A stretch of 61,488 nucleotides of DNA, taken from positions 1-61,488 of the forward strand of contig NZ_KB898051.1 in the NCBI RefSeq assembly GCF_000377345.1, written 5' to 3'. Shown piece after piece: positions 1 through 61,488 of this stretch (positions are counted from its first letter, which is position 1; every line of letters starts with the position of its first letter). This DNA is from Thioalkalivibrio sp. ALJ16. Its GTDB lineage: Bacteria > Pseudomonadota > Gammaproteobacteria > Ectothiorhodospirales > Ectothiorhodospiraceae. The notes under the pieces were generated by a model that was given only the letters and a program-made list of their open reading frames with translations, did not search any database and was not told the DNA's origin. The position numbers and the translations under genes are program-made.

Positions 1-17
1 CCTCGGAGCGAGGGAAA

Positions 18-42
18 CCCCGGCCCGCACAGCGGGCCGGGG
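18..42 (-). terminator. GC-rich hairpin, terminator-like
   Basis: A perfect 11-bp stem (18-28 with 32-42) has a 3-nt loop. Read on the minus strand it is followed by TTTCCC, so it could end transcripts coming from the MFS gene at 274-1614. The T run is short, so this is tentative. Confidence 0.4.
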
Positions 43-67
43 TCGCGGCAGTCGGGCGTGTTTCTTG

Positions 68-97
68 GTGACTTCTTTGCACGAGCAAAGAAGTCAC
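68..97. repeat. 13-bp perfect hairpin with GTGACTTCTTTGC arms
   Basis: The left arm GTGACTTCTTTGC (68-80) pairs exactly with 85-97 around the loop ACGA. The 1-273 stretch has no convincing gene. I recall similar GTGACTTTCTTT-type hairpins as a dispersed intergenic repeat in other gammaproteobacteria, but this window holds only one copy, so repeat status is an inference. Confidence 0.45.
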
Positions 98-164
98 TCG
101 GGGCGCGCTGGCGAGTCAGCGCCGGGCAGTATGTGGACCGAAGCCACCGTAAACACCGGATGCA

Positions 165-253
165 GAACCAGGACCAGCCACTACAAGGCAGGCGGCAGGC
201 CGGAGGCACTTAAGCAAAAGGGCTGAACCGGGACCAACCACCCAGGGCAGGCA
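165..253. repeat. imperfect direct repeat of about 28 bp, period 60
   Basis: A segment starting GAACCAGGACCAGCCAC at 165 recurs 60 bp later, at 225, as GAACCGGGACCAACCAC. Both end in GGCAGGC. No function is apparent, and the copies lie in the gene-free stretch before the MFS gene. Confidence 0.4.
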
Positions 254-273
254 GCTGGGGGCGAGGGCGGGTG

Positions 274-1614
274 TCAGGCCTCGCCCATGAGCCAGGCGCT
301 GGCGGCGCCGGCCAGGCTCATCAGCGCGAGGACGAAGATCGCGAACTCGGTGCCGGCGAGCTGCGCCAGCAGCCCGAACAGACCGCCGACCAGCAGCAGC
401 GCGCCGATCACCGTATTACTGACGGCGGTGAAGGCCGCGCGCGTCTCCTGCGTCGCCATGTCCACTAGGTAGGTCTTGCGCCCCAGCCGAACGCCGGCAT
501 GGCTGACACCGAGCAGAAAGAACAGCGCGGCGAAGACCCAGCCACCGGGCACCAGCGCATGGTCGGTATCCACCGGTGCGAACCAGACCCCCAGCGCGAC
601 CACGATACCGAGCCCGGCCGCCAGCAGACCGGACAGGATCAGGACCCAGCGCGCGGAACGATCGGACAGACGGCCCCAGATCGGCGCGGAGACCGCCGAG
701 GCTAGGCCGCTGGCCAGGATCAGCAGGCCGAGGGTGCCGAGGTCGCCCGCGGTGGCGTCCTCCGCCAGCAGCACGTAGAAGGGGAGCGCCAGGGCGGTAC
801 TCATCAGCAGGGCGCGGGTGAAGACGAAATGCGCGAACGGGCGGTCTGTCCATAGCAGACGGATGGAGCGCAGGGCCTCGACCACGGCGTTCCCGCCGCC
901 CTCGGTGGAACCGGGGGCCTCGTGCAGGCGCGAGAAGGTGGCGGCTGCGACCCACCAGGCCCCGGCCGAGGCCAGCAGCAGGGCGACGAATACGCCAACC
1001 CCGGCCTCCTCGAGGCTGGCCAGCGTCAGATAGACGCCGAGCCCGAGGGTGAAGAAACCCGCGGCGGAGGCGGCGTAGCCCATCACGGTGCCGCGCTGGT
1101 GCTTGGCGATGGTCTTGCCCAGCACATCCTTGGAGGCGACCGAATTGATGCCGCGCGCCAGGGCGAACAGGGTCAGCAGGCCGAGGATGGCCCAGCCGGC
1201 GGCGGCCCCCTCCAGCGTCACGGCGACGATGGCCATCCCTGCTACGGCCAGCCCGGACAGCACGCTGCCCAGAATCCAGAAGCCCTTGCGGATGGCGCGT
1301 CGGCGGATCGAGGCGGCCACAAACAGCTGCGGCAGCAGCGAGCCGGACTCGCGGATTGGCACCAGGAAGCCGGCGAACGCGGCCGGGGCCCCGAGTGCCC
1401 CGAGCAGCCAGGCGAGTACCAGTCGGGCAGAGGCCAGCTCGTCGCCGATCTTGCTCAGGGTGTTCGCGACCAGATGAACAAAGAAGTTGACCGGTTGCGC
1501 GCGGCAGGCCTCCTCGGGGATGTCCTTGCAGATCCGCGCGTCTTCGTCACCGGCGATGGTTTCGTACAGCGAGAGGATCGGTCGCGGCAGCTTGTCCGGG
1601 GCGTTTTCGGTCAT
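274..1614 (-). CDS. MFS transporter
   Basis: The 446-residue protein is built mostly of hydrophobic helices, consistent with the usual 12 of a major facilitator permease. A soluble N-terminal stretch of about 60 residues contains CKDIPEEAC. The loop after the helix pair near residues 310-330 reads GRLSDRS, the family's cytoplasmic RxSDR-type motif, and KTYLVDMAT follows further on. The start at 1614 (MTENAPDK) is chosen because it has a GGAA about 10 nt upstream; upstream in-frame codons give an Arg/Pro-rich tail typical of non-coding sequence. The substrate cannot be told from sequence. It is a single gene, probably monocistronic. Confidence 0.85.
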   Translation of the reverse strand: MTENAPDKLPRPILSLYETIAGDEDARICKDIPEEACRAQPVNFFVHLVANTLSKIGDELASARLVLAWLLGALGAPAAFAGFLVPIRESGSLLPQLFVAASIRRRAIRKGFWILGSVLSGLAVAGMAIVAVTLEGAAAGWAILGLLTLFALARGINSVASKDVLGKTIAKHQRGTVMGYAASAAGFFTLGLGVYLTLASLEEAGVGVFVALLLASAGAWWVAAATFSRLHEAPGSTEGGGNAVVEALRSIRLLWTDRPFAHFVFTRALLMSTALALPFYVLLAEDATAGDLGTLGLLILASGLASAVSAPIWGRLSDRSARWVLILSGLLAAGLGIVVALGVWFAPVDTDHALVPGGWVFAALFFLLGVSHAGVRLGRKTYLVDMATQETRAAFTAVSNTVIGALLLVGGLFGLLAQLAGTEFAIFVLALMSLAGAASAWLMGEA

Positions 1615-1743
1615 CGGTTTATTCCAGTGCGCATAGGGTGCCGGTCCCGGCCCCGCGCGGCGGCGCATTTCAGCTGCGCGCGGGGCGGTGGGCTTCGGTG
1701 CGGGCGGTAGCGGCGTTGCCGCACGCTGCGTAATGACACCGAC

Positions 1744-1769
1744 GCGGCGGCGGCAGTAACCGCCGCCGC
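1744..1769. terminator. 10-bp hairpin just downstream of metA
   Basis: GCGGCGGCGG (1744-1753) pairs with CCGCCGCCGC (1760-1769) 11 bp past the metA stop codon. There is no T run, so it may slow or protect transcript ends rather than act as a full intrinsic terminator. Confidence 0.35.
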
Positions 1770-1779
1770 ACGTGGCGCG

Positions 1780-2850
1780 TCAGCGCCGGCCGGCGAGCGG
1801 GTCGGTCGGGTCGACGCTGTCGCGGAAGGGGCGGCGCCGGTCCAGGTTGGTGAGCTGGTAGACGTTGCCCAGCCAGTTGTTCATCACGGCCAGCGCGGTG
1901 TCGTGCCAGGTATTGTCCAGGCGATCGAGCAGCAGCGCCTCGGGCAGGGCCGGGATTTCCGTGCAGTGTTCCAGCGCGGCCTCGACGTGCTCGCGGTGCT
2001 CGTCGAGGATCGCCGCCGCCTGTGGCAGCAGGTAGTTCTCCGGCAGCGGGGGATAGGCGTCGCGTTCGCCCTGGATGTAGCGCACCACCTCGCGCTTGTA
2101 TTCCTTGAGCAGGCTGATCGAGTCGTACTCCGGGTGCCCCTGAAAGAAGACCATGCGAAAGCCGTCCGGCGACGCGCCCAGGTGAATACCGGCGTCCTCG
2201 CTCTCGACCAGTACGCGCAGGCCGTGGCGCTCGAACTGCTGGCGCGAGACGTCGTTGTAGCGTGAGTGCGGCACATCGAACCGCGTGTTCACGCCGGTGA
2301 CCAGCGGGTGGCCGCGGTCCACCACACGGTGCGGGAATACGCCCCACAGCTTCTCGCCCATGTGCACGCGATGCTCGCCGTAGCGCGCCTGGAGCACGGC
2401 GTGGGTGGCCAGGCAGGAGCACAGCGTGGAGGTCACGTTGTCCCAGGCCCAGTCGACCACCTCGGCCAGGGGCTCCCAGAAGGGTTCCAGCGCCAGATCG
2501 GGTTGAGTCACGTTGGCGCCGGTGATGATCAGCGCGTCGAGGCCTTCCTGCTTCAGGTCCTCGAAGTCCTCGTAGTACTGCTGGATGTGATCGCGCCCCT
2601 TCGGCCCGCGCTTGAGCTGCGGCAGGGTGAAGGGGTGGATGTAGAACTGCGCGATCTGGTTGCTCTCGCCGATCAGGCGGAAGAACTGGCGCTCGGTGGC
2701 CGCCAGGGCGGCGTCCGGCATCATGTTCAACAGCCCGATGTGCAGCGCGCGGATCTCCTGCTGCTGGGCGAAGTCGCTGGGCAGTACGGTCTCGCCCTCG
2801 CTCTTCAGGCGGGCGAAGGTGGGCAGGTCGGAGTGCGCAACGAGCGGCAT
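1780..2850 (-). CDS. metA: homoserine O-acyltransferase (MetA family)
   Basis: MetA acylates homoserine in the first committed step of methionine synthesis. The 356-residue protein has the family core: a Cys nucleophile (Cys146 in TSTLCSCLATHAV, aligned by eye with Cys142 of E. coli MetA), HLHIGLLNMMPD-like text near residue 37, and FFQGHPEYD carrying the catalytic His. In the E. coli enzyme the residue after GAPL decides acyl donor (Gly for succinyl, Glu for acetyl). Here the loop reads GANVT, with Thr115 at that place, so the donor is undecided. It is the last gene of the tolC operon; its ATG shares one base with the stop of the ATPase gene (TAATG). It is longer than E. coli MetA (309). Confidence 0.9.
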   Translation of the reverse strand: MPLVAHSDLPTFARLKSEGETVLPSDFAQQQEIRALHIGLLNMMPDAALAATERQFFRLIGESNQIAQFYIHPFTLPQLKRGPKGRDHIQQYYEDFEDLKQEGLDALIITGANVTQPDLALEPFWEPLAEVVDWAWDNVTSTLCSCLATHAVLQARYGEHRVHMGEKLWGVFPHRVVDRGHPLVTGVNTRFDVPHSRYNDVSRQQFERHGLRVLVESEDAGIHLGASPDGFRMVFFQGHPEYDSISLLKEYKREVVRYIQGERDAYPPLPENYLLPQAAAILDEHREHVEAALEHCTEIPALPEALLLDRLDNTWHDTALAVMNNWLGNVYQLTNLDRRRPFRDSVDPTDPLAGRR

Positions 2851-3701
2851 TAGAGACGGGCCTCCCGTTCCAGGGCCATGCAGACCAGGTCATCGAATTC
2901 CCCGGCATTGCGCACACGGGCCAGCTCGGTGGTGCTGATGGTGTAGCCATGGGCCTCGGCGATCGCCTCGTAGCGCGGCAGGCGCGCCCGGAACAGGCGC
3001 GAGAACACCCAGCGCACAAAGGCGTCCGGGTCGATCTGGGCGACATAGTCCAGCCCCTCGTCGCGCATGTATTCGGCGAGCTGCTGGTCGAGAAAGGCCT
3101 CGCGGTAGTACAGCGGCTTGGGGTCGCTCTCAGCACGCTCGATCAGTTGGCGCTCGTCCTCGTCGGTTGCCTTGATGTAGAGGATCAGCGTGTGCTCCGC
3201 GAGCGTTTCCAGCACGCCGGGGCTGTCCAGCTCGCAGACCGAGCCGCCGGCGTCGTTGACGAAGTGCGGATAGCCGAACAGCGTCTGCGCCTTGTGGATG
3301 AAGTCCGGCACGTCGAGCATCGCCTGCACCTCGGCCTTGTGGTGCAGGCTCTGGCGGCGCTTGAACTCGGTCAGTGGCAGGCCGCCCTGTTCCGGGTTGC
3401 CGAGCTTGCCGAGGAAGCTCGCCACCGGGTGCAGGTTGTCCACCGTGATGTTGTTGATGATCTGGATCGAATCCGAGCGCAGCAGGTCGCGCAGAAACGG
3501 CACGGCCATCGCCTGCGCCTTGATATTGTCCAGGATCGGCTCGCTCAGATAGCGCGTGCCGATCCGGTAGTCACCCGAATAGTGGAACCACTCCTCGCGC
3601 CGCAGCATATTGGACAGGCGCGTCTTGCCGACACCGGACATCCCCAGCAGGGTGATCCGGCGGTGGTCCAGTTGGCGGTATTCTTCGGGCGAAAGGCGCA
3701 T
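2850..3701 (-). CDS. P-loop ATPase/GTPase-like protein of unknown function
   Basis: The 283-residue soluble protein has a Walker A motif GMSGVGKT at residues 20-27, close to the N terminus after LDHRRITLL. A possible Walker B lies near LILYIKATDED, though it is not canonical. The rest is acidic and has no membrane segment or signal peptide. It lies between a 48-residue membrane protein gene (10 bp upstream) and metA (1-base overlap), so the three are almost certainly cotranscribed. I do not recognise a characterised homologue. A nucleotide-dependent role, possibly a kinase-like fold given the TRLSNML after the P-loop, is inference. Confidence 0.8.
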   Translation of the reverse strand: MRLSPEEYRQLDHRRITLLGMSGVGKTRLSNMLRREEWFHYSGDYRIGTRYLSEPILDNIKAQAMAVPFLRDLLRSDSIQIINNITVDNLHPVASFLGKLGNPEQGGLPLTEFKRRQSLHHKAEVQAMLDVPDFIHKAQTLFGYPHFVNDAGGSVCELDSPGVLETLAEHTLILYIKATDEDERQLIERAESDPKPLYYREAFLDQQLAEYMRDEGLDYVAQIDPDAFVRWVFSRLFRARLPRYEAIAEAHGYTISTTELARVRNAGEFDDLVCMALEREARL

Positions 3702-3711
3702 GGCGGCTCGA

Positions 3712-3858
3712 TTAACGTCGCAGGATGAACAGGATACCGGCGATTACCGCCAGGCCGCTGATCACATAGTGGTCGTACTGAAACTGCAGCCCCAGCAGGC
3801 CGCGCAGGCCGAACAGGATCAGCCACGCACCCAGCAGTAGGTTTCCAAGCATGCGCAT
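3712..3858 (-). CDS. 48-residue membrane protein
   Basis: This short reading frame runs from ATG 3858 to TAA 3712 and encodes MRMLGNLLLGAWLILFGL followed by RGLLGLQFQYDHYVIS and a second hydrophobic segment ending in LFILRR. Two transmembrane helices with an RR tail are predicted by eye. A GGAG lies about 11 nt before the ATG. It fills exactly the gap between the isochorismatase-like gene (24 bp) and the ATPase gene (10 bp) on the same strand, which supports it being a real operon member. Function is unknown. Confidence 0.75.
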   Translation of the reverse strand: MRMLGNLLLGAWLILFGLRGLLGLQFQYDHYVISGLAVIAGILFILRR

Positions 3859-3882
3859 CCGTGCGGATCTCCTTGTCGTTGG

Positions 3883-4455
3883 CTAGCGGATCAGCCGGCT
3901 CAGTTCGCGGAACTGCGGGTCGGCCGCGTCGCGCAGCCACTCGAACAGTACCGATTCATGGTTGGTGATGATGGCGCCGGCGGCGCGCAGGCGCTCCAGC
4001 CCGTTGCGCTTGCGCGTAGCATCGCGCGAGCAGACCGCGTCCTCGACTACGAACACGCTCACGCCGGCCTCGAGCAGCTCCAGCGCCGTCTGGGTCACGC
4101 AGATGTGGGTCTCCGAGCCGGTCAGAATGATCTGCTCGCCCGCGGTCAGATGTGCCCGCAGCTCCGGTTCGGCACAGCAGGAAAAGGCGGTCTTGTCGCT
4201 TACGCGGCCGTCGCCGCCCAGGGCCTGCTGCAGGGTCTCGGTGAGATCGCCGAGACCTTCGGGATACTGGCGCGAGACCTCGATGGGTACGCCCAGTTTG
4301 CGTGCCGCTTCGATCAGGCGCGCGGAATGGCGCTCGACCTCGAGGCGGGCGTCCTCCGGCATAGCGGCCAGCAGGCGCTCCTGCAGGTCAATCAGGACCA
4401 GACGCGAATGGCGGCGGTCACAGCGGGCCCGGAGGTTGTGCGTGGCGGCTGCCAT
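3883..4455 (-). CDS. isochorismatase-family cysteine hydrolase
   Basis: The 190-residue protein has the catalytic triad of the family: Asp23 in LVLIDLQ, Lys88 in SDKTAFS and Cys119 in THICVTQTA, where the cis-peptide and nucleophile lie. The family includes nicotinamidases and isochorismatases and the YcaC-type hydrolases. The THICV form with no obvious zinc-binding DxHxxxH motif argues against nicotinamidase. The substrate is unknown. Its start shares one base with the tolC stop codon, so it is translationally coupled to the outer-membrane channel gene. Confidence 0.88.
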   Translation of the reverse strand: MAAATHNLRARCDRRHSRLVLIDLQERLLAAMPEDARLEVERHSARLIEAARKLGVPIEVSRQYPEGLGDLTETLQQALGGDGRVSDKTAFSCCAEPELRAHLTAGEQIILTGSETHICVTQTALELLEAGVSVFVVEDAVCSRDATRKRNGLERLRAAGAIITNHESVLFEWLRDAADPQFRELSRLIR

Positions 4456-5783
4456 TACTCCAGCAGGTCGTCGATGGCCTCGAGGTCAGCGACGCTCAGG
4501 CGGCCTGCAGCGCGCTGCAGGCGCAGCGATTCGCCGAGGAAGCCGTAGCGGGCCTCGGCGTAGTCACGCTCGGCGCGAAAGACCTCACGCAGCGCAAGCA
4601 GGACGTCTACCTGGGTCCGGGTGCCCACCTCGAAGCCAGCCTCGGCCGCCTCGAACGCGGACTGCGTGGAGACCAGAGCCTGTTCCAGGGCCCGCACGCG
4701 CGAGCTGTTGGAGATCACCGACAGGTAGGCGCTACGGGTGTCCTGGGTGGTCCTGCGCTCCACCAGTGACTGGCCTTCCTGCGCGGCCTGGAAATCCTCG
4801 CGCGCCTGGCGCGTCAGGGCACTGACGCGGCCACCGGTGTACAGCGGGATCTCCAGCTGCAGTCCGACCTGGGCCTCGGTGCCCTCGAAGAACATGCCGC
4901 CGGCAGCCCCGGCATCCAGGCCGTGGTAGCGGTTCTCGTTGACCCCGGCGTTCAGGTTGACGCGCGGCAGGCCTTCGGCGCGCTGGCGCTGGATCTGCTC
5001 GCGCGCGGTCTCGGTGCCCAGCCGCTGAGCGACCAGTTCCAGATTGTTGGCCAGGGCGATGTCGACCCAGGCCTGCGGATCGGCGGGTTCCGGCGGTGCG
5101 AGTTTGGCATCCGCCCCGAGCGTATTCAGCTGATCCCAGTAGGTGTTCGTGATGACCGCGAGCTGTTCCCGGGTCAGATCCAGCTGATTTTCGGCGGCGA
5201 TGCGTTCGGCCTCGGCAATGTCGCGCTGGGCTTGGGCCTCGGTCACGTCGGTGCGGGCTACCAGGCCGACGTCGAAGCGGCGCTCGGTCTGTTCCAGCTG
5301 GCGCTCGATCGCCTCCAGCTCGGCCTCGCGAAAGGCCAGGGTTTCCTGTGCGATCAGCACATCGAAATAGGCCTGGGCCACGCGCAGAATCAGGTCCTGG
5401 CGGGCAGCATCCAGCTCGGCCGCGGCGCGTGCGATCTGGAGATCGACCTGGGCCAGCTCGATGTAGTTGCGGCGGTCGTAGATGCTTTGCGACAGGTTGA
5501 GCCCGAAGCTCGTCTGACGACCGTCGAGGCTGCCGGGCTGATTGCGGTCGTCGCGGTAGAACGCGCCAGCCTCGGCCTGCCCGGAGATCTGCGGCAGCAG
5601 GGCGGAGCGCGCCAGCGGCCGGTTCTCCAGCACGCTGCGGTATTCTGCCTCGGCGGTGCGCAGTTCGGCGTCTTCCGCGGCTGCGCGGTCGTACACCTCC
5701 ATCAGGCTGGAGGCAGCGGCGGGGGCGACGACCAGGAAGGCCAGCCCGGCGGCGGCCAAAAGCGACGGCAGACGTTTCATCAA
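4455..5783 (-). CDS. tolC: TolC family outer membrane channel protein
   Basis: The 442-residue protein begins with a signal peptide (MMKRLPSLLAAAGLAFLVVA, cleavage near AAAS) and contains the two repeated TolC coiled regions: SLMEVYDRAAAEDAELR at the start of repeat one, QAYFDVLIAQETLAF, and ALANNLELVAQRLG at the start of repeat two. It would form the trimeric outer-membrane and periplasmic conduit for type I secretion and RND or MFS efflux. A CGGAG lies upstream of the ATG. It is the first gene of a five-gene minus-strand operon ending with metA; pcm lies upstream on the same strand, as often seen for tolC. Confidence 0.92.
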   Translation of the reverse strand: MMKRLPSLLAAAGLAFLVVAPAAASSLMEVYDRAAAEDAELRTAEAEYRSVLENRPLARSALLPQISGQAEAGAFYRDDRNQPGSLDGRQTSFGLNLSQSIYDRRNYIELAQVDLQIARAAAELDAARQDLILRVAQAYFDVLIAQETLAFREAELEAIERQLEQTERRFDVGLVARTDVTEAQAQRDIAEAERIAAENQLDLTREQLAVITNTYWDQLNTLGADAKLAPPEPADPQAWVDIALANNLELVAQRLGTETAREQIQRQRAEGLPRVNLNAGVNENRYHGLDAGAAGGMFFEGTEAQVGLQLEIPLYTGGRVSALTRQAREDFQAAQEGQSLVERRTTQDTRSAYLSVISNSSRVRALEQALVSTQSAFEAAEAGFEVGTRTQVDVLLALREVFRAERDYAEARYGFLGESLRLQRAAGRLSVADLEAIDDLLE

Positions 5784-5856
5784 CCTGACTCCGGGGGGGA
5801 TAAAAGGAAAGCCTTATCCTAGGGAAACACTGGCAAATATGCACGCTCGCGCATGG

Positions 5857-5905
5857 GCGGCTCGCGAGCCGCGCTGCGGGGTGGGAGCGGGGCAGGAAGC
5901 CCCGC
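5857..5905. repeat. 16-bp palindrome plus REP-like hairpin between pcm and tolC
   Basis: A perfect 16-bp palindrome GCGGCTCGCGAGCCGC (5857-5872) is followed by GTGGGAGC and a 7-bp stem (5887-5893 with 5899-5905) that ends directly at the pcm stop codon. GTGGGAGC is the same head as in the REP-like palindrome at 6705-6782. Confidence 0.45.
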
Positions 5906-5906
5906 C

Positions 5907-6563
5907 TCAGAATTCGAAGGCGGGCCGGGGTTCGAAGCCGACCAGCGGCTTCACGCGGGTCTCAAACAGTCCCTCGCGGTGGACGTTGTCTTCGGTGGTG
6001 CGGGTCATCAGCTGGGCCTCCATGATCGGCCCGTCACCGGTGATCACGAACAGGCGGCCGCCGAGGGTCAGGTAGGCTTCCAGGAAGTCGTCGTACTCGG
6101 TCATGCCGCCGGTGACGACGATGGCATCGTAGCGCGGGCGCGGTGGGGCCCAGTCCGGGGTGACCGTGTCGGTGCGCAGTTGGGCGTTGTCGATCCCGAG
6201 GTCGGTCAGGCAGTTGCGCGCGGTCAGGCGCAGCTCGTCGATGCGCTCGATGCTGTCGACCCGGGCGCACAGGTGGGCCAGGCAGGCGGTGACGTAGCCG
6301 GAACCGGTGCCGATCTCCAGCACGGTCTCGGTGGGCTGCGGCGACACCGCCTGCAGCAGGCGGCCGACCACGACCGGGGCCAGGGTGTTCTCGCCATGCC
6401 CCAGCGGGATCTCGGAATCGGCGTATGCCAGGGCCTGGTAGGGCTCGGGCATGAAGCGCTCGCGTGGCAGCGTCTCCATCACGTCCAGCACGCGCGTGTC
6501 CAGCACGTCCCAGGGGCGGACCTGCTGTTCGACCATGTTGATCCGGGCCTTGGCGAAATCCAT
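5907..6563 (-). CDS. pcm: protein-L-isoaspartate O-methyltransferase family protein
   Basis: The 218-residue SAM-dependent methyltransferase has motif I VLEIGTGSGYVTACLA and the upstream helix text INMVEQQVRPWDVLDTRVLD. In the true repair enzymes the conserved catalytic region reads DGYGQP-like text; here it is LGHGENTLAPVV, as in the tolC-associated branch of the family, so isoaspartate repair is likely but not certain. It lies immediately upstream of tolC on the same strand with 123 bp between them. An imperfect hairpin CGCGAA/TTCGCG lies in its 5' untranslated region. Confidence 0.88.
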   Translation of the reverse strand: MDFAKARINMVEQQVRPWDVLDTRVLDVMETLPRERFMPEPYQALAYADSEIPLGHGENTLAPVVVGRLLQAVSPQPTETVLEIGTGSGYVTACLAHLCARVDSIERIDELRLTARNCLTDLGIDNAQLRTDTVTPDWAPPRPRYDAIVVTGGMTEYDDFLEAYLTLGGRLFVITGDGPIMEAQLMTRTTEDNVHREGLFETRVKPLVGFEPRPAFEF

Positions 6564-6704
6564 CGCGGTTTCCTCTGTACGCTAAAGAGCCGCGAAAGAG
6601 TACGTTCGCGGGCCGAAACAGGCAAGTAGGAGCCCGGTCCCCTGAGCGCCTGGATGTCGGGCAGGCAGCGCCCAGGTGGTGCACTCCTGCGCTCGTCGAG
6701 CCCC

Positions 6705-6782
6705 GTGGGAGCCTGCTTGCAGGCGAATGCCCCTGCCAAAGTCGGACGCGGGCAGGGGCTTCGCCTGCAAGCAGGCTCCTAC
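6705..6782. repeat. REP-like 78-bp near-perfect palindrome overlapping the cca stop
   Basis: Left arm 6705-6737 (starting GTGGGAGCCTGCTTGCAGGC) and right arm 6750-6782 (on the minus strand starting GTAGGAGCCTGCTTGCAGGC) match over about 32 of 33 positions around a 12-nt centre. Each arm is itself a small palindrome with a GTRGGAGC head, the build of paired REP elements. The TAG inside the right-hand GTAGGAGC is the cca stop codon. A third GTAGGAGC head lies at 6626-6633. Confidence 0.8.
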
Positions 6783-8011
6783 GCGTCGGGGTGCTCGTCG
6801 AGGACCTTGGCAATCGCCCGGATGCGTTCGCGCTGCAATGCCTCGCCCAGGGCCTTGCCCTTGTAGCCTTCGGCCATCAGGGCCTGCGGTTGCACGGCCT
6901 GCGCGGCGGCCACCGCGCGGCGTACGGCATCGGCCTGCGGGTACGGCTTGTCTTCCCAGCCGGTGCGCCCGCGAAAGTCCGCCTCTACCGCGAGCAGGAA
7001 GGGCTCCACGTTCTCCGGGCGGCGCAGGACGTCGAGGCCGTCGACCAGCTTCATCACCGTCTTCGGGCGTAGTTCGAACACGCGATGGACCAGGCCGTGA
7101 TAGCGCGCCACACGCACCGCCAGGTCGCGGTAGCGATTGGGTATGCGCAGGCGCTCGGCGAGGGCGCGGATCAGCTCCACGCCGCGCTCCTCGTGGCCGT
7201 GATGGCTGGGCAGGATCGCGGGGTCGGTCGTGCCCTTGCCAAGGTCATGCACCAGCGCGGCGAAGCGGACCTCGGGGGCCTCGGACAGCGCGGTCGCCTG
7301 ATCCAGCACCATCAGGGTGTGGACGCCGGTATCGACCTCGGGGTGATAGCGCGGCGGCTGTGGCACGCCGAACAGGCGTTCGATCTCGGGGAACAGGATG
7401 GCGAGCGCTCCGGCGGCGCGCAGTTCCTCCAGGAAACGGCGCGGCGCGGGGCTGCGCAGCGCCTTCTCGCACTCCGCCCATACGCGTTCCGGCACCAGCG
7501 CATCCACCTCGCCCGAACGGACCAGCTCGTGCATCAACTCCTGGGTGTCCGGCGCGACCCGAAAGCCCCAGGGGGCGAGCTGGGCCGCGAAGCGCGCCAC
7601 CCGCAGCAGCCGCACCGGGTCTTCTGCAAAGGCCGGGGAGACATGCCGCAACTGGCGTGCGGCGAGGTCGGCCTGACCGCCGTAGGGGTCGATCAGGGTG
7701 CCGTCGGCGCTCTCCGCCATCGCGTTGATGGTGAGGTCGCGGCGCTCCAGATCCTCCTCCAGGGTGACCTCGGGCGCGGCATTGAACTGGAAGCCGTGAT
7801 AGCCCCGCGCGGTCTTGCGCTCGGTACGCGCCAGGGCGTACTCCTCGTGAGTGCGCGGGTGCAGGAAGACGGGAAAGTCGCGCCCGACCGGGCGGAAGCC
7901 GGCGGCCTCCATAGCCTCGGGGGTACTGCCGACCACGACGTAGTCGCGTTCCGCGACCGGTCGGCCCAGAAGGCGGTCGCGAACGGCCCCGCCGACGAGA
8001 TAGGTCTGCAT
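6779..8011 (-). CDS. cca: multifunctional CCA tRNA nucleotidyltransferase
   Basis: The enzyme adds and repairs the CCA end of tRNAs. The 410-residue protein has the class II signature at its N terminus ([13 protein letters not shown], then ERDYVVVG with the catalytic acidic pair) and [10 protein letters not shown] near residue 90. The C-terminal HD phosphohydrolase domain is present, with [13 protein letters not shown] and HHGHEERG, as in the E. coli type of 412 residues. The last two codons are followed by a TAG that belongs to the REP-like palindrome. Confidence 0.95.
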
Positions 8012-8036
8012 GGCGGCTGCCGGTTCGCGTCCCGGC

Positions 8037-9008
8037 TCAGCCGCGGCTGGCCCCGCGGTTGAGGGTGCGCAGGCGCTGCATGCGCGCCTCGCGGCCGGCC
8101 CCTCCGCCGCCCAGATAGGACGGGGCGATCGACTCCAGGCGCGTGGGGCAGGGCAGGCGCTGCTCGCCGTCGCAGACGCTGTCGATGGTCAGCGAGGCGA
8201 AGTTGTCGCGCGAGAGCGGTTTGCCCGGCACGAACTCGAGCACGCTGGCCTGCAGCTTGCCGGCCCAGTCCGGCAGGCCGATCACCGGTCGCCGGTGGCC
8301 GGATACGCGGCCGACATAGCGCACCAGTTCGCCAAGGGTGTAGATCCTCGGCCCGCACAGTTCAAAGCCCTGGCCGACGCTGTCGGCATCTTCCAGGGCC
8401 TCGACGAAGTGCTCGGCGACATCGCCCACGAATACCGGGGCGAAGCGGGCCTCGGCCCGCGCCAGCGGCATCACCGGCGCGAAGCGCAGCAGGTCCGCGA
8501 AGCGGTTCAGGAAGGAGTCCTCCGGCCCGAAGATCACCGAGGGCCGGAATACCGTGACCGCAAGCGACTGGCTGGCGAACACCGCCTGTTCCGCCGCACC
8601 CTTGCTGCGCAGGTAGTGGCTGGGGGCGTCGTCCATGTCCGCCTTCAGGGCACTCATTTGCAGGAAGCGGCGCACGCCCCGGGCCTCGGCGGCGGCGAGG
8701 GCCTTTTCGGTCAGCTCGGTATGGGCGGCGCGGAATCCGGCGCCACTGTGCCCGCGCTCGTTGAGGATGCCGACCAGATTGATGACCGCATCCTGGCCTT
8801 CGAATACGCGTTCCAGTGTGGCCGGATCGTGGGCGCTGCCCTCGACCAGGTGCACCTCGGGATTGACCAGCAGGTCACGGTGGCGGTGCGGGCGGCGCGA
8901 GAGCACGCGCACCTTGAGACCGCGGTCTATCAGCCGGCGGATGATGTGGTGGCCGACAAAGCCCGTGCCGCCGAGCAGGCAGACATTGCGGATCGATTCG
9001 ATCGACAT
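8037..9008 (-). CDS. complex I NDUFA9-like NAD(P)-binding protein (atypical SDR)
   Basis: The 323-residue protein starts [21 protein letters not shown], a Rossmann GxxGxxG nucleotide-binding motif at once after the start, and continues with [19 protein letters not shown]. The region [14 protein letters not shown] replaces the usual YxxxK catalytic motif, as in the NDUFA9/YlbE group of atypical short-chain reductases. The start at 9008 is chosen because it fits the Rossmann fold and a GGAAGG lies upstream. A sigma70 promoter (9045-9073) sits 37 bp ahead. It lies 25 bp upstream of cca on the same strand. Confidence 0.85.
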
Positions 9009-9044
9009 GGTGGCAAGGTCCTTCCGAAAGCGAATGCGGGTGGT

Positions 9045-9073
9045 CTTATACTCGGCTGACCTGCATTGTTCAA
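9045..9073 (-). promoter_or_regulatory. sigma70 promoter for the NDUFA9-like gene
   Basis: On the minus strand TTGAAC (9073-9068) is followed after exactly 17 bp by TATAAG (9050-9045), close to the start codon at 9008. It is the clearest sigma70 promoter on this strand and would drive the NDUFA9-like gene and probably cca. Confidence 0.7.
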
Positions 9074-9112
9074 ACAAGGCCTGTTTCCGGGGTCCCAAGC
9101 CGAGGCAACGAT

Positions 9113-10480
9113 ATGACCGAATTGAACGCAATCAATCCCGCCACCGGCGAGACCCTGGCACGCTATCCGCGCATGACCGCACAGCAGCTGGAGGCGGCGC
9201 TGGACCGGGCCGCGAGCGCAGCACCCGACTGGGCCGCCTGCGCGGTGGCCGAGCGTTGCGCGCGGCTGCGGGATCTCGCCGCCGTCCTGCGGGCCCGGCG
9301 CGAGGATCTGGCGCGCACGGCCACGCAGGAGATGGGCAAGCGCGTGGTAGAGGCGCGTGCCGAGATCGACAAGTGCGCCGCCGCCTGTGAGTTCTACGCC
9401 GAGCACGGTCCGGATTACCTGCAGGACACGATGATCGCCTCGGATGCCAGCCGTTCCTTCATCGCCTGGCAGCCGCTGGGGACGGTGCTGCTGGTGATGC
9501 CGTGGAATTTCCCCTACTGGCAGGCCTTCCGCCAGGCGGTGCCGGCGACCCTGGCCGGCAACACGGTGCTGCTCAAGCACGCCTCGAATGTCCCTGGCTG
9601 TGCCGAGCACCTAGAGCGGGTGTTTGTCGAGGCCGGTTTCCCCGCGGGCGTGTTCCAGAACCTGCCGGTGGGCTCCGAGGCGGTGGCCGACATCATCGCC
9701 GATGCGCGCATCCAGGGTGTAAGCCTGACCGGCTCCGAGGGGGCCGGACGTGCGGTGGGCGCTGCCGCGGGCAAGGCGCTCAAGAGCTCGGTGCTGGAAC
9801 TCGGGGGCTCGGACGCCTTTGTCGTGCTGGCGGACGCCGACCTGGATGACACGGTGGAACAGGCCGTGCGCGGCCGTTTTCAGAACAACGGCGAGACCTG
9901 CATCGCCGCCAAGCGCTTTATCGTCGAGGCGGCGGTGGCGGATGCCTTTGTCGAGCGCTTCCGTGTGGCCATCGAGGCCCTGGTCATCGGCGACCCGATG
10001 CACGAGGGCACGAACATCGGCCCGCTGGCGCGCGACGACCTGCGCGGCGAACTGCACGATCAGGTCACCCGCAGCGTGGCCGCCGGTGCGCGCCTGGTCA
10101 CCGGCGGCGAGCCGCGTGCCGGGGCCGGCTACTTCTACCCGCCCACCCTGCTGGATGCCGTTGAACCGGGAATGCCCGCCTTCGACGAGGAGACCTTCGG
10201 CCCGGTCGCCGCGGTCACCCGGGCGCGCGACGCGGATCATGCCATCGAGCTTGCCAACCGGTCGCGCTTCGGTCTGGGCGGCAGTGTCTGGACCGCGGAC
10301 CCGGCCCGCGGCGAGGCCCTGGCCCGGCGTCTGGAGTGCGGCTGCGCCTTCGTGAACGGTATCGTCAAGAGCGATCCGCGCCTGCCCTTCGGGGGGGTCA
10401 AGGACTCCGGCTACGGCCGCGAACTCTCCGAACTCGGCATCCGCGAATTCCAGAACGCCAAGACCATCTGGGTACGGTAG
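9113..10480 (+). CDS. NAD(P)-dependent aldehyde dehydrogenase, succinate-semialdehyde dehydrogenase type
   Basis: The 455-residue protein has the ALDH landmarks: MPWNFPYWQAFR (cofactor-binding Asn), LTGSEGAGRAV, the general-base Glu in LELGGSDAFV and the nucleophile Cys in NNGETCIAAKRF. The N terminus INPATGETLARYP and overall length match the Sad/GabD1-like group that oxidises succinate semialdehyde. The specific substrate is an inference. It is transcribed away from the NDUFA9-like gene across a 104-bp shared upstream region. No operon partner is close. Confidence 0.88.
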   Translation: MTELNAINPATGETLARYPRMTAQQLEAALDRAASAAPDWAACAVAERCARLRDLAAVLRARREDLARTATQEMGKRVVEARAEIDKCAAACEFYAEHGPDYLQDTMIASDASRSFIAWQPLGTVLLVMPWNFPYWQAFRQAVPATLAGNTVLLKHASNVPGCAEHLERVFVEAGFPAGVFQNLPVGSEAVADIIADARIQGVSLTGSEGAGRAVGAAAGKALKSSVLELGGSDAFVVLADADLDDTVEQAVRGRFQNNGETCIAAKRFIVEAAVADAFVERFRVAIEALVIGDPMHEGTNIGPLARDDLRGELHDQVTRSVAAGARLVTGGEPRAGAGYFYPPTLLDAVEPGMPAFDEETFGPVAAVTRARDADHAIELANRSRFGLGGSVWTADPARGEALARRLECGCAFVNGIVKSDPRLPFGGVKDSGYGRELSELGIREFQNAKTIWVR

Positions 10481-10642
10481 CGACGGTTCATGCCCGGTTC
10501 AGTCGCTCGCGCTAGCATGGCCTGACCGAAACCGTATCGCGCTCCAGATCAGGAGCGCTTGCGACCCTTCGGGCCTTATGTGCAGGAAGCACGCCGGAGA
10601 CCCCCTGTCTCCGCAACACTTAACCATGGAAGGAGCGATGTA

Positions 10643-10933
10643 ATGACTGCTGAACAAGCCAAGATTGCCGGGATTGTCCTGCTTGCCACGGGTGCCATCG
10701 TGGTGCTCTGGGCCCTGTACTCGATGCTGGCCGTGTATTCGCACAACGCCGAGGTGGCGCAGGCCGCCAGTGCGATGGGCCAGATCGCGGGCGCCGAAGC
10801 GGGCGCGATGATGGGCGATGCCAAGGCCGGCTATGTGGGTTCGCTGCTGGCGCTGATCGTGGGCGGCGGCGCGCTGTTCGCGGGCTGGAAGCTGGTGGGC
10901 CGGTCCAGCGCGCAGGCGCGTGCTTCGGCCTGA
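10643..10933 (+). CDS. small two-helix membrane protein
   Basis: The 96-residue protein MTAEQAKIAGIVLLATGAIV has one transmembrane helix at residues 8-30 and a second near residues 68-85 (GSLLALIVGGGALFAGW), separated by an Ala/Gly-rich stretch with QAASAMGQIAGAEAGAMMG. An AGGAG lies about 8 nt before the ATG at 10643. It is followed by a strong terminator at 10957-10987, so it is probably a monocistronic unit. I do not recognise it. Confidence 0.75.
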   Translation: MTAEQAKIAGIVLLATGAIVVLWALYSMLAVYSHNAEVAQAASAMGQIAGAEAGAMMGDAKAGYVGSLLALIVGGGALFAGWKLVGRSSAQARASA

Positions 10934-10956
10934 TAGCGGTCCTGTACGGGCTGTCA

Positions 10957-10987
10957 GGGCGGTCCTCTTCGAGGGCCGCCCTTTTTT
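10957..10987 (+). terminator. rho-independent terminator after the small membrane protein
   Basis: GGGCGGTCCTC and GAGGGCCGCCC form a stem with one mismatch around a TTC loop, followed at once by TTTTTT. This is a textbook intrinsic terminator for plus-strand transcripts; the HIRAN gene ends just beyond on the other strand. Confidence 0.88.
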
Positions 10988-11011
10988 GTGGCGATGCGGG
11001 CAGGGCGCCGG

Positions 11012-11431
11012 TTACGGCCGCGCTGTGCCACGAGGGCGGGCGCGGTACAGGCCGAGTTCCAGGCGGTTGTGGTGATCGCCGTGGTCGCGCTTGGTGATGA
11101 TGCGGGCGACCAGGGTCTCGTCGCGGTCCAGCAGGTCGGCGGCGAGCCGGTTCTGCGCGCGCGGGAGGTAGCCGAGCTGGTGGCCGACCCAGTCGATGGC
11201 AACCGCCTTTTCGTCATGCGGGTTCAGGCGCTCGCGGCGCAGGGTCAGGGCCTGTCCGCGCTTGAGTGTGCCCCACAGTCGCGGGGCCTCGTGGTGGCGG
11301 TAGCCGGCCAGGGGGATGGTCTGCAGCAGTTCCTCGGTGGTGGCGGTCGCATTGAAGGTGCCGCGGCGCGCGTAATAGCCGCGCAGTACGGGGATGCGGC
11401 GGGCCTGTCCGGTGCGGTTGTTCGGTCGCAT
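11012..11431 (-). CDS. HIRAN domain protein
   Basis: The 139-residue protein carries one HIRAN-like domain from about residue 40: AGYRHHEAPRLWGTLKRGQAL, then LRRERLNPHDEKAVAID and VGHQLGYLPRAQN. In HLTF-type helicases this fold binds 3' DNA ends; stand-alone bacterial versions are of unknown role. The protein has no membrane segment. It is downstream of the MOSC gene on the same strand but separated from it by a strong hairpin at 11470-11500, so it may be transcribed on its own. Confidence 0.8.
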   Translation of the reverse strand: MRPNNRTGQARRIPVLRGYYARRGTFNATATTEELLQTIPLAGYRHHEAPRLWGTLKRGQALTLRRERLNPHDEKAVAIDWVGHQLGYLPRAQNRLAADLLDRDETLVARIITKRDHGDHHNRLELGLYRARPRGTARP

Positions 11432-11469
11432 GGTCGCGCTCCTGTTGGGGGTTGCGACTGTTTTAGCAC

Positions 11470-11500
11470 CGGGGGTGGCTCACAGAATGAGCCACCCCCG
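11470..11500 (-). terminator. 13-bp perfect hairpin after the MOSC gene
   Basis: CGGGGGTGGCTCA (11470-11482) pairs exactly with 11488-11500. On the minus strand the stem begins 2 bp after the MOSC stop and is followed by GTGCTAAAAC, so it likely ends the WYL-MOSC transcript although the T tract is poor. Confidence 0.6.
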
Positions 11501-11501
11501 A

Positions 11502-12023
11502 TCAGCGTATGTCCGCGTCCGGTTCCCAATGCACGCGATCGCCGCAGTGGAGGACTCCGGAGTCCAGCGGCTGCAGGCAGATGCCGCTGTCCTGGCGCAG
11601 GGCGCCGGCGAGGTTGTAGCCCACCACCTGGTTGAGCCAGCCGCAGGGTGGCCGGGGCCGGGTGATGGCAAAGCGCACGCTGCCGATGCGCAGGGTACCC
11701 GTGCGCGGGCTGCGGCCGAGGCCGCTGACGACCAGGTTGCGGCGGTGGTCGCCGGGCGCGGGTGTGGCCGGCGCGCGCAGGCGTCGGCCGCGCCGTGCGG
11801 CACGTTCCAGTTCGCCTGCGGTGATCAGCGTGACCGGGCAGGACTCCACTGTGTGCCAGTGGCCCCGCCCCGTGGCGTAACGGTCGCCGGACAGGCCCTG
11901 CGCGGTCACGTTCATGCTGGCATGCGCGCACATCGGGGCGCCGGCATGCGAAGCACTCCAGATCGCCTCCAGCCGGCCGCTGGTGTTGCCCCGGCGCAGG
12001 GTTTGCAGCCAGCGCCGCAGCAT
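11502..12023 (-). CDS. MOSC domain protein
   Basis: The 173-residue protein starts MLRRWLQTLR and shows the MOSC (molybdenum cofactor sulfurase C-terminal) layout: QGLSGDRYATGRGHWHTVE, then VTLITAGELERAA, HRRNLVVSGL and LRIGSVRF, with a Cys in RPRPPCGWLNQ where MOSC proteins keep their sulfur-carrying Cys. It may handle sulfur transfer or bind a metal-sulfur cofactor; the partner is unknown. Its ATG shares bases with the TGA of the WYL gene (TGATG), so the two are coupled. Confidence 0.85.
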   Translation of the reverse strand: MLRRWLQTLRRGNTSGRLEAIWSASHAGAPMCAHASMNVTAQGLSGDRYATGRGHWHTVESCPVTLITAGELERAARRGRRLRAPATPAPGDHRRNLVVSGLGRSPRTGTLRIGSVRFAITRPRPPCGWLNQVVGYNLAGALRQDSGICLQPLDSGVLHCGDRVHWEPDADIR

Positions 12024-12991
12024 CACGCCGGGGCCGGGTACTGCGCGGCCGCCGCACGCAGGGTGGCAGCCACCCGCTGGCGCAGGGCCTCCGGGGCCAG
12101 GACCTCGACGCCCGGCCCGTGGCGCAGGATCTCCTGGACCAGCTCGGTGGGATCGGCATAGGGCACCCGCAGGCGGTAGTACTCGCCCTCGAAGTGGCCG
12201 ACCTGGTCCGGGTGCCAGCGCTCGTCGGCCACCCAGCGCGCGTGTTCCGGGGTGAAGCGCAGATCGGCCCATTGCTCGGCCGGGCCGGTGAAAATGCCGA
12301 AGGCTGCGCCAATGTGGGTGTCCAGTGTGGCGTCGTCCAGCGCGTGGCAGGTGCCCGCGATCGCCGCGCTGGAGCGGATGCGCTCCAGCGCGAAGGTGCG
12401 CAGGGCGCCGGCCTGTTCGCACCAGGCGACCAGGTACCAGTTGTCGCGGTAGTACAGCAGTCGCTGCGGATGCACGATGCGGTGGGTGGCGGTGTTGCGC
12501 GCCCGGCCGTGGTACTCGATGCGGACGGGGTGCTCGCCCAGGGTGGCCTCGGCGATGGCCTGAAAGGTGTTGCTGTGGCTGCCGCGCTGCGCCAGCGGCT
12601 GGATCTGGATACGTCGACGCAGGGTGTCCATGCGCTGACCGCCGCTCTCCAGCAGTGCGCGGATACGGGTCTTCAGCGGTCCGATGGTCGGTGCCAGCAG
12701 GCCGGGCTGAACGTCCTCCAGGAGCTGCTCCATGGTCAGCAGGGCCAGGAGTTCGGATTCGTTGAACCACAGCCCCGGCAATTCGAACGCCGGGGCATCC
12801 TGCGCATATTGGTAGCCGTTGGACTGCGGGTCGTACGCAATCGGCGCCCGCATGAAGTCGCGCATGTATTCGATGTCGCGCTTGATGGTGGCGCGCGAGA
12901 CCTCGAGTTCCTCCATCAGCCGAGCGAGCGAAGGCGGCTGCCGCGACTGCAGCAGGCGATGCAGGTGGAAGATGCGTTCGGCGCGATTCAT
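12023..12991 (-). CDS. WYL domain transcriptional regulator
   Basis: The 322-residue protein has an N-terminal winged helix (MNRAERIFHLHRLL, then LMEELEVSRATIKRDIEYMRD) and a central WYL domain with RIVHPQRLLYYRDNWYLVAWCEQAGALRTFALERI. These regulators sense ligands such as nucleotides or nucleic acids through the WYL fold. The start at 12991 fits the helix-turn-helix position. It overlaps the MOSC gene, so the pair may be a regulator with its target. The ligand is unknown. Confidence 0.88.
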   Translation of the reverse strand: MNRAERIFHLHRLLQSRQPPSLARLMEELEVSRATIKRDIEYMRDFMRAPIAYDPQSNGYQYAQDAPAFELPGLWFNESELLALLTMEQLLEDVQPGLLAPTIGPLKTRIRALLESGGQRMDTLRRRIQIQPLAQRGSHSNTFQAIAEATLGEHPVRIEYHGRARNTATHRIVHPQRLLYYRDNWYLVAWCEQAGALRTFALERIRSSAAIAGTCHALDDATLDTHIGAAFGIFTGPAEQWADLRFTPEHARWVADERWHPDQVGHFEGEYYRLRVPYADPTELVQEILRHGPGVEVLAPEALRQRVAATLRAAAAQYPAPA

Positions 12992-13050
12992 GTCTGCGAC
13001 GCTAGCGGGCGCCCCGCCCCGCTGCAAGGGAAACCCGGTTTCGTGTCTCC

Positions 13051-13827
13051 TCAGCCCGGACGGTAGCGCGTGCTCAGACGGGCGAGCCCGGCCAGGGCAA
13101 TCGCGACCAGTACCAGCACCGGCGCGAAGGGCTGGTCCAGCGGCAGGCTGATGCCCCAGGCGATCAGGAAGCCCGCCACGGCCAGGCCCTGGGACCACAG
13201 CAGGTGGCCGCGAAGGCTGCGGGCGAGGTGGGCGGCACCCCATGCCGGCAGCAGCAGCGTCGCCAGTGCGGCGGGCAGACCAAGCACCATGCTGCCCAGC
13301 ACGATTGCGGCCACCAGCCAGGCGACCTCCGTCAGGCGGATCCGGACGCTCGGGCCCGGTGTGGCCGCGACATCCGGTGCGAGCTGCGCATGCCGCCACA
13401 CACGGAGCAGCCGTGACGCGAGCAGCAAGCTGATGAGCCCGAACCCCGCCGCGGCCCAGAGCTCGGCCGGGCCGGCGAAGTAGAGTTGACCCTCGGCCCA
13501 GGCGGCCGCGGCCAGGCTGGCTCGGGAAAAATTGGCGGCCAGCAGGGTGATCGCCGCCAGGCCGGCGAGAAAAACGGCCAGTGGCAGGCGCTCCCGGTCC
13601 CGGCTGCGTTGCAGCAGCGCCATGACCGCGCCTCCCAGCAGCAGGGCTACGGGCAGTACCGGCCAGTGCAGCACCGAGGCCAGCACACCGCCCGCAGCGG
13701 CCCACTGCCCCAGGGCGAGTGCCTGCCAGACGGAACCGCGCAGGAACAGCCCGGCCCCGGCGAGCGCCATCACCATGGTGACCAGCAGGCCGGCGCCGAA
13801 CGGAATCAGCAGCAGGTCACCCGGCAT
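13051..13827 (-). CDS. znuB: metal (zinc) ABC transporter permease, ZnuB-like
   Basis: The 258-residue protein MPGDLLLIPFGAGLL is almost wholly hydrophobic with about 7-8 helices, and its gene overlaps the ATPase gene by 11 bp. It is the permease partner of the ATPase and binding protein upstream. The sequence is divergent from E. coli ZnuB, so the zinc assignment comes mainly from the Zur-controlled context. Confidence 0.8.
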   Translation of the reverse strand: MPGDLLLIPFGAGLLVTMVMALAGAGLFLRGSVWQALALGQWAAAGGVLASVLHWPVLPVALLLGGAVMALLQRSRDRERLPLAVFLAGLAAITLLAANFSRASLAAAAWAEGQLYFAGPAELWAAAGFGLISLLLASRLLRVWRHAQLAPDVAATPGPSVRIRLTEVAWLVAAIVLGSMVLGLPAALATLLLPAWGAAHLARSLRGHLLWSQGLAVAGFLIAWGISLPLDQPFAPVLVLVAIALAGLARLSTRYRPG

Positions 13828-14410
13828 CGAGATACTCCGCGAGGGCATGGCGCTCGAGCTGCAATGCCTGCAGGAACTCGTCATCGTGACTGGTCATCAG
13901 CAGCGTGGCCCCGGGCGGGAGCGCGGCAATCAGTTCGATCGCGTCGGCGCGCACCGCGGCGTCCAGGTGATTGGCCGGTTCATCCAGCAGGATCAGACGC
14001 TGCTCCGGTGGATCGGTGTCTGCGCTGGACAATGCGGCGGCCAGGCGCAGCAGCTGCCACTGCCCGCCGCTCATTTGATCCAGGCGCTGGCGCAGCAGGC
14101 GCTGGATGCCCTGGTGCTGGGGTGGGCGCGCGCCCATCGCGTGCAACCAGTCCGCGCCCGACAGGGGCCAGAGCCGTGGGCGGGCGTGATCCTGGGCCAG
14201 CAGGCTGGTGCGTGTGCGCGGGGCGAGTGCGAGTTGTCCGCGATGCACCCGCGCCTGTCCGGTGACCGCCTTGAGCAGCAGGGACTTGCCGGACCCGTTG
14301 GGGCCGGTCAGGGCCCAGCGCGTCCCCTGAGGGATGGCCAGGGAAAGCGGGCCCAGAACCGGACGGTCGAAGCCAAGGCAGACGGAGCGTGCGTCGAGGA
14401 TTGCGGGCAT
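13817..14410 (-). CDS. znuC: metal (zinc) ABC transporter ATP-binding protein, ZnuC-like
   Basis: The 197-residue ATPase has Walker A GPNGSGKS (residues 37-44), signature MSGGQ, Walker B LILLDEPANHLD and switch His in TSHDDE. It is shorter than E. coli ZnuC (251), lacking its C-terminal extension. The genes for the binding protein (20 bp upstream) and permease (overlapping downstream) make a complete importer. No regulatory domain is present. Confidence 0.85.
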   Translation of the reverse strand: MPAILDARSVCLGFDRPVLGPLSLAIPQGTRWALTGPNGSGKSLLLKAVTGQARVHRGQLALAPRTRTSLLAQDHARPRLWPLSGADWLHAMGARPPQHQGIQRLLRQRLDQMSGGQWQLLRLAAALSSADTDPPEQRLILLDEPANHLDAAVRADAIELIAALPPGATLLMTSHDDEFLQALQLERHALAEYLDAG

Positions 14411-14430
14411 GGCGGGTGGCCGGGATCGGT

Positions 14431-15357
14431 TCAGCGTTGCGGCAGGCTCTCGGCCCAGGTGGTCATCAGTTCCAGGTAGCCCTCCAGACCGGAGTCGGCG
14501 GGCGGGTCCAGCGGTACGGCATGCGTCGGCCAGCCGAGGTTGCGTTCAAGGAACTCGGCGCCGCGCGGTGGCTGGAATTCGGCGTACAGGACGGTGCCCT
14601 CGGTGCCTTCCAGATCACTAACCAGGCTGCGCAGGTGACGCGCGGTGGGCGGGATGCCCGGGGCCGGTTCCAGATAGCCGACAATCTCGACCGGCAGCCA
14701 CTCTTCCAGATAGTCGAGATCTTCATGGTAGACCACGATGTGCTGGCCCGGCTCGACCCGGTCGGCCAGGGCCTCGGCGTGTTCGCGCAGGCGATTGGCC
14801 GTGCGTTCGGCGCGTTCCATGAAGGTGTCGGCATGGTCCGAATGCAACTGGCCCATGCGTTCACCGAGGGCGATGGCGATCTCGGCCAGGCGTCGCGGGT
14901 CGGTGTTGAAGTGCGGATTCCCTTCCTCGTGGACATGCCCCATGTTCGGCCCGTCCATGGTGATGGAGCGGCGCAGTTCGATCATGTCCGCAGCGCGGAA
15001 GTGCCCCGGTTGTCCGGAGTTGATGGCGCGGTTGCTGGCGCCGCGCTGCGCGGCCGGTAGCCAGCCTTCCTCGAGCCCGGCGCCGATCTCCAGCAGCATG
15101 TCGGCGCGGCGCAGGGCGGCCATAAAGCTGGGGCGGGCGTCGAGATAGTGTGCGTCGCGGTCCGGTGGCGCGAGGACGCGGACCTCGGCCTGATCGCCGC
15201 CGATCTCGCGGGCGAGCGCGCCCAGGGTGGAGGTCGTGGCGACGACGTTAAGGCCGGCCGCGGCCTGGGCGGGTGCCAGGATCAGCGCGTTCAGGGCAAG
15301 GGCGCCGATGGCAATCAGCCACCGTGTGCTGCGGGTGCGAGTCTTGCGAAAGAACAT
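14431..15357 (-). CDS. znuA: metal (zinc) ABC transporter substrate-binding protein, ZnuA-like
   Basis: The 308-residue protein carries a signal peptide (about 33 residues, LILAPAQAAAG) and the cluster A-I fold of ZnuA/TroA-type binding proteins: LNVVATTSTLGALAREIGGD at the mature N terminus, metal ligands expected at DAHYLD, GNPHFNTDP and VVYHEDLDYLEEWL, and GIPPTARHL. A short GHVHEEGNPH stretch takes the place of the long His/Asp loop found in ZnuA. It is separated from the upstream outer-membrane protein gene by a 24-bp palindrome. Confidence 0.88.
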   Translation of the reverse strand: MFFRKTRTRSTRWLIAIGALALNALILAPAQAAAGLNVVATTSTLGALAREIGGDQAEVRVLAPPDRDAHYLDARPSFMAALRRADMLLEIGAGLEEGWLPAAQRGASNRAINSGQPGHFRAADMIELRRSITMDGPNMGHVHEEGNPHFNTDPRRLAEIAIALGERMGQLHSDHADTFMERAERTANRLREHAEALADRVEPGQHIVVYHEDLDYLEEWLPVEIVGYLEPAPGIPPTARHLRSLVSDLEGTEGTVLYAEFQPPRGAEFLERNLGWPTHAVPLDPPADSGLEGYLELMTTWAESLPQR

Positions 15358-15428
15358 GCGGGACTCCTTGGGGAATGATGTGTGCTAGCAGGGTACCGAT
15401 GCCGGTCTGATCAGCCGACACGGGAAGC

Positions 15429-15452
15429 GCGCGGGCCCGGCCGGGCCCGCGC
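15429..15452. terminator. 24-bp perfect palindrome between the outer-membrane protein and znuA
   Basis: The palindrome spans 15429-15452, centred on GGCCCGGCCGGGCC, and starts about 10 bp past the stop of the outer-membrane protein gene. It has no T tract. It could act as a partial terminator or RNA-stabilising stem that sets a different level for the two cistrons. Confidence 0.5.
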
Positions 15453-15461
15453 GAGTCAGCG

Positions 15462-16769
15462 TCAGAAGCGATGGGCGCCGTGTGCGCCGAGGGCCACGTT
15501 CAGCTGCAGCATGAACTCGAGCCCGCGATCGCGGCGGTCGTCTTCGTCGATGAAGTCGCTCTGCGACAGCTGGGCGCGCAGAAATACCGGCTCTACCGGA
15601 CGGAAGGTTACCTGGGCCGTATGCCGGTAGGAGGCGCCGAAGGAGCTGCCGCTGCCGCGACCGACATCGTTGGTCAGGCCCAGGGCCTCTGTACGCAGGC
15701 CGGCCTCCCAGCGTGGGGCGAAGCCGTAGACGCCCTGAACATAGATCCCATCCTGCTGGTTCTTGAAGGACTGCTCATTGCGGACGAACCCGATCGGGCC
15801 ATTGCCGTCCGCCTCAAAATTGACGTCGCGGCGGTCGACATCGATCTCGCGGTAGAAGTATTCGCCCTGCAGTCGCCAGTCACCGTGACCGTAGGCGCGG
15901 CCAGAGCTGTACTTGTAGACCGCATCCAGCCCGGCAAACCAGGCGCTGCCGTCCCAGTCCTCAAAGCGAGTGGAATGTTCGTCTGTCTGCTGGAAGCTGC
16001 GTGCGTAGCCGCCAGATACGCCGAACTGCGCGGCATGATCCGGGCCCAGATCCGGTCCGAACTTGGCGAAAGCGGTGATCAGGCGTGGCCCGGAGCGGTC
16101 GCGCAGAATGCGATCCTGACCATTCAGCGCGGACTGGCCGCCCTCGTAGTTTGCGATGCCACCGGTCTCGCCCTGCAGCAGTTCGACCCCTAGCTGGGTG
16201 TAGGTCTCGGTCGGGGCAACCCAGGTGGCCTGGACCCCGGTTTCCTGCAGCCCATGGTCGCCGAACAGGTATTCGTTCACCAGCGGGCGATCAACGAAGT
16301 CCCAGTCGTGGCCGTGGCGGCTGTTGATGTAGCCGATGTCGGACAGGAACTTGCCGGCCTTGACCTGAAAGCCGCCGGGGAGGGCCCGGGTCACCAGGTA
16401 GGCCTCCTCGACCTCGACGTGGTCTTCGTCAAAGCCGATGGTCAGTACGCCGTCGAACAGGTCGCCGAGGCTGGCCTCGAAAACCAGCTCGCTGTGGCCC
16501 AGGTTGAAGCCGTTGTCGAAGCCATGGTCATGGCCATGTCCATGGTCGTGATCGTGACCATGATCATGGCCGTCGTCGAAGCCCGCCGGATCACGGTTTC
16601 CCCTGGACATCTCGTTGTAGTAAACGCCCTCAAGGATCAGCGATACATCCAGGCCCCAGGACGCGTCATTGGGAGGGGCCGTCCACTGTGCCGCCGCGGC
16701 ACCGGGCGTGGCGAGGGTTAACGCCGTCAGGCCGGCGAGTGCGGGTCGGGTGAGTGCGAAACGGGGCAT
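15462..16769 (-). CDS. His-rich outer membrane protein, Zur-controlled
   Basis: The 435-residue protein has a signal peptide ending GAAAAQW, followed by beta-strand-rich sequence with alternating aromatic and polar residues and a terminal Phe (HGAHRF), the usual outer-membrane barrel end. A His/Asp-rich stretch at about residues 65-85 contains GHDHGHDHDHGHGHDHG, which should bind several zinc ions. Two Zur boxes sit ahead of it. It is best read as a zinc-limitation outer-membrane protein feeding the znuABC-like importer; no TonB box or plug domain is seen. The start at 16769 has AGGAGCCC upstream. Confidence 0.8.
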   Translation of the reverse strand: MPRFALTRPALAGLTALTLATPGAAAAQWTAPPNDASWGLDVSLILEGVYYNEMSRGNRDPAGFDDGHDHGHDHDHGHGHDHGFDNGFNLGHSELVFEASLGDLFDGVLTIGFDEDHVEVEEAYLVTRALPGGFQVKAGKFLSDIGYINSRHGHDWDFVDRPLVNEYLFGDHGLQETGVQATWVAPTETYTQLGVELLQGETGGIANYEGGQSALNGQDRILRDRSGPRLITAFAKFGPDLGPDHAAQFGVSGGYARSFQQTDEHSTRFEDWDGSAWFAGLDAVYKYSSGRAYGHGDWRLQGEYFYREIDVDRRDVNFEADGNGPIGFVRNEQSFKNQQDGIYVQGVYGFAPRWEAGLRTEALGLTNDVGRGSGSSFGASYRHTAQVTFRPVEPVFLRAQLSQSDFIDEDDRRDRGLEFMLQLNVALGAHGAHRF

Positions 16770-16832
16770 TCTGGGCTCCTTTCTGGGCGGCACTGTGCCG
16801 CTGGCGGCGCTGCCGATCAATCAAGATGATTT

Positions 16833-16845
16833 GTTATATCGTAAC
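16833..16845 (-). promoter_or_regulatory. Zur box 1
   Basis: GTTATATCGTAAC matches the E. coli-type Zur half-site pattern GTTATA-n-TATAAC except at two positions in the right half. It lies 64 bp before the outer-membrane protein start codon. Binding here by the zur product (17457-17936) in zinc-replete cells would block transcription. Confidence 0.75.
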
Positions 16846-16861
16846 GTTCTATGAAAGAGAC

Positions 16862-16874
16862 GTTATATCATAAC
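16862..16874 (-). promoter_or_regulatory. Zur box 2
   Basis: GTTATATCATAAC is the better of the two matches (one deviation), 29 bp from box 1 and therefore roughly three helical turns away. A possible promoter on the minus strand is TTGAAT then TATAAC, with a 15-bp spacer, overlapping this box. Confidence 0.8.
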
Positions 16875-16912
16875 TATTCTTGATTCAAGCGCAGCGCTAC
16901 GCGTGGTTGCCG

Positions 16913-17419
16913 TCAGGCGCGCGGCAGGCCCGCGCGGGCGAAGGCCTCGCGCCAGGCCTCCTGCTTTGCGGACAGGCTCAGGCGTGCATTGGCCGGACTG
17001 GTGGAGGGCAGGCGTAGCGCCTCCACGCCCAGGGCGCGGCTCTCGTGGATGCGGCGTGCGCTCTCGGCACCGTTGTGGATGATCACGCGCAGACTCGGGG
17101 CCTCGCGGGTCAGGCGCGCGAGGTCGTTGGGGACTGCATCGCGGATGGCGCTGTCCAGGCTCCCCTTGCGTGTGCAGCGGCCGTAGACATCCCAGAGTCC
17201 GACACCATGATCGAGCAGGCGCTCGATCCGTTCGGGGTAGTCCATCTCGGCGAGGGGGGTGTCCAGGATCTGGCCGACAATCGGCCAGAACTGATTGCGT
17301 GGATGGGCATAGTAGGCCTGCGCCTCCAGCGAGGCGACGCCCGGAAAACTGCCCAGCACGACCAGCCGGGTATCGCCCCGCAGCAGCGGCGGAAAGGACT
17401 CCAGGGGGGTGGCGGCCAT
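16913..17419 (-). CDS. DNA-deoxyinosine glycosylase (UDG superfamily)
   Basis: The 168-residue form from 17419 begins MAATPLESFPPLLRG and has the family-6 uracil-glycosylase signature: LVVLGSFPGVASLEAQAYYAHPRNQFWPIVG near its N terminus, and LPSTSPANARLS near the C terminus. It excises hypoxanthine from deaminated DNA. An alternative start at 17491 adds 24 residues and overlaps zur by 35 bp; neither start has a strong ribosome site. It is downstream of zur on the same strand and probably cotranscribed with it. Confidence 0.85.
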   Translation of the reverse strand: MAATPLESFPPLLRGDTRLVVLGSFPGVASLEAQAYYAHPRNQFWPIVGQILDTPLAEMDYPERIERLLDHGVGLWDVYGRCTRKGSLDSAIRDAVPNDLARLTREAPSLRVIIHNGAESARRIHESRALGVEALRLPSTSPANARLSLSAKQEAWREAFARAGLPRA

Positions 17420-17456
17420 CAGGTGCGTGTCGGTTGCCGTGTCTTCCGTGTTTCCC

Positions 17457-17936
17457 TCAGGCCCGGTCTTGTGCCCGGCGGCAGTCGCCACACTGGCCGT
17501 GCAGTTCCACCATGCGCGAGTCGATGGCGAAGTCCTGTTGCTCAGCGGCGCTGTCGAGTGCGCGGCTGGCCGATTCCGGGGTGTGGAATTCGGTGATCTG
17601 GCCGCAGCCGTCGCAGATCATCAGCGCGGATTCGTGGCGTTCGCCCGGATGCGAGCAGGCAACGAAGCCGTTCAGGCTCTCGATGCGGTGGATCAGGCCC
17701 TGCTCCAGCAGGAAGGACAGCGTGCGGTAGACCGTGGGCGGCTTGATGCTGTGATCGTCGGAGGACAGGGCGTGGATCAGGTCGTAGGCCTTGATCACGC
17801 CGTCGGTGCGCAGGATCTGTTCCAGGATGCGTCGGCGCTGTTCGGTCAGGCGCGCCCCATGGCGGGCGCACACGCGCTCGGCGTCGGCGAGGGCCTGTTC
17901 GATGTCCGGCGTCTGGGTCTCGGCGGCGGCAGTCAT
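17457..17936 (-). CDS. zur: Fur family zinc-uptake regulator
   Basis: The 159-residue Fur-family protein has the winged-helix text KPPTVYRTLSFLLEQGLIHRIESLNGFVAC and zinc-site Cys pairs CDGCGQ and CGDCRRA, the C-terminal pair typical of Zur. It represses zinc uptake when zinc is bound. Its gene is 1.2 kb from two Zur boxes and the zinc locus, which supports the Zur rather than Fur or PerR reading. The start at 17936 (MTAAAETQ) is preferred to the one six codons upstream. Fur-type iron regulation cannot be ruled out from sequence alone. Confidence 0.88.
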   Translation of the reverse strand: MTAAAETQTPDIEQALADAERVCARHGARLTEQRRRILEQILRTDGVIKAYDLIHALSSDDHSIKPPTVYRTLSFLLEQGLIHRIESLNGFVACSHPGERHESALMICDGCGQITEFHTPESASRALDSAAEQQDFAIDSRMVELHGQCGDCRRAQDRA

Positions 17937-18053
17937 GCGCGTAGGATAGCCCAAACCACGTTCGTGCCGGTGCCGGGGGCCTTCTCGGCGCGGGCGCCGG
18001 TCGCGATGTTGTCAGCCCGGGCACCCGGACGCATGGCCGCGTGCGGGTTTCCG

Positions 18054-19079
18054 TCAGGCGGGGGCGGCGTCGGGATGGTGGTTCGCAGCCGGGGTGCCAT
18101 CCCTCGTGATGGGGCGGGCGAAGACCTCGCCGGACCAGCGGGCACGGTCGGCGGCTGTTTCGGTCGCGCGCGCGACCATGTGCGCATCCACGGCGGTGAT
18201 GCGGTGATCCAGGCCCTCGCCGTTGGCAATCTGGATGGCGAGCCCCGGGCGCGCATTCAACTCGAGGATCAGCGGGCCGCGCTCGGCATCGATGACCACA
18301 TCCACCCCCAGGTAGCCCAGCTGGCTCAGTTCAAAGCAACCGGCGGCCAGCTCCATCAGCTGCTCCCAGCCCGGTATCTGCAGGCCGACGATGCTGTGTT
18401 CGCTGTCCGGGTGTTCGTGGCAGGGCCGGTTGTAGCGTACCCCGCCAATGGTGCAGCCCGAACCAAGATCGATCCCGGTACCAACCGCACCCTGATGCAG
18501 GTTGGCCTTGCCGTCGGAGTCCTGGGTGGGCAGGCGCATCATCGCCATGACCGGGTAGCCGCGGTAGACCACGGTGCGGATATCCGGAACGCCCTGATGC
18601 GCCACGGCATCGAACACCGACGAAAAGCGCACCCGCTGTTCGATCATCGCGACATCCGGACGGCCGCCCAGGCTGTACATGCCGGACAGGATGTTGGAGA
18701 TGTGGTCGTCCAGTTCCGAGAGTTCCAGCGTGCGCCCGTTCGCTCGGCGCGGCCGGTCGCCGCGCCAGCCGTCGATGACCAGGATGCCGTCACCGGCGGC
18801 CCCGTGGGCGGGCTTGATCACAAAGCCCTCCTCGTGCCGGCCCAGCTCGCGGCGGACCTCGCGGATCTGGCGGTGGGTGCGCACCACTCCGTAGAGCTCG
18901 GGCACCGACAGGCCGGCATCCAGCGCCAGCTGCTTGGTCTGCAGCTTGTCGTCCACGCGCGGGTAGAAGCGGCGTGCGTTCCAGGCCGCGATGTAACGGG
19001 CGTTGCGTGCATTCATACCCACGATGCCCTGTTCCTTCAGCAGTCGCGGACGTACGAACCGGGGCAGCCAGCCGGGCAT
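18054..19079 (-). CDS. alpha-L-glutamate ligase-like protein (RimK-related ATP-grasp)
   Basis: The 341-residue ATP-grasp protein shows FVIKPAHGAAGDGILVI (ATP-binding Lys and glycine loop) and LGVDVVIDAERGPLILELNARPGLAIQ (Mg-binding Glu and Asn). It resembles RimK, which adds glutamates to a protein end, but belongs to the group that sits beside a retropepsin-like protease and a 7TM protein. It is the last gene of that coupled operon: its ATG shares one base with the upstream stop. The substrate is unknown. Confidence 0.88.
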   Translation of the reverse strand: MPGWLPRFVRPRLLKEQGIVGMNARNARYIAAWNARRFYPRVDDKLQTKQLALDAGLSVPELYGVVRTHRQIREVRRELGRHEEGFVIKPAHGAAGDGILVIDGWRGDRPRRANGRTLELSELDDHISNILSGMYSLGGRPDVAMIEQRVRFSSVFDAVAHQGVPDIRTVVYRGYPVMAMMRLPTQDSDGKANLHQGAVGTGIDLGSGCTIGGVRYNRPCHEHPDSEHSIVGLQIPGWEQLMELAAGCFELSQLGYLGVDVVIDAERGPLILELNARPGLAIQIANGEGLDHRITAVDAHMVARATETAADRARWSGEVFARPITRDGTPAANHHPDAAPA

Positions 19080-20614
19080 CAGCCGTCCCTCCGCATGGCT
19101 TCCTGGATGCGGCCGAAGCGGAACAGCTCGGTCAGGCGGTAGCCGGTGTAGCGTCCCAGCAGCAGGGTCATGGCCAGCAGTACCAGCAGCAGTTCGGGGA
19201 ATACGAACAGCAGGTGTTCCAGCTGGCGATTTGCCATCAGCCCGTAGGCGGCGGCCGCGACCACGAGACTGCCGATGCCCTGGGTGATCGCATCCGATGG
19301 GCCATGCTCCTCCCAGACCACCGACATGCGCTCGATGGTCATGGCCAGGATCACCATCGGGAACAGCGACAGGGCCAGGGCCCGTTCGAAACCGAGGTGG
19401 TGCGACAGGATGCTGATAGCCAGCATCAGCATGATCACCACGCTGACGACGGCCGCCAGTCGCGGCACCAGCAGCAGGCGGAGGTGTTCCAGATAGAAAC
19501 GCACGGCGAGACCCAGCGAGACGATCAGTGTGAACAGGATGATGCCCGCCAGCAGCTGGGTCTCGCGGAAGGACAGTGCGATCAGCACCGGCATGAAGGT
19601 CCCGAAGGTCTGGATGCCGATCACGTTGCGCAGGAATACGATGATCATCGCCCCCAGCGGCACCATCAGCAGCACGCGGTAGGTGTTCTGCGTGCCCAGC
19701 GGCAGGGCCAGCGTGGAGAAGTCGAGGATGCGGGCGTTGACCGTCTCGCCAAAGCGTTCCGCGGTGGCCAGCGCATCCTGCACACTGCGCGACACGGCGA
19801 AGCGGATTTCGGCCTCGCGGCCATTGCTGACCTCCAGCAGGGGGTCGGTCCCATGGGCCCATACGACCACGTCCTGCGGGTATTCGATGTCGCCGCTGAT
19901 CGGGTGGATCGGCACCCAGCGGCGGGTGTTGTGGACCTCCAGCCAGACCTCGGGATCAAGGTCGCGGCGGCCGTCGCGCAGCGGCAGGGTGGTTACCATG
20001 CGCGCCGGGATGCGCGCGGTGGCCAGCAGGTCGATCAGGGTCTCGGTACGGGTGCGCTGGTCGCCATTGTCGGCGACAAATACTGCGGCATTGGAGGCCG
20101 CGGAGGCCTCCGTCAGGTCGTTCACCAGGACCGAGGCAAAGGTCTGGATATCCGAGGAGCGGGCGCGGACGTCCTCGATCAGGGCCTCGGCCGCAGAGCG
20201 CTGCGGTTCCATCCAGTCGGGCACCGAAACCGGCCCCGGGTATTCGGCCTCGGAGCCGTCATCGCCCATGCGGTACAGCGTGGCGCGGTAGTACAGCACC
20301 TGCTCGCCGCGGGGCTGGCGGGTGGTCCACTGCGCGATCCGGTCATCGCCGGCGGATAGCGTGTTCAGGCCGTAGCCGCGCGAGACGAAGCCCTCGTCCA
20401 GCAGTGCAAAGTTGGGCAGGCGTTCGGGGATGCGCAGCTGGACATTGGTGGCTCCGCCGGTGGGCTGGTAGCGCACCCGGGCCTCGACCAGCCAGGTCTC
20501 GGCCGACGCGCCCGGCGCAACCGGCAGGTTCAGGGCGAGCGCCTTGTAGGCGAAGACCCCGAGCCCGATCGTGCTTAGCAGTACGATCAGGATCGGCAGG
20601 TGGAAACGCTTCAC
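19079..20614 (-). CDS. inactive transglutaminase-like domain fused to 7 transmembrane helices
   Basis: The 511-residue protein has an N-terminal membrane anchor (MKRFHLPILIVLLSTIGLGV) and a periplasmic region to about residue 290, with the transglutaminase-like core LIDLLATARIPARMVTTLPL. No Cys is seen where the nucleophile should be, so it is likely inactive. The C-terminal half has about seven helices from VLLMVPLGAMIIVFLRNVI. This is the UUP1-type family. Its ATG overlaps the protease stop by 4 bp (ATGA), so the two proteins are made together. Confidence 0.88.
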   Translation of the reverse strand: MKRFHLPILIVLLSTIGLGVFAYKALALNLPVAPGASAETWLVEARVRYQPTGGATNVQLRIPERLPNFALLDEGFVSRGYGLNTLSAGDDRIAQWTTRQPRGEQVLYYRATLYRMGDDGSEAEYPGPVSVPDWMEPQRSAAEALIEDVRARSSDIQTFASVLVNDLTEASAASNAAVFVADNGDQRTRTETLIDLLATARIPARMVTTLPLRDGRRDLDPEVWLEVHNTRRWVPIHPISGDIEYPQDVVVWAHGTDPLLEVSNGREAEIRFAVSRSVQDALATAERFGETVNARILDFSTLALPLGTQNTYRVLLMVPLGAMIIVFLRNVIGIQTFGTFMPVLIALSFRETQLLAGIILFTLIVSLGLAVRFYLEHLRLLLVPRLAAVVSVVIMLMLAISILSHHLGFERALALSLFPMVILAMTIERMSVVWEEHGPSDAITQGIGSLVVAAAAYGLMANRQLEHLLFVFPELLLVLLAMTLLLGRYTGYRLTELFRFGRIQEAMRRDG

Positions 20615-21159
20615 TGCGCATCCGCCGCGCAGTCGGGCGCGCGCAGGTGCTCGGCGCCGGAATCCACCAGGATGTGGCCCGCCATGTGGCTGCGCCCGAT
20701 CAGGGCCTGGTAGGTCAGGGCGGTGCGGTCGATCAGGCTGGTGTCCGCGGTCAGGAGCTGGTCGCCGATGCAGAATTCCATGCGCACCACTGGGCGCTCC
20801 TGTGAGTCACCGCTGTGGCGCCGGATGCTCACGATGCGTTCGATCGGGCGCTCCAGGGTGACGCGCTTGTCTTCGTCGTCGGGGTCGATGATTTCGAAGC
20901 GGATCCAGTCCTCGCCATCTTTCTCGAAACGCTCCTTGTTCAGGGCGTTTAGCGAGGAGGAGGTGGCGCCGGTATCCATGCGCGCCTCCAGCACCACGTC
21001 CTCCTGGACGATGCGGACGTTCTCGACCGTGCCGAGGATGGCCATGGAGGCCCCCGATTCGTGGGCCGCGGCTGCTTGCATCAGCAGCGCCATGCCCAGC
21101 AGCATGGTCGGCAAGACTGAATAGAGTAGGCTGAAACGGCGGGTGGCAGAGGTGGTCAC
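20611..21159 (-). CDS. retropepsin-like protease, periplasmic (ATP-dependent zinc protease family)
   Basis: The 182-residue protein has a signal peptide (LLGMALLMQAAAA) and a retroviral-type aspartic protease motif DTGATSSSLNA, here as RMDTGATSS with the catalytic Asp, and a second family motif LIGRSHMAGHILVDSG. The family name zinc protease is historic; the DTGA motif argues for an aspartic mechanism. It is the first gene of the trio. I recall reports tying such clusters to osmotic stress tolerance, which suits a halophile, but I cannot verify that here. Confidence 0.85.
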   Translation of the reverse strand: MTTSATRRFSLLYSVLPTMLLGMALLMQAAAAHESGASMAILGTVENVRIVQEDVVLEARMDTGATSSSLNALNKERFEKDGEDWIRFEIIDPDDEDKRVTLERPIERIVSIRRHSGDSQERPVVRMEFCIGDQLLTADTSLIDRTALTYQALIGRSHMAGHILVDSGAEHLRAPDCAADAQ

Positions 21160-21262
21160 ACAATCTCCCTAGTAGACAAATCCGTTGAAGTTTAGCGGAC
21201 CAGGGCGCGGCCCCGTGTTAAAGGGGTCACAAAGCCCGGGATAACATTCAAGAAGAGGATTT

Positions 21263-23630
<2,368 letters not shown>

Positions 23631-23638
<8 letters not shown>

Positions 23639-24452
23639 CCCGAACCGGTGTCCGCAGGTGTACCTGGTCTCGGACGGAACCGGGATTACCGCGGAGACCC
23701 TGGCGCGTTCACTCTTTACCCAGTTCCCGGACGTGGACCCGGCCTGGCACCGGCTGCCGTTCGTGCAGACGCCCGGGCGTCTGTCCGGGGTCTTCGCGCG
23801 CGCGGAGGCCGGCCCGCAGCCGGCGCTGCTGGTGGCCACGCTGGCCAATGCCGACCTGCGGGCGGATCTGCGGCACTGTCCGGTGCCGGTGATCGACGTG
23901 TTTGGCGAGCAGGTCGAGCGCCTGGAGGGGATGCTGGGCCTGTCGGCGCAGTCGGTGTCCGGCCGTGCGCACGGCATGGGCGATGTCAGCCTCTACGACC
24001 GCCGCATCGAGGCCCTGAACTACAGCCTGGCCCATGATGACGGGCTGGCCGTTCAGGACCTGTCGGTGGCCGACGTGGTGCTGCTCGGGGCATCGCGCTC
24101 CGGCAAGACCCCGACCAGCCTCTATCTGGCGATGAATTACGGCCTGTTCGCGGCCAATTACCCGCTGGTCCCGGAGGACCTGAACCAGGGCGACATCCCG
24201 CACATGCCCGAGGGCCTGCGTGGTCTGGGCGGGCGCCTGGTGGGCCTGACCATCACCCCGCAGCGCCTCGCGCAGATCCGCGAGGGTCGCCGTCCCGACA
24301 GCCGTTATGCCAGCCTGGCCCAGTGCCGCGCCGAGTGCGCGGCCATCCAGGAATTCTTCGACAGCTGGCAGATCCCGCATCTGGACGTGACCGAGCTGTC
24401 GATCGAAGAGATCGCGACCCGCGTGCGCGACTGCATGGATGCCCGGCGCTGA
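23631..24452 (+). CDS. ppsR: PEP synthase regulatory protein (kinase/pyrophosphorylase)
   Basis: This 273-residue DUF299-family protein phosphorylates a Thr in PEP synthase with ADP as donor to inactivate it and reverses it with phosphate. The fold signs are [19 protein letters not shown] at the N terminus and the nucleotide-binding loop [21 protein letters not shown]. It starts inside the end of ppsA (ATGACTGA: the ATG is at 23631 and the ppsA TGA at 23636-23638), which fixes the start and gives tight coupling. Confidence 0.94.
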
Positions 24453-24468
24453 GGCGCCGCCAGGTCCG

Positions 24469-24520
24469 GGAAACACGGCTTCATGGGCGTGCCCGAGCTC
24501 GACATGAATCCGTGTTTTCC
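24469..24520 (+). terminator. long imperfect stem after ppsR
   Basis: GGAAACACGG-C-TTCATG (24469-24485) faces CATGAA-T-CCGTGTTTTCC (24503-24520). A G-C rich base and a TTTT in the 3' arm make it a possible terminator or attenuating stem between ppsR and the YggT gene. Confidence 0.5.
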
Positions 24521-24641
24521 TTGGAATCCCGCCAGGCTTGCCCGAGAATGGAAGCCCTGACTGACCGGATCGAACGGGGCGCGTGTCCCGCGGGGTCCGG
24601 TGCCGACTGCCACCGTATTCAGTGTCTCCCGAGGAGCTCGC

Positions 24642-25205
24642 ATGCCCGCCGCCGGAACCGGACAAGAGATCGCCATCTTTCTCGTTAGTGTCGTCTTCGG
24701 GATCTACATCATCCTGCTGATCCTGCGCACGATCTTCGGTCTGGTGCGGGCCGACTACTACAACCCGATCTCGCAGACCATTGTCATGCTCACCGATCCG
24801 CCGCTGCGGCTGCTGCGGCCCGTGCTTCCGTCGCTCGGCCGAGTCGATCTTGCCGCGATCGTGCTGATGATTGTGCTCAAGTGCATCGAACTCTGGCTGC
24901 GTGTGCTGATCGTCGGCGTCGATGTCGGCTTCGGTGTCATCCTCGTGGTGGCGATCCGCGAGTTGCTGACCACGGTGATCTGGGTGTTCATCATCGCGCT
25001 GATCGTGGAGGTGGTGATGAGCTGGATCCAGGCCGGGGGTGGCGGCGCCGCGAACAACCCCGTCATGCGGCTTGCCGGTGCGGTCAATCGCCCTATCCTG
25101 GGCCCGCTGCGCCGGGCCCTGCCCAACACCGGCGCGATCGATTTTTCGCCGATGATTGCCCTGGTCGGGCTCTATATCTTGCTGATTATCGTCCGCTCTT
25201 TCTGA
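24642..25205 (+). CDS. yggT: YggT family membrane protein
   Basis: The 187-residue protein has two YGGT repeats, each a pair of helices: IFLVSVVFGIYIILLILRTIFGL and VMSWIQAGGG, then LIVEVVM and ALVGLYILLIIVRSF. The typical loop NPVMRLAGAVNRPILGPLRRALP is present. Family members are linked to cell division and osmotic shock tolerance. The start at 24642 follows a GAGGAG. It is often found near proline synthesis genes, but not here. Confidence 0.88.
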   Translation: MPAAGTGQEIAIFLVSVVFGIYIILLILRTIFGLVRADYYNPISQTIVMLTDPPLRLLRPVLPSLGRVDLAAIVLMIVLKCIELWLRVLIVGVDVGFGVILVVAIRELLTTVIWVFIIALIVEVVMSWIQAGGGGAANNPVMRLAGAVNRPILGPLRRALPNTGAIDFSPMIALVGLYILLIIVRSF

Positions 25206-25341
25206 ACCTCACCGGCGCCGCCACGGGGCGCGGCCGGGCCCCGTGTTTCTTCCGGCGCAAAAGCGGCTAGACTCGAAGCTGAGGGCGCGTGCGGCAATGG
25301 GGCCGCCGGCCCTGATCCCCAACACGGAAGAGGAGTCAGCC

Positions 25342-25794
25342 ATGGCAAGAGTGCATCGGGTCATCACCGGCTTTCTCGTCGCTTTGGCGGCGGTTGCTCT
25401 CGGAAGCTCGATCGCATCCGCCAACGAGGCGGAGTTCGACAACTACGTCGTCCACTACAACGTGATCAACACGACCTTCCTGTCCCCGGAGGTGGCACGG
25501 GCCTATGACGTGCGCCGCAGTTCCAACCGCGCCATGGTCAACATCAGCGTGATGGAGCGCGGTGACAACGGCCTGGAAGCGGTGGCTGCCGAGGTATCCG
25601 GCAGCGCGACCAACATGAACGACCAGATGCGCAGCCTGCGTTTCCGCGAGGTGCGCGATGGCGATGCCATCTATTACCTGTCCGAGGTCACCGTGCGCAG
25701 CGGCGAGACCCTCGACTTCGCGATCGACATCACCCCCGCCGACAGTGAGCGCGAGCTGCCGGTGCGTTTCGTGCGCGATTTCTACGTCGACTGA
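25342..25794 (+). CDS. DUF4426 periplasmic protein
   Basis: The 150-residue protein has a signal peptide (ending GSSIASAN) and a single compact domain: EAEFDNYVVHYNVINTTFLSPEVARAYDV, then NRAMVNISVME and the C-terminal VRFVRDFYVD. This matches DUF4426 of gammaproteobacteria, whose role is unknown. An AGAGGAG precedes the ATG. It follows the YggT gene at 137 bp with no terminator-like stem between, so they may be cotranscribed. Confidence 0.85.
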   Translation: MARVHRVITGFLVALAAVALGSSIASANEAEFDNYVVHYNVINTTFLSPEVARAYDVRRSSNRAMVNISVMERGDNGLEAVAAEVSGSATNMNDQMRSLRFREVRDGDAIYYLSEVTVRSGETLDFAIDITPADSERELPVRFVRDFYVD

Positions 25795-25820
25795 GCAGGG
25801 GCCATCCGGCCACGCCGCTA

Positions 25821-25841
25821 CCCCGCCCGTTGCGGGCGGGG
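25821..25841. terminator. hairpin between convergent DUF4426 and TauE-like genes
   Basis: A 9-bp perfect stem CCCCGCCCG/CGGGCGGGG with loop TTG lies between two stop codons, 27 bp past one and 3 bp past the other. No T tract, but the position suits a shared transcript end. Confidence 0.5.
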
Positions 25842-25843
25842 TG

Positions 25844-26512
25844 CTACAGCACCAGGCGCAACAGCATCCACGCGCCGTACAGCGCGATGCCGCCCCCGGC
25901 CACCCGGCGTACCCAGGGCTGGCGCACAAAGGCCGCAAGGCGCGCGGCAAACACCCCCATCAGCAGCAGATTCGGCAGCGTGCCAAGGGCAAACGCGCCC
26001 ATTAGCGCGGCCCCCTCCAGCGCCCCGCCTGCGCTCAGCGACCAGGCCAGCACGCTGTATACCAGGCCGCAGGGCAGCCAGCCCCAGAGGCCGCCCACCA
26101 GCAGGGCGTGGCCTGCGTGGCGCACCGGCAGGAAGCGCCGCCCCAGGGGCTCGATCCGCCGCCAGACCACCCCGCCGGCCTGCTCCAGCCGCGCGAGCAG
26201 CGGCCACCAGCCCCCGAGATAAAGCCCCAGCAGGATCAGGAACAGGGCCGCAATGGCCTGCAGCAGGGCCTGGCCGGCCGGCAGTCCACCCAGCAGGCTG
26301 GCCCCCAGCCACCCGGCCAGGGCGCCGGCGATCACATAGCTCGCCATGCGCCCGAGGTTGTAGGCCAGCAGCAGATCCAGCCCCGGCCCGCGCCGGCCGT
26401 GACCCATGGAAATGGCCCCGACGATACCGCCACACATCCCCAGGCAGTGCACGCCGCCAAGAATGCCCACTGCCAGCGCGGCCAGCAGGGTCCCCGGATC
26501 ACCCATCAGCAT
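25844..26512 (-). CDS. sulfite exporter TauE/SafE-like membrane protein (UreH type)
   Basis: The 222-residue protein has about six helices and the motif HCLGMCGGIVGA near residue 23, which typifies the UreH/CcoS-like branch linked to heavy-metal or cytochrome oxidase assembly. A second conserved region reads GLWGWLPCGLVYSVL. The Cys pairs suggest copper or nickel handling rather than sulfite export. It overlaps nothing and is followed at 26522 by the TerB gene on the same strand, 10 bp upstream, so these form a unit. Confidence 0.8.
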   Translation of the reverse strand: MLMGDPGTLLAALAVGILGGVHCLGMCGGIVGAISMGHGRRGPGLDLLLAYNLGRMASYVIAGALAGWLGASLLGGLPAGQALLQAIAALFLILLGLYLGGWWPLLARLEQAGGVVWRRIEPLGRRFLPVRHAGHALLVGGLWGWLPCGLVYSVLAWSLSAGGALEGAALMGAFALGTLPNLLLMGVFAARLAAFVRQPWVRRVAGGGIALYGAWMLLRLVL

Positions 26513-26521
26513 GCCTCCCGC

Positions 26522-26995
26522 TCAGTCCGGATTGGCGGCATCGCCGAGTATCTCGTGCTTGGTGCGGATAAAGGTCGCATGCGGGACGTAGAGCAGGTCC
26601 GCCAGGTGCCGGATCACCGCCTCCTGGCGCTTGTGCAGGTCTGCGTTGGCCCAGGCGGCTCGCCACAGCGCACGCATGATCGCGGCCTTCTGCTCGGCAT
26701 CGAAGGCCGCGTTGACCTCGCGCACCATCGGATGGATGGAGATCAGGGCGTCACTCTCCTCGCGCGCGATCTCGAGCATGGCGTCGGCGGTCTCGGCATC
26801 CAGGTGAAACAGGTCGATCAGGCTCGCGCGCACCGATTCCAGTTCTTCGGGGCGAAGCTGAAAATCGGCGCGGCAGACTTCCATGATCAGGGCGGCGGCC
26901 GCGCGCTGCAGGCGGTCCCCGGGGGCTGCGGCGGGGGTGTCGCTGCGTTCGCCGCCCAGCAGGCGCTGCCAGTGGTTGCGTAGTTGTTCGATCAA
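26522..26995 (-). CDS. TerB family protein
   Basis: The 157-residue all-helical protein has the TerB-like core: RAAAALIMEVCRADFQLRPEELESVRASL, then AFDAEQKAAIMRALWRAAWANADLHKRQEAVIRHLADLL with the acidic metal-binding positions replaced in part by Arg/His. TerB-like domains occur in tellurite-resistance clusters and as stand-alone helper proteins. No other ter gene is near. Its upstream region is shared with the divergent QueC-like gene. Confidence 0.8.
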   Translation of the reverse strand: MIEQLRNHWQRLLGGERSDTPAAAPGDRLQRAAAALIMEVCRADFQLRPEELESVRASLIDLFHLDAETADAMLEIAREESDALISIHPMVREVNAAFDAEQKAAIMRALWRAAWANADLHKRQEAVIRHLADLLYVPHATFIRTKHEILGDAANPD

Positions 26996-27048
26996 GTGGC
27001 GGGTCTCCGTGGTGTTGCGCGTGGCCGAGTCTGGCGTATGGTGCCCGA

Positions 27049-27690
27049 ATGGAATCCGGCCAGTCCGAAACCCCCGATCTGCTTCTGCTCTCCGGTGGTA
27101 TCGAGAGCAGCGCCCTGCTGGCCCAGCGGCACGCGGCCGAACACCGCACGCGCGCGGTCTGGGTCGACTACGGACAGCGCAACGCCGCGCGCGAGTGGGC
27201 CGCAGTGGAGTACCTGGCCACGGTCTACGACAGCGCGCCGCTGGCCATTGATCTGCGCTCCCTGCGCGCGGCCTTCACCCGGCGCAACGACTGGGTCGGG
27301 CACGTGCCCCTGCCCCAGCGTAATCTGCTGGTGCTGGCGCTTGCGGTCAATCTCGCGCAGCATCATGGCGCCAGGCGCATCCTGCTGGCGCTGAACCGCG
27401 AGGACCGCGGGCACGGCCCCGGATCGCAGCCGGGCTTCGTGCGCCAGATCGCGGATCTCGCCGCGACCCTGGTGCCGGGCCTGCGGATCGAGGCGCCGCT
27501 GATCGAGCAGTCCAAGGCCGCGGTGATCGCGGCGGCCGACCCGCTGGGGATCGACTGGAGCCGCACCTGGAGCTGCCTTCTGGCACAATCCCGCCAGTGC
27601 GGACGCTGTCCGCAGTGCCAGGCGCGTCAGGCGGCCTTCGCCGCCGCCGGCATTCCCGATCCAACCGACTACCGCGAAGCCCCCCGATGA
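27049..27690 (+). CDS. QueC-like PP-loop ATPase (divergent 7-cyano-7-deazaguanine synthase)
   Basis: The 213-residue protein keeps the QueC layout: PP-loop LLLLSGGIESSALLAQ, VDYGQRNAAREW, RNLLVLALAVNLA and a C-terminal zinc site in WSCLLAQSRQCGRCPQC. Two features depart from QueC: the PP-loop is SGGIES instead of SGGxDS, and the CDG-binding stretch reads LNREDRGHGPGSQPGF where QueC has the VDYSGYPDCRPEF type. QueD, QueE and QueF genes are not nearby. It may act on a different substrate. It is coupled by ATGA to the small downstream gene. Confidence 0.75.
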   Translation: MESGQSETPDLLLLSGGIESSALLAQRHAAEHRTRAVWVDYGQRNAAREWAAVEYLATVYDSAPLAIDLRSLRAAFTRRNDWVGHVPLPQRNLLVLALAVNLAQHHGARRILLALNREDRGHGPGSQPGFVRQIADLAATLVPGLRIEAPLIEQSKAAVIAAADPLGIDWSRTWSCLLAQSRQCGRCPQCQARQAAFAAAGIPDPTDYREAPR

Positions 27691-27920
27691 CCGCTATCCC
27701 CAAGCATGTGACCGAACGTCTGGAGATTGCCATCCTCACCGGCGAGACCCTGCAGCTGAACTGGGCCGAGCCGGACTCGAACCAGGCCTGGTGGGGCAAG
27801 GTGGTCCCGCAGGCGCTGCGCGAGGCCGATGGCTACGCCTGGCTGGATGGCGAGTGCGAGGGGCGGTCGGTGCAGATCCGTCTGGATCGCATCCGTAACC
27901 TGCCGACACCGGTCAAGTAG
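27687..27920 (+). CDS. Rof-like small protein (tentative)
   Basis: The 77-residue protein MTAIPKHVTERLEIAILTGE has text (LEIAILTGETLQLNW, ... VQIRLDRIRNLPTP) reminiscent of the Rho-binding antiterminator Rof/YaeO, a small beta-barrel protein. The match is weak and by eye. Its ATG overlaps the QueC-like stop (ATGA). At its 3' end it overlaps the convergent yrfG by 8 bp, so the last codons of both share DNA. Confidence 0.65.
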   Translation: MTAIPKHVTERLEIAILTGETLQLNWAEPDSNQAWWGKVVPQALREADGYAWLDGECEGRSVQIRLDRIRNLPTPVK

Positions 27921-28659
27921 CGGTCACGTCCGCGGCAGGCAGGCCGGGGAGCAGATCGGCCAGCGACTCCAGCAGTACAAAGCGCTCCGACGTCATTGCT
28001 GCGCCGCGTTCGTCCGGGTAGCGCATGCCGCGCAGCGCGCCCAGCCCGGCCGCGGCCGCACTGGCCAGGGCCAGCAGGTTGTCGTCGACCAGCAGGGTGC
28101 GCGCCGGGTCGTACGGGGCGACGCGTTGCAGCCGCTCCCAGAATGCCCCTTCCTCCTTGGCGCAATCCAGATCGTGTGCAGAGACGATGGTGTCCAGGTG
28201 ATCGCCAATGCGGGTGAGTCGGTGCTTGAAGGCGTAGACCTTCGGATGCGCGTTGGTCACCAGCACGCGGCGGCGCCCGGAACGCTGTAGCAGGTCCAGC
28301 AGGTCGCGGGCGTGGGGCTTGATGGCGATGTGGTGAGCCAGCTCGCGCTTGAGGCCGAGGATGTCGAGGCCGGTAAAGCGGGTCCAGTGATCCACGCAAT
28401 ACCATTCCAGCTTGCCGCGTACCCGCTGCATCTCGTCTTCGAGCCGGCGCCGGGCGCATTCCGGGTCGTCCGGCTGGCAACGGATGTATTCTTCCGGGAT
28501 CAGCTCGCGCCAGAAGCGGTTGTCGAAGTGCAGGTCCAGCAGCGTGCCGTCCATGTCGAACAGCACGGTGTCGATCCCGGCCCAGTCGACCGCGGGCGTG
28601 CCCGGGCGGCCGCGCGGATTTTTTTCGGGGTTTTGCAGGTCCACAGCAGAGCGCAACAC
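27913..28659 (-). CDS. yrfG: GMP/IMP nucleotidase (HAD family, YrfG-like)
   Basis: The HAD phosphatase has motif I FDMDGTLLDLHFDNRFW, motif II VLVTNAHPKV, the Lys around CAKEEGAFWERL and motif IV LLVDDNLLAL. This pattern and the IPEEYIRC segment match YrfG, which dephosphorylates GMP and IMP. There is no ATG at the right place: the GTG at 28659 gives 248 residues, GTG 28644 gives 243. An ATG at 28845 would add 62 residues that run across the upstream divergent gene, which is less likely. Confidence 0.82.
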   Translation of the reverse strand: MLRSAVDLQNPEKNPRGRPGTPAVDWAGIDTVLFDMDGTLLDLHFDNRFWRELIPEEYIRCQPDDPECARRRLEDEMQRVRGKLEWYCVDHWTRFTGLDILGLKRELAHHIAIKPHARDLLDLLQRSGRRRVLVTNAHPKVYAFKHRLTRIGDHLDTIVSAHDLDCAKEEGAFWERLQRVAPYDPARTLLVDDNLLALASAAAAGLGALRGMRYPDERGAAMTSERFVLLESLADLLPGLPAADVTAT

Positions 28660-28676
28660 GAGAGAGGGTGAATACG

Positions 28677-29393
28677 ATGGCGCCCATGGTAACGCAACCA
28701 CGGTTTCTTCCCCTGCTGCTGGCGCTCTGGGTCTTGCCGCTGGCGGCACAGGGCCCAGAGCCGGGCGATCCCGACTACGACCCGCTGGAAGATGACCGCC
28801 TGTGGGGCGAGGCGGCGACCGTCTCCCCCGAGGATGCCCAGACAACCAGCCCGGAGCTGACCTTCCTGCTGCAGGAGCCAGAGCGTACCCCGCATCACCA
28901 CCAGAACCAGATCCGGCTGACGGCCTCCTCGCTGGAGGACGGCTGGGCCGACCTGCGCCAGTGCCACAATGACGTGGCCGCGATCCGGCGCATGGTCATC
29001 GTGTACAACGAGCAGACCATCGATGATCTCCAGATCGAATCCACCCGCAACATCGACTCCGCGCTGGTGGTGGACGGCGACCGCGTGGATCTGCGCGGGG
29101 TGGAGCGCGACGCCGAGGTCTGCGTGACCGCCCGCATGAAGCTGGTCGAGTCCGAGGGCAATGGTGTCTATCGGCTGGACAACGGACCGTTCGTGCGCCG
29201 CTTTCTCGACGGGTACTTTCCGATGCGGGTCACCATGGCGGTGAGCTGGGGCGATCTCGACCTGCGGCTGGAGGATACCGAGCCGGCGGAGCAGGAAGGC
29301 TTTCGAGTCGCCACCTCCGATCACGGCCTGATGTTCGATACCCTGTTCGAGGGCGAGCTGCGTACCCGGATTCGCCTGCGCAACAGCCAGTAG
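28677..29393 (+). CDS. exported protein of unknown function
   Basis: The 238-residue protein starts at ATG 28677 after AGAGAGGG, with a signal peptide MAPMVTQPRFLPLLLALWVLPLAAQ. The mature part opens with an acidic stretch (GDPDYDPLEDD), then HHHQNQIRLTASSLEDGWADLRQCHNDVAAIRRMVIVYNEQTIDDLQ, which looks like a mixed beta domain. One Cys pair (CHND, EVCVTA) may form a disulfide. I do not recognise it. Its stop TAG is followed by GGAAGCGCTGAT, a short match to the start of the 101-bp repeat. Confidence 0.78.
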   Translation: MAPMVTQPRFLPLLLALWVLPLAAQGPEPGDPDYDPLEDDRLWGEAATVSPEDAQTTSPELTFLLQEPERTPHHHQNQIRLTASSLEDGWADLRQCHNDVAAIRRMVIVYNEQTIDDLQIESTRNIDSALVVDGDRVDLRGVERDAEVCVTARMKLVESEGNGVYRLDNGPFVRRFLDGYFPMRVTMAVSWGDLDLRLEDTEPAEQEGFRVATSDHGLMFDTLFEGELRTRIRLRNSQ

Positions 29394-29498
29394 GGAAGCG
29401 CTGATCCATGTTCACACTCGAGACGGCCACTCCAGACTTTCCGCGACCCGGTGCGTCGCGCGGTTGTATCGATCGGTGTGTCCCCGGGGGGTGCAGAC

Positions 29499-30044
29499 AT
29501 GAGTCGTAACAAGCCGGATGTCCAGGGGCGGCGAACGGTGGCCAGCAGCCGTCTGTTCGAGGTGGAGGAACTGGACCTCGAGTTCAGCAACGGGACGCGC
29601 ACCTGCTTCGAGCGCCTGGTCAGTCGCGGGCACGGAGCGGTAATCATCGCGCCGGTGCAGGCGGACCGGACCGTGCTGCTGATCCGCGAATATGCCGCGG
29701 GTACCCATCGCTACGAGCTGGGCCTGCCGAAAGGACGTATCGAGGCGGGCGAGGACATCCTGGCCGCCGCCAACCGCGAGATCATGGAAGAGGTCGGGCA
29801 TGGCGGTCACCGCCTGACCCATCTCGGCGCGCTGACCGTGGCACCGGGTTACATGGCGCATCAGACCCACCTGGTGCTGGCCGAGGACCTCTACCCGGAG
29901 GCTGCGGAGGGCGACGAGCCCGAGGCGATCGAAGTAGTGCCGTGGTCGCTGGATCGCCTGACCGAGCTGGTGGCCCGCGACGATCTCACCGAGGCGCGCT
30001 CCATTGCGGCCCTGTACATGGTGCGCGACTACCTCGACGTCTGA
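29499..30044 (+). CDS. nudE: ADP-compounds hydrolase (Nudix)
   Basis: The 181-residue Nudix protein has the box GLPKGRIEAGEDILAAANREIMEEVG (residues about 73-98), with the REIMEE catalytic acids. The N-terminal DVQGRRTVASSRLFEVEELDLEF and the adjacent cysQ gene support NudE, which hydrolyses ADP-ribose, NADH and diadenosine phosphates. The start at 29499 (MSRNKPDV) is set by homology. Confidence 0.9.
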   Translation: MSRNKPDVQGRRTVASSRLFEVEELDLEFSNGTRTCFERLVSRGHGAVIIAPVQADRTVLLIREYAAGTHRYELGLPKGRIEAGEDILAAANREIMEEVGHGGHRLTHLGALTVAPGYMAHQTHLVLAEDLYPEAAEGDEPEAIEVVPWSLDRLTELVARDDLTEARSIAALYMVRDYLDV

Positions 30045-30089
30045 GCTCAACCCTGCCAAGCTGACGGTCCGGGAAAACGGGAGTTCCCC

Positions 30090-30923
30090 ATGCATGCTCC
30101 GCCGAAGGACGCGGCCCTCACCGCCCTGATGCACGAGGTATCCACCCTGGCCGACCAGGCTGGCCACGCCATTCTCGAGCTCTACGAGACACGCTTTACG
30201 GTGACCGAGAAGGCCGATCACTCGCCTTTGACCGAGGCCGATCTCGCCGCTCACCGCATCCTCAGTCAGGGACTGGCGGACATCGATCCAGACTGGCCGG
30301 TTCTGTCCGAGGAGGGCCAGGGGGTGCCCTTCGAACGCCGCCGCCAGTGGCGCACCTACTGGCTGATTGATCCCCTCGACGGTACCCGCGAGTTCGTCAA
30401 GCGCAGCGGCGAATTCACCGTCAACGTGGCACTGATTCACGATCACGAACCGGTCCTGGGGGTGGTCTGGTGTCCGGTGCTCGGGCGCCTGTACGCGGGC
30501 CACCGTGACGGCGTGGCGCTGCGCCGGGATGCCGGTCAGCCCGCGCGGGAGATCGCGGTCGCCCGGGAGCGGATCGGAACGGAGCACCCGCTGGTGGCGG
30601 GTAGCCGTTCGTTCGGGGCCGAGCGTCTGAAGGTTGCGCTGGAACGGCTGGGGCCGCACGAGCTGGTGAGCATGGGGAGTTCGCTGAAGCTGTGTCTGGT
30701 AGCCGAGGGGGCGGCTGATATCTACCCCCGTCTCGGTCCGACCAGCGAATGGGATACCGCCGCCGCGCATGCGGTGGTGCGCGCTGCCGGCGGCCGGGTA
30801 ACCGACCTGCACGGCCAGGAGCTGCGCTACAACGCGCGCGAGAGCCTGCTCAACCCCGAATTTCTGGTGTGCGCCGGCAACCCCGCCGGCTGGCTGCGCC
30901 GGCTGGGCCTGCCGCAGGCCTGA
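30090..30923 (+). CDS. cysQ: 3'(2'),5'-bisphosphate nucleotidase
   Basis: CysQ removes the 3'-phosphate of PAP formed during sulfate assimilation. The 277-residue member of the inositol phosphatase superfamily carries motif I WPVLSEEGQGVPF, motif II WLIDPLDGTREFVKRSGEF and motif III EWDTAAAHAVVRAAGG, the metal-binding acids of lithium-sensitive phosphatases. The spacing to nudE is 45 bp, and the nudE-cysQ pair is a familiar arrangement. It follows with 19 bp to the convergent glgP stop. Confidence 0.92.
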   Translation: MHAPPKDAALTALMHEVSTLADQAGHAILELYETRFTVTEKADHSPLTEADLAAHRILSQGLADIDPDWPVLSEEGQGVPFERRRQWRTYWLIDPLDGTREFVKRSGEFTVNVALIHDHEPVLGVVWCPVLGRLYAGHRDGVALRRDAGQPAREIAVARERIGTEHPLVAGSRSFGAERLKVALERLGPHELVSMGSSLKLCLVAEGAADIYPRLGPTSEWDTAAAHAVVRAAGGRVTDLHGQELRYNARESLLNPEFLVCAGNPAGWLRRLGLPQA

Positions 30924-30942
30924 GGCCCCGGCAGGCGCGCGC

Positions 30943-33429
30943 TCAGGCGGCGCCGTTGGTGCGCGACGGCGCGACCGGCTCCGGCGTGATATCCCAGATA
31001 TTGCCGGCGTAGTCACGCACTGTGCGGTCGATCGAGAAGTAGCCCATGCGCGCGACGTTCAGGATCGCGGCCTCGGCCCAGGCGCTGCGGTCGGCGTACA
31101 GGGTGTCTGCGCGTTCGCAGGCCTCGGCGTAGGCCGCGTAGTCGGCGATGACGAAGAACGGATCCTCCTGGCGCAGGTAGCGACCGAGATCGGCATGCGT
31201 CCCCGGGTCGTTGCAGGTGAAGAATCCGGACTCGATCATCTCGACCGCCGCGTTCAGCCCCGGCTGCCCAGCCAGGATGGCCTCGGGGCTCGGGCCGTGG
31301 CGGCGGTGCTCGACGACCTCGTCGGTGGTCATGCCGAAGATGAAGATCGCGTCCTCGCCCACGGCGTCGCGGATCTCGATGTTGGCGCCATCCAGGGTGC
31401 CAACGGTCAGCGCCCCGTTCAGGGCCAGTTTCATGTTGCCGGTGCCGGAGGCCTCGAAGCCGGCGGTGGAGATCTGCTCGGAGATATCGGCGGCGGGGAT
31501 GATGATGCTGGCGGAGCTGACCTCGTAGTTCGGGAAGAACACGCACTTCAGGCGATCCCCAATGGCCGGGTCGTGGTTGACGATGTCGGCCACTTCGTTG
31601 ATCACCTGGATGATCGCCTTGGCGCGGGCATAGCCCGGCGCGGCCTTGCCGCCGAACAGCACCACGCGCGGCGGGACGTCCTCGCCGGCGCGGATGCGGC
31701 GATAGAGATCCACCACGTGCAGGAGCTTCAGCAGCTGGCGCTTGTATTCGTGGATGCGCTTGATCTGCACGTCGAACAGGACGTCCGGGTTCAGTTCCAC
31801 GCCGGTGCGTTCGCGCACCAGGTCGGCCAGGCGCTGCTTGTTGGCGCGCTTCACGTCCATAAAGGCCTGCTGCACCCCGGCATCGTGGGCGTAGGGCTCG
31901 AGGGCGCGCAGGCCGTCCAGGTTGTACTGCCAGTCATCGCCGATGTGCTGGCCCAGCAGGGCGGTGAGGGCCGGGTTGGACTGAATCATCCACAGGCGCG
32001 GGGTCACACCGTTGGTGACATTGATGAAACGTTCCGGCCACAGGGTGTAGAAATCCTCGAACAGGGTTTCCTGCAGCAGCTGGGTATGCAGTGCCGCCAC
32101 GCCATTGATGTGGTGAGAGCCGACCACGGCCAGGTGTGCCATGCGCACGCGGCGGCCGTTGGCCTCGTCGATGATCGACAGCCGAGCCAGGCGGTCGTTG
32201 TCGCCGGGGTAACGGTGGCGCACCTCCTCGAGAAAGGCATGGTTGATCTGGTAGATGATCCCCATGTGGCGTGGCAGCACCTGCTCCATCAGCTCCACAG
32301 GCCAGGTTTCCAGGGCCTCGGGCATCAGGGTGTGGTTGGTATAGGCGAAGGTGCGCCGGGTCAGGTCCCAGGCGCGTTCCCAGCTCACCTCGTGGTGGTC
32401 GATCAGCAGGCGCATCAGCTCGGCGACCGCGATCGCCGGGTGGGTGTCGTTCAACTGGATCGCGACCTTGTCGGGCAGGGCGTCGAGGTCGTAGCCCAGG
32501 GCCAGGTGCCGCTCCATGATGTCCTGCAGCGACGCGGAGACGAAGAAGTACTCCTGCTTCAGGCGCAGCTCCTTGCCGATCGCCGTGGCGTCGTTGGGGT
32601 ACAGCACCATGGAGATGGTCTCGGACTCGGCCTTGTCCGCCACCGCCCGGATGTAGTCGCCCTCGTTGAAGTAGCGCAGGTCAAAGTCACGGGTCGCTTT
32701 GGCGGCCCACAGGCGCAGGTTGTTCACATTGCGCCGCCCATAGCCCGCGGTCGGATAGTCGTAGGCCATGGCCATGACTTCCTCGCCGTCTTCCCAGGTG
32801 TAGCGGGCCTCGCCACCGGGATGATGGTGCTCGACCACGTAGCCGTAGAAATGGATCGGGTACTTGCGGTCCGAGCGCGGGAACTCCCAGGGGTTGCCAT
32901 AGCGCAGCCAGTTGTCCGGGTGTTCCACCTGGTGGTAGGGCTCGAACTGCTGGCGGAACATGCCGAACTCGTAGCGGATGCCGTAGCCGTACCCGGGGTA
33001 GCCCTGGGTCGCCAGGGATTCCAGGATGCAGGCGGCAAGGCGGCCGAGGCCGCCGTTACCCAGTGCCGCGTCGTCCTCGAGATCGAGGATGGTATCGAGA
33101 TCCTGACCGAGATCGGCGAGCGCCTGGCGGGCCTCGTCGAGGATGCCCATGTTGCGCAGGTTTGCCTCGAGCATGCGCCCGATCAGGTACTCCATCGACA
33201 GGTAATAGACGCGCTTGACGTCTTCCTCGGCGAACTGGCGGCGGGTCAGCAGTCGCCGCTCCACCATGCGTTCGCGGATCGCGAACGAGAGGGCCTCCAG
33301 CCAGTCGCGCTGGGTGGCCTGTTTCGGATCCTCGCCGACCACGCGGACCATGGCATCACGGATGGATTGCCGCAGGCCCTCCACGTCGTTGGGGAGGTTG
33401 GGCAGTTGCGTGACTTCGGGGGCGGCCAT
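30943..33429 (-). CDS. glgP: glycogen/starch/alpha-glucan phosphorylase
   Basis: The 828-residue enzyme releases glucose 1-phosphate from glycogen. It has LGNGGLGRLAACILESLATQGYPGYGYGIRYE near residue 125, and the PLP-binding Lys667 in EASGTGNMKLALNGALTVG. The N terminus and size fit the bacterial GlgP/MalP group. It is the third gene of the purH-purD-glgP minus-strand run, 42 bp from purD. No synthase or branching-enzyme gene lies in the window. Confidence 0.94.
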   Translation of the reverse strand: MAAPEVTQLPNLPNDVEGLRQSIRDAMVRVVGEDPKQATQRDWLEALSFAIRERMVERRLLTRRQFAEEDVKRVYYLSMEYLIGRMLEANLRNMGILDEARQALADLGQDLDTILDLEDDAALGNGGLGRLAACILESLATQGYPGYGYGIRYEFGMFRQQFEPYHQVEHPDNWLRYGNPWEFPRSDRKYPIHFYGYVVEHHHPGGEARYTWEDGEEVMAMAYDYPTAGYGRRNVNNLRLWAAKATRDFDLRYFNEGDYIRAVADKAESETISMVLYPNDATAIGKELRLKQEYFFVSASLQDIMERHLALGYDLDALPDKVAIQLNDTHPAIAVAELMRLLIDHHEVSWERAWDLTRRTFAYTNHTLMPEALETWPVELMEQVLPRHMGIIYQINHAFLEEVRHRYPGDNDRLARLSIIDEANGRRVRMAHLAVVGSHHINGVAALHTQLLQETLFEDFYTLWPERFINVTNGVTPRLWMIQSNPALTALLGQHIGDDWQYNLDGLRALEPYAHDAGVQQAFMDVKRANKQRLADLVRERTGVELNPDVLFDVQIKRIHEYKRQLLKLLHVVDLYRRIRAGEDVPPRVVLFGGKAAPGYARAKAIIQVINEVADIVNHDPAIGDRLKCVFFPNYEVSSASIIIPAADISEQISTAGFEASGTGNMKLALNGALTVGTLDGANIEIRDAVGEDAIFIFGMTTDEVVEHRRHGPSPEAILAGQPGLNAAVEMIESGFFTCNDPGTHADLGRYLRQEDPFFVIADYAAYAEACERADTLYADRSAWAEAAILNVARMGYFSIDRTVRDYAGNIWDITPEPVAPSRTNGAA

Positions 33430-33471
33430 CAGGCGGTCTCCAGGGGTATGGTAGGGGCCGCCGCCGAGGGT

Positions 33472-34761
33472 TTACCCCTCGCGGGCGACGGCGCGATAGC
33501 CGATATCTGACCTGCAGTATATATCGTCGAAGTGAATCTGTTGCACGGCCTCGTAGGCCTTTTTTTGCGCCGATTTCACGTCGCGGCCGAGGCCCACAAC
33601 ACACAGCACGCGGCCGCCCGCGGTCACCACCGCGCCGTCTTCGCGGGTCGCGGTACCGGCATGGAAGACATGCGCCTGGGGGTCACGCTCCACCGTCTCG
33701 AGGCCGGTGATCACGTCGCCCTTGCGATAGGCGCCCGGGTAGCCGCCGGCGGCCAGTACCACGCCCAGGGCCACGCGCGCATCCCAGCGGGCCTCGATCT
33801 GGTCCAGGCGGTCGTCCAGCGCGGCCTCGACCAGCTCGGTCAGGTCCGACTCCAGGCGGCTCAGGATCGGCTGGGTCTCCGGATCGCCGAAGCGACAGTT
33901 GAACTCCAGCACCTTCGGGTTGCCCTCGGCGTCGATCATCACGCCGGCATACAGGAAGCCGGTGTAGCGTTCGCCGTCGGCGGCCATGCCGCGCACGGTC
34001 GGCTCGATGACCTCGCGCAGGATGCGCGCATGCAGCGCATCCGTGACCACCGGGGCCGGCGAGTAGGCGCCCATGCCGCCGGTGTTCGGGCCCTGGTCGC
34101 CGTCATCGCGGGCCTTGTGGTCCTGCGAGGAGGCCAGCGGCAAGACATGCTCGCCGTCTACCATGCAGATGAAGCTCGCCTCCTCGCCGCGCAGGAACTC
34201 CTCGATCACCACGCGATGCCCGGCCTCGCCAAAGGCATTGCCGGCCAGCATGTCGCGCACCGCGGCGCAGGCCTCGTCTTCGGTCTGAGCCAGGATCACG
34301 CCCTTGCCCGCGGCCAGGCCGTCGGCCTTGACCACGATCGGGGCCCCGTGGGCCTTGATGAAATCCAGCGCGGCGGCCTCGTCCTCGAAGCTGCCGTAGG
34401 CGGCGGTGGGGATGCCGTGGCGCTGCATGAAGTCCTTCGCGAAGCTCTTGGAGCCCTCGAGCTGTGCGGCCTTCGCCGTCGGGCCGAAGCAGCGCCGTCC
34501 GGCGGTGCGGAAGGCGTCTACCACGCCGGCGACCAGCGGCGCCTCCGGGCCGACCACGGTGAACGCGACGTCCTCGCGTTGGGCCAGGGCCAGCAGGCCG
34601 TCGATGTCGGTGACGCCGATCTCGACGTTTTCGCACTTCGCGGTACGCGCGGTGCCGGCATTGCCGGGGGCGACCAGCACGCGCTGGACACGCGGGGACT
34701 GGGCGAGCTTCCAGGCCAGGGCGTGTTCGCGTCCGCCGTTGCCGATAACGAGTACGTTCAT
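33472..34761 (-). CDS. purD: phosphoribosylamine-glycine ligase
   Basis: PurD joins phosphoribosylamine and glycine with ATP in purine synthesis. The 429-residue ATP-grasp protein begins [19 protein letters not shown], carries [35 protein letters not shown] and the ATP-grasp loop [17 protein letters not shown], and ends with the conserved region [11 protein letters not shown]. It lies 13 bp after purH on the same strand, the classic purHD order. Glycine is thus shared between purine and betaine synthesis in the neighbouring loci. Confidence 0.95.
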
Positions 34762-34774
34762 GATGGGTCCCGAA

Positions 34775-36340
<1,566 letters not shown>

Positions 36341-36370
36341 GCGGGGCCTCGAAATCGCGTCAAAACGATC

Positions 36371-36387
36371 ATTATATCGAACGTTCG
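36371..36387 (-). promoter_or_regulatory. purH promoter -10 with CGAACGTTCG operator-like palindrome
   Basis: On the minus strand a perfect TATAAT (36376-36371) is preceded by the 10-bp palindrome CGAACGTTCG (36378-36387). The -35 region is poor. The palindrome has the AACGTT centre of LacI/PurR-family operators and lies where a repressor would block RNA polymerase. No repressor gene is in the window. Confidence 0.55.
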
Positions 36388-36462
36388 TGGCCGGTGGCCC
36401 GGCCCGAGCCCGGGCCGGCGCACCTGGCCTCAGCTTGTAATTTTTGCGCAAAACCTTCAGGG

Positions 36463-36817
36463 TATAGAAACGATTTCGGACACAACGCCCGCGTTCAGAC
36501 GCAGCGCGAGGCGCCGTAAACGATCCCCGAGCCAGGCGGGATGGGCCCGCCAGACCACGGCTCGGCATCCGGGTAACGAATGACCCTCCGGATGTACAGG
36601 ATGAACCGGCCATGCCGGTGCCGGGCGCTATTACAACGCGCCCGTTGCATTGCTTCCCGAACACCAGGCCTGGCCTGGGCGGATCGGGCGAATGGCGAGA
36701 CCGCCGGGATATGCGGGGGTCGCGGTTCTCTGCGTTTGCGCGGTGTTGTGCCGACGGATCGGCCCCGGGCCGTCCGTTCACGCTTACGACAGCAGCAAAA
36801 AGCCAAGAGGAATCAGC
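36463..36817 (+). promoter_or_regulatory. long structured leader of the betaine operon
   Basis: Between a -10-like TATAGA (36463-36468) and the first ATG (36818) lie six stem-loops: H1 CCGAGCC/GGCTCGG (36527-36533 with 36559-36565) enclosing GGCGGG/CCCGCC; H2 CATCCGG/CCGGATG (36566-36594); H3 ACCGGC/GCCGGT (36605-36619); H4 CGGGCGC/GCGCCCG (36622-36644); H5 CCAGGC/GCCTGG (36664-36678); H6 ACGGA-t-CGGCC/GGCCGTCCGT (36754-36777), about 40 nt before the start codon. No T tract follows any stem. No known riboswitch consensus (glycine, SAM, SAH) was found. Confidence 0.55.
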
Positions 36818-37636
36818 ATGTCCGCGAACATCAAGAACGATCAGGATTTCGGCGAGAAGCCGACCGAGCGTCGCGATACCGAGAACTATCGCAACGAGTA
36901 CACCACCGGTTTCGTCGACAAGTGGGATGACCTGATCGACTGGGACAACCGCGCCAAGAGCGAAGGCACCTTCTTCATCGAAGAACTGAAGAAGCGCGGT
37001 GCCAAGCGAGTGCTGGATGTGGCGGCCGGTACCGGCTTCCATTCCGTGCAGCTGCGCGAGGCGGGCTTCGACGTGGTCACGGCCGACGGCAGCCCGGAGA
37101 TGTTGGCCAAGGCGTTCGAGAACGGTCGCAAGCGGGGTCACATCCTGCGCACCGTGCAGGCCGACTGGCGCATGCTGAACCGCGACATCTACGGCCGCTA
37201 CGACGCGGTGGTCTGCCTGGGTAACTCCTTTACCCACCTGTTCAACGAACACGACCGCCGCAAGGCCCTGGCCGAGTTCTACTCCGCCCTGAACCACGAT
37301 GGTGTGCTGATCCTCGACCAGCGCAACTACGACACCATTATGGACCACGGCTACTCGTCCAAGCATACGTACTACTACTGCGGCGACGACGTTCAGGTGC
37401 AGCCGGCGCATGTGGATGAGGGTCTGGCCCGCTTCCAGTACCGCTTCCCGGATGGCTCCGAGTACTTTCTGAACATGTTCCCGCTGCGCAAGGCCTATGT
37501 GCGTCGCCTGATGCGCGAGGTCGGCTTCCAGAAGATCGAGACCTACGGTGACTTCCAGGAGACCTATCGCGAGACGGATCCGGACTTCTTTATTCACGTC
37601 GCCGACAAGCGTTACATCGAGGACGAGAACCGATGA
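36818..37636 (+). CDS. gsmT: glycine/sarcosine N-methyltransferase
   Basis: The 272-residue SAM-dependent enzyme converts glycine to sarcosine and then dimethylglycine (EC 2.1.1.156), the first half of betaine synthesis in halophiles. It opens with [26 protein letters not shown] and carries motif [29 protein letters not shown] and [12 protein letters not shown]. Length and text match halophile GSMT enzymes such as that of Halorhodospira (from memory). The start at 36818 follows AAGAGG; the frame is open upstream but lacks a comparable site. It overlaps the second enzyme by 4 bp. Confidence 0.93.
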
Positions 37637-38481
37637 GCAACCAGTATTCCGACGTCGTCGAGACGGCGCGCGACTACTACAACAGCGAAGACGCCGATAC
37701 CTTCTACAAGCTGGTGTGGGGTGGCGAAGACCTGCACATCGGCATGTACGAGTACCAGGGCGAGCCGATCGGTGACGCCAGCCGGCGCACCGTCGCGCAC
37801 ATGTCCGACCTGCTCGGCGAGCCGCAGCCGGAATGGCGCGTGCTCGACATGGGCGCCGGGTACGGCGGCGTGGCCCGCTACCTGGTCGAGAACTACGGCT
37901 GTGACGTGACCGCGCTCAACCTCTCCGAGAGGGAGAACGAGCGGGATCGCGAGATCAACAAGGCGCGTCATCTCGATCACAAGATCACCGTGGTCGACGG
38001 CTCCTTCGAGAAAGTCGACGAGCCGGATGCCTCCTACGATGTCGTCTGGTCCGAGGACTCGTTCCTGCACAGCCAGAACGACAAGAAGAAGGAAGTGATC
38101 AAGGAGGCCGCGCGCGTGCTGAAGCCGGGTGGCTGGCTGATCTTTACCGATCCGATGCAGACCGACAACTGCCCGGATGGCGTGCTCGATCCGATCCTGG
38201 CCCGCATCCACCTCGACTCGCTGGCCAGCCCCTCGCTGTATCGCGAGGCGGCCAAGGAAGCGGGGCTCTACGAGGTTTCCTTCGAGGAGCACTCCAACCA
38301 GATCGCGACGCATTACGGCCGCGTGAAGCAGGAGCTGGAGTCGCGCGAAGAAGAGCTGCGTGGCTACATCTCCCAGGACTACATCGACCGCATGAAGCAG
38401 GGTCTGCAGCACTGGGTCGACGGCGGCAACTCCGGATATCTGACCTGGGGCATCTTCCGCTTCCGCAAGCCGGCTGAATAG
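37633..38481 (+). CDS. sdmT: sarcosine/dimethylglycine N-methyltransferase
   Basis: The 282-residue enzyme methylates sarcosine and dimethylglycine to glycine betaine (EC 2.1.1.157). It shows [26 protein letters not shown] at the N terminus, motif [21 protein letters not shown], and [12 protein letters not shown], the features of halophile SDMT. Its ATG overlaps the upstream TGA (ATGA), so both enzymes are made in a fixed ratio from one message. The last SAM-binding step gives betaine, a compatible solute. The convergent bpt gene follows at 27 bp with a shared stem. Confidence 0.94.
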
Positions 38482-38489
38482 GCCGGTCG

Positions 38490-38534
38490 GGGAAGCGGCT
38501 GGCGGCGGTTACCGGCTGGCCGCCAGCCGTTCCC
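38490..38534. terminator. shared convergent hairpin of sdmT and bpt
   Basis: GGGAA-g-CGGCTGGCGGC (38490-38506) pairs with GCCGCCAGCCG-TTCCC (38519-38534), 16 bp with one bulge. The bpt stop codon lies in the loop, so the right arm is coding for the C terminus of Bpt. Likely a bidirectional transcript end. Confidence 0.6.
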
Positions 38535-39249
38535 AGGCCCCGTCCACGCGCCCCTCGAGGGGCTGGAACCGGGTCTTGTACTCCATCTTCGGCGCCTGGT
38601 CGATCCAGTAGCCGAGGTAGACATAGGGCAGGCCCAGACGGCGCGCATGCGCGATCTGGGTCAGGACCGCGAGGGTGCCCAGGCCGCGGCGGGGCTGGTC
38701 CGGGTCGAAGAAGCTGTACATCGCCGACAGCCCCTGCGGCGTGCGGTCGGTGATCGCCACCGCTATGAGCCGGTCGGTGTGACGGAACTCGATCAGGTCG
38801 ACCGGGCCGTTGCGGTGGGAAAGCATCCCCGCGTAATCCTCGCGCCCCATCTGTTCCATGCCGCCGCCTGCGTGGCGACTGGACAGGTAGCGCGAGAACA
38901 GCGGCATGTGCTCGTCGAGATCCGCGGCCGGACCGGGCCCGGCCTGGTCCGGTGGTCGGGTCAACGTGACCGTGACGTCGTGATTGAGTGTCAGGCAGCG
39001 GCGCTGGCTGCGGTTCGGCCGAAAGACCCGAACCGGGATGCGGACGGGTACGCAGGCGGTGCAGTTCGGGCAATGATGTCGGTAGACATACTGCCCGCTG
39101 CGGCGAAAGCCCTCGCCCAGGAGCTGGCCGTAGCGGTGCCCGCCGAGGCTGACCGCGGGATCGACCAGCAGGCTCTGCATCTCGCGGTCGTCCAGATAAG
39201 GACAGGCCTGCGGGGCGGTGATGAACCAGCGGAGCGGGTGTTCCTGCAT
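38509..39249 (-). CDS. bpt: leucyl/arginyl-tRNA-protein transferase (Bpt, N-degron)
   Basis: The enzyme attaches leucine to proteins with N-terminal Asp or Glu, targeting them to ClpAP. The 246-residue protein has CPYLDDREMQSLLVDP, the Cys motif HHCPNCTACVPVRIPV and the C-terminal region GYWIDQAPKMEYKTRFQPLE, all typical of Bpt/Ate. The start at 39249 (MQEHPLRWF) is set by homology. The gene is convergent with sdmT and divergent from metH, with about 150 bp to the metH start. Confidence 0.92.
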   Translation of the reverse strand: MQEHPLRWFITAPQACPYLDDREMQSLLVDPAVSLGGHRYGQLLGEGFRRSGQYVYRHHCPNCTACVPVRIPVRVFRPNRSQRRCLTLNHDVTVTLTRPPDQAGPGPAADLDEHMPLFSRYLSSRHAGGGMEQMGREDYAGMLSHRNGPVDLIEFRHTDRLIAVAITDRTPQGLSAMYSFFDPDQPRRGLGTLAVLTQIAHARRLGLPYVYLGYWIDQAPKMEYKTRFQPLEGRVDGAWERLAASR

Positions 39250-39400
39250 GCCGCTATCGTGACACGGCTCGCGCGCTCCGCAAACCGGGTGTCCGCGCCC
39301 GTACAGCACAATCCGGAACGCGCCCTGGAGGCGGGTTCCCCGCCGGGCCCGGATGCCTGGCGATGACCATGAATCCATTCAACACAATGGTGTACCGCAC

Positions 39401-43192
<3,792 letters not shown>

Positions 43193-43245
43193 CCCCCGGT
43201 CCCGTCTCCGGGCCGACCCGTGCGAGCGCGTGGGCCCGGCGAACT

Positions 43246-43290
43246 GCGAGCCCCGCATCAGGGAATCCCAGGTGCGGGGCTCGCTTTGTC
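43246..43290 (+). terminator. intrinsic terminator after metH
   Basis: A perfect 12-bp stem GCGAGCCCCGCA/TGCGGGGCTCGC (43246-43257 with 43273-43284) with a 15-nt loop is followed by TTTGTC. This is the strongest candidate end of the metH transcript. Confidence 0.82.
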
Positions 43291-43340
43291 TGGGTGGCCG
43301 CGCCAAACTGTTCAGGTCCGCCCGCAACCGGAGCTCGTGC

Positions 43341-43733
43341 ATGTCCGCCCGTGAACCCGCGATCGATGCCCGACCGGCGATGTTCCGCAATCACCCGTTT
43401 GGCTTCCTCCTGAGCCTGCTGCTGATCCCGGCCTTCGGCCTGGGCATCCTCATCCTGCTCTGGTGGTACCTGCAGACGCGCTCGATGCGTCTGCGTATCG
43501 ATGCCGACCAGGTGCATCTGGAACGCGGCCTGCTGTCGAAATCGCATGTGGATCTGGATATCGCCCAGATCCGCACGGTGAAGGTGGACCAGAGCTTCTT
43601 CGATCGCATCTTCCGGGTCGGCCGTATTGCGGTGTACACCACCGGCGACAACCCGGAATTCAGGGTTGCCGGCATCCCCGATCCGAACCGCGTGCGCGAG
43701 TATGTACGCGCGCGTCGCGAGGCCGTGGCATGA
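43341..43733 (+). CDS. PH domain (bPH2/DUF304) membrane protein
   Basis: The 130-residue protein has an N-terminal helix-rich anchor (FGFLLSLLLIPAFGLGILILLWWYL) followed by a bacterial PH-like domain: SMRLRIDADQVHLERGLLSKSHVDLDIAQIRTVKVDQSFFDRIFRVGRIAVYTTGD. Such proteins are of unknown role, often in membrane stress. A CGGAG lies before the ATG at 43341. Its stop overlaps the ATG of the next membrane gene (ATGA), so the two form a pair. Confidence 0.85.
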   Translation: MSAREPAIDARPAMFRNHPFGFLLSLLLIPAFGLGILILLWWYLQTRSMRLRIDADQVHLERGLLSKSHVDLDIAQIRTVKVDQSFFDRIFRVGRIAVYTTGDNPEFRVAGIPDPNRVREYVRARREAVA

Positions 43734-44053
43734 GTGACGCGGACCACCGCGACAGCCGCCTGGCGCTGCGGGTCCTGCTCGGCACCTCGGCGCTAGTGGC
43801 CCTGCTGGTCGCGCTCCTGGTGCTGGCCGCCGCAGTCTCCCTGCCGGGGCTGTCCGACTGGGTGGCGGTCACCTTCGACGATGGCATGGGGCTGAAGAAC
43901 GCGGCCCTGGTCGCGCTCATCGTGTCGGTGCTGGTGTCCATCGTGTTCGCGCTGGCCGCCGGCGAGGGTCTGCTCGGGGAGCTGCAGTTCATGATCCCTG
44001 GATTCTTCCTGTTCTTCGTCTTTTTCTGGCTGCTGCTGGCCTGGGTCTTTTGA
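43730..44053 (+). CDS. small membrane protein with three helices
   Basis: The 107-residue protein MSDADHRDSRLALRVLLG has three predicted helices: ALVALLVALLVLAAAV, ALVALIVSVLVSIVFALAA and FMIPGFFLFFVFFWLLLAWVF. It overlaps the PH-domain gene by 4 bp and precedes the GNAT-nitrilase fusion by 57 bp. I do not recognise a family; the coupling suggests it partners the PH-domain protein in the membrane. Confidence 0.78.
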   Translation: MSDADHRDSRLALRVLLGTSALVALLVALLVLAAAVSLPGLSDWVAVTFDDGMGLKNAALVALIVSVLVSIVFALAAGEGLLGELQFMIPGFFLFFVFFWLLLAWVF

Positions 44054-44110
44054 TCCAGGCCAGCGCACCGTGCATCCTGCGTTTCCCTCTCAACCCCCGG
44101 AGCCCTGACC

Positions 44111-45664
44111 GTGACGACCGACGCGGACAACGACGCGAATCCCCAGCACCATCTGACCCTGCGCCCGACACGGATTGAGGACTACGAGGATATCCGCGAG
44201 ATTATGGAGCGGGTCTATCACGACCTGGACGGCGCCTGGAGCGAGGCGCAGTTCCGCTCGCAGGTGATGCGCTTCCCCGAGGGCCAGATCTGCATCGAGG
44301 ACAACGGCAAGGTAGTGGCCGCGGCCATCAGCCTGATCGTCGAGTACAAGCGCTTTGGCGACCAGCACAACTACTGGCAGATCACCGGCAACGGCTTCCT
44401 GACCACGCACGACCCGGATGGCGACACCCTGTACGGCGTGGACGTCTTCGTGCACCCGGACTACCGCGGCCTGCGTCTGGGGCGGCGCCTGTACGACGCC
44501 CGCAAGGAGCTGTGCGAGAAGCTGAACCTGCGGGCGATCGTCGCCGGCGGGCGCATCCCCGGCTACGAACAGTACCGCGACGAGCTGACCCCGCAGCAGT
44601 ACGTGCGTCGGGTGAAGAATCACGAGATCACCGATCCGATCCTGACCTTCCAGCTCGCCAACGACTTCCACGTCCGCAAGATCATCACCAACTACCTGCC
44701 GGACGACGAGAAGTCCGGGGCCTACGCCACCCTGATCGAGTGGCTCAACATCTACTACGAGGAGAAGGAAAAGCTGATTGGTGGCAGCCGCTCGGACGTA
44801 CGCATCGGCGTGGTTCAGTGGCAGATGCGCCCGACCGTGGACCTGGACGCCCTGTTCCAGCAGGTCGAGTACTTCGTGGACGCCGTTTCCGGCTACCGCT
44901 CCGATTGCGTGCTGTTTCCGGAGTTCTTCAACGGCCCGCTGATGGGGGCGTTCAACCAGGACTACCCGGCCGAGGCCGTGCGCCGTCTCGCCGAGTACAC
45001 CGATGCGGTGCGCGAGGAGATGGTGCGCCTGGCGCTGGCCTACAACATCAACATCGTGGCGGGCTCAATGCCCGAATATACCGACGACGTGCTGCGCAAT
45101 GTCTCCTACCTGTGCCGCCGCGACGGCACCTGGGATCGCCAGTACAAGATCCATGTGACGCCGGACGAGGTCTCCTACTGGGGTCTGCAGGGCGGCGATG
45201 AGGTGCATGTCTTCGATACCGACTTCGGCAAGATCGGGATCCTGATCTGCTACGACGTGGAGTTCCCCGAACTGCCCCGGGTGATGGCGGACCATGGACT
45301 GCAGATCCTGTTCGTCCCCTACTGGACCGATACCAAGAACGCCTACCTGCGGGTGCGGCGCTGTGCCCAGGCGCGGGCCATCGAGAACGAGTGCTACGTG
45401 GTGATGTCCGGCTCGGTGGGTAACCTGCCCAAGGTCGAGAACATGGACATGCAGTATTCTCAGGCTGCGGTGTTCACCCCGTCTGACTTCGCCTTCCCGC
45501 ACGATGCGGTGGCGGCCGAGGCGACCCCGAACACCGAGATGACCCTGATCGTCGATCTCGACCTCGACAACCTGAAGGAACTGCGCAGCCACGGTTCCGT
45601 GCGCAACCTGCGTGATCGCCGCCGCGACCTGTATTCGGTCAAGTGGAAATCCAAGCCGGTGTAG
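44111..45664 (+). CDS. GNAT acetyltransferase-nitrilase fusion
   Basis: The 517-residue protein has an N-terminal GNAT domain (to about residue 190: RPTRIEDYEDIREIMERVYHDLDGAW, then VDVFVHPDYRGLRLGRRLYDARKEL with the acetyl-CoA loop) and a C-terminal carbon-nitrogen hydrolase domain with triad Glu271 (LFPEFF), Lys346 (YKIHVTP) and Cys380 (ILICYDVEFPE). The joined pair suggests one enzyme makes what the other uses, for example an acylated amine. Substrates are unknown. A similar fusion is widespread, in my recollection, but uncharacterised. Confidence 0.88.
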   Translation: MTTDADNDANPQHHLTLRPTRIEDYEDIREIMERVYHDLDGAWSEAQFRSQVMRFPEGQICIEDNGKVVAAAISLIVEYKRFGDQHNYWQITGNGFLTTHDPDGDTLYGVDVFVHPDYRGLRLGRRLYDARKELCEKLNLRAIVAGGRIPGYEQYRDELTPQQYVRRVKNHEITDPILTFQLANDFHVRKIITNYLPDDEKSGAYATLIEWLNIYYEEKEKLIGGSRSDVRIGVVQWQMRPTVDLDALFQQVEYFVDAVSGYRSDCVLFPEFFNGPLMGAFNQDYPAEAVRRLAEYTDAVREEMVRLALAYNINIVAGSMPEYTDDVLRNVSYLCRRDGTWDRQYKIHVTPDEVSYWGLQGGDEVHVFDTDFGKIGILICYDVEFPELPRVMADHGLQILFVPYWTDTKNAYLRVRRCAQARAIENECYVVMSGSVGNLPKVENMDMQYSQAAVFTPSDFAFPHDAVAAEATPNTEMTLIVDLDLDNLKELRSHGSVRNLRDRRRDLYSVKWKSKPV

Positions 45665-45839
45665 TCCCGCGGTCGCAGGTCACAAAAGCGTGAACCCCAT
45701 CCGGTTGACCCGCGCCCCTCTGGCATCCGTGGGCAAGGCCCCGTAGTCTTGCAGGAACAAGGATGAAATCCGCGCGATGGTTCGTGCGGTCGATGGCCAA
45801 CCCGTTGCCCAGGCGGGTGGGTGTCCGCCAGGGGGAAGC

Positions 45840-47219
45840 ATGAGCAATCAGATATCGGACCCGCAACGCAGCGCGATCCTCGTGGTGGATGACTCCAAGG
45901 TCATCCGGGTTGCGCTGCAGCGCATCCTGCAGGGCCAGAACACCGTCTACGAGGCCTCCGACGGCGAGCAGGCCCTGGAGCTGTTGCAGCAATACCCCGA
46001 CATCGGCTTGATCCTGACGGACCTCTCCATGCCCGGCATCGACGGGCAGGATCTCCTGCTGCGTGTGCGCGACGGGCTGGACGATGTGCCGACCGATCTC
46101 CCGGTGGTCATCGTGACCGGCCAGGAGAGCGACGAGGCCGCGACCGACGAATGGCGTTCGCTGGGGGCCAGTGCGGTCCTGATGAAACCGTTTGTCCCCA
46201 CCCGTGTGCGCGAGGTCGTCGCCGAGCTGCTGCCGCCCCCGCCCGAACCGGAGCCGGCCATCGTGGCCAGCGGCGCCGATTCCGCCGAATCCCAGGCGCT
46301 GCGCGACGAAGTGGAGCGTCTGCGCCGGGAACTGATGCTGCGCCAGCAGTCTTCCAACGAACGCGAGGCACAGAAGGAACTGGAGCGCCTGCGTACGGCC
46401 TTGGGCGAGGCCCGTGATGAGTCCACGGCCGCGTTCCAGCGCACCGAGGAGCGCGAGCGCGAGATCGAGCAGCTGCAGGAGCGGCTGCAGGCGGCCGAAA
46501 CCGAACTGGCCGCGGCGCAGGCCCGAGCCGCGGAGCTGGCGACCGCCGGCGAGCAGGCCGCCGACCGCGAGGCCGAGGTGGTCATGCTGCGCGCCCGCGT
46601 CGACGAGCTGGAGGCGGCGGCTGCAGCGGCCGAGACGGACGCGTCCCCCGACGCGGAGCTCGACCAGCTGCGCACCCGCCTGCGCGAACTCGAGGGCGAG
46701 AACGTGCGCCTGGACCACGACCTCGTGGACATGGAACGCCAGCGCGAGGCGGTGCAGCAGGAGCTGAAAGAGGCGCGGGCCGAGGCCGACCGCCTGCGCC
46801 GCGAGCGCAATCAGCAGAACGAACGTGCGGCCGCCGCCGAAAAGGCCCAGGCGGAGGCCGAGCGCCGTTGTACCGAGAGCCAGGACTCGGCCGCCGAGAT
46901 CAGTCAGCGCCTGGTCACGCGTGAACGCGAACTGGAAGAGGCGCAGCAGCGCAACCAGGACCTGCGCGGGCGCATCCGCGACCTGGAACATGCCCTGACC
47001 GGGCACAGCACGACGGCTGCCGCGGAGCCTGAACCCGCCCCGGACAGCGGCGGATCGGTCAGTGCCCAGCCGGAAGACCGCCTGCAGGCCGGCGCGGTTG
47101 GCACCCCGGGCGGGACGATGCTGCCGCTGCGGCGGCGGCGCTGGTTCCGGCTGGTGTTTGTCGGCGTGCTGGCAGTGATCGCGGCCCTGGCGGTCGCGAT
47201 CTACCTGCGCGGATTCTGA
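45840..47219 (+). CDS. response regulator with long coiled coil and C-terminal membrane anchor
   Basis: The 459-residue protein has a receiver domain (1-120) with the acidic pair Asp17-Asp18, phosphoacceptor Asp61 in LILTDLSMPGIDG and Lys116 in MKPF. A Pro-rich linker (PPPPEPEPA) follows, then about 250 residues of Glu/Arg/Ala-rich coiled coil (RDEVERLRREL through RIRDLEHAL), a low-complexity Glu/Pro/Ser stretch, and a final hydrophobic helix (LVFVGVLAVIAALAVAIYL) before RGF. No DNA-binding or enzymatic output domain is seen. The start at 45840 follows GGGGAAG. No partner kinase is adjacent. Confidence 0.85.
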   Translation: MSNQISDPQRSAILVVDDSKVIRVALQRILQGQNTVYEASDGEQALELLQQYPDIGLILTDLSMPGIDGQDLLLRVRDGLDDVPTDLPVVIVTGQESDEAATDEWRSLGASAVLMKPFVPTRVREVVAELLPPPPEPEPAIVASGADSAESQALRDEVERLRRELMLRQQSSNEREAQKELERLRTALGEARDESTAAFQRTEEREREIEQLQERLQAAETELAAAQARAAELATAGEQAADREAEVVMLRARVDELEAAAAAAETDASPDAELDQLRTRLRELEGENVRLDHDLVDMERQREAVQQELKEARAEADRLRRERNQQNERAAAAEKAQAEAERRCTESQDSAAEISQRLVTRERELEEAQQRNQDLRGRIRDLEHALTGHSTTAAAEPEPAPDSGGSVSAQPEDRLQAGAVGTPGGTMLPLRRRRWFRLVFVGVLAVIAALAVAIYLRGF

Positions 47220-47235
47220 CGCAACACTAGCGCGC

Positions 47236-47271
47236 GGGGCCGCGGGGGCCGGTTGTGGCGCCCGCGGCCCC
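47236..47271. terminator. 11-bp perfect hairpin between convergent genes
   Basis: GGGGCCGCGGG (47236-47246) pairs with CCCGCGGCCCC (47261-47271) between the response-regulator and dienelactone-hydrolase stops. No T tract; likely the end of both transcripts. Confidence 0.5.
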
Positions 47272-47288
47272 GGCATTGGTCCCTGTTC

Positions 47289-48083
47289 CTAGTGGCGGTC
47301 GCGCAGCACACTCAGCAGGTGCTGCCAGGAGTCGTGGTCGGCGCGGGCGTCATAGCCTACCGGCATGTTGAACTCCTCGGCGATGGCGTCGGCACCGGGA
47401 TTGGTGAAGCTGTGCAGGACGTCGGAGAACTCCACCACGGTGTAGCGAACCCCCGCGGCCTGCATCTCTTCCTGGAACCCGGCGATCTGTTCCGGCGGGA
47501 TCATGGGGTCCGCGGTGCCGGTGAATGACAGCAGCTCTGCGGTGACCTGGTCGGCCTCGGCCGGGTGGTCGGTGCCCAGTGCGCCGTGGAAGCTGGCCGC
47601 GACGGTGAGGTCCATCCCGGCGCGGGCCGCCTCCAGGGCCACGGTCCCGCCAAAGCAGTACCCGACCGCAGACGGTGCCGCGTCGACACTGGCATCATGT
47701 GCCCTCAGCCAGTCGTAGGCGGCCTGAAAGCGGCCCAGCATCAGGTCACGATTGGCACGGATCTCGCCAGCAAAGTCGCCCGCGGTGGACGGGTGGCCCG
47801 CCAGTTTCCCGCTGCCATACATGTCCAGCGCAAACGCCGCGTAGCCCTCGCGGGCGAGCTGCTCGGCACGGTCGCGGGCATAGTCGTTGTGCCCCCACCA
47901 CTCGTGGATCACGAGCACCGCGGGGTGGGGCCCGCCGGCCTCGGGGTAGGCGAGATAGCCAGTCAGTTCTGCGCCGTCGTGTTCGTAGGTGACCTCTTCG
48001 GTCTGAATGCCGGCCAGGGCCAGCCCGGGAAGCAGGCTCGCCAGCAGCACGGCGAGCGGGGCAAAAGCGGGTCTTGCAGACAT
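47289..48083 (-). CDS. secreted dienelactone hydrolase family protein
   Basis: The 264-residue alpha/beta hydrolase has a signal peptide (LASLLPGLALAG) and the Cys-Asp-His triad: Cys143 in GYCFGGTVAL, Asp192 in GTADPMIP and His224 in DVLHSF. The nucleophile elbow GYCFGG is the dienelactone hydrolase form. It acts outside the cytoplasm; the substrate is not known. The start at 48083 is chosen to include the signal peptide; the frame continues 61 codons further. It is a single gene between two plus-strand units. Confidence 0.88.
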   Translation of the reverse strand: MSARPAFAPLAVLLASLLPGLALAGIQTEEVTYEHDGAELTGYLAYPEAGGPHPAVLVIHEWWGHNDYARDRAEQLAREGYAAFALDMYGSGKLAGHPSTAGDFAGEIRANRDLMLGRFQAAYDWLRAHDASVDAAPSAVGYCFGGTVALEAARAGMDLTVAASFHGALGTDHPAEADQVTAELLSFTGTADPMIPPEQIAGFQEEMQAAGVRYTVVEFSDVLHSFTNPGADAIAEEFNMPVGYDARADHDSWQHLLSVLRDRH

Positions 48084-48278
48084 CGAACACCTCCTGGGTG
48101 GTTGTGACAACGCGAGTTTGACATACCCGCCGCAGCCGGGTTCTCGGGTGCGCCGGGTTACATCATCGTGGCCAGCGGCTACAGTAGGAATGCGCGAACG
48201 GGCGAGCCACGGGCCAGCCCGACGCAGGACAAGTGAGGTGGCGCCAGCCTGGCCCGCCTCGGGCAAGAGGATCGATCA

Positions 48279-49169
48279 ATGTCCGAAAACCCCGCCGCAG
48301 ATTCACTCGAGGCCCGGGTCCAGTCGGCCGACAAGCTCCTGGCCATGCCTCAGGTCGTGTTCGAGGTTGCGCGCCTGCTGGAGGACGATAAAGCCACGGC
48401 CACCCAGATCGCCGCGAGCCTGGGTCGGGACCCGGGGCTGGTCGCCCTCGTCCTGCGGATCGCGAACAGCCCCGCGTATGCCCCGGCCCGCACCGTGGAT
48501 TCGGTGGACCGGGCGATCACCATGCTCGGCCGGGATGCCCTGCAGCGCCTGGTCGTGGCCAGTGCGATTACCCGCGCCACGGCCTCCATCCCCGACCAGG
48601 AGCGCCTGCCGCTGGAGGTGTTCTGGCGGCATTCCGCCTACTGCGCCGTGATCGCACGCCAGCTGGCCATGCGGGTGCTGCCGCGTCAGGCCAGCGGCAT
48701 CTTTCTGGCTGGTCTGCTGCACGACCTCGGCAAGCTGCTGCTGTTTTCGCAGTCGCCGGAGTCCGCGCACCGGGCCTTTCTCTCCAGCCTGGATACCGGC
48801 GACGGCCTGAGTCCGCAGGGCGCGGAGCGAGCCCAGCTGGGGTTCGATCACGCACAACTGGGGGGTGCGCTCGCCGAGCACTGGGGGCTGCCGGAACTGC
48901 TGGTCGACTGCCTGACGGGTCACCATCAGCCCATGGTGGCCCCCGAGCGCAACCGCACCGCGGTCATGCTGGTTCACCTCGCCAATACCGGGGCCCACCT
49001 GGCCGAAATCGACTCGCGCGACTGGGCCGATGCCCCGCCGGTGGACCCGGCCGTCTGGGATGCCCTGCACATGGCGCCCGAGGTCCTGCTGTCGGCGGTC
49101 GAGGAGGCGCAGCACGAAGTGCTGGCGGTGCAGGACTTCTGCGACCCCGCGCATGACCGGGCGCCGTAG
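48279..49169 (+). CDS. HDOD domain protein
   Basis: The 296-residue protein is an HDOD signalling module: LLAMPQVVFEVARLLEDDKATATQIAASLGRDPGLVALVLRIANSPAY, and GIFLAGLLHDLGKLLLFSQSPE in the HD position. HD-like residues are partly changed, as usual, so hydrolase activity is not expected. Such proteins relay second-messenger or chemotaxis signals. An AAGAGGA lies upstream. It is followed at 50 bp by two Slp lipoprotein genes, probably in one transcript. Confidence 0.88.
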   Translation: MSENPAADSLEARVQSADKLLAMPQVVFEVARLLEDDKATATQIAASLGRDPGLVALVLRIANSPAYAPARTVDSVDRAITMLGRDALQRLVVASAITRATASIPDQERLPLEVFWRHSAYCAVIARQLAMRVLPRQASGIFLAGLLHDLGKLLLFSQSPESAHRAFLSSLDTGDGLSPQGAERAQLGFDHAQLGGALAEHWGLPELLVDCLTGHHQPMVAPERNRTAVMLVHLANTGAHLAEIDSRDWADAPPVDPAVWDALHMAPEVLLSAVEEAQHEVLAVQDFCDPAHDRAP

Positions 49170-49218
49170 GCATGAGGCGAGCGTCGAACCGCGGCGGGTT
49201 CCGGTGGTCGTAGCCTTC

Positions 49219-49797
49219 ATGAAGCCACGCCTGTTCACCATTGCCCTGCGCGGGCTGCTCGCCGTCGGCCTGCTATGGCTGCTGGCGGGTTGCGCCGGTG
49301 TCCCGGCCGACCTGGCACCGCTGCCCGACGCGGCGCCGGATCGCGAGCAGGTGCTGGCGGACCCCGAGGCGGCCCGTGGCGAAACCGTGGTCTGGGGCGG
49401 GGTGATCGCGGATATCGAGAACACCTCCGGGGGCACTCGGCTGGAGGTGGTCGCGCGCGAGCTCGACCGCGAAGGCCGGCCGCGGGAGTCGGATCGCTCG
49501 CCGGGACGGTTCCGGGTGATCAGTCCCGGCTTCCTGGATCCGCAGATCTACAAGGAAGGGCGCGAGGTCACGGTACGCGGCACGATCCAGGGCACAGAGG
49601 ACGGCAGCATCGGGGACTACGCCTACACCTTCGTGACGCTGCAGGCCGATGCCGTGCACCTCTGGCCGCGGCGACCGCCGCCGGCGGAGCGCCACCTGCG
49701 CGACCCGTTCTATGACCCGTTTTACGATCCGTTCTACAGCCCGTGGGGTCCGCGGTTTGGCCCGTACGGACGTTACTACCCCTATCCGTGGTACTGA
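49219..49797 (+). CDS. Slp-family outer membrane lipoprotein, copy 1
   Basis: The 192-residue lipoprotein has a lipobox LLAGC with Cys25 and a Slp-like domain (VVWGGVIADIENTSGGTRLEVVARELDREGRPRESDRSPGRFRVISPGFLDPQIYKEGREVTVRGTIQG). Its C-terminal tail carries tandem DPFY repeats (DPFYDPFYDPFY) followed by an aromatic/Pro run PRFGPYGRYYPYPWY. The gene is coupled to copy 2 by TGATG. Slp proteins of E. coli are starvation-induced; the role here is unknown. Confidence 0.85.
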   Translation: MKPRLFTIALRGLLAVGLLWLLAGCAGVPADLAPLPDAAPDREQVLADPEAARGETVVWGGVIADIENTSGGTRLEVVARELDREGRPRESDRSPGRFRVISPGFLDPQIYKEGREVTVRGTIQGTEDGSIGDYAYTFVTLQADAVHLWPRRPPPAERHLRDPFYDPFYDPFYSPWGPRFGPYGRYYPYPWY

Positions 49798-50294
49798 TGA
49801 AACGATCCCGTGTCCTGATTCCGTTGCTGGGGGTCCTGCTCCCGTTCGTGCTCGCGGCCTGTGCAACGGGTCCGCTCGAGGCCCCGGCCGATTCGGCCGG
49901 TCAGGTCGAGCCGCGGGCGGTGACGGCGGACCGGCTGCCGGCCGACGAGCAGGTGTGGGGCGGGGTGATCGCACGGGTCGACAATCGCGCCGATGCGACC
50001 GTGATCGAGGTCGTCGGCTACCCCCTCAGCCGGCAGGAGCCCCAGACCCGGCAGTCCACCACCGGCCGCTTCCGCCTGCGCGTAGAGGGGTTTGCCGATC
50101 CGGTCGACTACAGTAGCGGTCGCCGGATCACCGCGGTGGGTACGGTCAGCGGCGTCGAGGAGGGCCAGATTGGCCAGTCCGACTACAGCTTCCCGGTGCT
50201 GGAGGCCCGCTCCGTGCACCTGTGGCCGCTGCCGGAGCCGCCGCGTTCCTCCGGTGGTGTGCGCTTTGGGATCGGTATCGGCATCGGTCTCTGA
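49797..50294 (+). CDS. Slp-family outer membrane lipoprotein, copy 2
   Basis: The 165-residue lipoprotein (lipobox VLAAC, Cys22) shares the Slp core with copy 1: QVWGGVIARVDNRADATVIEVVGYPLSRQEPQ, GRFRLRVEGFADPVDYSSGRRITAVGTVSGV, and a C-terminal VHLWP. It lacks the DPFY tail and ends GIGIGIGL. Starting codons overlap the stop of copy 1 by one base, indicating a tandem duplication. Copy 1 and 2 differ too much to be a recent event. Confidence 0.85.
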   Translation: MKRSRVLIPLLGVLLPFVLAACATGPLEAPADSAGQVEPRAVTADRLPADEQVWGGVIARVDNRADATVIEVVGYPLSRQEPQTRQSTTGRFRLRVEGFADPVDYSSGRRITAVGTVSGVEEGQIGQSDYSFPVLEARSVHLWPLPEPPRSSGGVRFGIGIGIGL

Positions 50295-50349
50295 GGCGGG
50301 GCGTCGTTCCCCGGCTCGCACGCACGTTTCCCGAAACCCTGGAGTTGCC

Positions 50350-51348
50350 ATGCGAGCAGTCGTGTTTGACCAACCCGGTGATCCCGATGTCCTGCGCCTG
50401 GAGGAAGTACCCGAGCCGCCTCTGGTGGCTGCCGACCAGGTCCGCATCCGAATGCTGGCCGCGGGCGTCAACCCGGTGGACACCAAGGTGCGCACAGGCG
50501 GGATGATCGTCCCCGGCGCGCCGCGCAACACGCCCGGTTGCGATGGCGTGGGCGTGATCGAGGCCTGTGGCAGTGACGTGCATCATGCGCGTCCCGGGCA
50601 GCGGGTGGCGTTCTGTTTTGGCGGGGTCGGGGCCGACCCCGGCACCTATGCGGAACAGGTGGTCGTGCCCGAAGCCGCCGTGGTTCCGGTGCCGGCCGCG
50701 GTGACTGACCTGCAGGCGGCGGCCCTCCCGCTGACCTGGCTGACCGCCTGGGAGTCCCTGTTCGAGCGGGCCGAGCTGCAGCGCGGCCAGAGCGTGCTGG
50801 TGCACGCCGCCGCCGGCGGGGTGGGGCAGATGGCCGTGCAGATCGCGCGCGCGGCCGGGGCCCGGGTCCTGGGGCTGGTCCGGCGCGAGGAGGCGCGGCG
50901 CCTGGTGACCGGGCTTGGCGGCGACGTGGTCGACCTGACCCGGCCCGATGCCGAGGCGTCGATCCGGGCCTACACCGACGGTCGTGGTTTCGACATCGTG
51001 CTCGACACCGTCGGTGGCGATGTCTTTCGCGAGGGGCTGACCCAGGTGGCCTATGGCGGGGACCTGGTGACCCTGCTCGCGCCCCCGGCGGATACCGACT
51101 GGAACCCGGCACGCCTGCGCAACCCGAGCATCAGCCTGGAGCTGATGCTGACCCCGATGCTGGAAGGCGACCGCCGGCGCCTGAGACATCAGGCCACGCT
51201 GGTGGCCGAAGGTCTTGCGCGCCTGGCCAGTGGCCGCCTGCAGGTTAACGTCGAGGACAGCCTGCCACTGGCGGAGGCCGCCGAGGCCCACCGCCGCATC
51301 GAGGCCGGCGGCCGCAGCGGCAAGCTCGTCCTGCGCATCCCCGAGTAA
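50350..51348 (+). CDS. quinone-reductase-like MDR oxidoreductase
   Basis: The 332-residue medium-chain reductase has the NADPH-binding motif HAAAGGVGQMAVQIARAAGARVLGLVRR and GFDIVLDTVGGDVF, and lacks the catalytic zinc ligands. It belongs to the NADPH:quinone oxidoreductase (zeta-crystallin) group; the alkene or quinone substrate is unknown. It follows the Slp pair at 56 bp and is transcribed in the same direction. Confidence 0.87.
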   Translation: MRAVVFDQPGDPDVLRLEEVPEPPLVAADQVRIRMLAAGVNPVDTKVRTGGMIVPGAPRNTPGCDGVGVIEACGSDVHHARPGQRVAFCFGGVGADPGTYAEQVVVPEAAVVPVPAAVTDLQAAALPLTWLTAWESLFERAELQRGQSVLVHAAAGGVGQMAVQIARAAGARVLGLVRREEARRLVTGLGGDVVDLTRPDAEASIRAYTDGRGFDIVLDTVGGDVFREGLTQVAYGGDLVTLLAPPADTDWNPARLRNPSISLELMLTPMLEGDRRRLRHQATLVAEGLARLASGRLQVNVEDSLPLAEAAEAHRRIEAGGRSGKLVLRIPE

Positions 51349-51389
51349 GCCTGTAGTCACGCCGCCACGAACAAGGTCAAGGGCGGTTT

Positions 51390-51414
51390 ACAGGAAGACT
51401 GGAAGATCGGAAGG
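51390..51414. repeat. left arm of imperfect inverted repeat
   Basis: The 25-bp arm starts ACAGGAAGACTGGAAG and has its imperfect complement at 51495-51519, with 80 bp between. About 20 of 25 positions match. The arm is itself built of GGAAG units. Confidence 0.5.
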
Positions 51415-51494
51415 TTTCATGGTTGCTTGGGGCTGATCCCACGTTGGAGGCTCGGTTGTTCGTTGGGGTGCTACGAAAGCTCCCCAATTAGCCC

Positions 51495-51519
51495 CCTTCC
51501 AAACTTCCCGTCTTCCTGT
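51495..51519. repeat. right arm of imperfect inverted repeat
   Basis: Its reverse complement starts ACAGGAAGACGGGAAG, matching 51390-51414 at about 20 of 25 positions. It is 37 bp from the TraB-family gene stop. Between the arms nothing coding is seen. Confidence 0.5.
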
Positions 51520-51555
51520 GATGCGCTTTTTCCCGTGGTGACACCAAGGGACTTG

Positions 51556-52770
51556 TTAGGCGCCGAAGAGATGGCTGAAGACGCGGGCACCACCGATATA
51601 GGTGCCGGCTGCGGAGCCGAGCGTTGTCAGGATGAAGACCAGCAGTACGCGCGAGACCCGGTTGCGCCACCAGCCCCGCGGGGTCGTGGTGTCCTGGCGC
51701 AGGCGGGCAAAGTCGTCCACGCGCGGCTTGCGCAGGAACAGCTCGGCCGCGGCCGCGACGAAGCCCACGCCGATGGTCGGGTTCAGAGAGGTCAGCGGCG
51801 CGGCCAGCGCCGCCGTGACCACGGTCAGCGGGTGCGCCAGCGCGATGATCGCGCCAATGGCGGCCAGGCCGCCATTGATCATGACCCAGTCCATCACCAT
51901 CTGCAGGCCGATGTCCGGATTGCGCAGGAAGCCGATCACGAAGCCGGTCAGGATCACGCCGACGATGACCCACGGCAGGATCTTCGGCCAGCGCGCCTTC
52001 GGTGGCGGCTGGTCGAGGGAGTCGAGGATGGCATCGGGCGGGGTCAGCTCGTCCTCGGCCTGGGTCGCGATCCCGGACAGGTGTCCGGCGCCGACCACGG
52101 CGAGGATGCGGCGGTGCTGGCCGGACTCGGCCAGACGCCGCAGGTGGGCGGCCATGTACTGGTCGCGCTCGTGGATCAGCGTGCGGTAGAGGTCCTCCGA
52201 CTGTTCGGCGAACTCGCTGAAGGTGGACTCCAGCATGTCGCCTTCCTTCAGCCGTTCGATCTCCGATTCGTCGATCTTCTCGCGCGACAGGACCGAGCCG
52301 AACAGCCCGCCGATCAGCCCCATGCGTTGCCACCAGGGCACGGCGCGATAGGTCCGGCGCAGCGTCAGGCCGAGGTCGCGGTCGATCAGTGCCAGCGGCA
52401 GGCCGCGATCCAGCGCGACGTCCATCGCCGCGCGCATCTCCGCGCCCGGCTCGATCCCGTACTGGTCGGCCAGGCGCTGCTGATAGGCACCCAGCGCGAG
52501 GCTCGCGGCGATCATCGGGGCCTGCCCCTGGCGCATCACGCTGAACAGGTCCATGCGGCCGATCGCGTCCGGGTCGAGCATCGCGCGCTGGCGGCTTTCG
52601 CACAGCTCGATGGCCACGGTATCGAAGGCGCCGGTGTCCACCAGGGCGCGCACCTTCTCGGCACTGGCACGGGACACGTGGGCGGTGCCCAGCACCACGA
52701 CCTCCGTGTCGCCCAGTTGCAGGACGCGGTGGGGTTCGTCGGCAATCAGTTCCTGTACGGCTGGATTCAT
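51556..52770 (-). CDS. TraB/PrgY family membrane protein
   Basis: The 404-residue protein has the TraB N-terminal region with two signature stretches: VVVLGTAHVSRASAEKVR at residues about 24-41 and VAIELCESRQRAMLD, plus ERDQYMAAHLRRLAESGQHRRILAVVGAGHLSGI near residue 220. The C-terminal 150 residues are hydrophobic with about five helices. TraB-family proteins of Enterococcus inhibit pheromone; in Gram-negative bacteria their role is unknown. The start at 52770 fits this N terminus. Confidence 0.87.
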   Translation of the reverse strand: MNPAVQELIADEPHRVLQLGDTEVVVLGTAHVSRASAEKVRALVDTGAFDTVAIELCESRQRAMLDPDAIGRMDLFSVMRQGQAPMIAASLALGAYQQRLADQYGIEPGAEMRAAMDVALDRGLPLALIDRDLGLTLRRTYRAVPWWQRMGLIGGLFGSVLSREKIDESEIERLKEGDMLESTFSEFAEQSEDLYRTLIHERDQYMAAHLRRLAESGQHRRILAVVGAGHLSGIATQAEDELTPPDAILDSLDQPPPKARWPKILPWVIVGVILTGFVIGFLRNPDIGLQMVMDWVMINGGLAAIGAIIALAHPLTVVTAALAAPLTSLNPTIGVGFVAAAAELFLRKPRVDDFARLRQDTTTPRGWWRNRVSRVLLVFILTTLGSAAGTYIGGARVFSHLFGA

Positions 52771-52873
52771 CTGCGGTGGGCTCTTGCTCCGGAGCGGCGG
52801 CGCCATTCTACGGCGAATGGGCGGGCCCCGCAGCGCCGGGTACTCCCGGGTGCCGGGCTCCGGCCGGGGCCGG

Positions 52874-54019
52874 TCACGGGGCGTCCGGTCCGGCCTGTGG
52901 GACATCCGGCGGCGGACCCTCCTGCTCCTCCGGCAGTGGCTCCGGCACACGCAGGCTTTCCAGGCGCTCGATCACGCGCAGGGCGCGCTCGTGGGCGGCA
53001 ATCAGCCCGGCATGGTCGGGGGCCAGCTCGAGCCCCTCCGCCCAGTGTTCCTGGGCCTCCTCGATGCGCCCGGCCGAGTAGTGATGGCGGCCTTCCTCGA
53101 GCAGGTGCTCGACGCGGGTGTCGCGCCGCTCGCGCCATTCCTCGCACAGCACGCGGTGTGCGCGCAGGGCCGCCTGGTCGGGCCCGGAGGCGTCGGCATC
53201 GGGGATGATCTCGCTGCGGCACCAGCGCGCCGCCGCCATCAGGTCGTCGGCCTCCAGGGCCTGGCGCAGCCGGGCGTTCACCGTGGACCGCGGGACCTCG
53301 TCTTCGATCACGGAGGATTCGGTTGCACGCAGTTCGCGTTCCAGCGCCGCGATGCGCTCTGCGCGCTCCGGGCTGGCGTTCAGGCCCTGGGCCAGCCGCA
53401 GCAGCTGCAGGCGTTCCTCGCCCTCGGCGCGCTCGGCATAGTGGTCCATGGAGCGGGCCAGGGGCTCGCTGCGGGCGGCGAGTCGGTCGGGGTCATCCGG
53501 GAGCTGTTCGCTGCGGCGCACCAGTGGGCGCATGACCTCCAGCAGCCGCAGTTGCTGGACCAGCGCCTGGGCCTCGAGGATGTCGTGGCGCTGCTCCAGG
53601 GTGCGCAGGCCGACCAGCCGCTGGCGTTCGAGCTGCTCGATGAACTGGCGCCGCTCGCGGTCGGCCGGAAGCTGCCGTTCGGCCTGTTCGAGGATCTCCA
53701 GGGCCTGTGCCACCGCGCCCTCGGCCGATGCCGCGCGGGCCTGGCGCATGGCGTCCTCGGCGGCCGCATCCGCCTGTGCCGCGATGGCCTCGCGGCGTTC
53801 GTCCCACTCCGCTCGGGGTTCGGGATCGTGCTGGTCGATCAGGTCGAGTGCGCGCCGGTAGTCACCGTCGGCAACTGCGCGTTCGATGCGCAGCTCCGGC
53901 GTGACCAGCGGATCGAGGAACGCACAGCCCTGAAGCAGCACGGCCAGCATCAGTGCCGCGAGCAGGGGGCCCGGGCCGCGGCGCGCGCGGCGCAGCCGCC
54001 GGACCAACCGGGTACTCAT
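52874..54019 (-). CDS. TPR-like lipoprotein of unknown function
   Basis: The 381-residue protein has a lipobox VLLQGC (Cys32) and a helical, charge-rich body with Ala/Glu/Arg repeats. A tetratricopeptide-like segment is visible near residues 330-350 (LEEGRHHYSAGRIEEAQEHWAEGLELAPDHAGLIAAHERAL). Its start overlaps the adenylate cyclase stop by 4 bp, so it is coupled to the cyclase. It may link a membrane-bound signalling step to the cell envelope; this is a guess. Confidence 0.78.
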   Translation of the reverse strand: MSTRLVRRLRRARRGPGPLLAALMLAVLLQGCAFLDPLVTPELRIERAVADGDYRRALDLIDQHDPEPRAEWDERREAIAAQADAAAEDAMRQARAASAEGAVAQALEILEQAERQLPADRERRQFIEQLERQRLVGLRTLEQRHDILEAQALVQQLRLLEVMRPLVRRSEQLPDDPDRLAARSEPLARSMDHYAERAEGEERLQLLRLAQGLNASPERAERIAALERELRATESSVIEDEVPRSTVNARLRQALEADDLMAAARWCRSEIIPDADASGPDQAALRAHRVLCEEWRERRDTRVEHLLEEGRHHYSAGRIEEAQEHWAEGLELAPDHAGLIAAHERALRVIERLESLRVPEPLPEEQEGPPPDVPQAGPDAP

Positions 54020-55416
54020 ACGCGATCCGAGGCCGTCAGTACGCGGATCGCCGGTACGGCCTCGCTGACGCCGTGGAGCTCGTGGGTGCCCCAGTCCTCG
54101 GTGCGGAAGTGCCCTTTCACCTGTTCGTGCTCCATGAATGCGCGGGTGGTGACCAGTCCCCCCGGTGGCGCGACGGTGACCAGGCGGGCGGCGAGGTTGA
54201 CGGTGTCACCGACCACGGTGAATTGCATGCGGTCCTCGGCCCCCATGTTGCCGGCCAGCATCTCGCCGGCGTTGAGGCCGATGCGGAACTCCACCCGCGG
54301 CTCGCCGCGGCGCTCGCGTTCGGCGTTGATCGCGGCCACGGTCTCGAGCAAGGCGAGGCCCGTCTGCACGGCAGACAAGCGGTGCGCGCCCGGCTCGGTC
54401 CCGAGCCCGAAAACCGCCATGGTACAGTCGCCCATGTACTTGTCCACCATGCCGCCGTGACGGGCGATGCACTCCGACATCGGGCCGAAGAATTCGTTGA
54501 GCATCCGCCCCAGCGCCTCCGGGGTGCAGCGCTCCGACAGGGCGGTGTAGCCCTGGATGTCGGCGAACAGCACCGAGCCCTCCACCGCGCGCCCCCCCAG
54601 TTCCACCCGGTCCAGGTTTTCCAGGATGTCCTGGGCGATGGCATCCGATACGTAGCGGCGCAGGGCGGCCTCGACCTGGTCCTTGCGCAGCAGGTCGCGG
54701 GCCATGTCGTTGAAGGCATCGGTGAGCTGGGCGATCTCGTCCTGGCGCACCATCGGCAGCGGGTTGCCCTGGTCATCGGTCGGCTGGATGCGGGCGCGCA
54801 TGCTCTCCGCCAGGCGTTCCAACGGGCGCACCAGGCGCTTGCTGATGTCGATGGCGAGCACCAGACTCAGCAGGAAGACCCCGATGGCGGTGGCAATCCC
54901 GGCATTGAGGGTGTTGCGGATCAGTTCCTGCATGGGCGAGGTGTCGATGTACGCCTCGATGTAGCCCACCTGCACATCCTGGAAGCGCACGTTGCGCAGG
55001 TAGGGCTCGACGGTGGGGGCCAGCGGCCACACGCCGTCCGTGAGGGACTGCTCCGGGGGTGTCCCGGCGCTGGCGACCTGCCCGCGGTCGATCGCATAGG
55101 CGGCGATGGATTCGACCCGGCCCTCCTCCACCAGCGAGTTCAGCAGGGTCTCCAGGGTCAGGTAGTCCTCGGCCAGCATCAGTTCGGCCGATGTACGCGC
55201 CACCGGCGCGATGGTGCTCTCGGCCTGGGCGCGGATCTGGTTGTCCAGCACGTTGCTGACCTGGTTCAGGACCACGGCGGACAGGGTGACGATGCCGGCC
55301 AGGGTCAGCCCGGCGATCGCGGCGACGATCTTCCACGCGATCGGGAGATAGCGGGGCGTGAAATCGGCACCGGCCCGGTTCAGGCGGGTGCCGCGGCCGG
55401 GCTGGCGGCGGCGCAT
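54016..55416 (-). CDS. class III adenylate/guanylate cyclase with HAMP and periplasmic sensor
   Basis: The 466-residue protein has two membrane helices (about residues 28-50 and 172-190) flanking a periplasmic sensor region, a HAMP linker (LVRPLERLAESMRARI), and a class III cyclase domain from 278: metal-binding Asp286 in LFADIQGYTALSE and Asp330 in DKYMGDCTMAVFG, then FTVVGDTVNLAARL. The Lys in DKYMGD fits ATP rather than GTP, but this is not settled. The start at 55416 shares bases with the stop of the phosphatase gene (TGATG). Confidence 0.88.
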   Translation of the reverse strand: MRRRQPGRGTRLNRAGADFTPRYLPIAWKIVAAIAGLTLAGIVTLSAVVLNQVSNVLDNQIRAQAESTIAPVARTSAELMLAEDYLTLETLLNSLVEEGRVESIAAYAIDRGQVASAGTPPEQSLTDGVWPLAPTVEPYLRNVRFQDVQVGYIEAYIDTSPMQELIRNTLNAGIATAIGVFLLSLVLAIDISKRLVRPLERLAESMRARIQPTDDQGNPLPMVRQDEIAQLTDAFNDMARDLLRKDQVEAALRRYVSDAIAQDILENLDRVELGGRAVEGSVLFADIQGYTALSERCTPEALGRMLNEFFGPMSECIARHGGMVDKYMGDCTMAVFGLGTEPGAHRLSAVQTGLALLETVAAINAERERRGEPRVEFRIGLNAGEMLAGNMGAEDRMQFTVVGDTVNLAARLVTVAPPGGLVTTRAFMEHEQVKGHFRTEDWGTHELHGVSEAVPAIRVLTASDRV

Positions 55417-56246
55417 CACCGGGCCGTCCCTGCGGGTTCGAGCCACGGTGCCAGCCACTGCCGCCAGTCCGCGAGTAGGGCTGCGGAACGGGCCGCGACG
55501 GCGGAGCGCTTGGCCAGGGAGCGCGCGAACACCGGCCCGCCGTCGAGGCTGCACATTGCGCCCCCGGCCTGCGCCAGCAGCAGGCCGCCGGCGGCACTGT
55601 CCCACGGGGCCTGGCCGCCGTGCAGGTAGAGATCGGCGCGGCCGGCGGCCAGCCAGGCCCACTCCAGCGCGCAGGCCCCGAGGTTACGCTGCGACCGGAA
55701 CGGGGCGGCGCTGGCCAGCTGTTGTGCCAGCGGCGCGCGCAGGCGCTTGTAGTCCACCAGTGCGATCGCGTGCCCCAGTTCCGTGACTGGCGGGCGGCGG
55801 CGCGCGGCGGCCGGGGCCCCGTTGAGCTCCAGTGCGCTCGCCGTGGTGGCGGTGAAGAGCTCGTCACGTACGGGGTCGTAGGTGGCCCCGTGCGTGACCT
55901 GGTCGCCCTCGATGCGCGCGATGGAGATGGCAAAGAACGGCATGCCGCCGGCGAAGTTGGAGGTCCCGTCCAGCGGGTCCACCAGCCAGAACGCCGGGGC
56001 CGTCTCCAGGACCCGCGCCTGCTCGCCCCGGGCCTGTTCCTCGCTCAGGATCGGTTCGTGCTGGCCGTGCTCGGGCAGCAGTTGGCGCACCCGCGCATCC
56101 ACCGCGTGGTCGGCCTGGGTGATCACGCTGCCATCGGCCTTGTAGTCCACGGCGATGTTGGCCTCGAAGCGGGGCAGCAGTTCCTGCCGGCCGATCTCGC
56201 GCAGGCCCTGGGCGAGATCGGAGAATGGGATGCTGTTGGCGGTCAT
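55416..56246 (-). CDS. inositol monophosphatase family protein
   Basis: The 276-residue phosphatase has the metal-binding motifs DPLDGTSNFAGGMPFFAISIA (motif with Asp-Pro-Leu-Asp-Gly-Thr) and EPILSEEQARG, and ends with LHGGQAPWDSAAGGLLLAQAGG in place of the usual WDxAAG. It may hydrolyse inositol phosphate or a related sugar or nucleotide phosphate. It is a second superfamily member beside cysQ. It begins an operon with the cyclase and the TPR lipoprotein, all overlapping. Confidence 0.85.
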   Translation of the reverse strand: MTANSIPFSDLAQGLREIGRQELLPRFEANIAVDYKADGSVITQADHAVDARVRQLLPEHGQHEPILSEEQARGEQARVLETAPAFWLVDPLDGTSNFAGGMPFFAISIARIEGDQVTHGATYDPVRDELFTATTASALELNGAPAAARRRPPVTELGHAIALVDYKRLRAPLAQQLASAAPFRSQRNLGACALEWAWLAAGRADLYLHGGQAPWDSAAGGLLLAQAGGAMCSLDGGPVFARSLAKRSAVAARSAALLADWRQWLAPWLEPAGTAR

Positions 56247-56347
56247 GAGGGCCTGGGGGACACTTTGAGGATTGAGTGGGCCGGCTCGAGGCGGCCACTT
56301 GGGCACGCGGGCGAACTCGGGCCCCGATAGCCGTATCATACCGGTCC

Positions 56348-56704
56348 ATGACGGGCTTGATGATAATCCTCTCCCTTGCGCTGGTCGCGTTTTACGTGAA
56401 CGACACCTGGCGCGCCAACGAACGGGCCCGGCGCGTGGGGCGTCAGGCCTGCAAACGCGCCGGTGTGCAGTTGCTGGATGCGACCGTGGTGCGTATTGGT
56501 CAGCGCCCGGTGTGGGGCGCGCGGGGTCTCGCGCTGCGGCGGCGCTACCGCTTCGAGTTTTCCGCCGATGGTGCCGGGCGGCATCCTGGAGAGATCTCGC
56601 TGGAGGGGCAGCAGTTGCAGCGGGTGACCCTGGACTGGCCGGACGGCGGGCGCGAGTTTCAGGGGCCCGACCCGGCTGATCGCGGTGGAGGGCCCGAGCG
56701 GTGA
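56348..56704 (+). CDS. DUF3301 family membrane protein
   Basis: The 118-residue protein has one N-terminal helix (MTGLMIILSLALVAFYV) then the family pattern RANERARRVGRQACKRAGVQLLDATVVRI and LRRRYRFEFSADGAGRHPGEISLEGQQLQRVTLDWP. The function is unknown. It overlaps oxyR by GTGA, so OxyR translation is probably coupled to it. This pairing is unusual compared with the usual stand-alone oxyR. Confidence 0.85.
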   Translation: MTGLMIILSLALVAFYVNDTWRANERARRVGRQACKRAGVQLLDATVVRIGQRPVWGARGLALRRRYRFEFSADGAGRHPGEISLEGQQLQRVTLDWPDGGREFQGPDPADRGGGPER

Positions 56705-57639
56705 CGCTCGCCGAGTTGCGTTATGTGGTGGCGGTCGCCGATGCCCGCCATTTTGGTCGGGCCGCAGAGGCATGCCATGTCAGCCAGCCGTCGTTGTCGG
56801 TGGCGGTGCGCAAGTTCGAGGACGAACTGGGCGTGACGCTGTTCGAACGCGGCCGTGGCGAAGTCAGCGTAACGCCTGCCGGCGAGCAGGTCATCGCGCA
56901 GGCGCGGCGGGTGCTGGCCGAGGTCGAGCAGCTGCGCTCGGTGGCGGTGCAGAGCCAGGACCAGCTGTCCGGGCCCCTGCGGCTGGGTGCGATCTACACC
57001 ATCGGACCGTACCTGCTTCCGGAGTTGATCCCGGCGTTGCGCGAACGTGCCCCGAACATGCCGCTGGTGATCGAGGAAAACTACACCGGCCGGTTGCGCG
57101 AACGGCTCAAGCAGGGCGAGCTGGATGCCATCATCATCTCGCTGCCGTTCGAGGAGCCGGGCGTGGTCACGCTGCCGCTCTATGACGAGCCCTTCATGGC
57201 CGTGCTGCCGGCCGCGCACCCGCTCAAGGACAAGGATCCGTTGCGTCTGGAAGACATGGCCGATGCGACCCTGCTGATGCTGGGCGCCGGGCACTGTTTC
57301 CGCGATCAGGTGCTCGAGCGCTGCCCGGACTGTCAGCGTACCGTGACCGCCGACGGCAGCACGCCGCGCAACCTGGAAGGGTCTTCGCTGGAGACCATTC
57401 GCCACATGGTGGCCTCCGGCATGGGGGTGACCATACTGCCGTGTACGGCGGTGGGTGCGGACCGCTATGCCCAGCGTCTGCTGGCGGTGCGGCGTTTTCA
57501 GGAGCCGGCCCCCAGCCGGCGCGTGGCACTGGCCTGGCGGGCCAGCTTCCCGCGTCCGGAAGCGATCGAGGCCCTGCGTCAGGCGGTGCTCGCCACCCCG
57601 CTGACCTGCGTTGATTTCGTGCGCCCCGGGGCGGGCTGA
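56701..57639 (+). CDS. oxyR: hydrogen-peroxide-sensing regulator OxyR
   Basis: The 312-residue LysR-type regulator has the N-terminal helix-turn-helix (ARHFGRAAEACHVSQPSLSVAVRKFEDELGVTLFERG) and the redox pair Cys199 and Cys208 in GHCFRDQVLERC, the same positions as E. coli OxyR. Peroxide would form a disulfide between them and turn on antioxidant genes. The start is a GTG at 56701, overlapping the DUF3301 stop. No target catalase or ahpC lies nearby. Confidence 0.93.
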   Translation: MTLAELRYVVAVADARHFGRAAEACHVSQPSLSVAVRKFEDELGVTLFERGRGEVSVTPAGEQVIAQARRVLAEVEQLRSVAVQSQDQLSGPLRLGAIYTIGPYLLPELIPALRERAPNMPLVIEENYTGRLRERLKQGELDAIIISLPFEEPGVVTLPLYDEPFMAVLPAAHPLKDKDPLRLEDMADATLLMLGAGHCFRDQVLERCPDCQRTVTADGSTPRNLEGSSLETIRHMVASGMGVTILPCTAVGADRYAQRLLAVRRFQEPAPSRRVALAWRASFPRPEAIEALRQAVLATPLTCVDFVRPGAG

Positions 57640-57651
57640 GCCCGCCGTACA

Positions 57652-57677
57652 GCGGGTAGTGGTTCTACCCGCCCGTT
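57652..57677 (+). terminator. intrinsic terminator-like stem after oxyR
   Basis: GCGGGTAG (57652-57659) pairs perfectly with CTACCCGC (57665-57672), followed by CCGTTT. It sits 13 bp past the oxyR stop. Confidence 0.6.
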
Positions 57678-57729
57678 TCTGAAGGATTCGGGGCGCAACG
57701 CAGGATTGGGCCATATTCATTCAGAATCA

Positions 57730-57739
57730 GGGGGGGGGG
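57730..57739. repeat. 10-G homopolymer in intergenic DNA
   Basis: A run of ten G lies between the oxyR terminator and the 101-bp repeat. No coding frame crosses it. Such runs vary easily by slippage. Confidence 0.6.
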
Positions 57740-57815
57740 CACCAACCCCACAAGCCATTGAAAACAGAGGCTCGGCCGCCCGTTGTTGATCAAAAGCGGG
57801 CGCGCGCACGGCGTT

Positions 57816-57916
57816 GCGGTTCCCTTGTGCAGAGTGACTGCACGGCAGTCACCGTGCCTTGTTCGCACGCAAAAGTGACTCGAGCGCGGACGTGCGATTC
57901 AATCAATGTCTCCCTA
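57816..57916 (-). repeat. 101-bp repeat, copy A
   Basis: Read on the minus strand, this starts TAGGGAGACATTGATTGAAT and ends GGGAACCGC. It matches 61388-61488 in the other orientation at 96 of 101 positions; all five differences are transitions. It contains two possible hairpins: GTGACTGC/GCAGTCAC around CGT, and CGCACG/CGTGCG further left. The first three bases are the TAG stop codon of the diguanylate cyclase gene. Confidence 0.9.
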
Positions 57917-58843
57917 GCCGTTTCCGGCGAGCACGCGGTTGCGGCCGGCCTGTTTGGCGGCGTACAGGGCCTCGTCTGCGGCCTGGTAGGCCGTGTGCAG
58001 CGAGGAGTGACGTCCGATCGCGGCCACGCCCACACTGGCCGTTGCCTTGACCGGGCCGTCGCTCTCCAGTCCGGACTCGTCGCCGGCCGCCGCCGGGATA
58101 CGCAAGGCGGCGATCGCAAGGCGGATGCGTTCGGCGCATTCCATCGCGCAGTTGAGATCGGCCCCCGGCAGCAGGACGAGGAACTCCTCGCCGCCCATGC
58201 GGATGCACAGGTCGGATTCGCGGGTCGAGTTGCGCAGTGCATCCGCGACGCGGCGCAGGAGTTCGTCGCCCACGGTGTGGCCGAAGTCGTCGTTGATCCG
58301 CTTGAAGTGGTCGAGATCGATCGCCAGCACCGACATCGGACGGTCCTGGCGGCGGCAGTCGGCCAGCCACTGGGCACCCTGTTTTTCGAATGCGCGACGG
58401 TTGCCCAGGCCGGTCAGTTCGTCGGTCTCCAGGCAGGTCGACAGGTTCTGGAAACGCAGCGCGTTGGCCAGGGCCGGTGCCGCGAGTCCCAGCAGGGCCT
58501 CGATGCGTTCCTGCTCGTGATCGCCAAAACGGCGGCCGCGCATCAGGATCAGGGAGCCCATGGCCTCGCCGTTGAAGCTCATGCCGTATTCGATGCGGTG
58601 GCGGTCCTCCTCGCCCCCGGACCAGGTCGCGTCGCTTTCCTGCAGGATGAAGAACCAGCCGCTGTGACCGATCTGCGCATGCAGGTGCTCATGCAGACGT
58701 TCCAGCACCGTCCCCAGCTCCAGGCTGGATGACAGGGACTGCACGAATTCCAGGGCATCGAAGGGGGTTCCCGACCGGCCGGTGGTGGTTTTCCCCTTGC
58801 CGGATACCAGTCGCAGATTCTGGGCATTCCCGTCGCGGTTCAT
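57914..58843 (-). CDS. diguanylate cyclase with GAF-like N terminus
   Basis: The 309-residue protein ends in a GGDEF domain with active-site variant GGEEF (IRMGGEEFLVL) and a product-inhibition site RESD five residues upstream, the normal RxxD spacing, so it should make cyclic-di-GMP under feedback control. The first 150 residues resemble a GAF sensor (EFVQSLSSSLELGTVLERLHEHLHA ... SGWFFILQESDATW). The signal is unknown. The stop TAG is the first base triplet of the 101-bp repeat. No strong promoter is seen upstream. Confidence 0.9.
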   Translation of the reverse strand: MNRDGNAQNLRLVSGKGKTTTGRSGTPFDALEFVQSLSSSLELGTVLERLHEHLHAQIGHSGWFFILQESDATWSGGEEDRHRIEYGMSFNGEAMGSLILMRGRRFGDHEQERIEALLGLAAPALANALRFQNLSTCLETDELTGLGNRRAFEKQGAQWLADCRRQDRPMSVLAIDLDHFKRINDDFGHTVGDELLRRVADALRNSTRESDLCIRMGGEEFLVLLPGADLNCAMECAERIRLAIAALRIPAAAGDESGLESDGPVKATASVGVAAIGRHSSLHTAYQAADEALYAAKQAGRNRVLAGNG

Positions 58844-59097
58844 GGCCGCCTCGCTTGCAAAGATCGTTGGGATCGGGATAAAGCGATAAGTGTGCCAATG
58901 ATGAAAATCTTCATTTTATCAATGGTCTGTGTGCGCATGCGCGGGATGGATCGTCGGAAAATCGGCAGCTTTTCGCCGCGAGCGGCAGCCTTGGGCCGCC
59001 GTTACCGTTGCTGGCGGCAAATTGTTGACACCCCGTGCGTCCCGGTTTCCGGCCGGCCACATGAGCCGGAGGGCCGCGATGGCCTACACTGCGCGCC

Positions 59098-61008
59098 ATG
59101 ATTCGAATGCAAGACATCGAGCTGCGCCGTGGTCGACAGATATTGCTGCAGCATGCCAGCCTGACCGTCCATGCCGGCTGGCGGGTCGGTCTAACCGGCG
59201 CCAACGGGTCCGGCAAGTCCAGCCTGCTGGCGGCCCTGCAGGGCGAGTTGGGGCTGGACGCCGGGGAGATCGAGCAGCCGCCGGAATGGGTGGTGGCGCA
59301 CCTGCCGCAGGAGGTCCCAGGCTCCGATCGCCGCGCGGTGGACTACGTCCTTGATGGCGATGCCGAGCTGCGGGAGTTGCAGCGGCGCCTGGAACAGGCG
59401 ACTGATGGCGCGGAGCAGGCGCGGCTGTACGCGGCGCTGGAGGCCATCGACGGCTGGTCCGCGGATGCCCGCGCCCGCCGTCTGCTGGCGGGCCTCGGGT
59501 TCGCGCCCGCCGATGCGGAACGGCCGATGCGTGATTTCTCCGGGGGCTGGCGCATGCGCCTGGGCCTGGCGCGCACGCTGATGACCCGTTCCGATCTGTT
59601 GCTGCTGGACGAGCCCACCAACCACCTGGATGTAGAGACCATCCTGTGGCTGGAGGACTGGCTGGCGCGGTATCCGGGCACGGTCATCGTGATCGCGCAT
59701 GATCGTCGTTTTCTCGACTCGGTCTGTACCCATATCGCACATATCGAACGCGGCACGATCGCGCTGTATGCCGGCAGCTACACCCATGCCGAGTCCAAGC
59801 GTGCGGAGGCGATTGTCCAGAGCGAGGCGGCGGCAGCGCGGGTGGCCGCCGAGCGCGCTCACCTCGAGGACTTCGTGCGCCGCTTTCGCGCCAAGGCGAG
59901 CAAAGCGCGCCAGGCCCAGAGCCGGCTCAAGCGTCTGGATCGGATGGACGAGGTGGCGGTAATCCGCGCCGCGCGGCCCATTCATCTGGAGATCCCGACG
60001 CCGGTGCGCCTGCCGGATCCGCTGCTGGCGCTGGACCATGCCGAGGTCCGCACGGGTGACCGCGTGCGGCTGCAGGCGACGACTTTACGACTGCGTCCCG
60101 AAGACCGAATCGGGGTTTTGGGGCCGAATGGTGCCGGAAAGTCGACACTCCTGACCCTGCTGGCGGGCGAATTGCGGCCGACGGCGGGCGAGCGCCGGGT
60201 CGATCCCGCTCTCCAGGTCGGCTATTTCGCCCAGCACCAGAGCGAGCAGCTGGATCTCGCGGCCTCGCCGCTGATGCACCTGCAGCGTCAGGGTCCGCGC
60301 GCCGAGGAGCAGCGGCTGCGCAATTTCCTGGGGGGCATGGGCTTTCCCGGCGAGAAGGCGGATGGTCCGGTGGGGCAGTGCTCGGGCGGGGAGCGCGTGC
60401 GTCTGGTGCTGGCGCTGCTGATCTGGCAGGCGCCATCCCTGCTGCTGCTGGACGAGCCGACCAACCATCTTGACCTCGATATGCGCGAGGCCCTTGCCGA
60501 GGCGCTGGAGAACTACGCCGGGGGGCTGGTGGTGGTGGCCCATGATCGCGAACTGCTGGCGCGGGTCTGTGATCGTTTCTGGACGGTGGAGGCGGGGCGG
60601 CTGAGTGACTTCGATGGCGACCTCGACGACTACGCCCGCGAGCTGCAGGCGCGTCAGCGCGAGGCCGTGCGGTCGGCGGCGGGGACGGCGTCGGAGGTGT
60701 CGGCGGGCGGGCCCGCCCGGACCCAGAAGGAACGGCGGCAGCAGGCCGCGCAGGCGCGCGCGGCACTGCGGCCCCTGCAGCAGCGCGCGGACCGGGCCGA
60801 ACGCGACTGCAGCCAGACGCAGGAGCGTCTGCAGGCGCTGGAGTCGGAACTGGCCGATCCGGACCTGTATGCCGGCGACAATGCCGAGCGGCTCGCGGCG
60901 CTGACCCGCGAACAGGGCGAGCTGCGCGCGCGCCTGGAGGCCCTGGAGGGTGAATGGATAGAGGCGCTGGAGGCCCTGGAGTCGGCGCGCGCGGAGGTCC
61001 CCGAATAA
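59098..61008 (+). CDS. yheS: ABC-F family ATPase, YheS type
   Basis: The 636-residue protein has two ATPase modules: Walker A GANGSGKS (residues about 36-43) and GPNGAGKS (about 342-349), signatures FSGGWRMRL and CSGGERVRL, and Walker B LLLLDEPTNHLD in both. The interdomain linker is Arg/Lys-rich (RAKASKARQAQSRLKRLDRMD). A long C-terminal coiled tail is present, as in E. coli YheS (637 residues). ABC-F proteins of this type bind ribosomes and rescue stalled translation. The start at 59098 is set by homology. Confidence 0.9.
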   Translation: MIRMQDIELRRGRQILLQHASLTVHAGWRVGLTGANGSGKSSLLAALQGELGLDAGEIEQPPEWVVAHLPQEVPGSDRRAVDYVLDGDAELRELQRRLEQATDGAEQARLYAALEAIDGWSADARARRLLAGLGFAPADAERPMRDFSGGWRMRLGLARTLMTRSDLLLLDEPTNHLDVETILWLEDWLARYPGTVIVIAHDRRFLDSVCTHIAHIERGTIALYAGSYTHAESKRAEAIVQSEAAAARVAAERAHLEDFVRRFRAKASKARQAQSRLKRLDRMDEVAVIRAARPIHLEIPTPVRLPDPLLALDHAEVRTGDRVRLQATTLRLRPEDRIGVLGPNGAGKSTLLTLLAGELRPTAGERRVDPALQVGYFAQHQSEQLDLAASPLMHLQRQGPRAEEQRLRNFLGGMGFPGEKADGPVGQCSGGERVRLVLALLIWQAPSLLLLDEPTNHLDLDMREALAEALENYAGGLVVVAHDRELLARVCDRFWTVEAGRLSDFDGDLDDYARELQARQREAVRSAAGTASEVSAGGPARTQKERRQQAAQARAALRPLQQRADRAERDCSQTQERLQALESELADPDLYAGDNAERLAALTREQGELRARLEALEGEWIEALEALESARAEVPE

Positions 61009-61030
61009 GCCCCCGATGAAATCTCGACTC

Positions 61031-61059
61031 TTGCACTTGGTTATTGCCCGGTCTATAGG
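61031..61059 (+). promoter_or_regulatory. sigma70 promoter for the last small gene
   Basis: TTGCAC (61031-61036), 17 bp, then TATAGG (61054-61059). A RBS GAGGAGG and ATG at 61094 follow at the expected distance. This is one of the best promoter matches in the window. Confidence 0.7.
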
Positions 61060-61093
61060 TTCAGGGTGAATGCACCGCAGAGGAGGACTTCAC

Positions 61094-61390
61094 ATGAACG
61101 CTCAGGAACTGAACCGCCGCTGTGTCGAGCTCTTCCATCACCCGGATGCCAAGCTGCATTGCTGGCACCCGCGCATGTTCTGGGAGACCCACATGCTGGA
61201 GAACCCGAAGCCGGAAGACCTGCAGGAGCCGAAGGTGGACCTGCGCGAGCTGGAGGTGATGCTGTCCGAGGCGGCACACCAGCCGTCCCAGTGCGCCGAC
61301 GATCTGGAGCAGGAGGAGCCCGGTCGGGCCGCCCTGATTCGTCACATGATGGAGCGCGGCGAGATGCCGCTGCTGCATCGGCCTCACTAG
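61094..61390 (+). CDS. small His/Met-rich protein of unknown function
   Basis: The 98-residue protein MNAQELNRRCVELFHHPDAK contains CVELFHHPDAKLHCWHPRMFWETHM, a stretch of Cys and His spaced as possible metal ligands, followed by an acidic middle (LEQEEPGR) and a C terminus HMMERGEMPLLHRPH. GAGGAGG lies upstream of the ATG and a sigma70 promoter ahead of that, so it is a real single gene. Its stop codon TAG is the first triplet of the 101-bp repeat copy B. No family recognised. Confidence 0.75.
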   Translation: MNAQELNRRCVELFHHPDAKLHCWHPRMFWETHMLENPKPEDLQEPKVDLRELEVMLSEAAHQPSQCADDLEQEEPGRAALIRHMMERGEMPLLHRPH

Positions 61391-61488
61391 GGAGACGCTG
61401 ATTGAATCGCACGTCCGCGCTCGAGTCGCTTTTGCGTGCGAACAAGGCGCGGTGACTGCCGTGCAGTCATTCTGCACAAGGGAACCGC
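61388..61488 (+). repeat. 101-bp repeat, copy B (may continue past the window end)
   Basis: Starts with the TAG stop of the small gene and reads TAGGGAGACGCTGATTGAAT, then continues to the last base of the window. It matches copy A (57816-57916) in inverted orientation at 96 of 101 positions. Because the window stops here, the real right end is unknown. Confidence 0.9.

Follow-up and report, generated by a model that had tools for sequence, protein, structure and literature searches.

Soda Lake RNA (the smtA motif, HRC-65-1) is, according to the available text of its description, a structured RNA of more than 350 nt that is restricted to Thioalkalivibrio, shows strong covariation and lies between the divergent genes smtA and purH (PMC11109978). 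Unpublished Northern blots mentioned in the same source place it upstream of smtA, in the same orientation. It stands in print without an assigned pathway, because smtA had the appearance of an ordinary methyltransferase, a member of too large a class, and cis-regulation was thought unlikely by its authors because its length exceeds that of most riboswitch classes (PMC11109978). Two further RNAs are of interest for comparison. The proX motif (SRC-29-1), as far as its available description goes, is a riboswitch candidate found at a betaine-transporter gene, mainly in Spiribacter (PMC8632094), and the Na+ riboswitch (DUF1646 motif) is described as controlling osmotic-stress genes (PMC9337991).

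The locus described here belongs to a 61,488-nt stretch of DNA of Thioalkalivibrio sp. ALJ16 ('the window' refers to this whole stretch) and concerns the leader of gsmT, the first gene of a betaine-synthesis pair. As with Soda Lake RNA, the leader occupies the intergenic region between purH and a divergent methyltransferase gene (smtA in the publication, gsmT here), is restricted to Thioalkalivibrio and contains several covarying stems, here without per-pair significance on a tree-based null. The published RNA runs in the direction of smtA, and the orientation of the promoter-like box at gsmT agrees with this. The size is a borderline case, more than 350 nt in the publication and here about 344 nt from the probable transcription start or 383 nt from the box; the likeness is one of published description, not of stem-by-stem correspondence. 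Judging by place, genus, direction and covariation, the gsmT leader is very probably Soda Lake RNA, and the place together with the class I methyltransferase type makes it very probable that the published smtA is gsmT. While the printed account gives smtA no pathway and doubts cis-regulation, the gene is gsmT here. As the leader very probably corresponds to an orphan already in print, the novelty of the RNA itself is low; what is new is the link with betaine genes, the common promoter box and the independent leaders of other halophiles.

The gsmT leader shares with the proX motif a position before a betaine gene, a halophilic host and a narrow distribution (PMC8632094). The two differ in that the proX gene encodes a transporter and that stem P2 of the proX motif can occlude its ribosome-binding site; this comparison, too, is by description. 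With the Na+ riboswitch the likeness lies in RNA control of osmotic-stress genes (PMC9337991), and the difference in that no Rfam family matches the window.

Locus, promoter-like box and leader architecture

The principal features of the locus are as follows (group A1, used for the alignments, is defined below).

34775–36340, minus strand: purH, above the cut-off of NCBIfam TIGR00355/PRK00881; divergent neighbour of the leader
36371–36376, minus strand: TATAAT, by its sequence the likely −10 element of purH and distinct from the promoter of gsmT
36435–36468, plus strand: conserved box TTGTAAT-N15-TCAGGGTATAGA, mismatch 0.079, with TTGTAA at 36435 and TATAGA at 36463
36486–36513, plus strand: first hairpin H1, CGCC..GGCG with inner GCGU/ACGC, from the consensus fold of 15 leaders
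36523–36602, plus strand: three-way junction model P1–P3, from the consensus structure of 15 leaders
within 36523–36602, plus strand: P1, AUCC/GGAU, with one variable pair (AU in 6, UA in 4 and unpaired in 3 of 13)
36527–36565, plus strand: P2, CCGAGCC/GGCUCGG enclosing GGCGGG/CCCGCC, with the conserved loop AGACCAC
36566–36594, plus strand: P3, CAUCCGG/CCGGAUG, with compensatory UA–CG changes, 100% paired
36605–36619, plus strand: P4, ACCGGC/GCCGGU, weaker, 79.5% paired
36622–36644, plus strand: P5, CGGGCGC/GCGCCCG, with three pairs changed on both sides, 98.9% paired
36649–36785, plus strand: 3′ half, which folds in the full-leader consensus, variable in sequence and nearly constant in length
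36805–36811, plus strand: Shine–Dalgarno sequence AAGAGGA of gsmT, invariant in the alignment of 15
36818–37636, plus strand: gsmT, glycine/sarcosine N-methyltransferase (NF051855, 503.3 bits, cut-off 350)
37633–38481, plus strand: sdmT, sarcosine/dimethylglycine N-methyltransferase (best match NF041675, 417.7 bits, under the cut-off of 550)

The enzyme assignments agree with structural homologues: GsmT matches the solved GSMT structure PDB 5h02 (E 1.5e-124) and SdmT matches PDB 2o57 (E 4.3e-66). The GsmT of the window shares 92–100% identity with the GsmT proteins encoded at twelve Thioalkalivibrio loci. Past gsmT, the gene order is sdmT, an arginyl-tRNA-protein transferase gene on the opposite strand, and metH. 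The latter (methionine synthase, window 39401–43192), located just past sdmT and the reversed gene, could plausibly supply the methyl groups that betaine synthesis needs. The divergence of purH and gsmT around 36341–36817 is kept in 14/14 A1 relatives; in the purH promoter region, CATTATA and CGAA are invariant among 13 aligned upstream regions.

The two hexamers of the box, TTGAAA-like and TATA-like, are 22 nt apart, and transcription probably starts near 36474–36477. A sigma-70 promoter of consensus spacing was not detected in 36300–36900. Nor was any promoter detected near the ATG in the same interval, a start within about 40 nt of the ATG being incompatible with the long leader proposed in the first-pass annotation. 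The 22-nt spacing differs from that of a sigma-70 promoter, and we know of no standard sigma factor that it would match.

The box is exact in the window and in 12 of its 14 A1 relatives, the other two having two mismatches, as well as in 8/10 loci of group A2 (other members of the same GTDB genus), 3/8 loci of group B (Ectothiorhodospira group) and 2/10 loci of group C (Halorhodospira-like). The remaining C leaders carry it in the same place with one to three mismatches, and two B leaders have it with two mismatches; within 520 nt upstream, a copy is missing from three of the eight B leaders and from all seven leaders of group D (Aquisalimonas-like). Searched across nine genomes, the exact pattern TTGWAAT-N15-TCARRGTA was found once in each of seven, always at gsmT, and was not found in the other two. 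A promoter regulon was rejected, the exact box being present only at gsmT in these nine genomes. Six one-mismatch matches were located elsewhere in them, none at gsmT, and a reversed control pattern matched twice. In the leader L013 (T. thiocyanoxidans ARh2), part of the box (TTGTA followed by TTTTGCGCAAAAC) is tandemly duplicated, an arrangement that would suit a protein-binding site.

The leader measures about 344–345 nt to the ATG from the probable start, 355 nt from TATAGA and 383 nt from TTGTAA. The first-pass annotation had described a TATAGA followed by about 350 nt of structured sequence before the first ATG, and the positions of TATAGA (36463–36468) and of the gsmT ATG (36818) bear this out. 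All of the stem-loops it had named, including the doubly nested one, were located in the leader; the last hairpin, whose end it placed 40 nt ahead of the start codon, is GACGG/CCGUC, with its end at 36774 and thus 43 nt from the ATG. The single-sequence fold has an energy of −165.6 kcal/mol, compared with −149.7 ± 5.9 for shuffled sequences (z −2.68; 1/100 as low). There is no evident expression platform, because no intrinsic-terminator-like site was found in 36300–36900 and the ribosome-binding site is predicted to be mostly open in A1 (mean 0.63 unpaired). Another genome of this family contains a 36-base segment 86% identical to window 36479–36514 (L096; G036 contig 52, 19747–19782); its gsmT is on a different contig, and the match may be due to chance.

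Rfam 15 gave no match in the window at gathering scores. The earlier failure to fit the glycine, SAM and SAH riboswitch consensus was confirmed, as the search of the leader with Rfam 15, run at lenient scores as well, yielded no known riboswitch class above its gathering score. No known family was found in the gsmT leaders of relatives either, with 14 loci searched at gathering scores and 10 at lenient scores; the sub-threshold snoRNA- and sRNA-like matches of the lenient scans carry no weight. The SAH riboswitch (RF01057), which has no match inside the gsmT leader of the window, occurs in 2/14 related loci, both of Aquisalimonas, roughly 3 kb past the beginning of gsmT (L019:8017–8097 and L027:8022–8102).

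Covariation, conservation and distribution of the element

Group A1 consists of the window and 14 relatives (L002–L013, L082 and L102), giving 15 leaders with 13 distinct rows; same-strain copies from two collections were merged. A six-helix model of 37 pairs has 94.8% of its pair cells paired, compared with 91.4% in shuffles, and contains 22 doubly changed cells, where shuffles average 8.3 and none of 500 reaches that number; when the structure is slid by 1–3 columns, at most four such cells remain. The number of pairs with a double change, 7 of 37 against 4.8 in shuffles (43/500 as high), is a weak excess, and further pair types, 17 against 19.0, show none. P2 is 100% paired, with compensatory GC–AU changes, and P1 is weaker than P2 and P3.

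A second null, in which columns were shuffled with row relations kept and the alignment was refolded, was used for consensus energies and double changes. The 5′ part of the leader has a consensus energy of −127.5, compared with −88.6 ± 5.3 (0/30 nulls as low), and 39 doubly changed cells, the null having a mean of 9.1 and a maximum of 20 in 30 trials. For the full leader, 74 doubly changed cells were counted, against a null maximum of 66. The first-pass annotation had suggested aligning related leaders and looking for covarying base pairs, and the answer is divided: whole-structure counts beat their controls, but none of the pairs of the A1 leader reached significance in a per-pair G-test against tree-based null alignments, a test that has little power with 13 close sequences and still counts against the structure. 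The pair counts themselves lean towards structure, because the A1 structure was drawn after the consensus fold and the folds of groups C and D come from the same alignments. The folded RNA ahead of gsmT is real, more than chance, and the description of a structured leader of a betaine-synthesis operon stands; the RNA switch or thermo- or osmo-sensing element that the first-pass annotation had considered is hypothetical.

Conservation is unevenly distributed along the region. In A1, the mean pairwise mismatch is 0.455 in the upstream spacer, 0.079 in the box (36431–36468), 0.133 in the first hairpin and 0.16 in P1–P3, with 0.036 in the 3′ strand and loop of P2; it rises to 0.28–0.29 in P4–P5 and 0.369 in the 3′ half. 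After this variable half, mismatch drops to 0.114 at the ribosome-binding site. Four-fold degenerate sites of gsmT have a mismatch of 0.244, so that the box, H1 and P1–P3 fall below this level and P4–P5 and the 3′ half above it. Between the 3′ end of the aligned core and the ATG there are 162–173 nt across the leaders.

A covariance model of the A1 element (R1) found one copy in each of 15/47 genomes of the order, all of one genus and 15/15 directly before gsmT; relatives of gsmT at E 1e-60 are present in 37/47 of these genomes. Among 369 genomes drawn from the class, there were two matches, one in the genome of the window and one in another member of its genus. R1 did not match the A2 leaders with filters on (10 loci) or off (8 loci). 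A core common to all lineages was rejected: across 60 sources, the best R1 match outside its own group had E 0.061 and lay elsewhere in the window. With filters off, the best E anywhere in 10 sources was 0.24.

Leaders of gsmT in other lineages

The compared groups, which include metagenome bins, comprise ten A2 loci with a different leader, eight B loci, ten C loci and seven D loci. Further fetched leaders (L022, L024, L026, L028, L030, L031, L128–L130, L133, L134, L154 and L156–L163) belong to none of the tested groups, and the upstream regions of L033–L081 are outside the comparison. A2 has divergent purH and gsmT in 8/10 loci, the other two being without purH inside the flank covered.

C leaders (L017, L018, L020, L023, L025, L029, L032, L139, L140 and L151): invariant GACCCGGA and CACGCC stretches
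D leaders (L019, L021, L027, L146, L148, L150 and L153): invariant ACCUGC and CCAGGU

The ten C leaders contain a distinct element, about 122 nt long, in which 93.1% of the cells are paired and 14 are doubly changed, compared with 5.5 doubly changed cells in shuffles (0/500 as high). A model of this element (R2) found one copy in each of 10/54 genomes of that order, all at gsmT, which is itself present at E 1e-90 in 27/54; in 65 sources, no R2 match beyond these ten leaders improved on E 0.18. The seven D leaders contain a third element, with 13 doubly changed cells against 4.4 (0/500 as high) and at most six in slid versions. In the per-pair tree test, no pair was significant in D and 1/32 pairs was significant in C (E 0.04 and 0.03 with two nulls). 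The gsmT leaders of Halorhodospira-like and Aquisalimonas-like bacteria thus carry other, unrelated covarying RNAs. These RNAs were not found mentioned in the papers listed from one open-access library, and no mention of Halorhodospira was found in the available text of PMC11109978 and PMC8632094.

The consensus energies of the A2 leaders, the C leaders and the last 260 nt of the B leaders beat all 30 column-shuffled nulls. The counts of doubly changed cells stayed within the range of the null: 93 in A2 (maximum 98), 10 and 13 in its two subgroups (maxima 10 and 22), 39 in whole C leaders (maximum 47) and 32 in the last 260 nt of B (maximum 45). The mean predicted openness of the ribosome-binding site is 0.63 in A1, 0.52 in C, 0.42 in D, 0.37 in A2 and 0.23 in B, differing by lineage without a common pattern. 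Two Ectothiorhodospira-group leaders (L127 and L132) contain a repeat that forms a hairpin, its arms resembling CCCGC..GCGGG; it may be a dispersed repeat that was inserted there.

Possible function of the leader

The consulted parts of two studies bear on Thioalkalivibrio physiology. In T. versutus D301, betaine increases from 0.2 to 8.1 μmol/mg protein, about 40-fold, between 0.4 and 3.0 M Na+, and the mRNAs of the two methyltransferases show no significant change over this salt range (PMC9062515). The threshold of that study was a log2 change above 2 (4-fold), so smaller mRNA shifts may exist; its authors propose post-translational control. Control after transcription is plausible because betaine rises about 40-fold while the mRNAs are unchanged (PMC9062515). 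In T. nitratis ALJ2, both gsmT and sdmT are slightly upregulated in the cold (PMC8092127), and low temperature may be a further influence on the pair.

The reading that we favour, and consider slightly more probable than its negation, is that of a cis-acting 5′ leader, very probably Soda Lake RNA, which controls gsmT–sdmT after transcription has started. Transcription would begin at the conserved box (36435–36468), and the RNA would fold into the first hairpin, the three-way junction and two further hairpins. We infer that it then runs into the gsmT message and acts in cis on the translation or stability of the gsmT–sdmT mRNA, in which case betaine synthesis would change without a change in mRNA level; candidate signals are the osmotic or ionic state, betaine and the supply of methyl groups. 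A cis role is favoured because the position and the distance to the ATG are constant, no terminator-like site was found in 36300–36900 and other structured leaders occur at gsmT in other lineages. Evidence against this reading comes from the doubts of the discoverers (PMC11109978), the predicted open ribosome-binding site of A1, the per-pair tree test without a significant pair and the narrowness of the element, which has no match in the A2 leaders. The activity of GsmT and SdmT themselves may also respond to salt or to SAH.

Several other explanations account for parts of these observations. A passive structured 5′ UTR that only guards an abundant mRNA from decay, or that is bound by a regulator protein or cut by RNase III, without any sensing, is rather unlikely. 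It agrees with the consensus folds, which put a hairpin near the probable 5′ end in A1, A2 and C, with a 3′ half that drifts in sequence at a constant length, and with the lack of a common pattern in ribosome-binding-site openness; the nearly invariant P2 loop, however, exceeds the needs of a stability hairpin. That same loop and strand, at 0.036 mismatch between covarying stems in a junction model, would suit a ligand-binding riboswitch in which the P1–P3 junction would bind betaine, SAM, SAH, glycine or an ion as the aptamer and the 3′ half would serve as the expression platform, and the proX motif (PMC8632094) and Na+ riboswitches (PMC9337991), as described in the available texts, are precedents. 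Riboswitch status of the leader is possible, but a riboswitch of this particular design is unlikely: no Rfam class matches, no terminator was found, a single gene is served in the genomes searched, and the core is not common to other lineages, though one fixed ligand pocket would predict that. An independent large noncoding RNA, encoded upstream of gsmT by chance, is close to the published view and draws on the length, on the elaborate structure and on what the discoverers themselves think (PMC11109978, available text). It appears quite unlikely in view of the 15/15 copies lying directly before gsmT at a core-to-ATG distance of 162–173 nt, the absence of a terminator-like site from 36300–36900, and the other structured gsmT leaders of other lineages, several of them behind the same box.

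Two narrower explanations fare worse. A leader peptide or upstream open frame in place of RNA structure could be represented by an 11-codon ATG frame at 36541, yet this frame was found in only 7/15 leaders and no other frame (ATG with at least five codons, or GTG/TTG with a good Shine–Dalgarno sequence) is common to all 15, which renders this very improbable. A degenerate c-di-GMP-II riboswitch at 36614–36714 is suggested by an Rfam match below threshold, which scores 24.7 bits where 40 are required for gathering and has E 0.017 over the 491 bases searched. It is extremely improbable, as a larger search, of 34 kb from six A1 relatives, gave no match at E up to 2 and the matched GCUAU reads GCUGC in 10/15 rows.

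With the preferred reading of a cis-acting leader, the structured RNA is a candidate answer to the puzzle of T. versutus, in which betaine rises about 40-fold with enzyme mRNAs not significantly changed, and offers an alternative, through translation or stability, to the proposed post-translational control (PMC9062515, available text). Through the link with a glycine/sarcosine methyltransferase, a published orphan RNA gains a pathway and testable ligands, and the Halorhodospira-like and Aquisalimonas-like leaders add further covarying elements at the same gene. A wider proposal, that Soda Lake RNA is a post-transcriptional salt switch of betaine synthesis and that unrelated RNA switches evolved at gsmT in other halophiles, is speculative and at present doubtful. 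If true, it would mean that RNA control of one osmolyte pathway was invented repeatedly, in Halorhodospira-like and Aquisalimonas-like bacteria and perhaps in Ectothiorhodospira and group A2.
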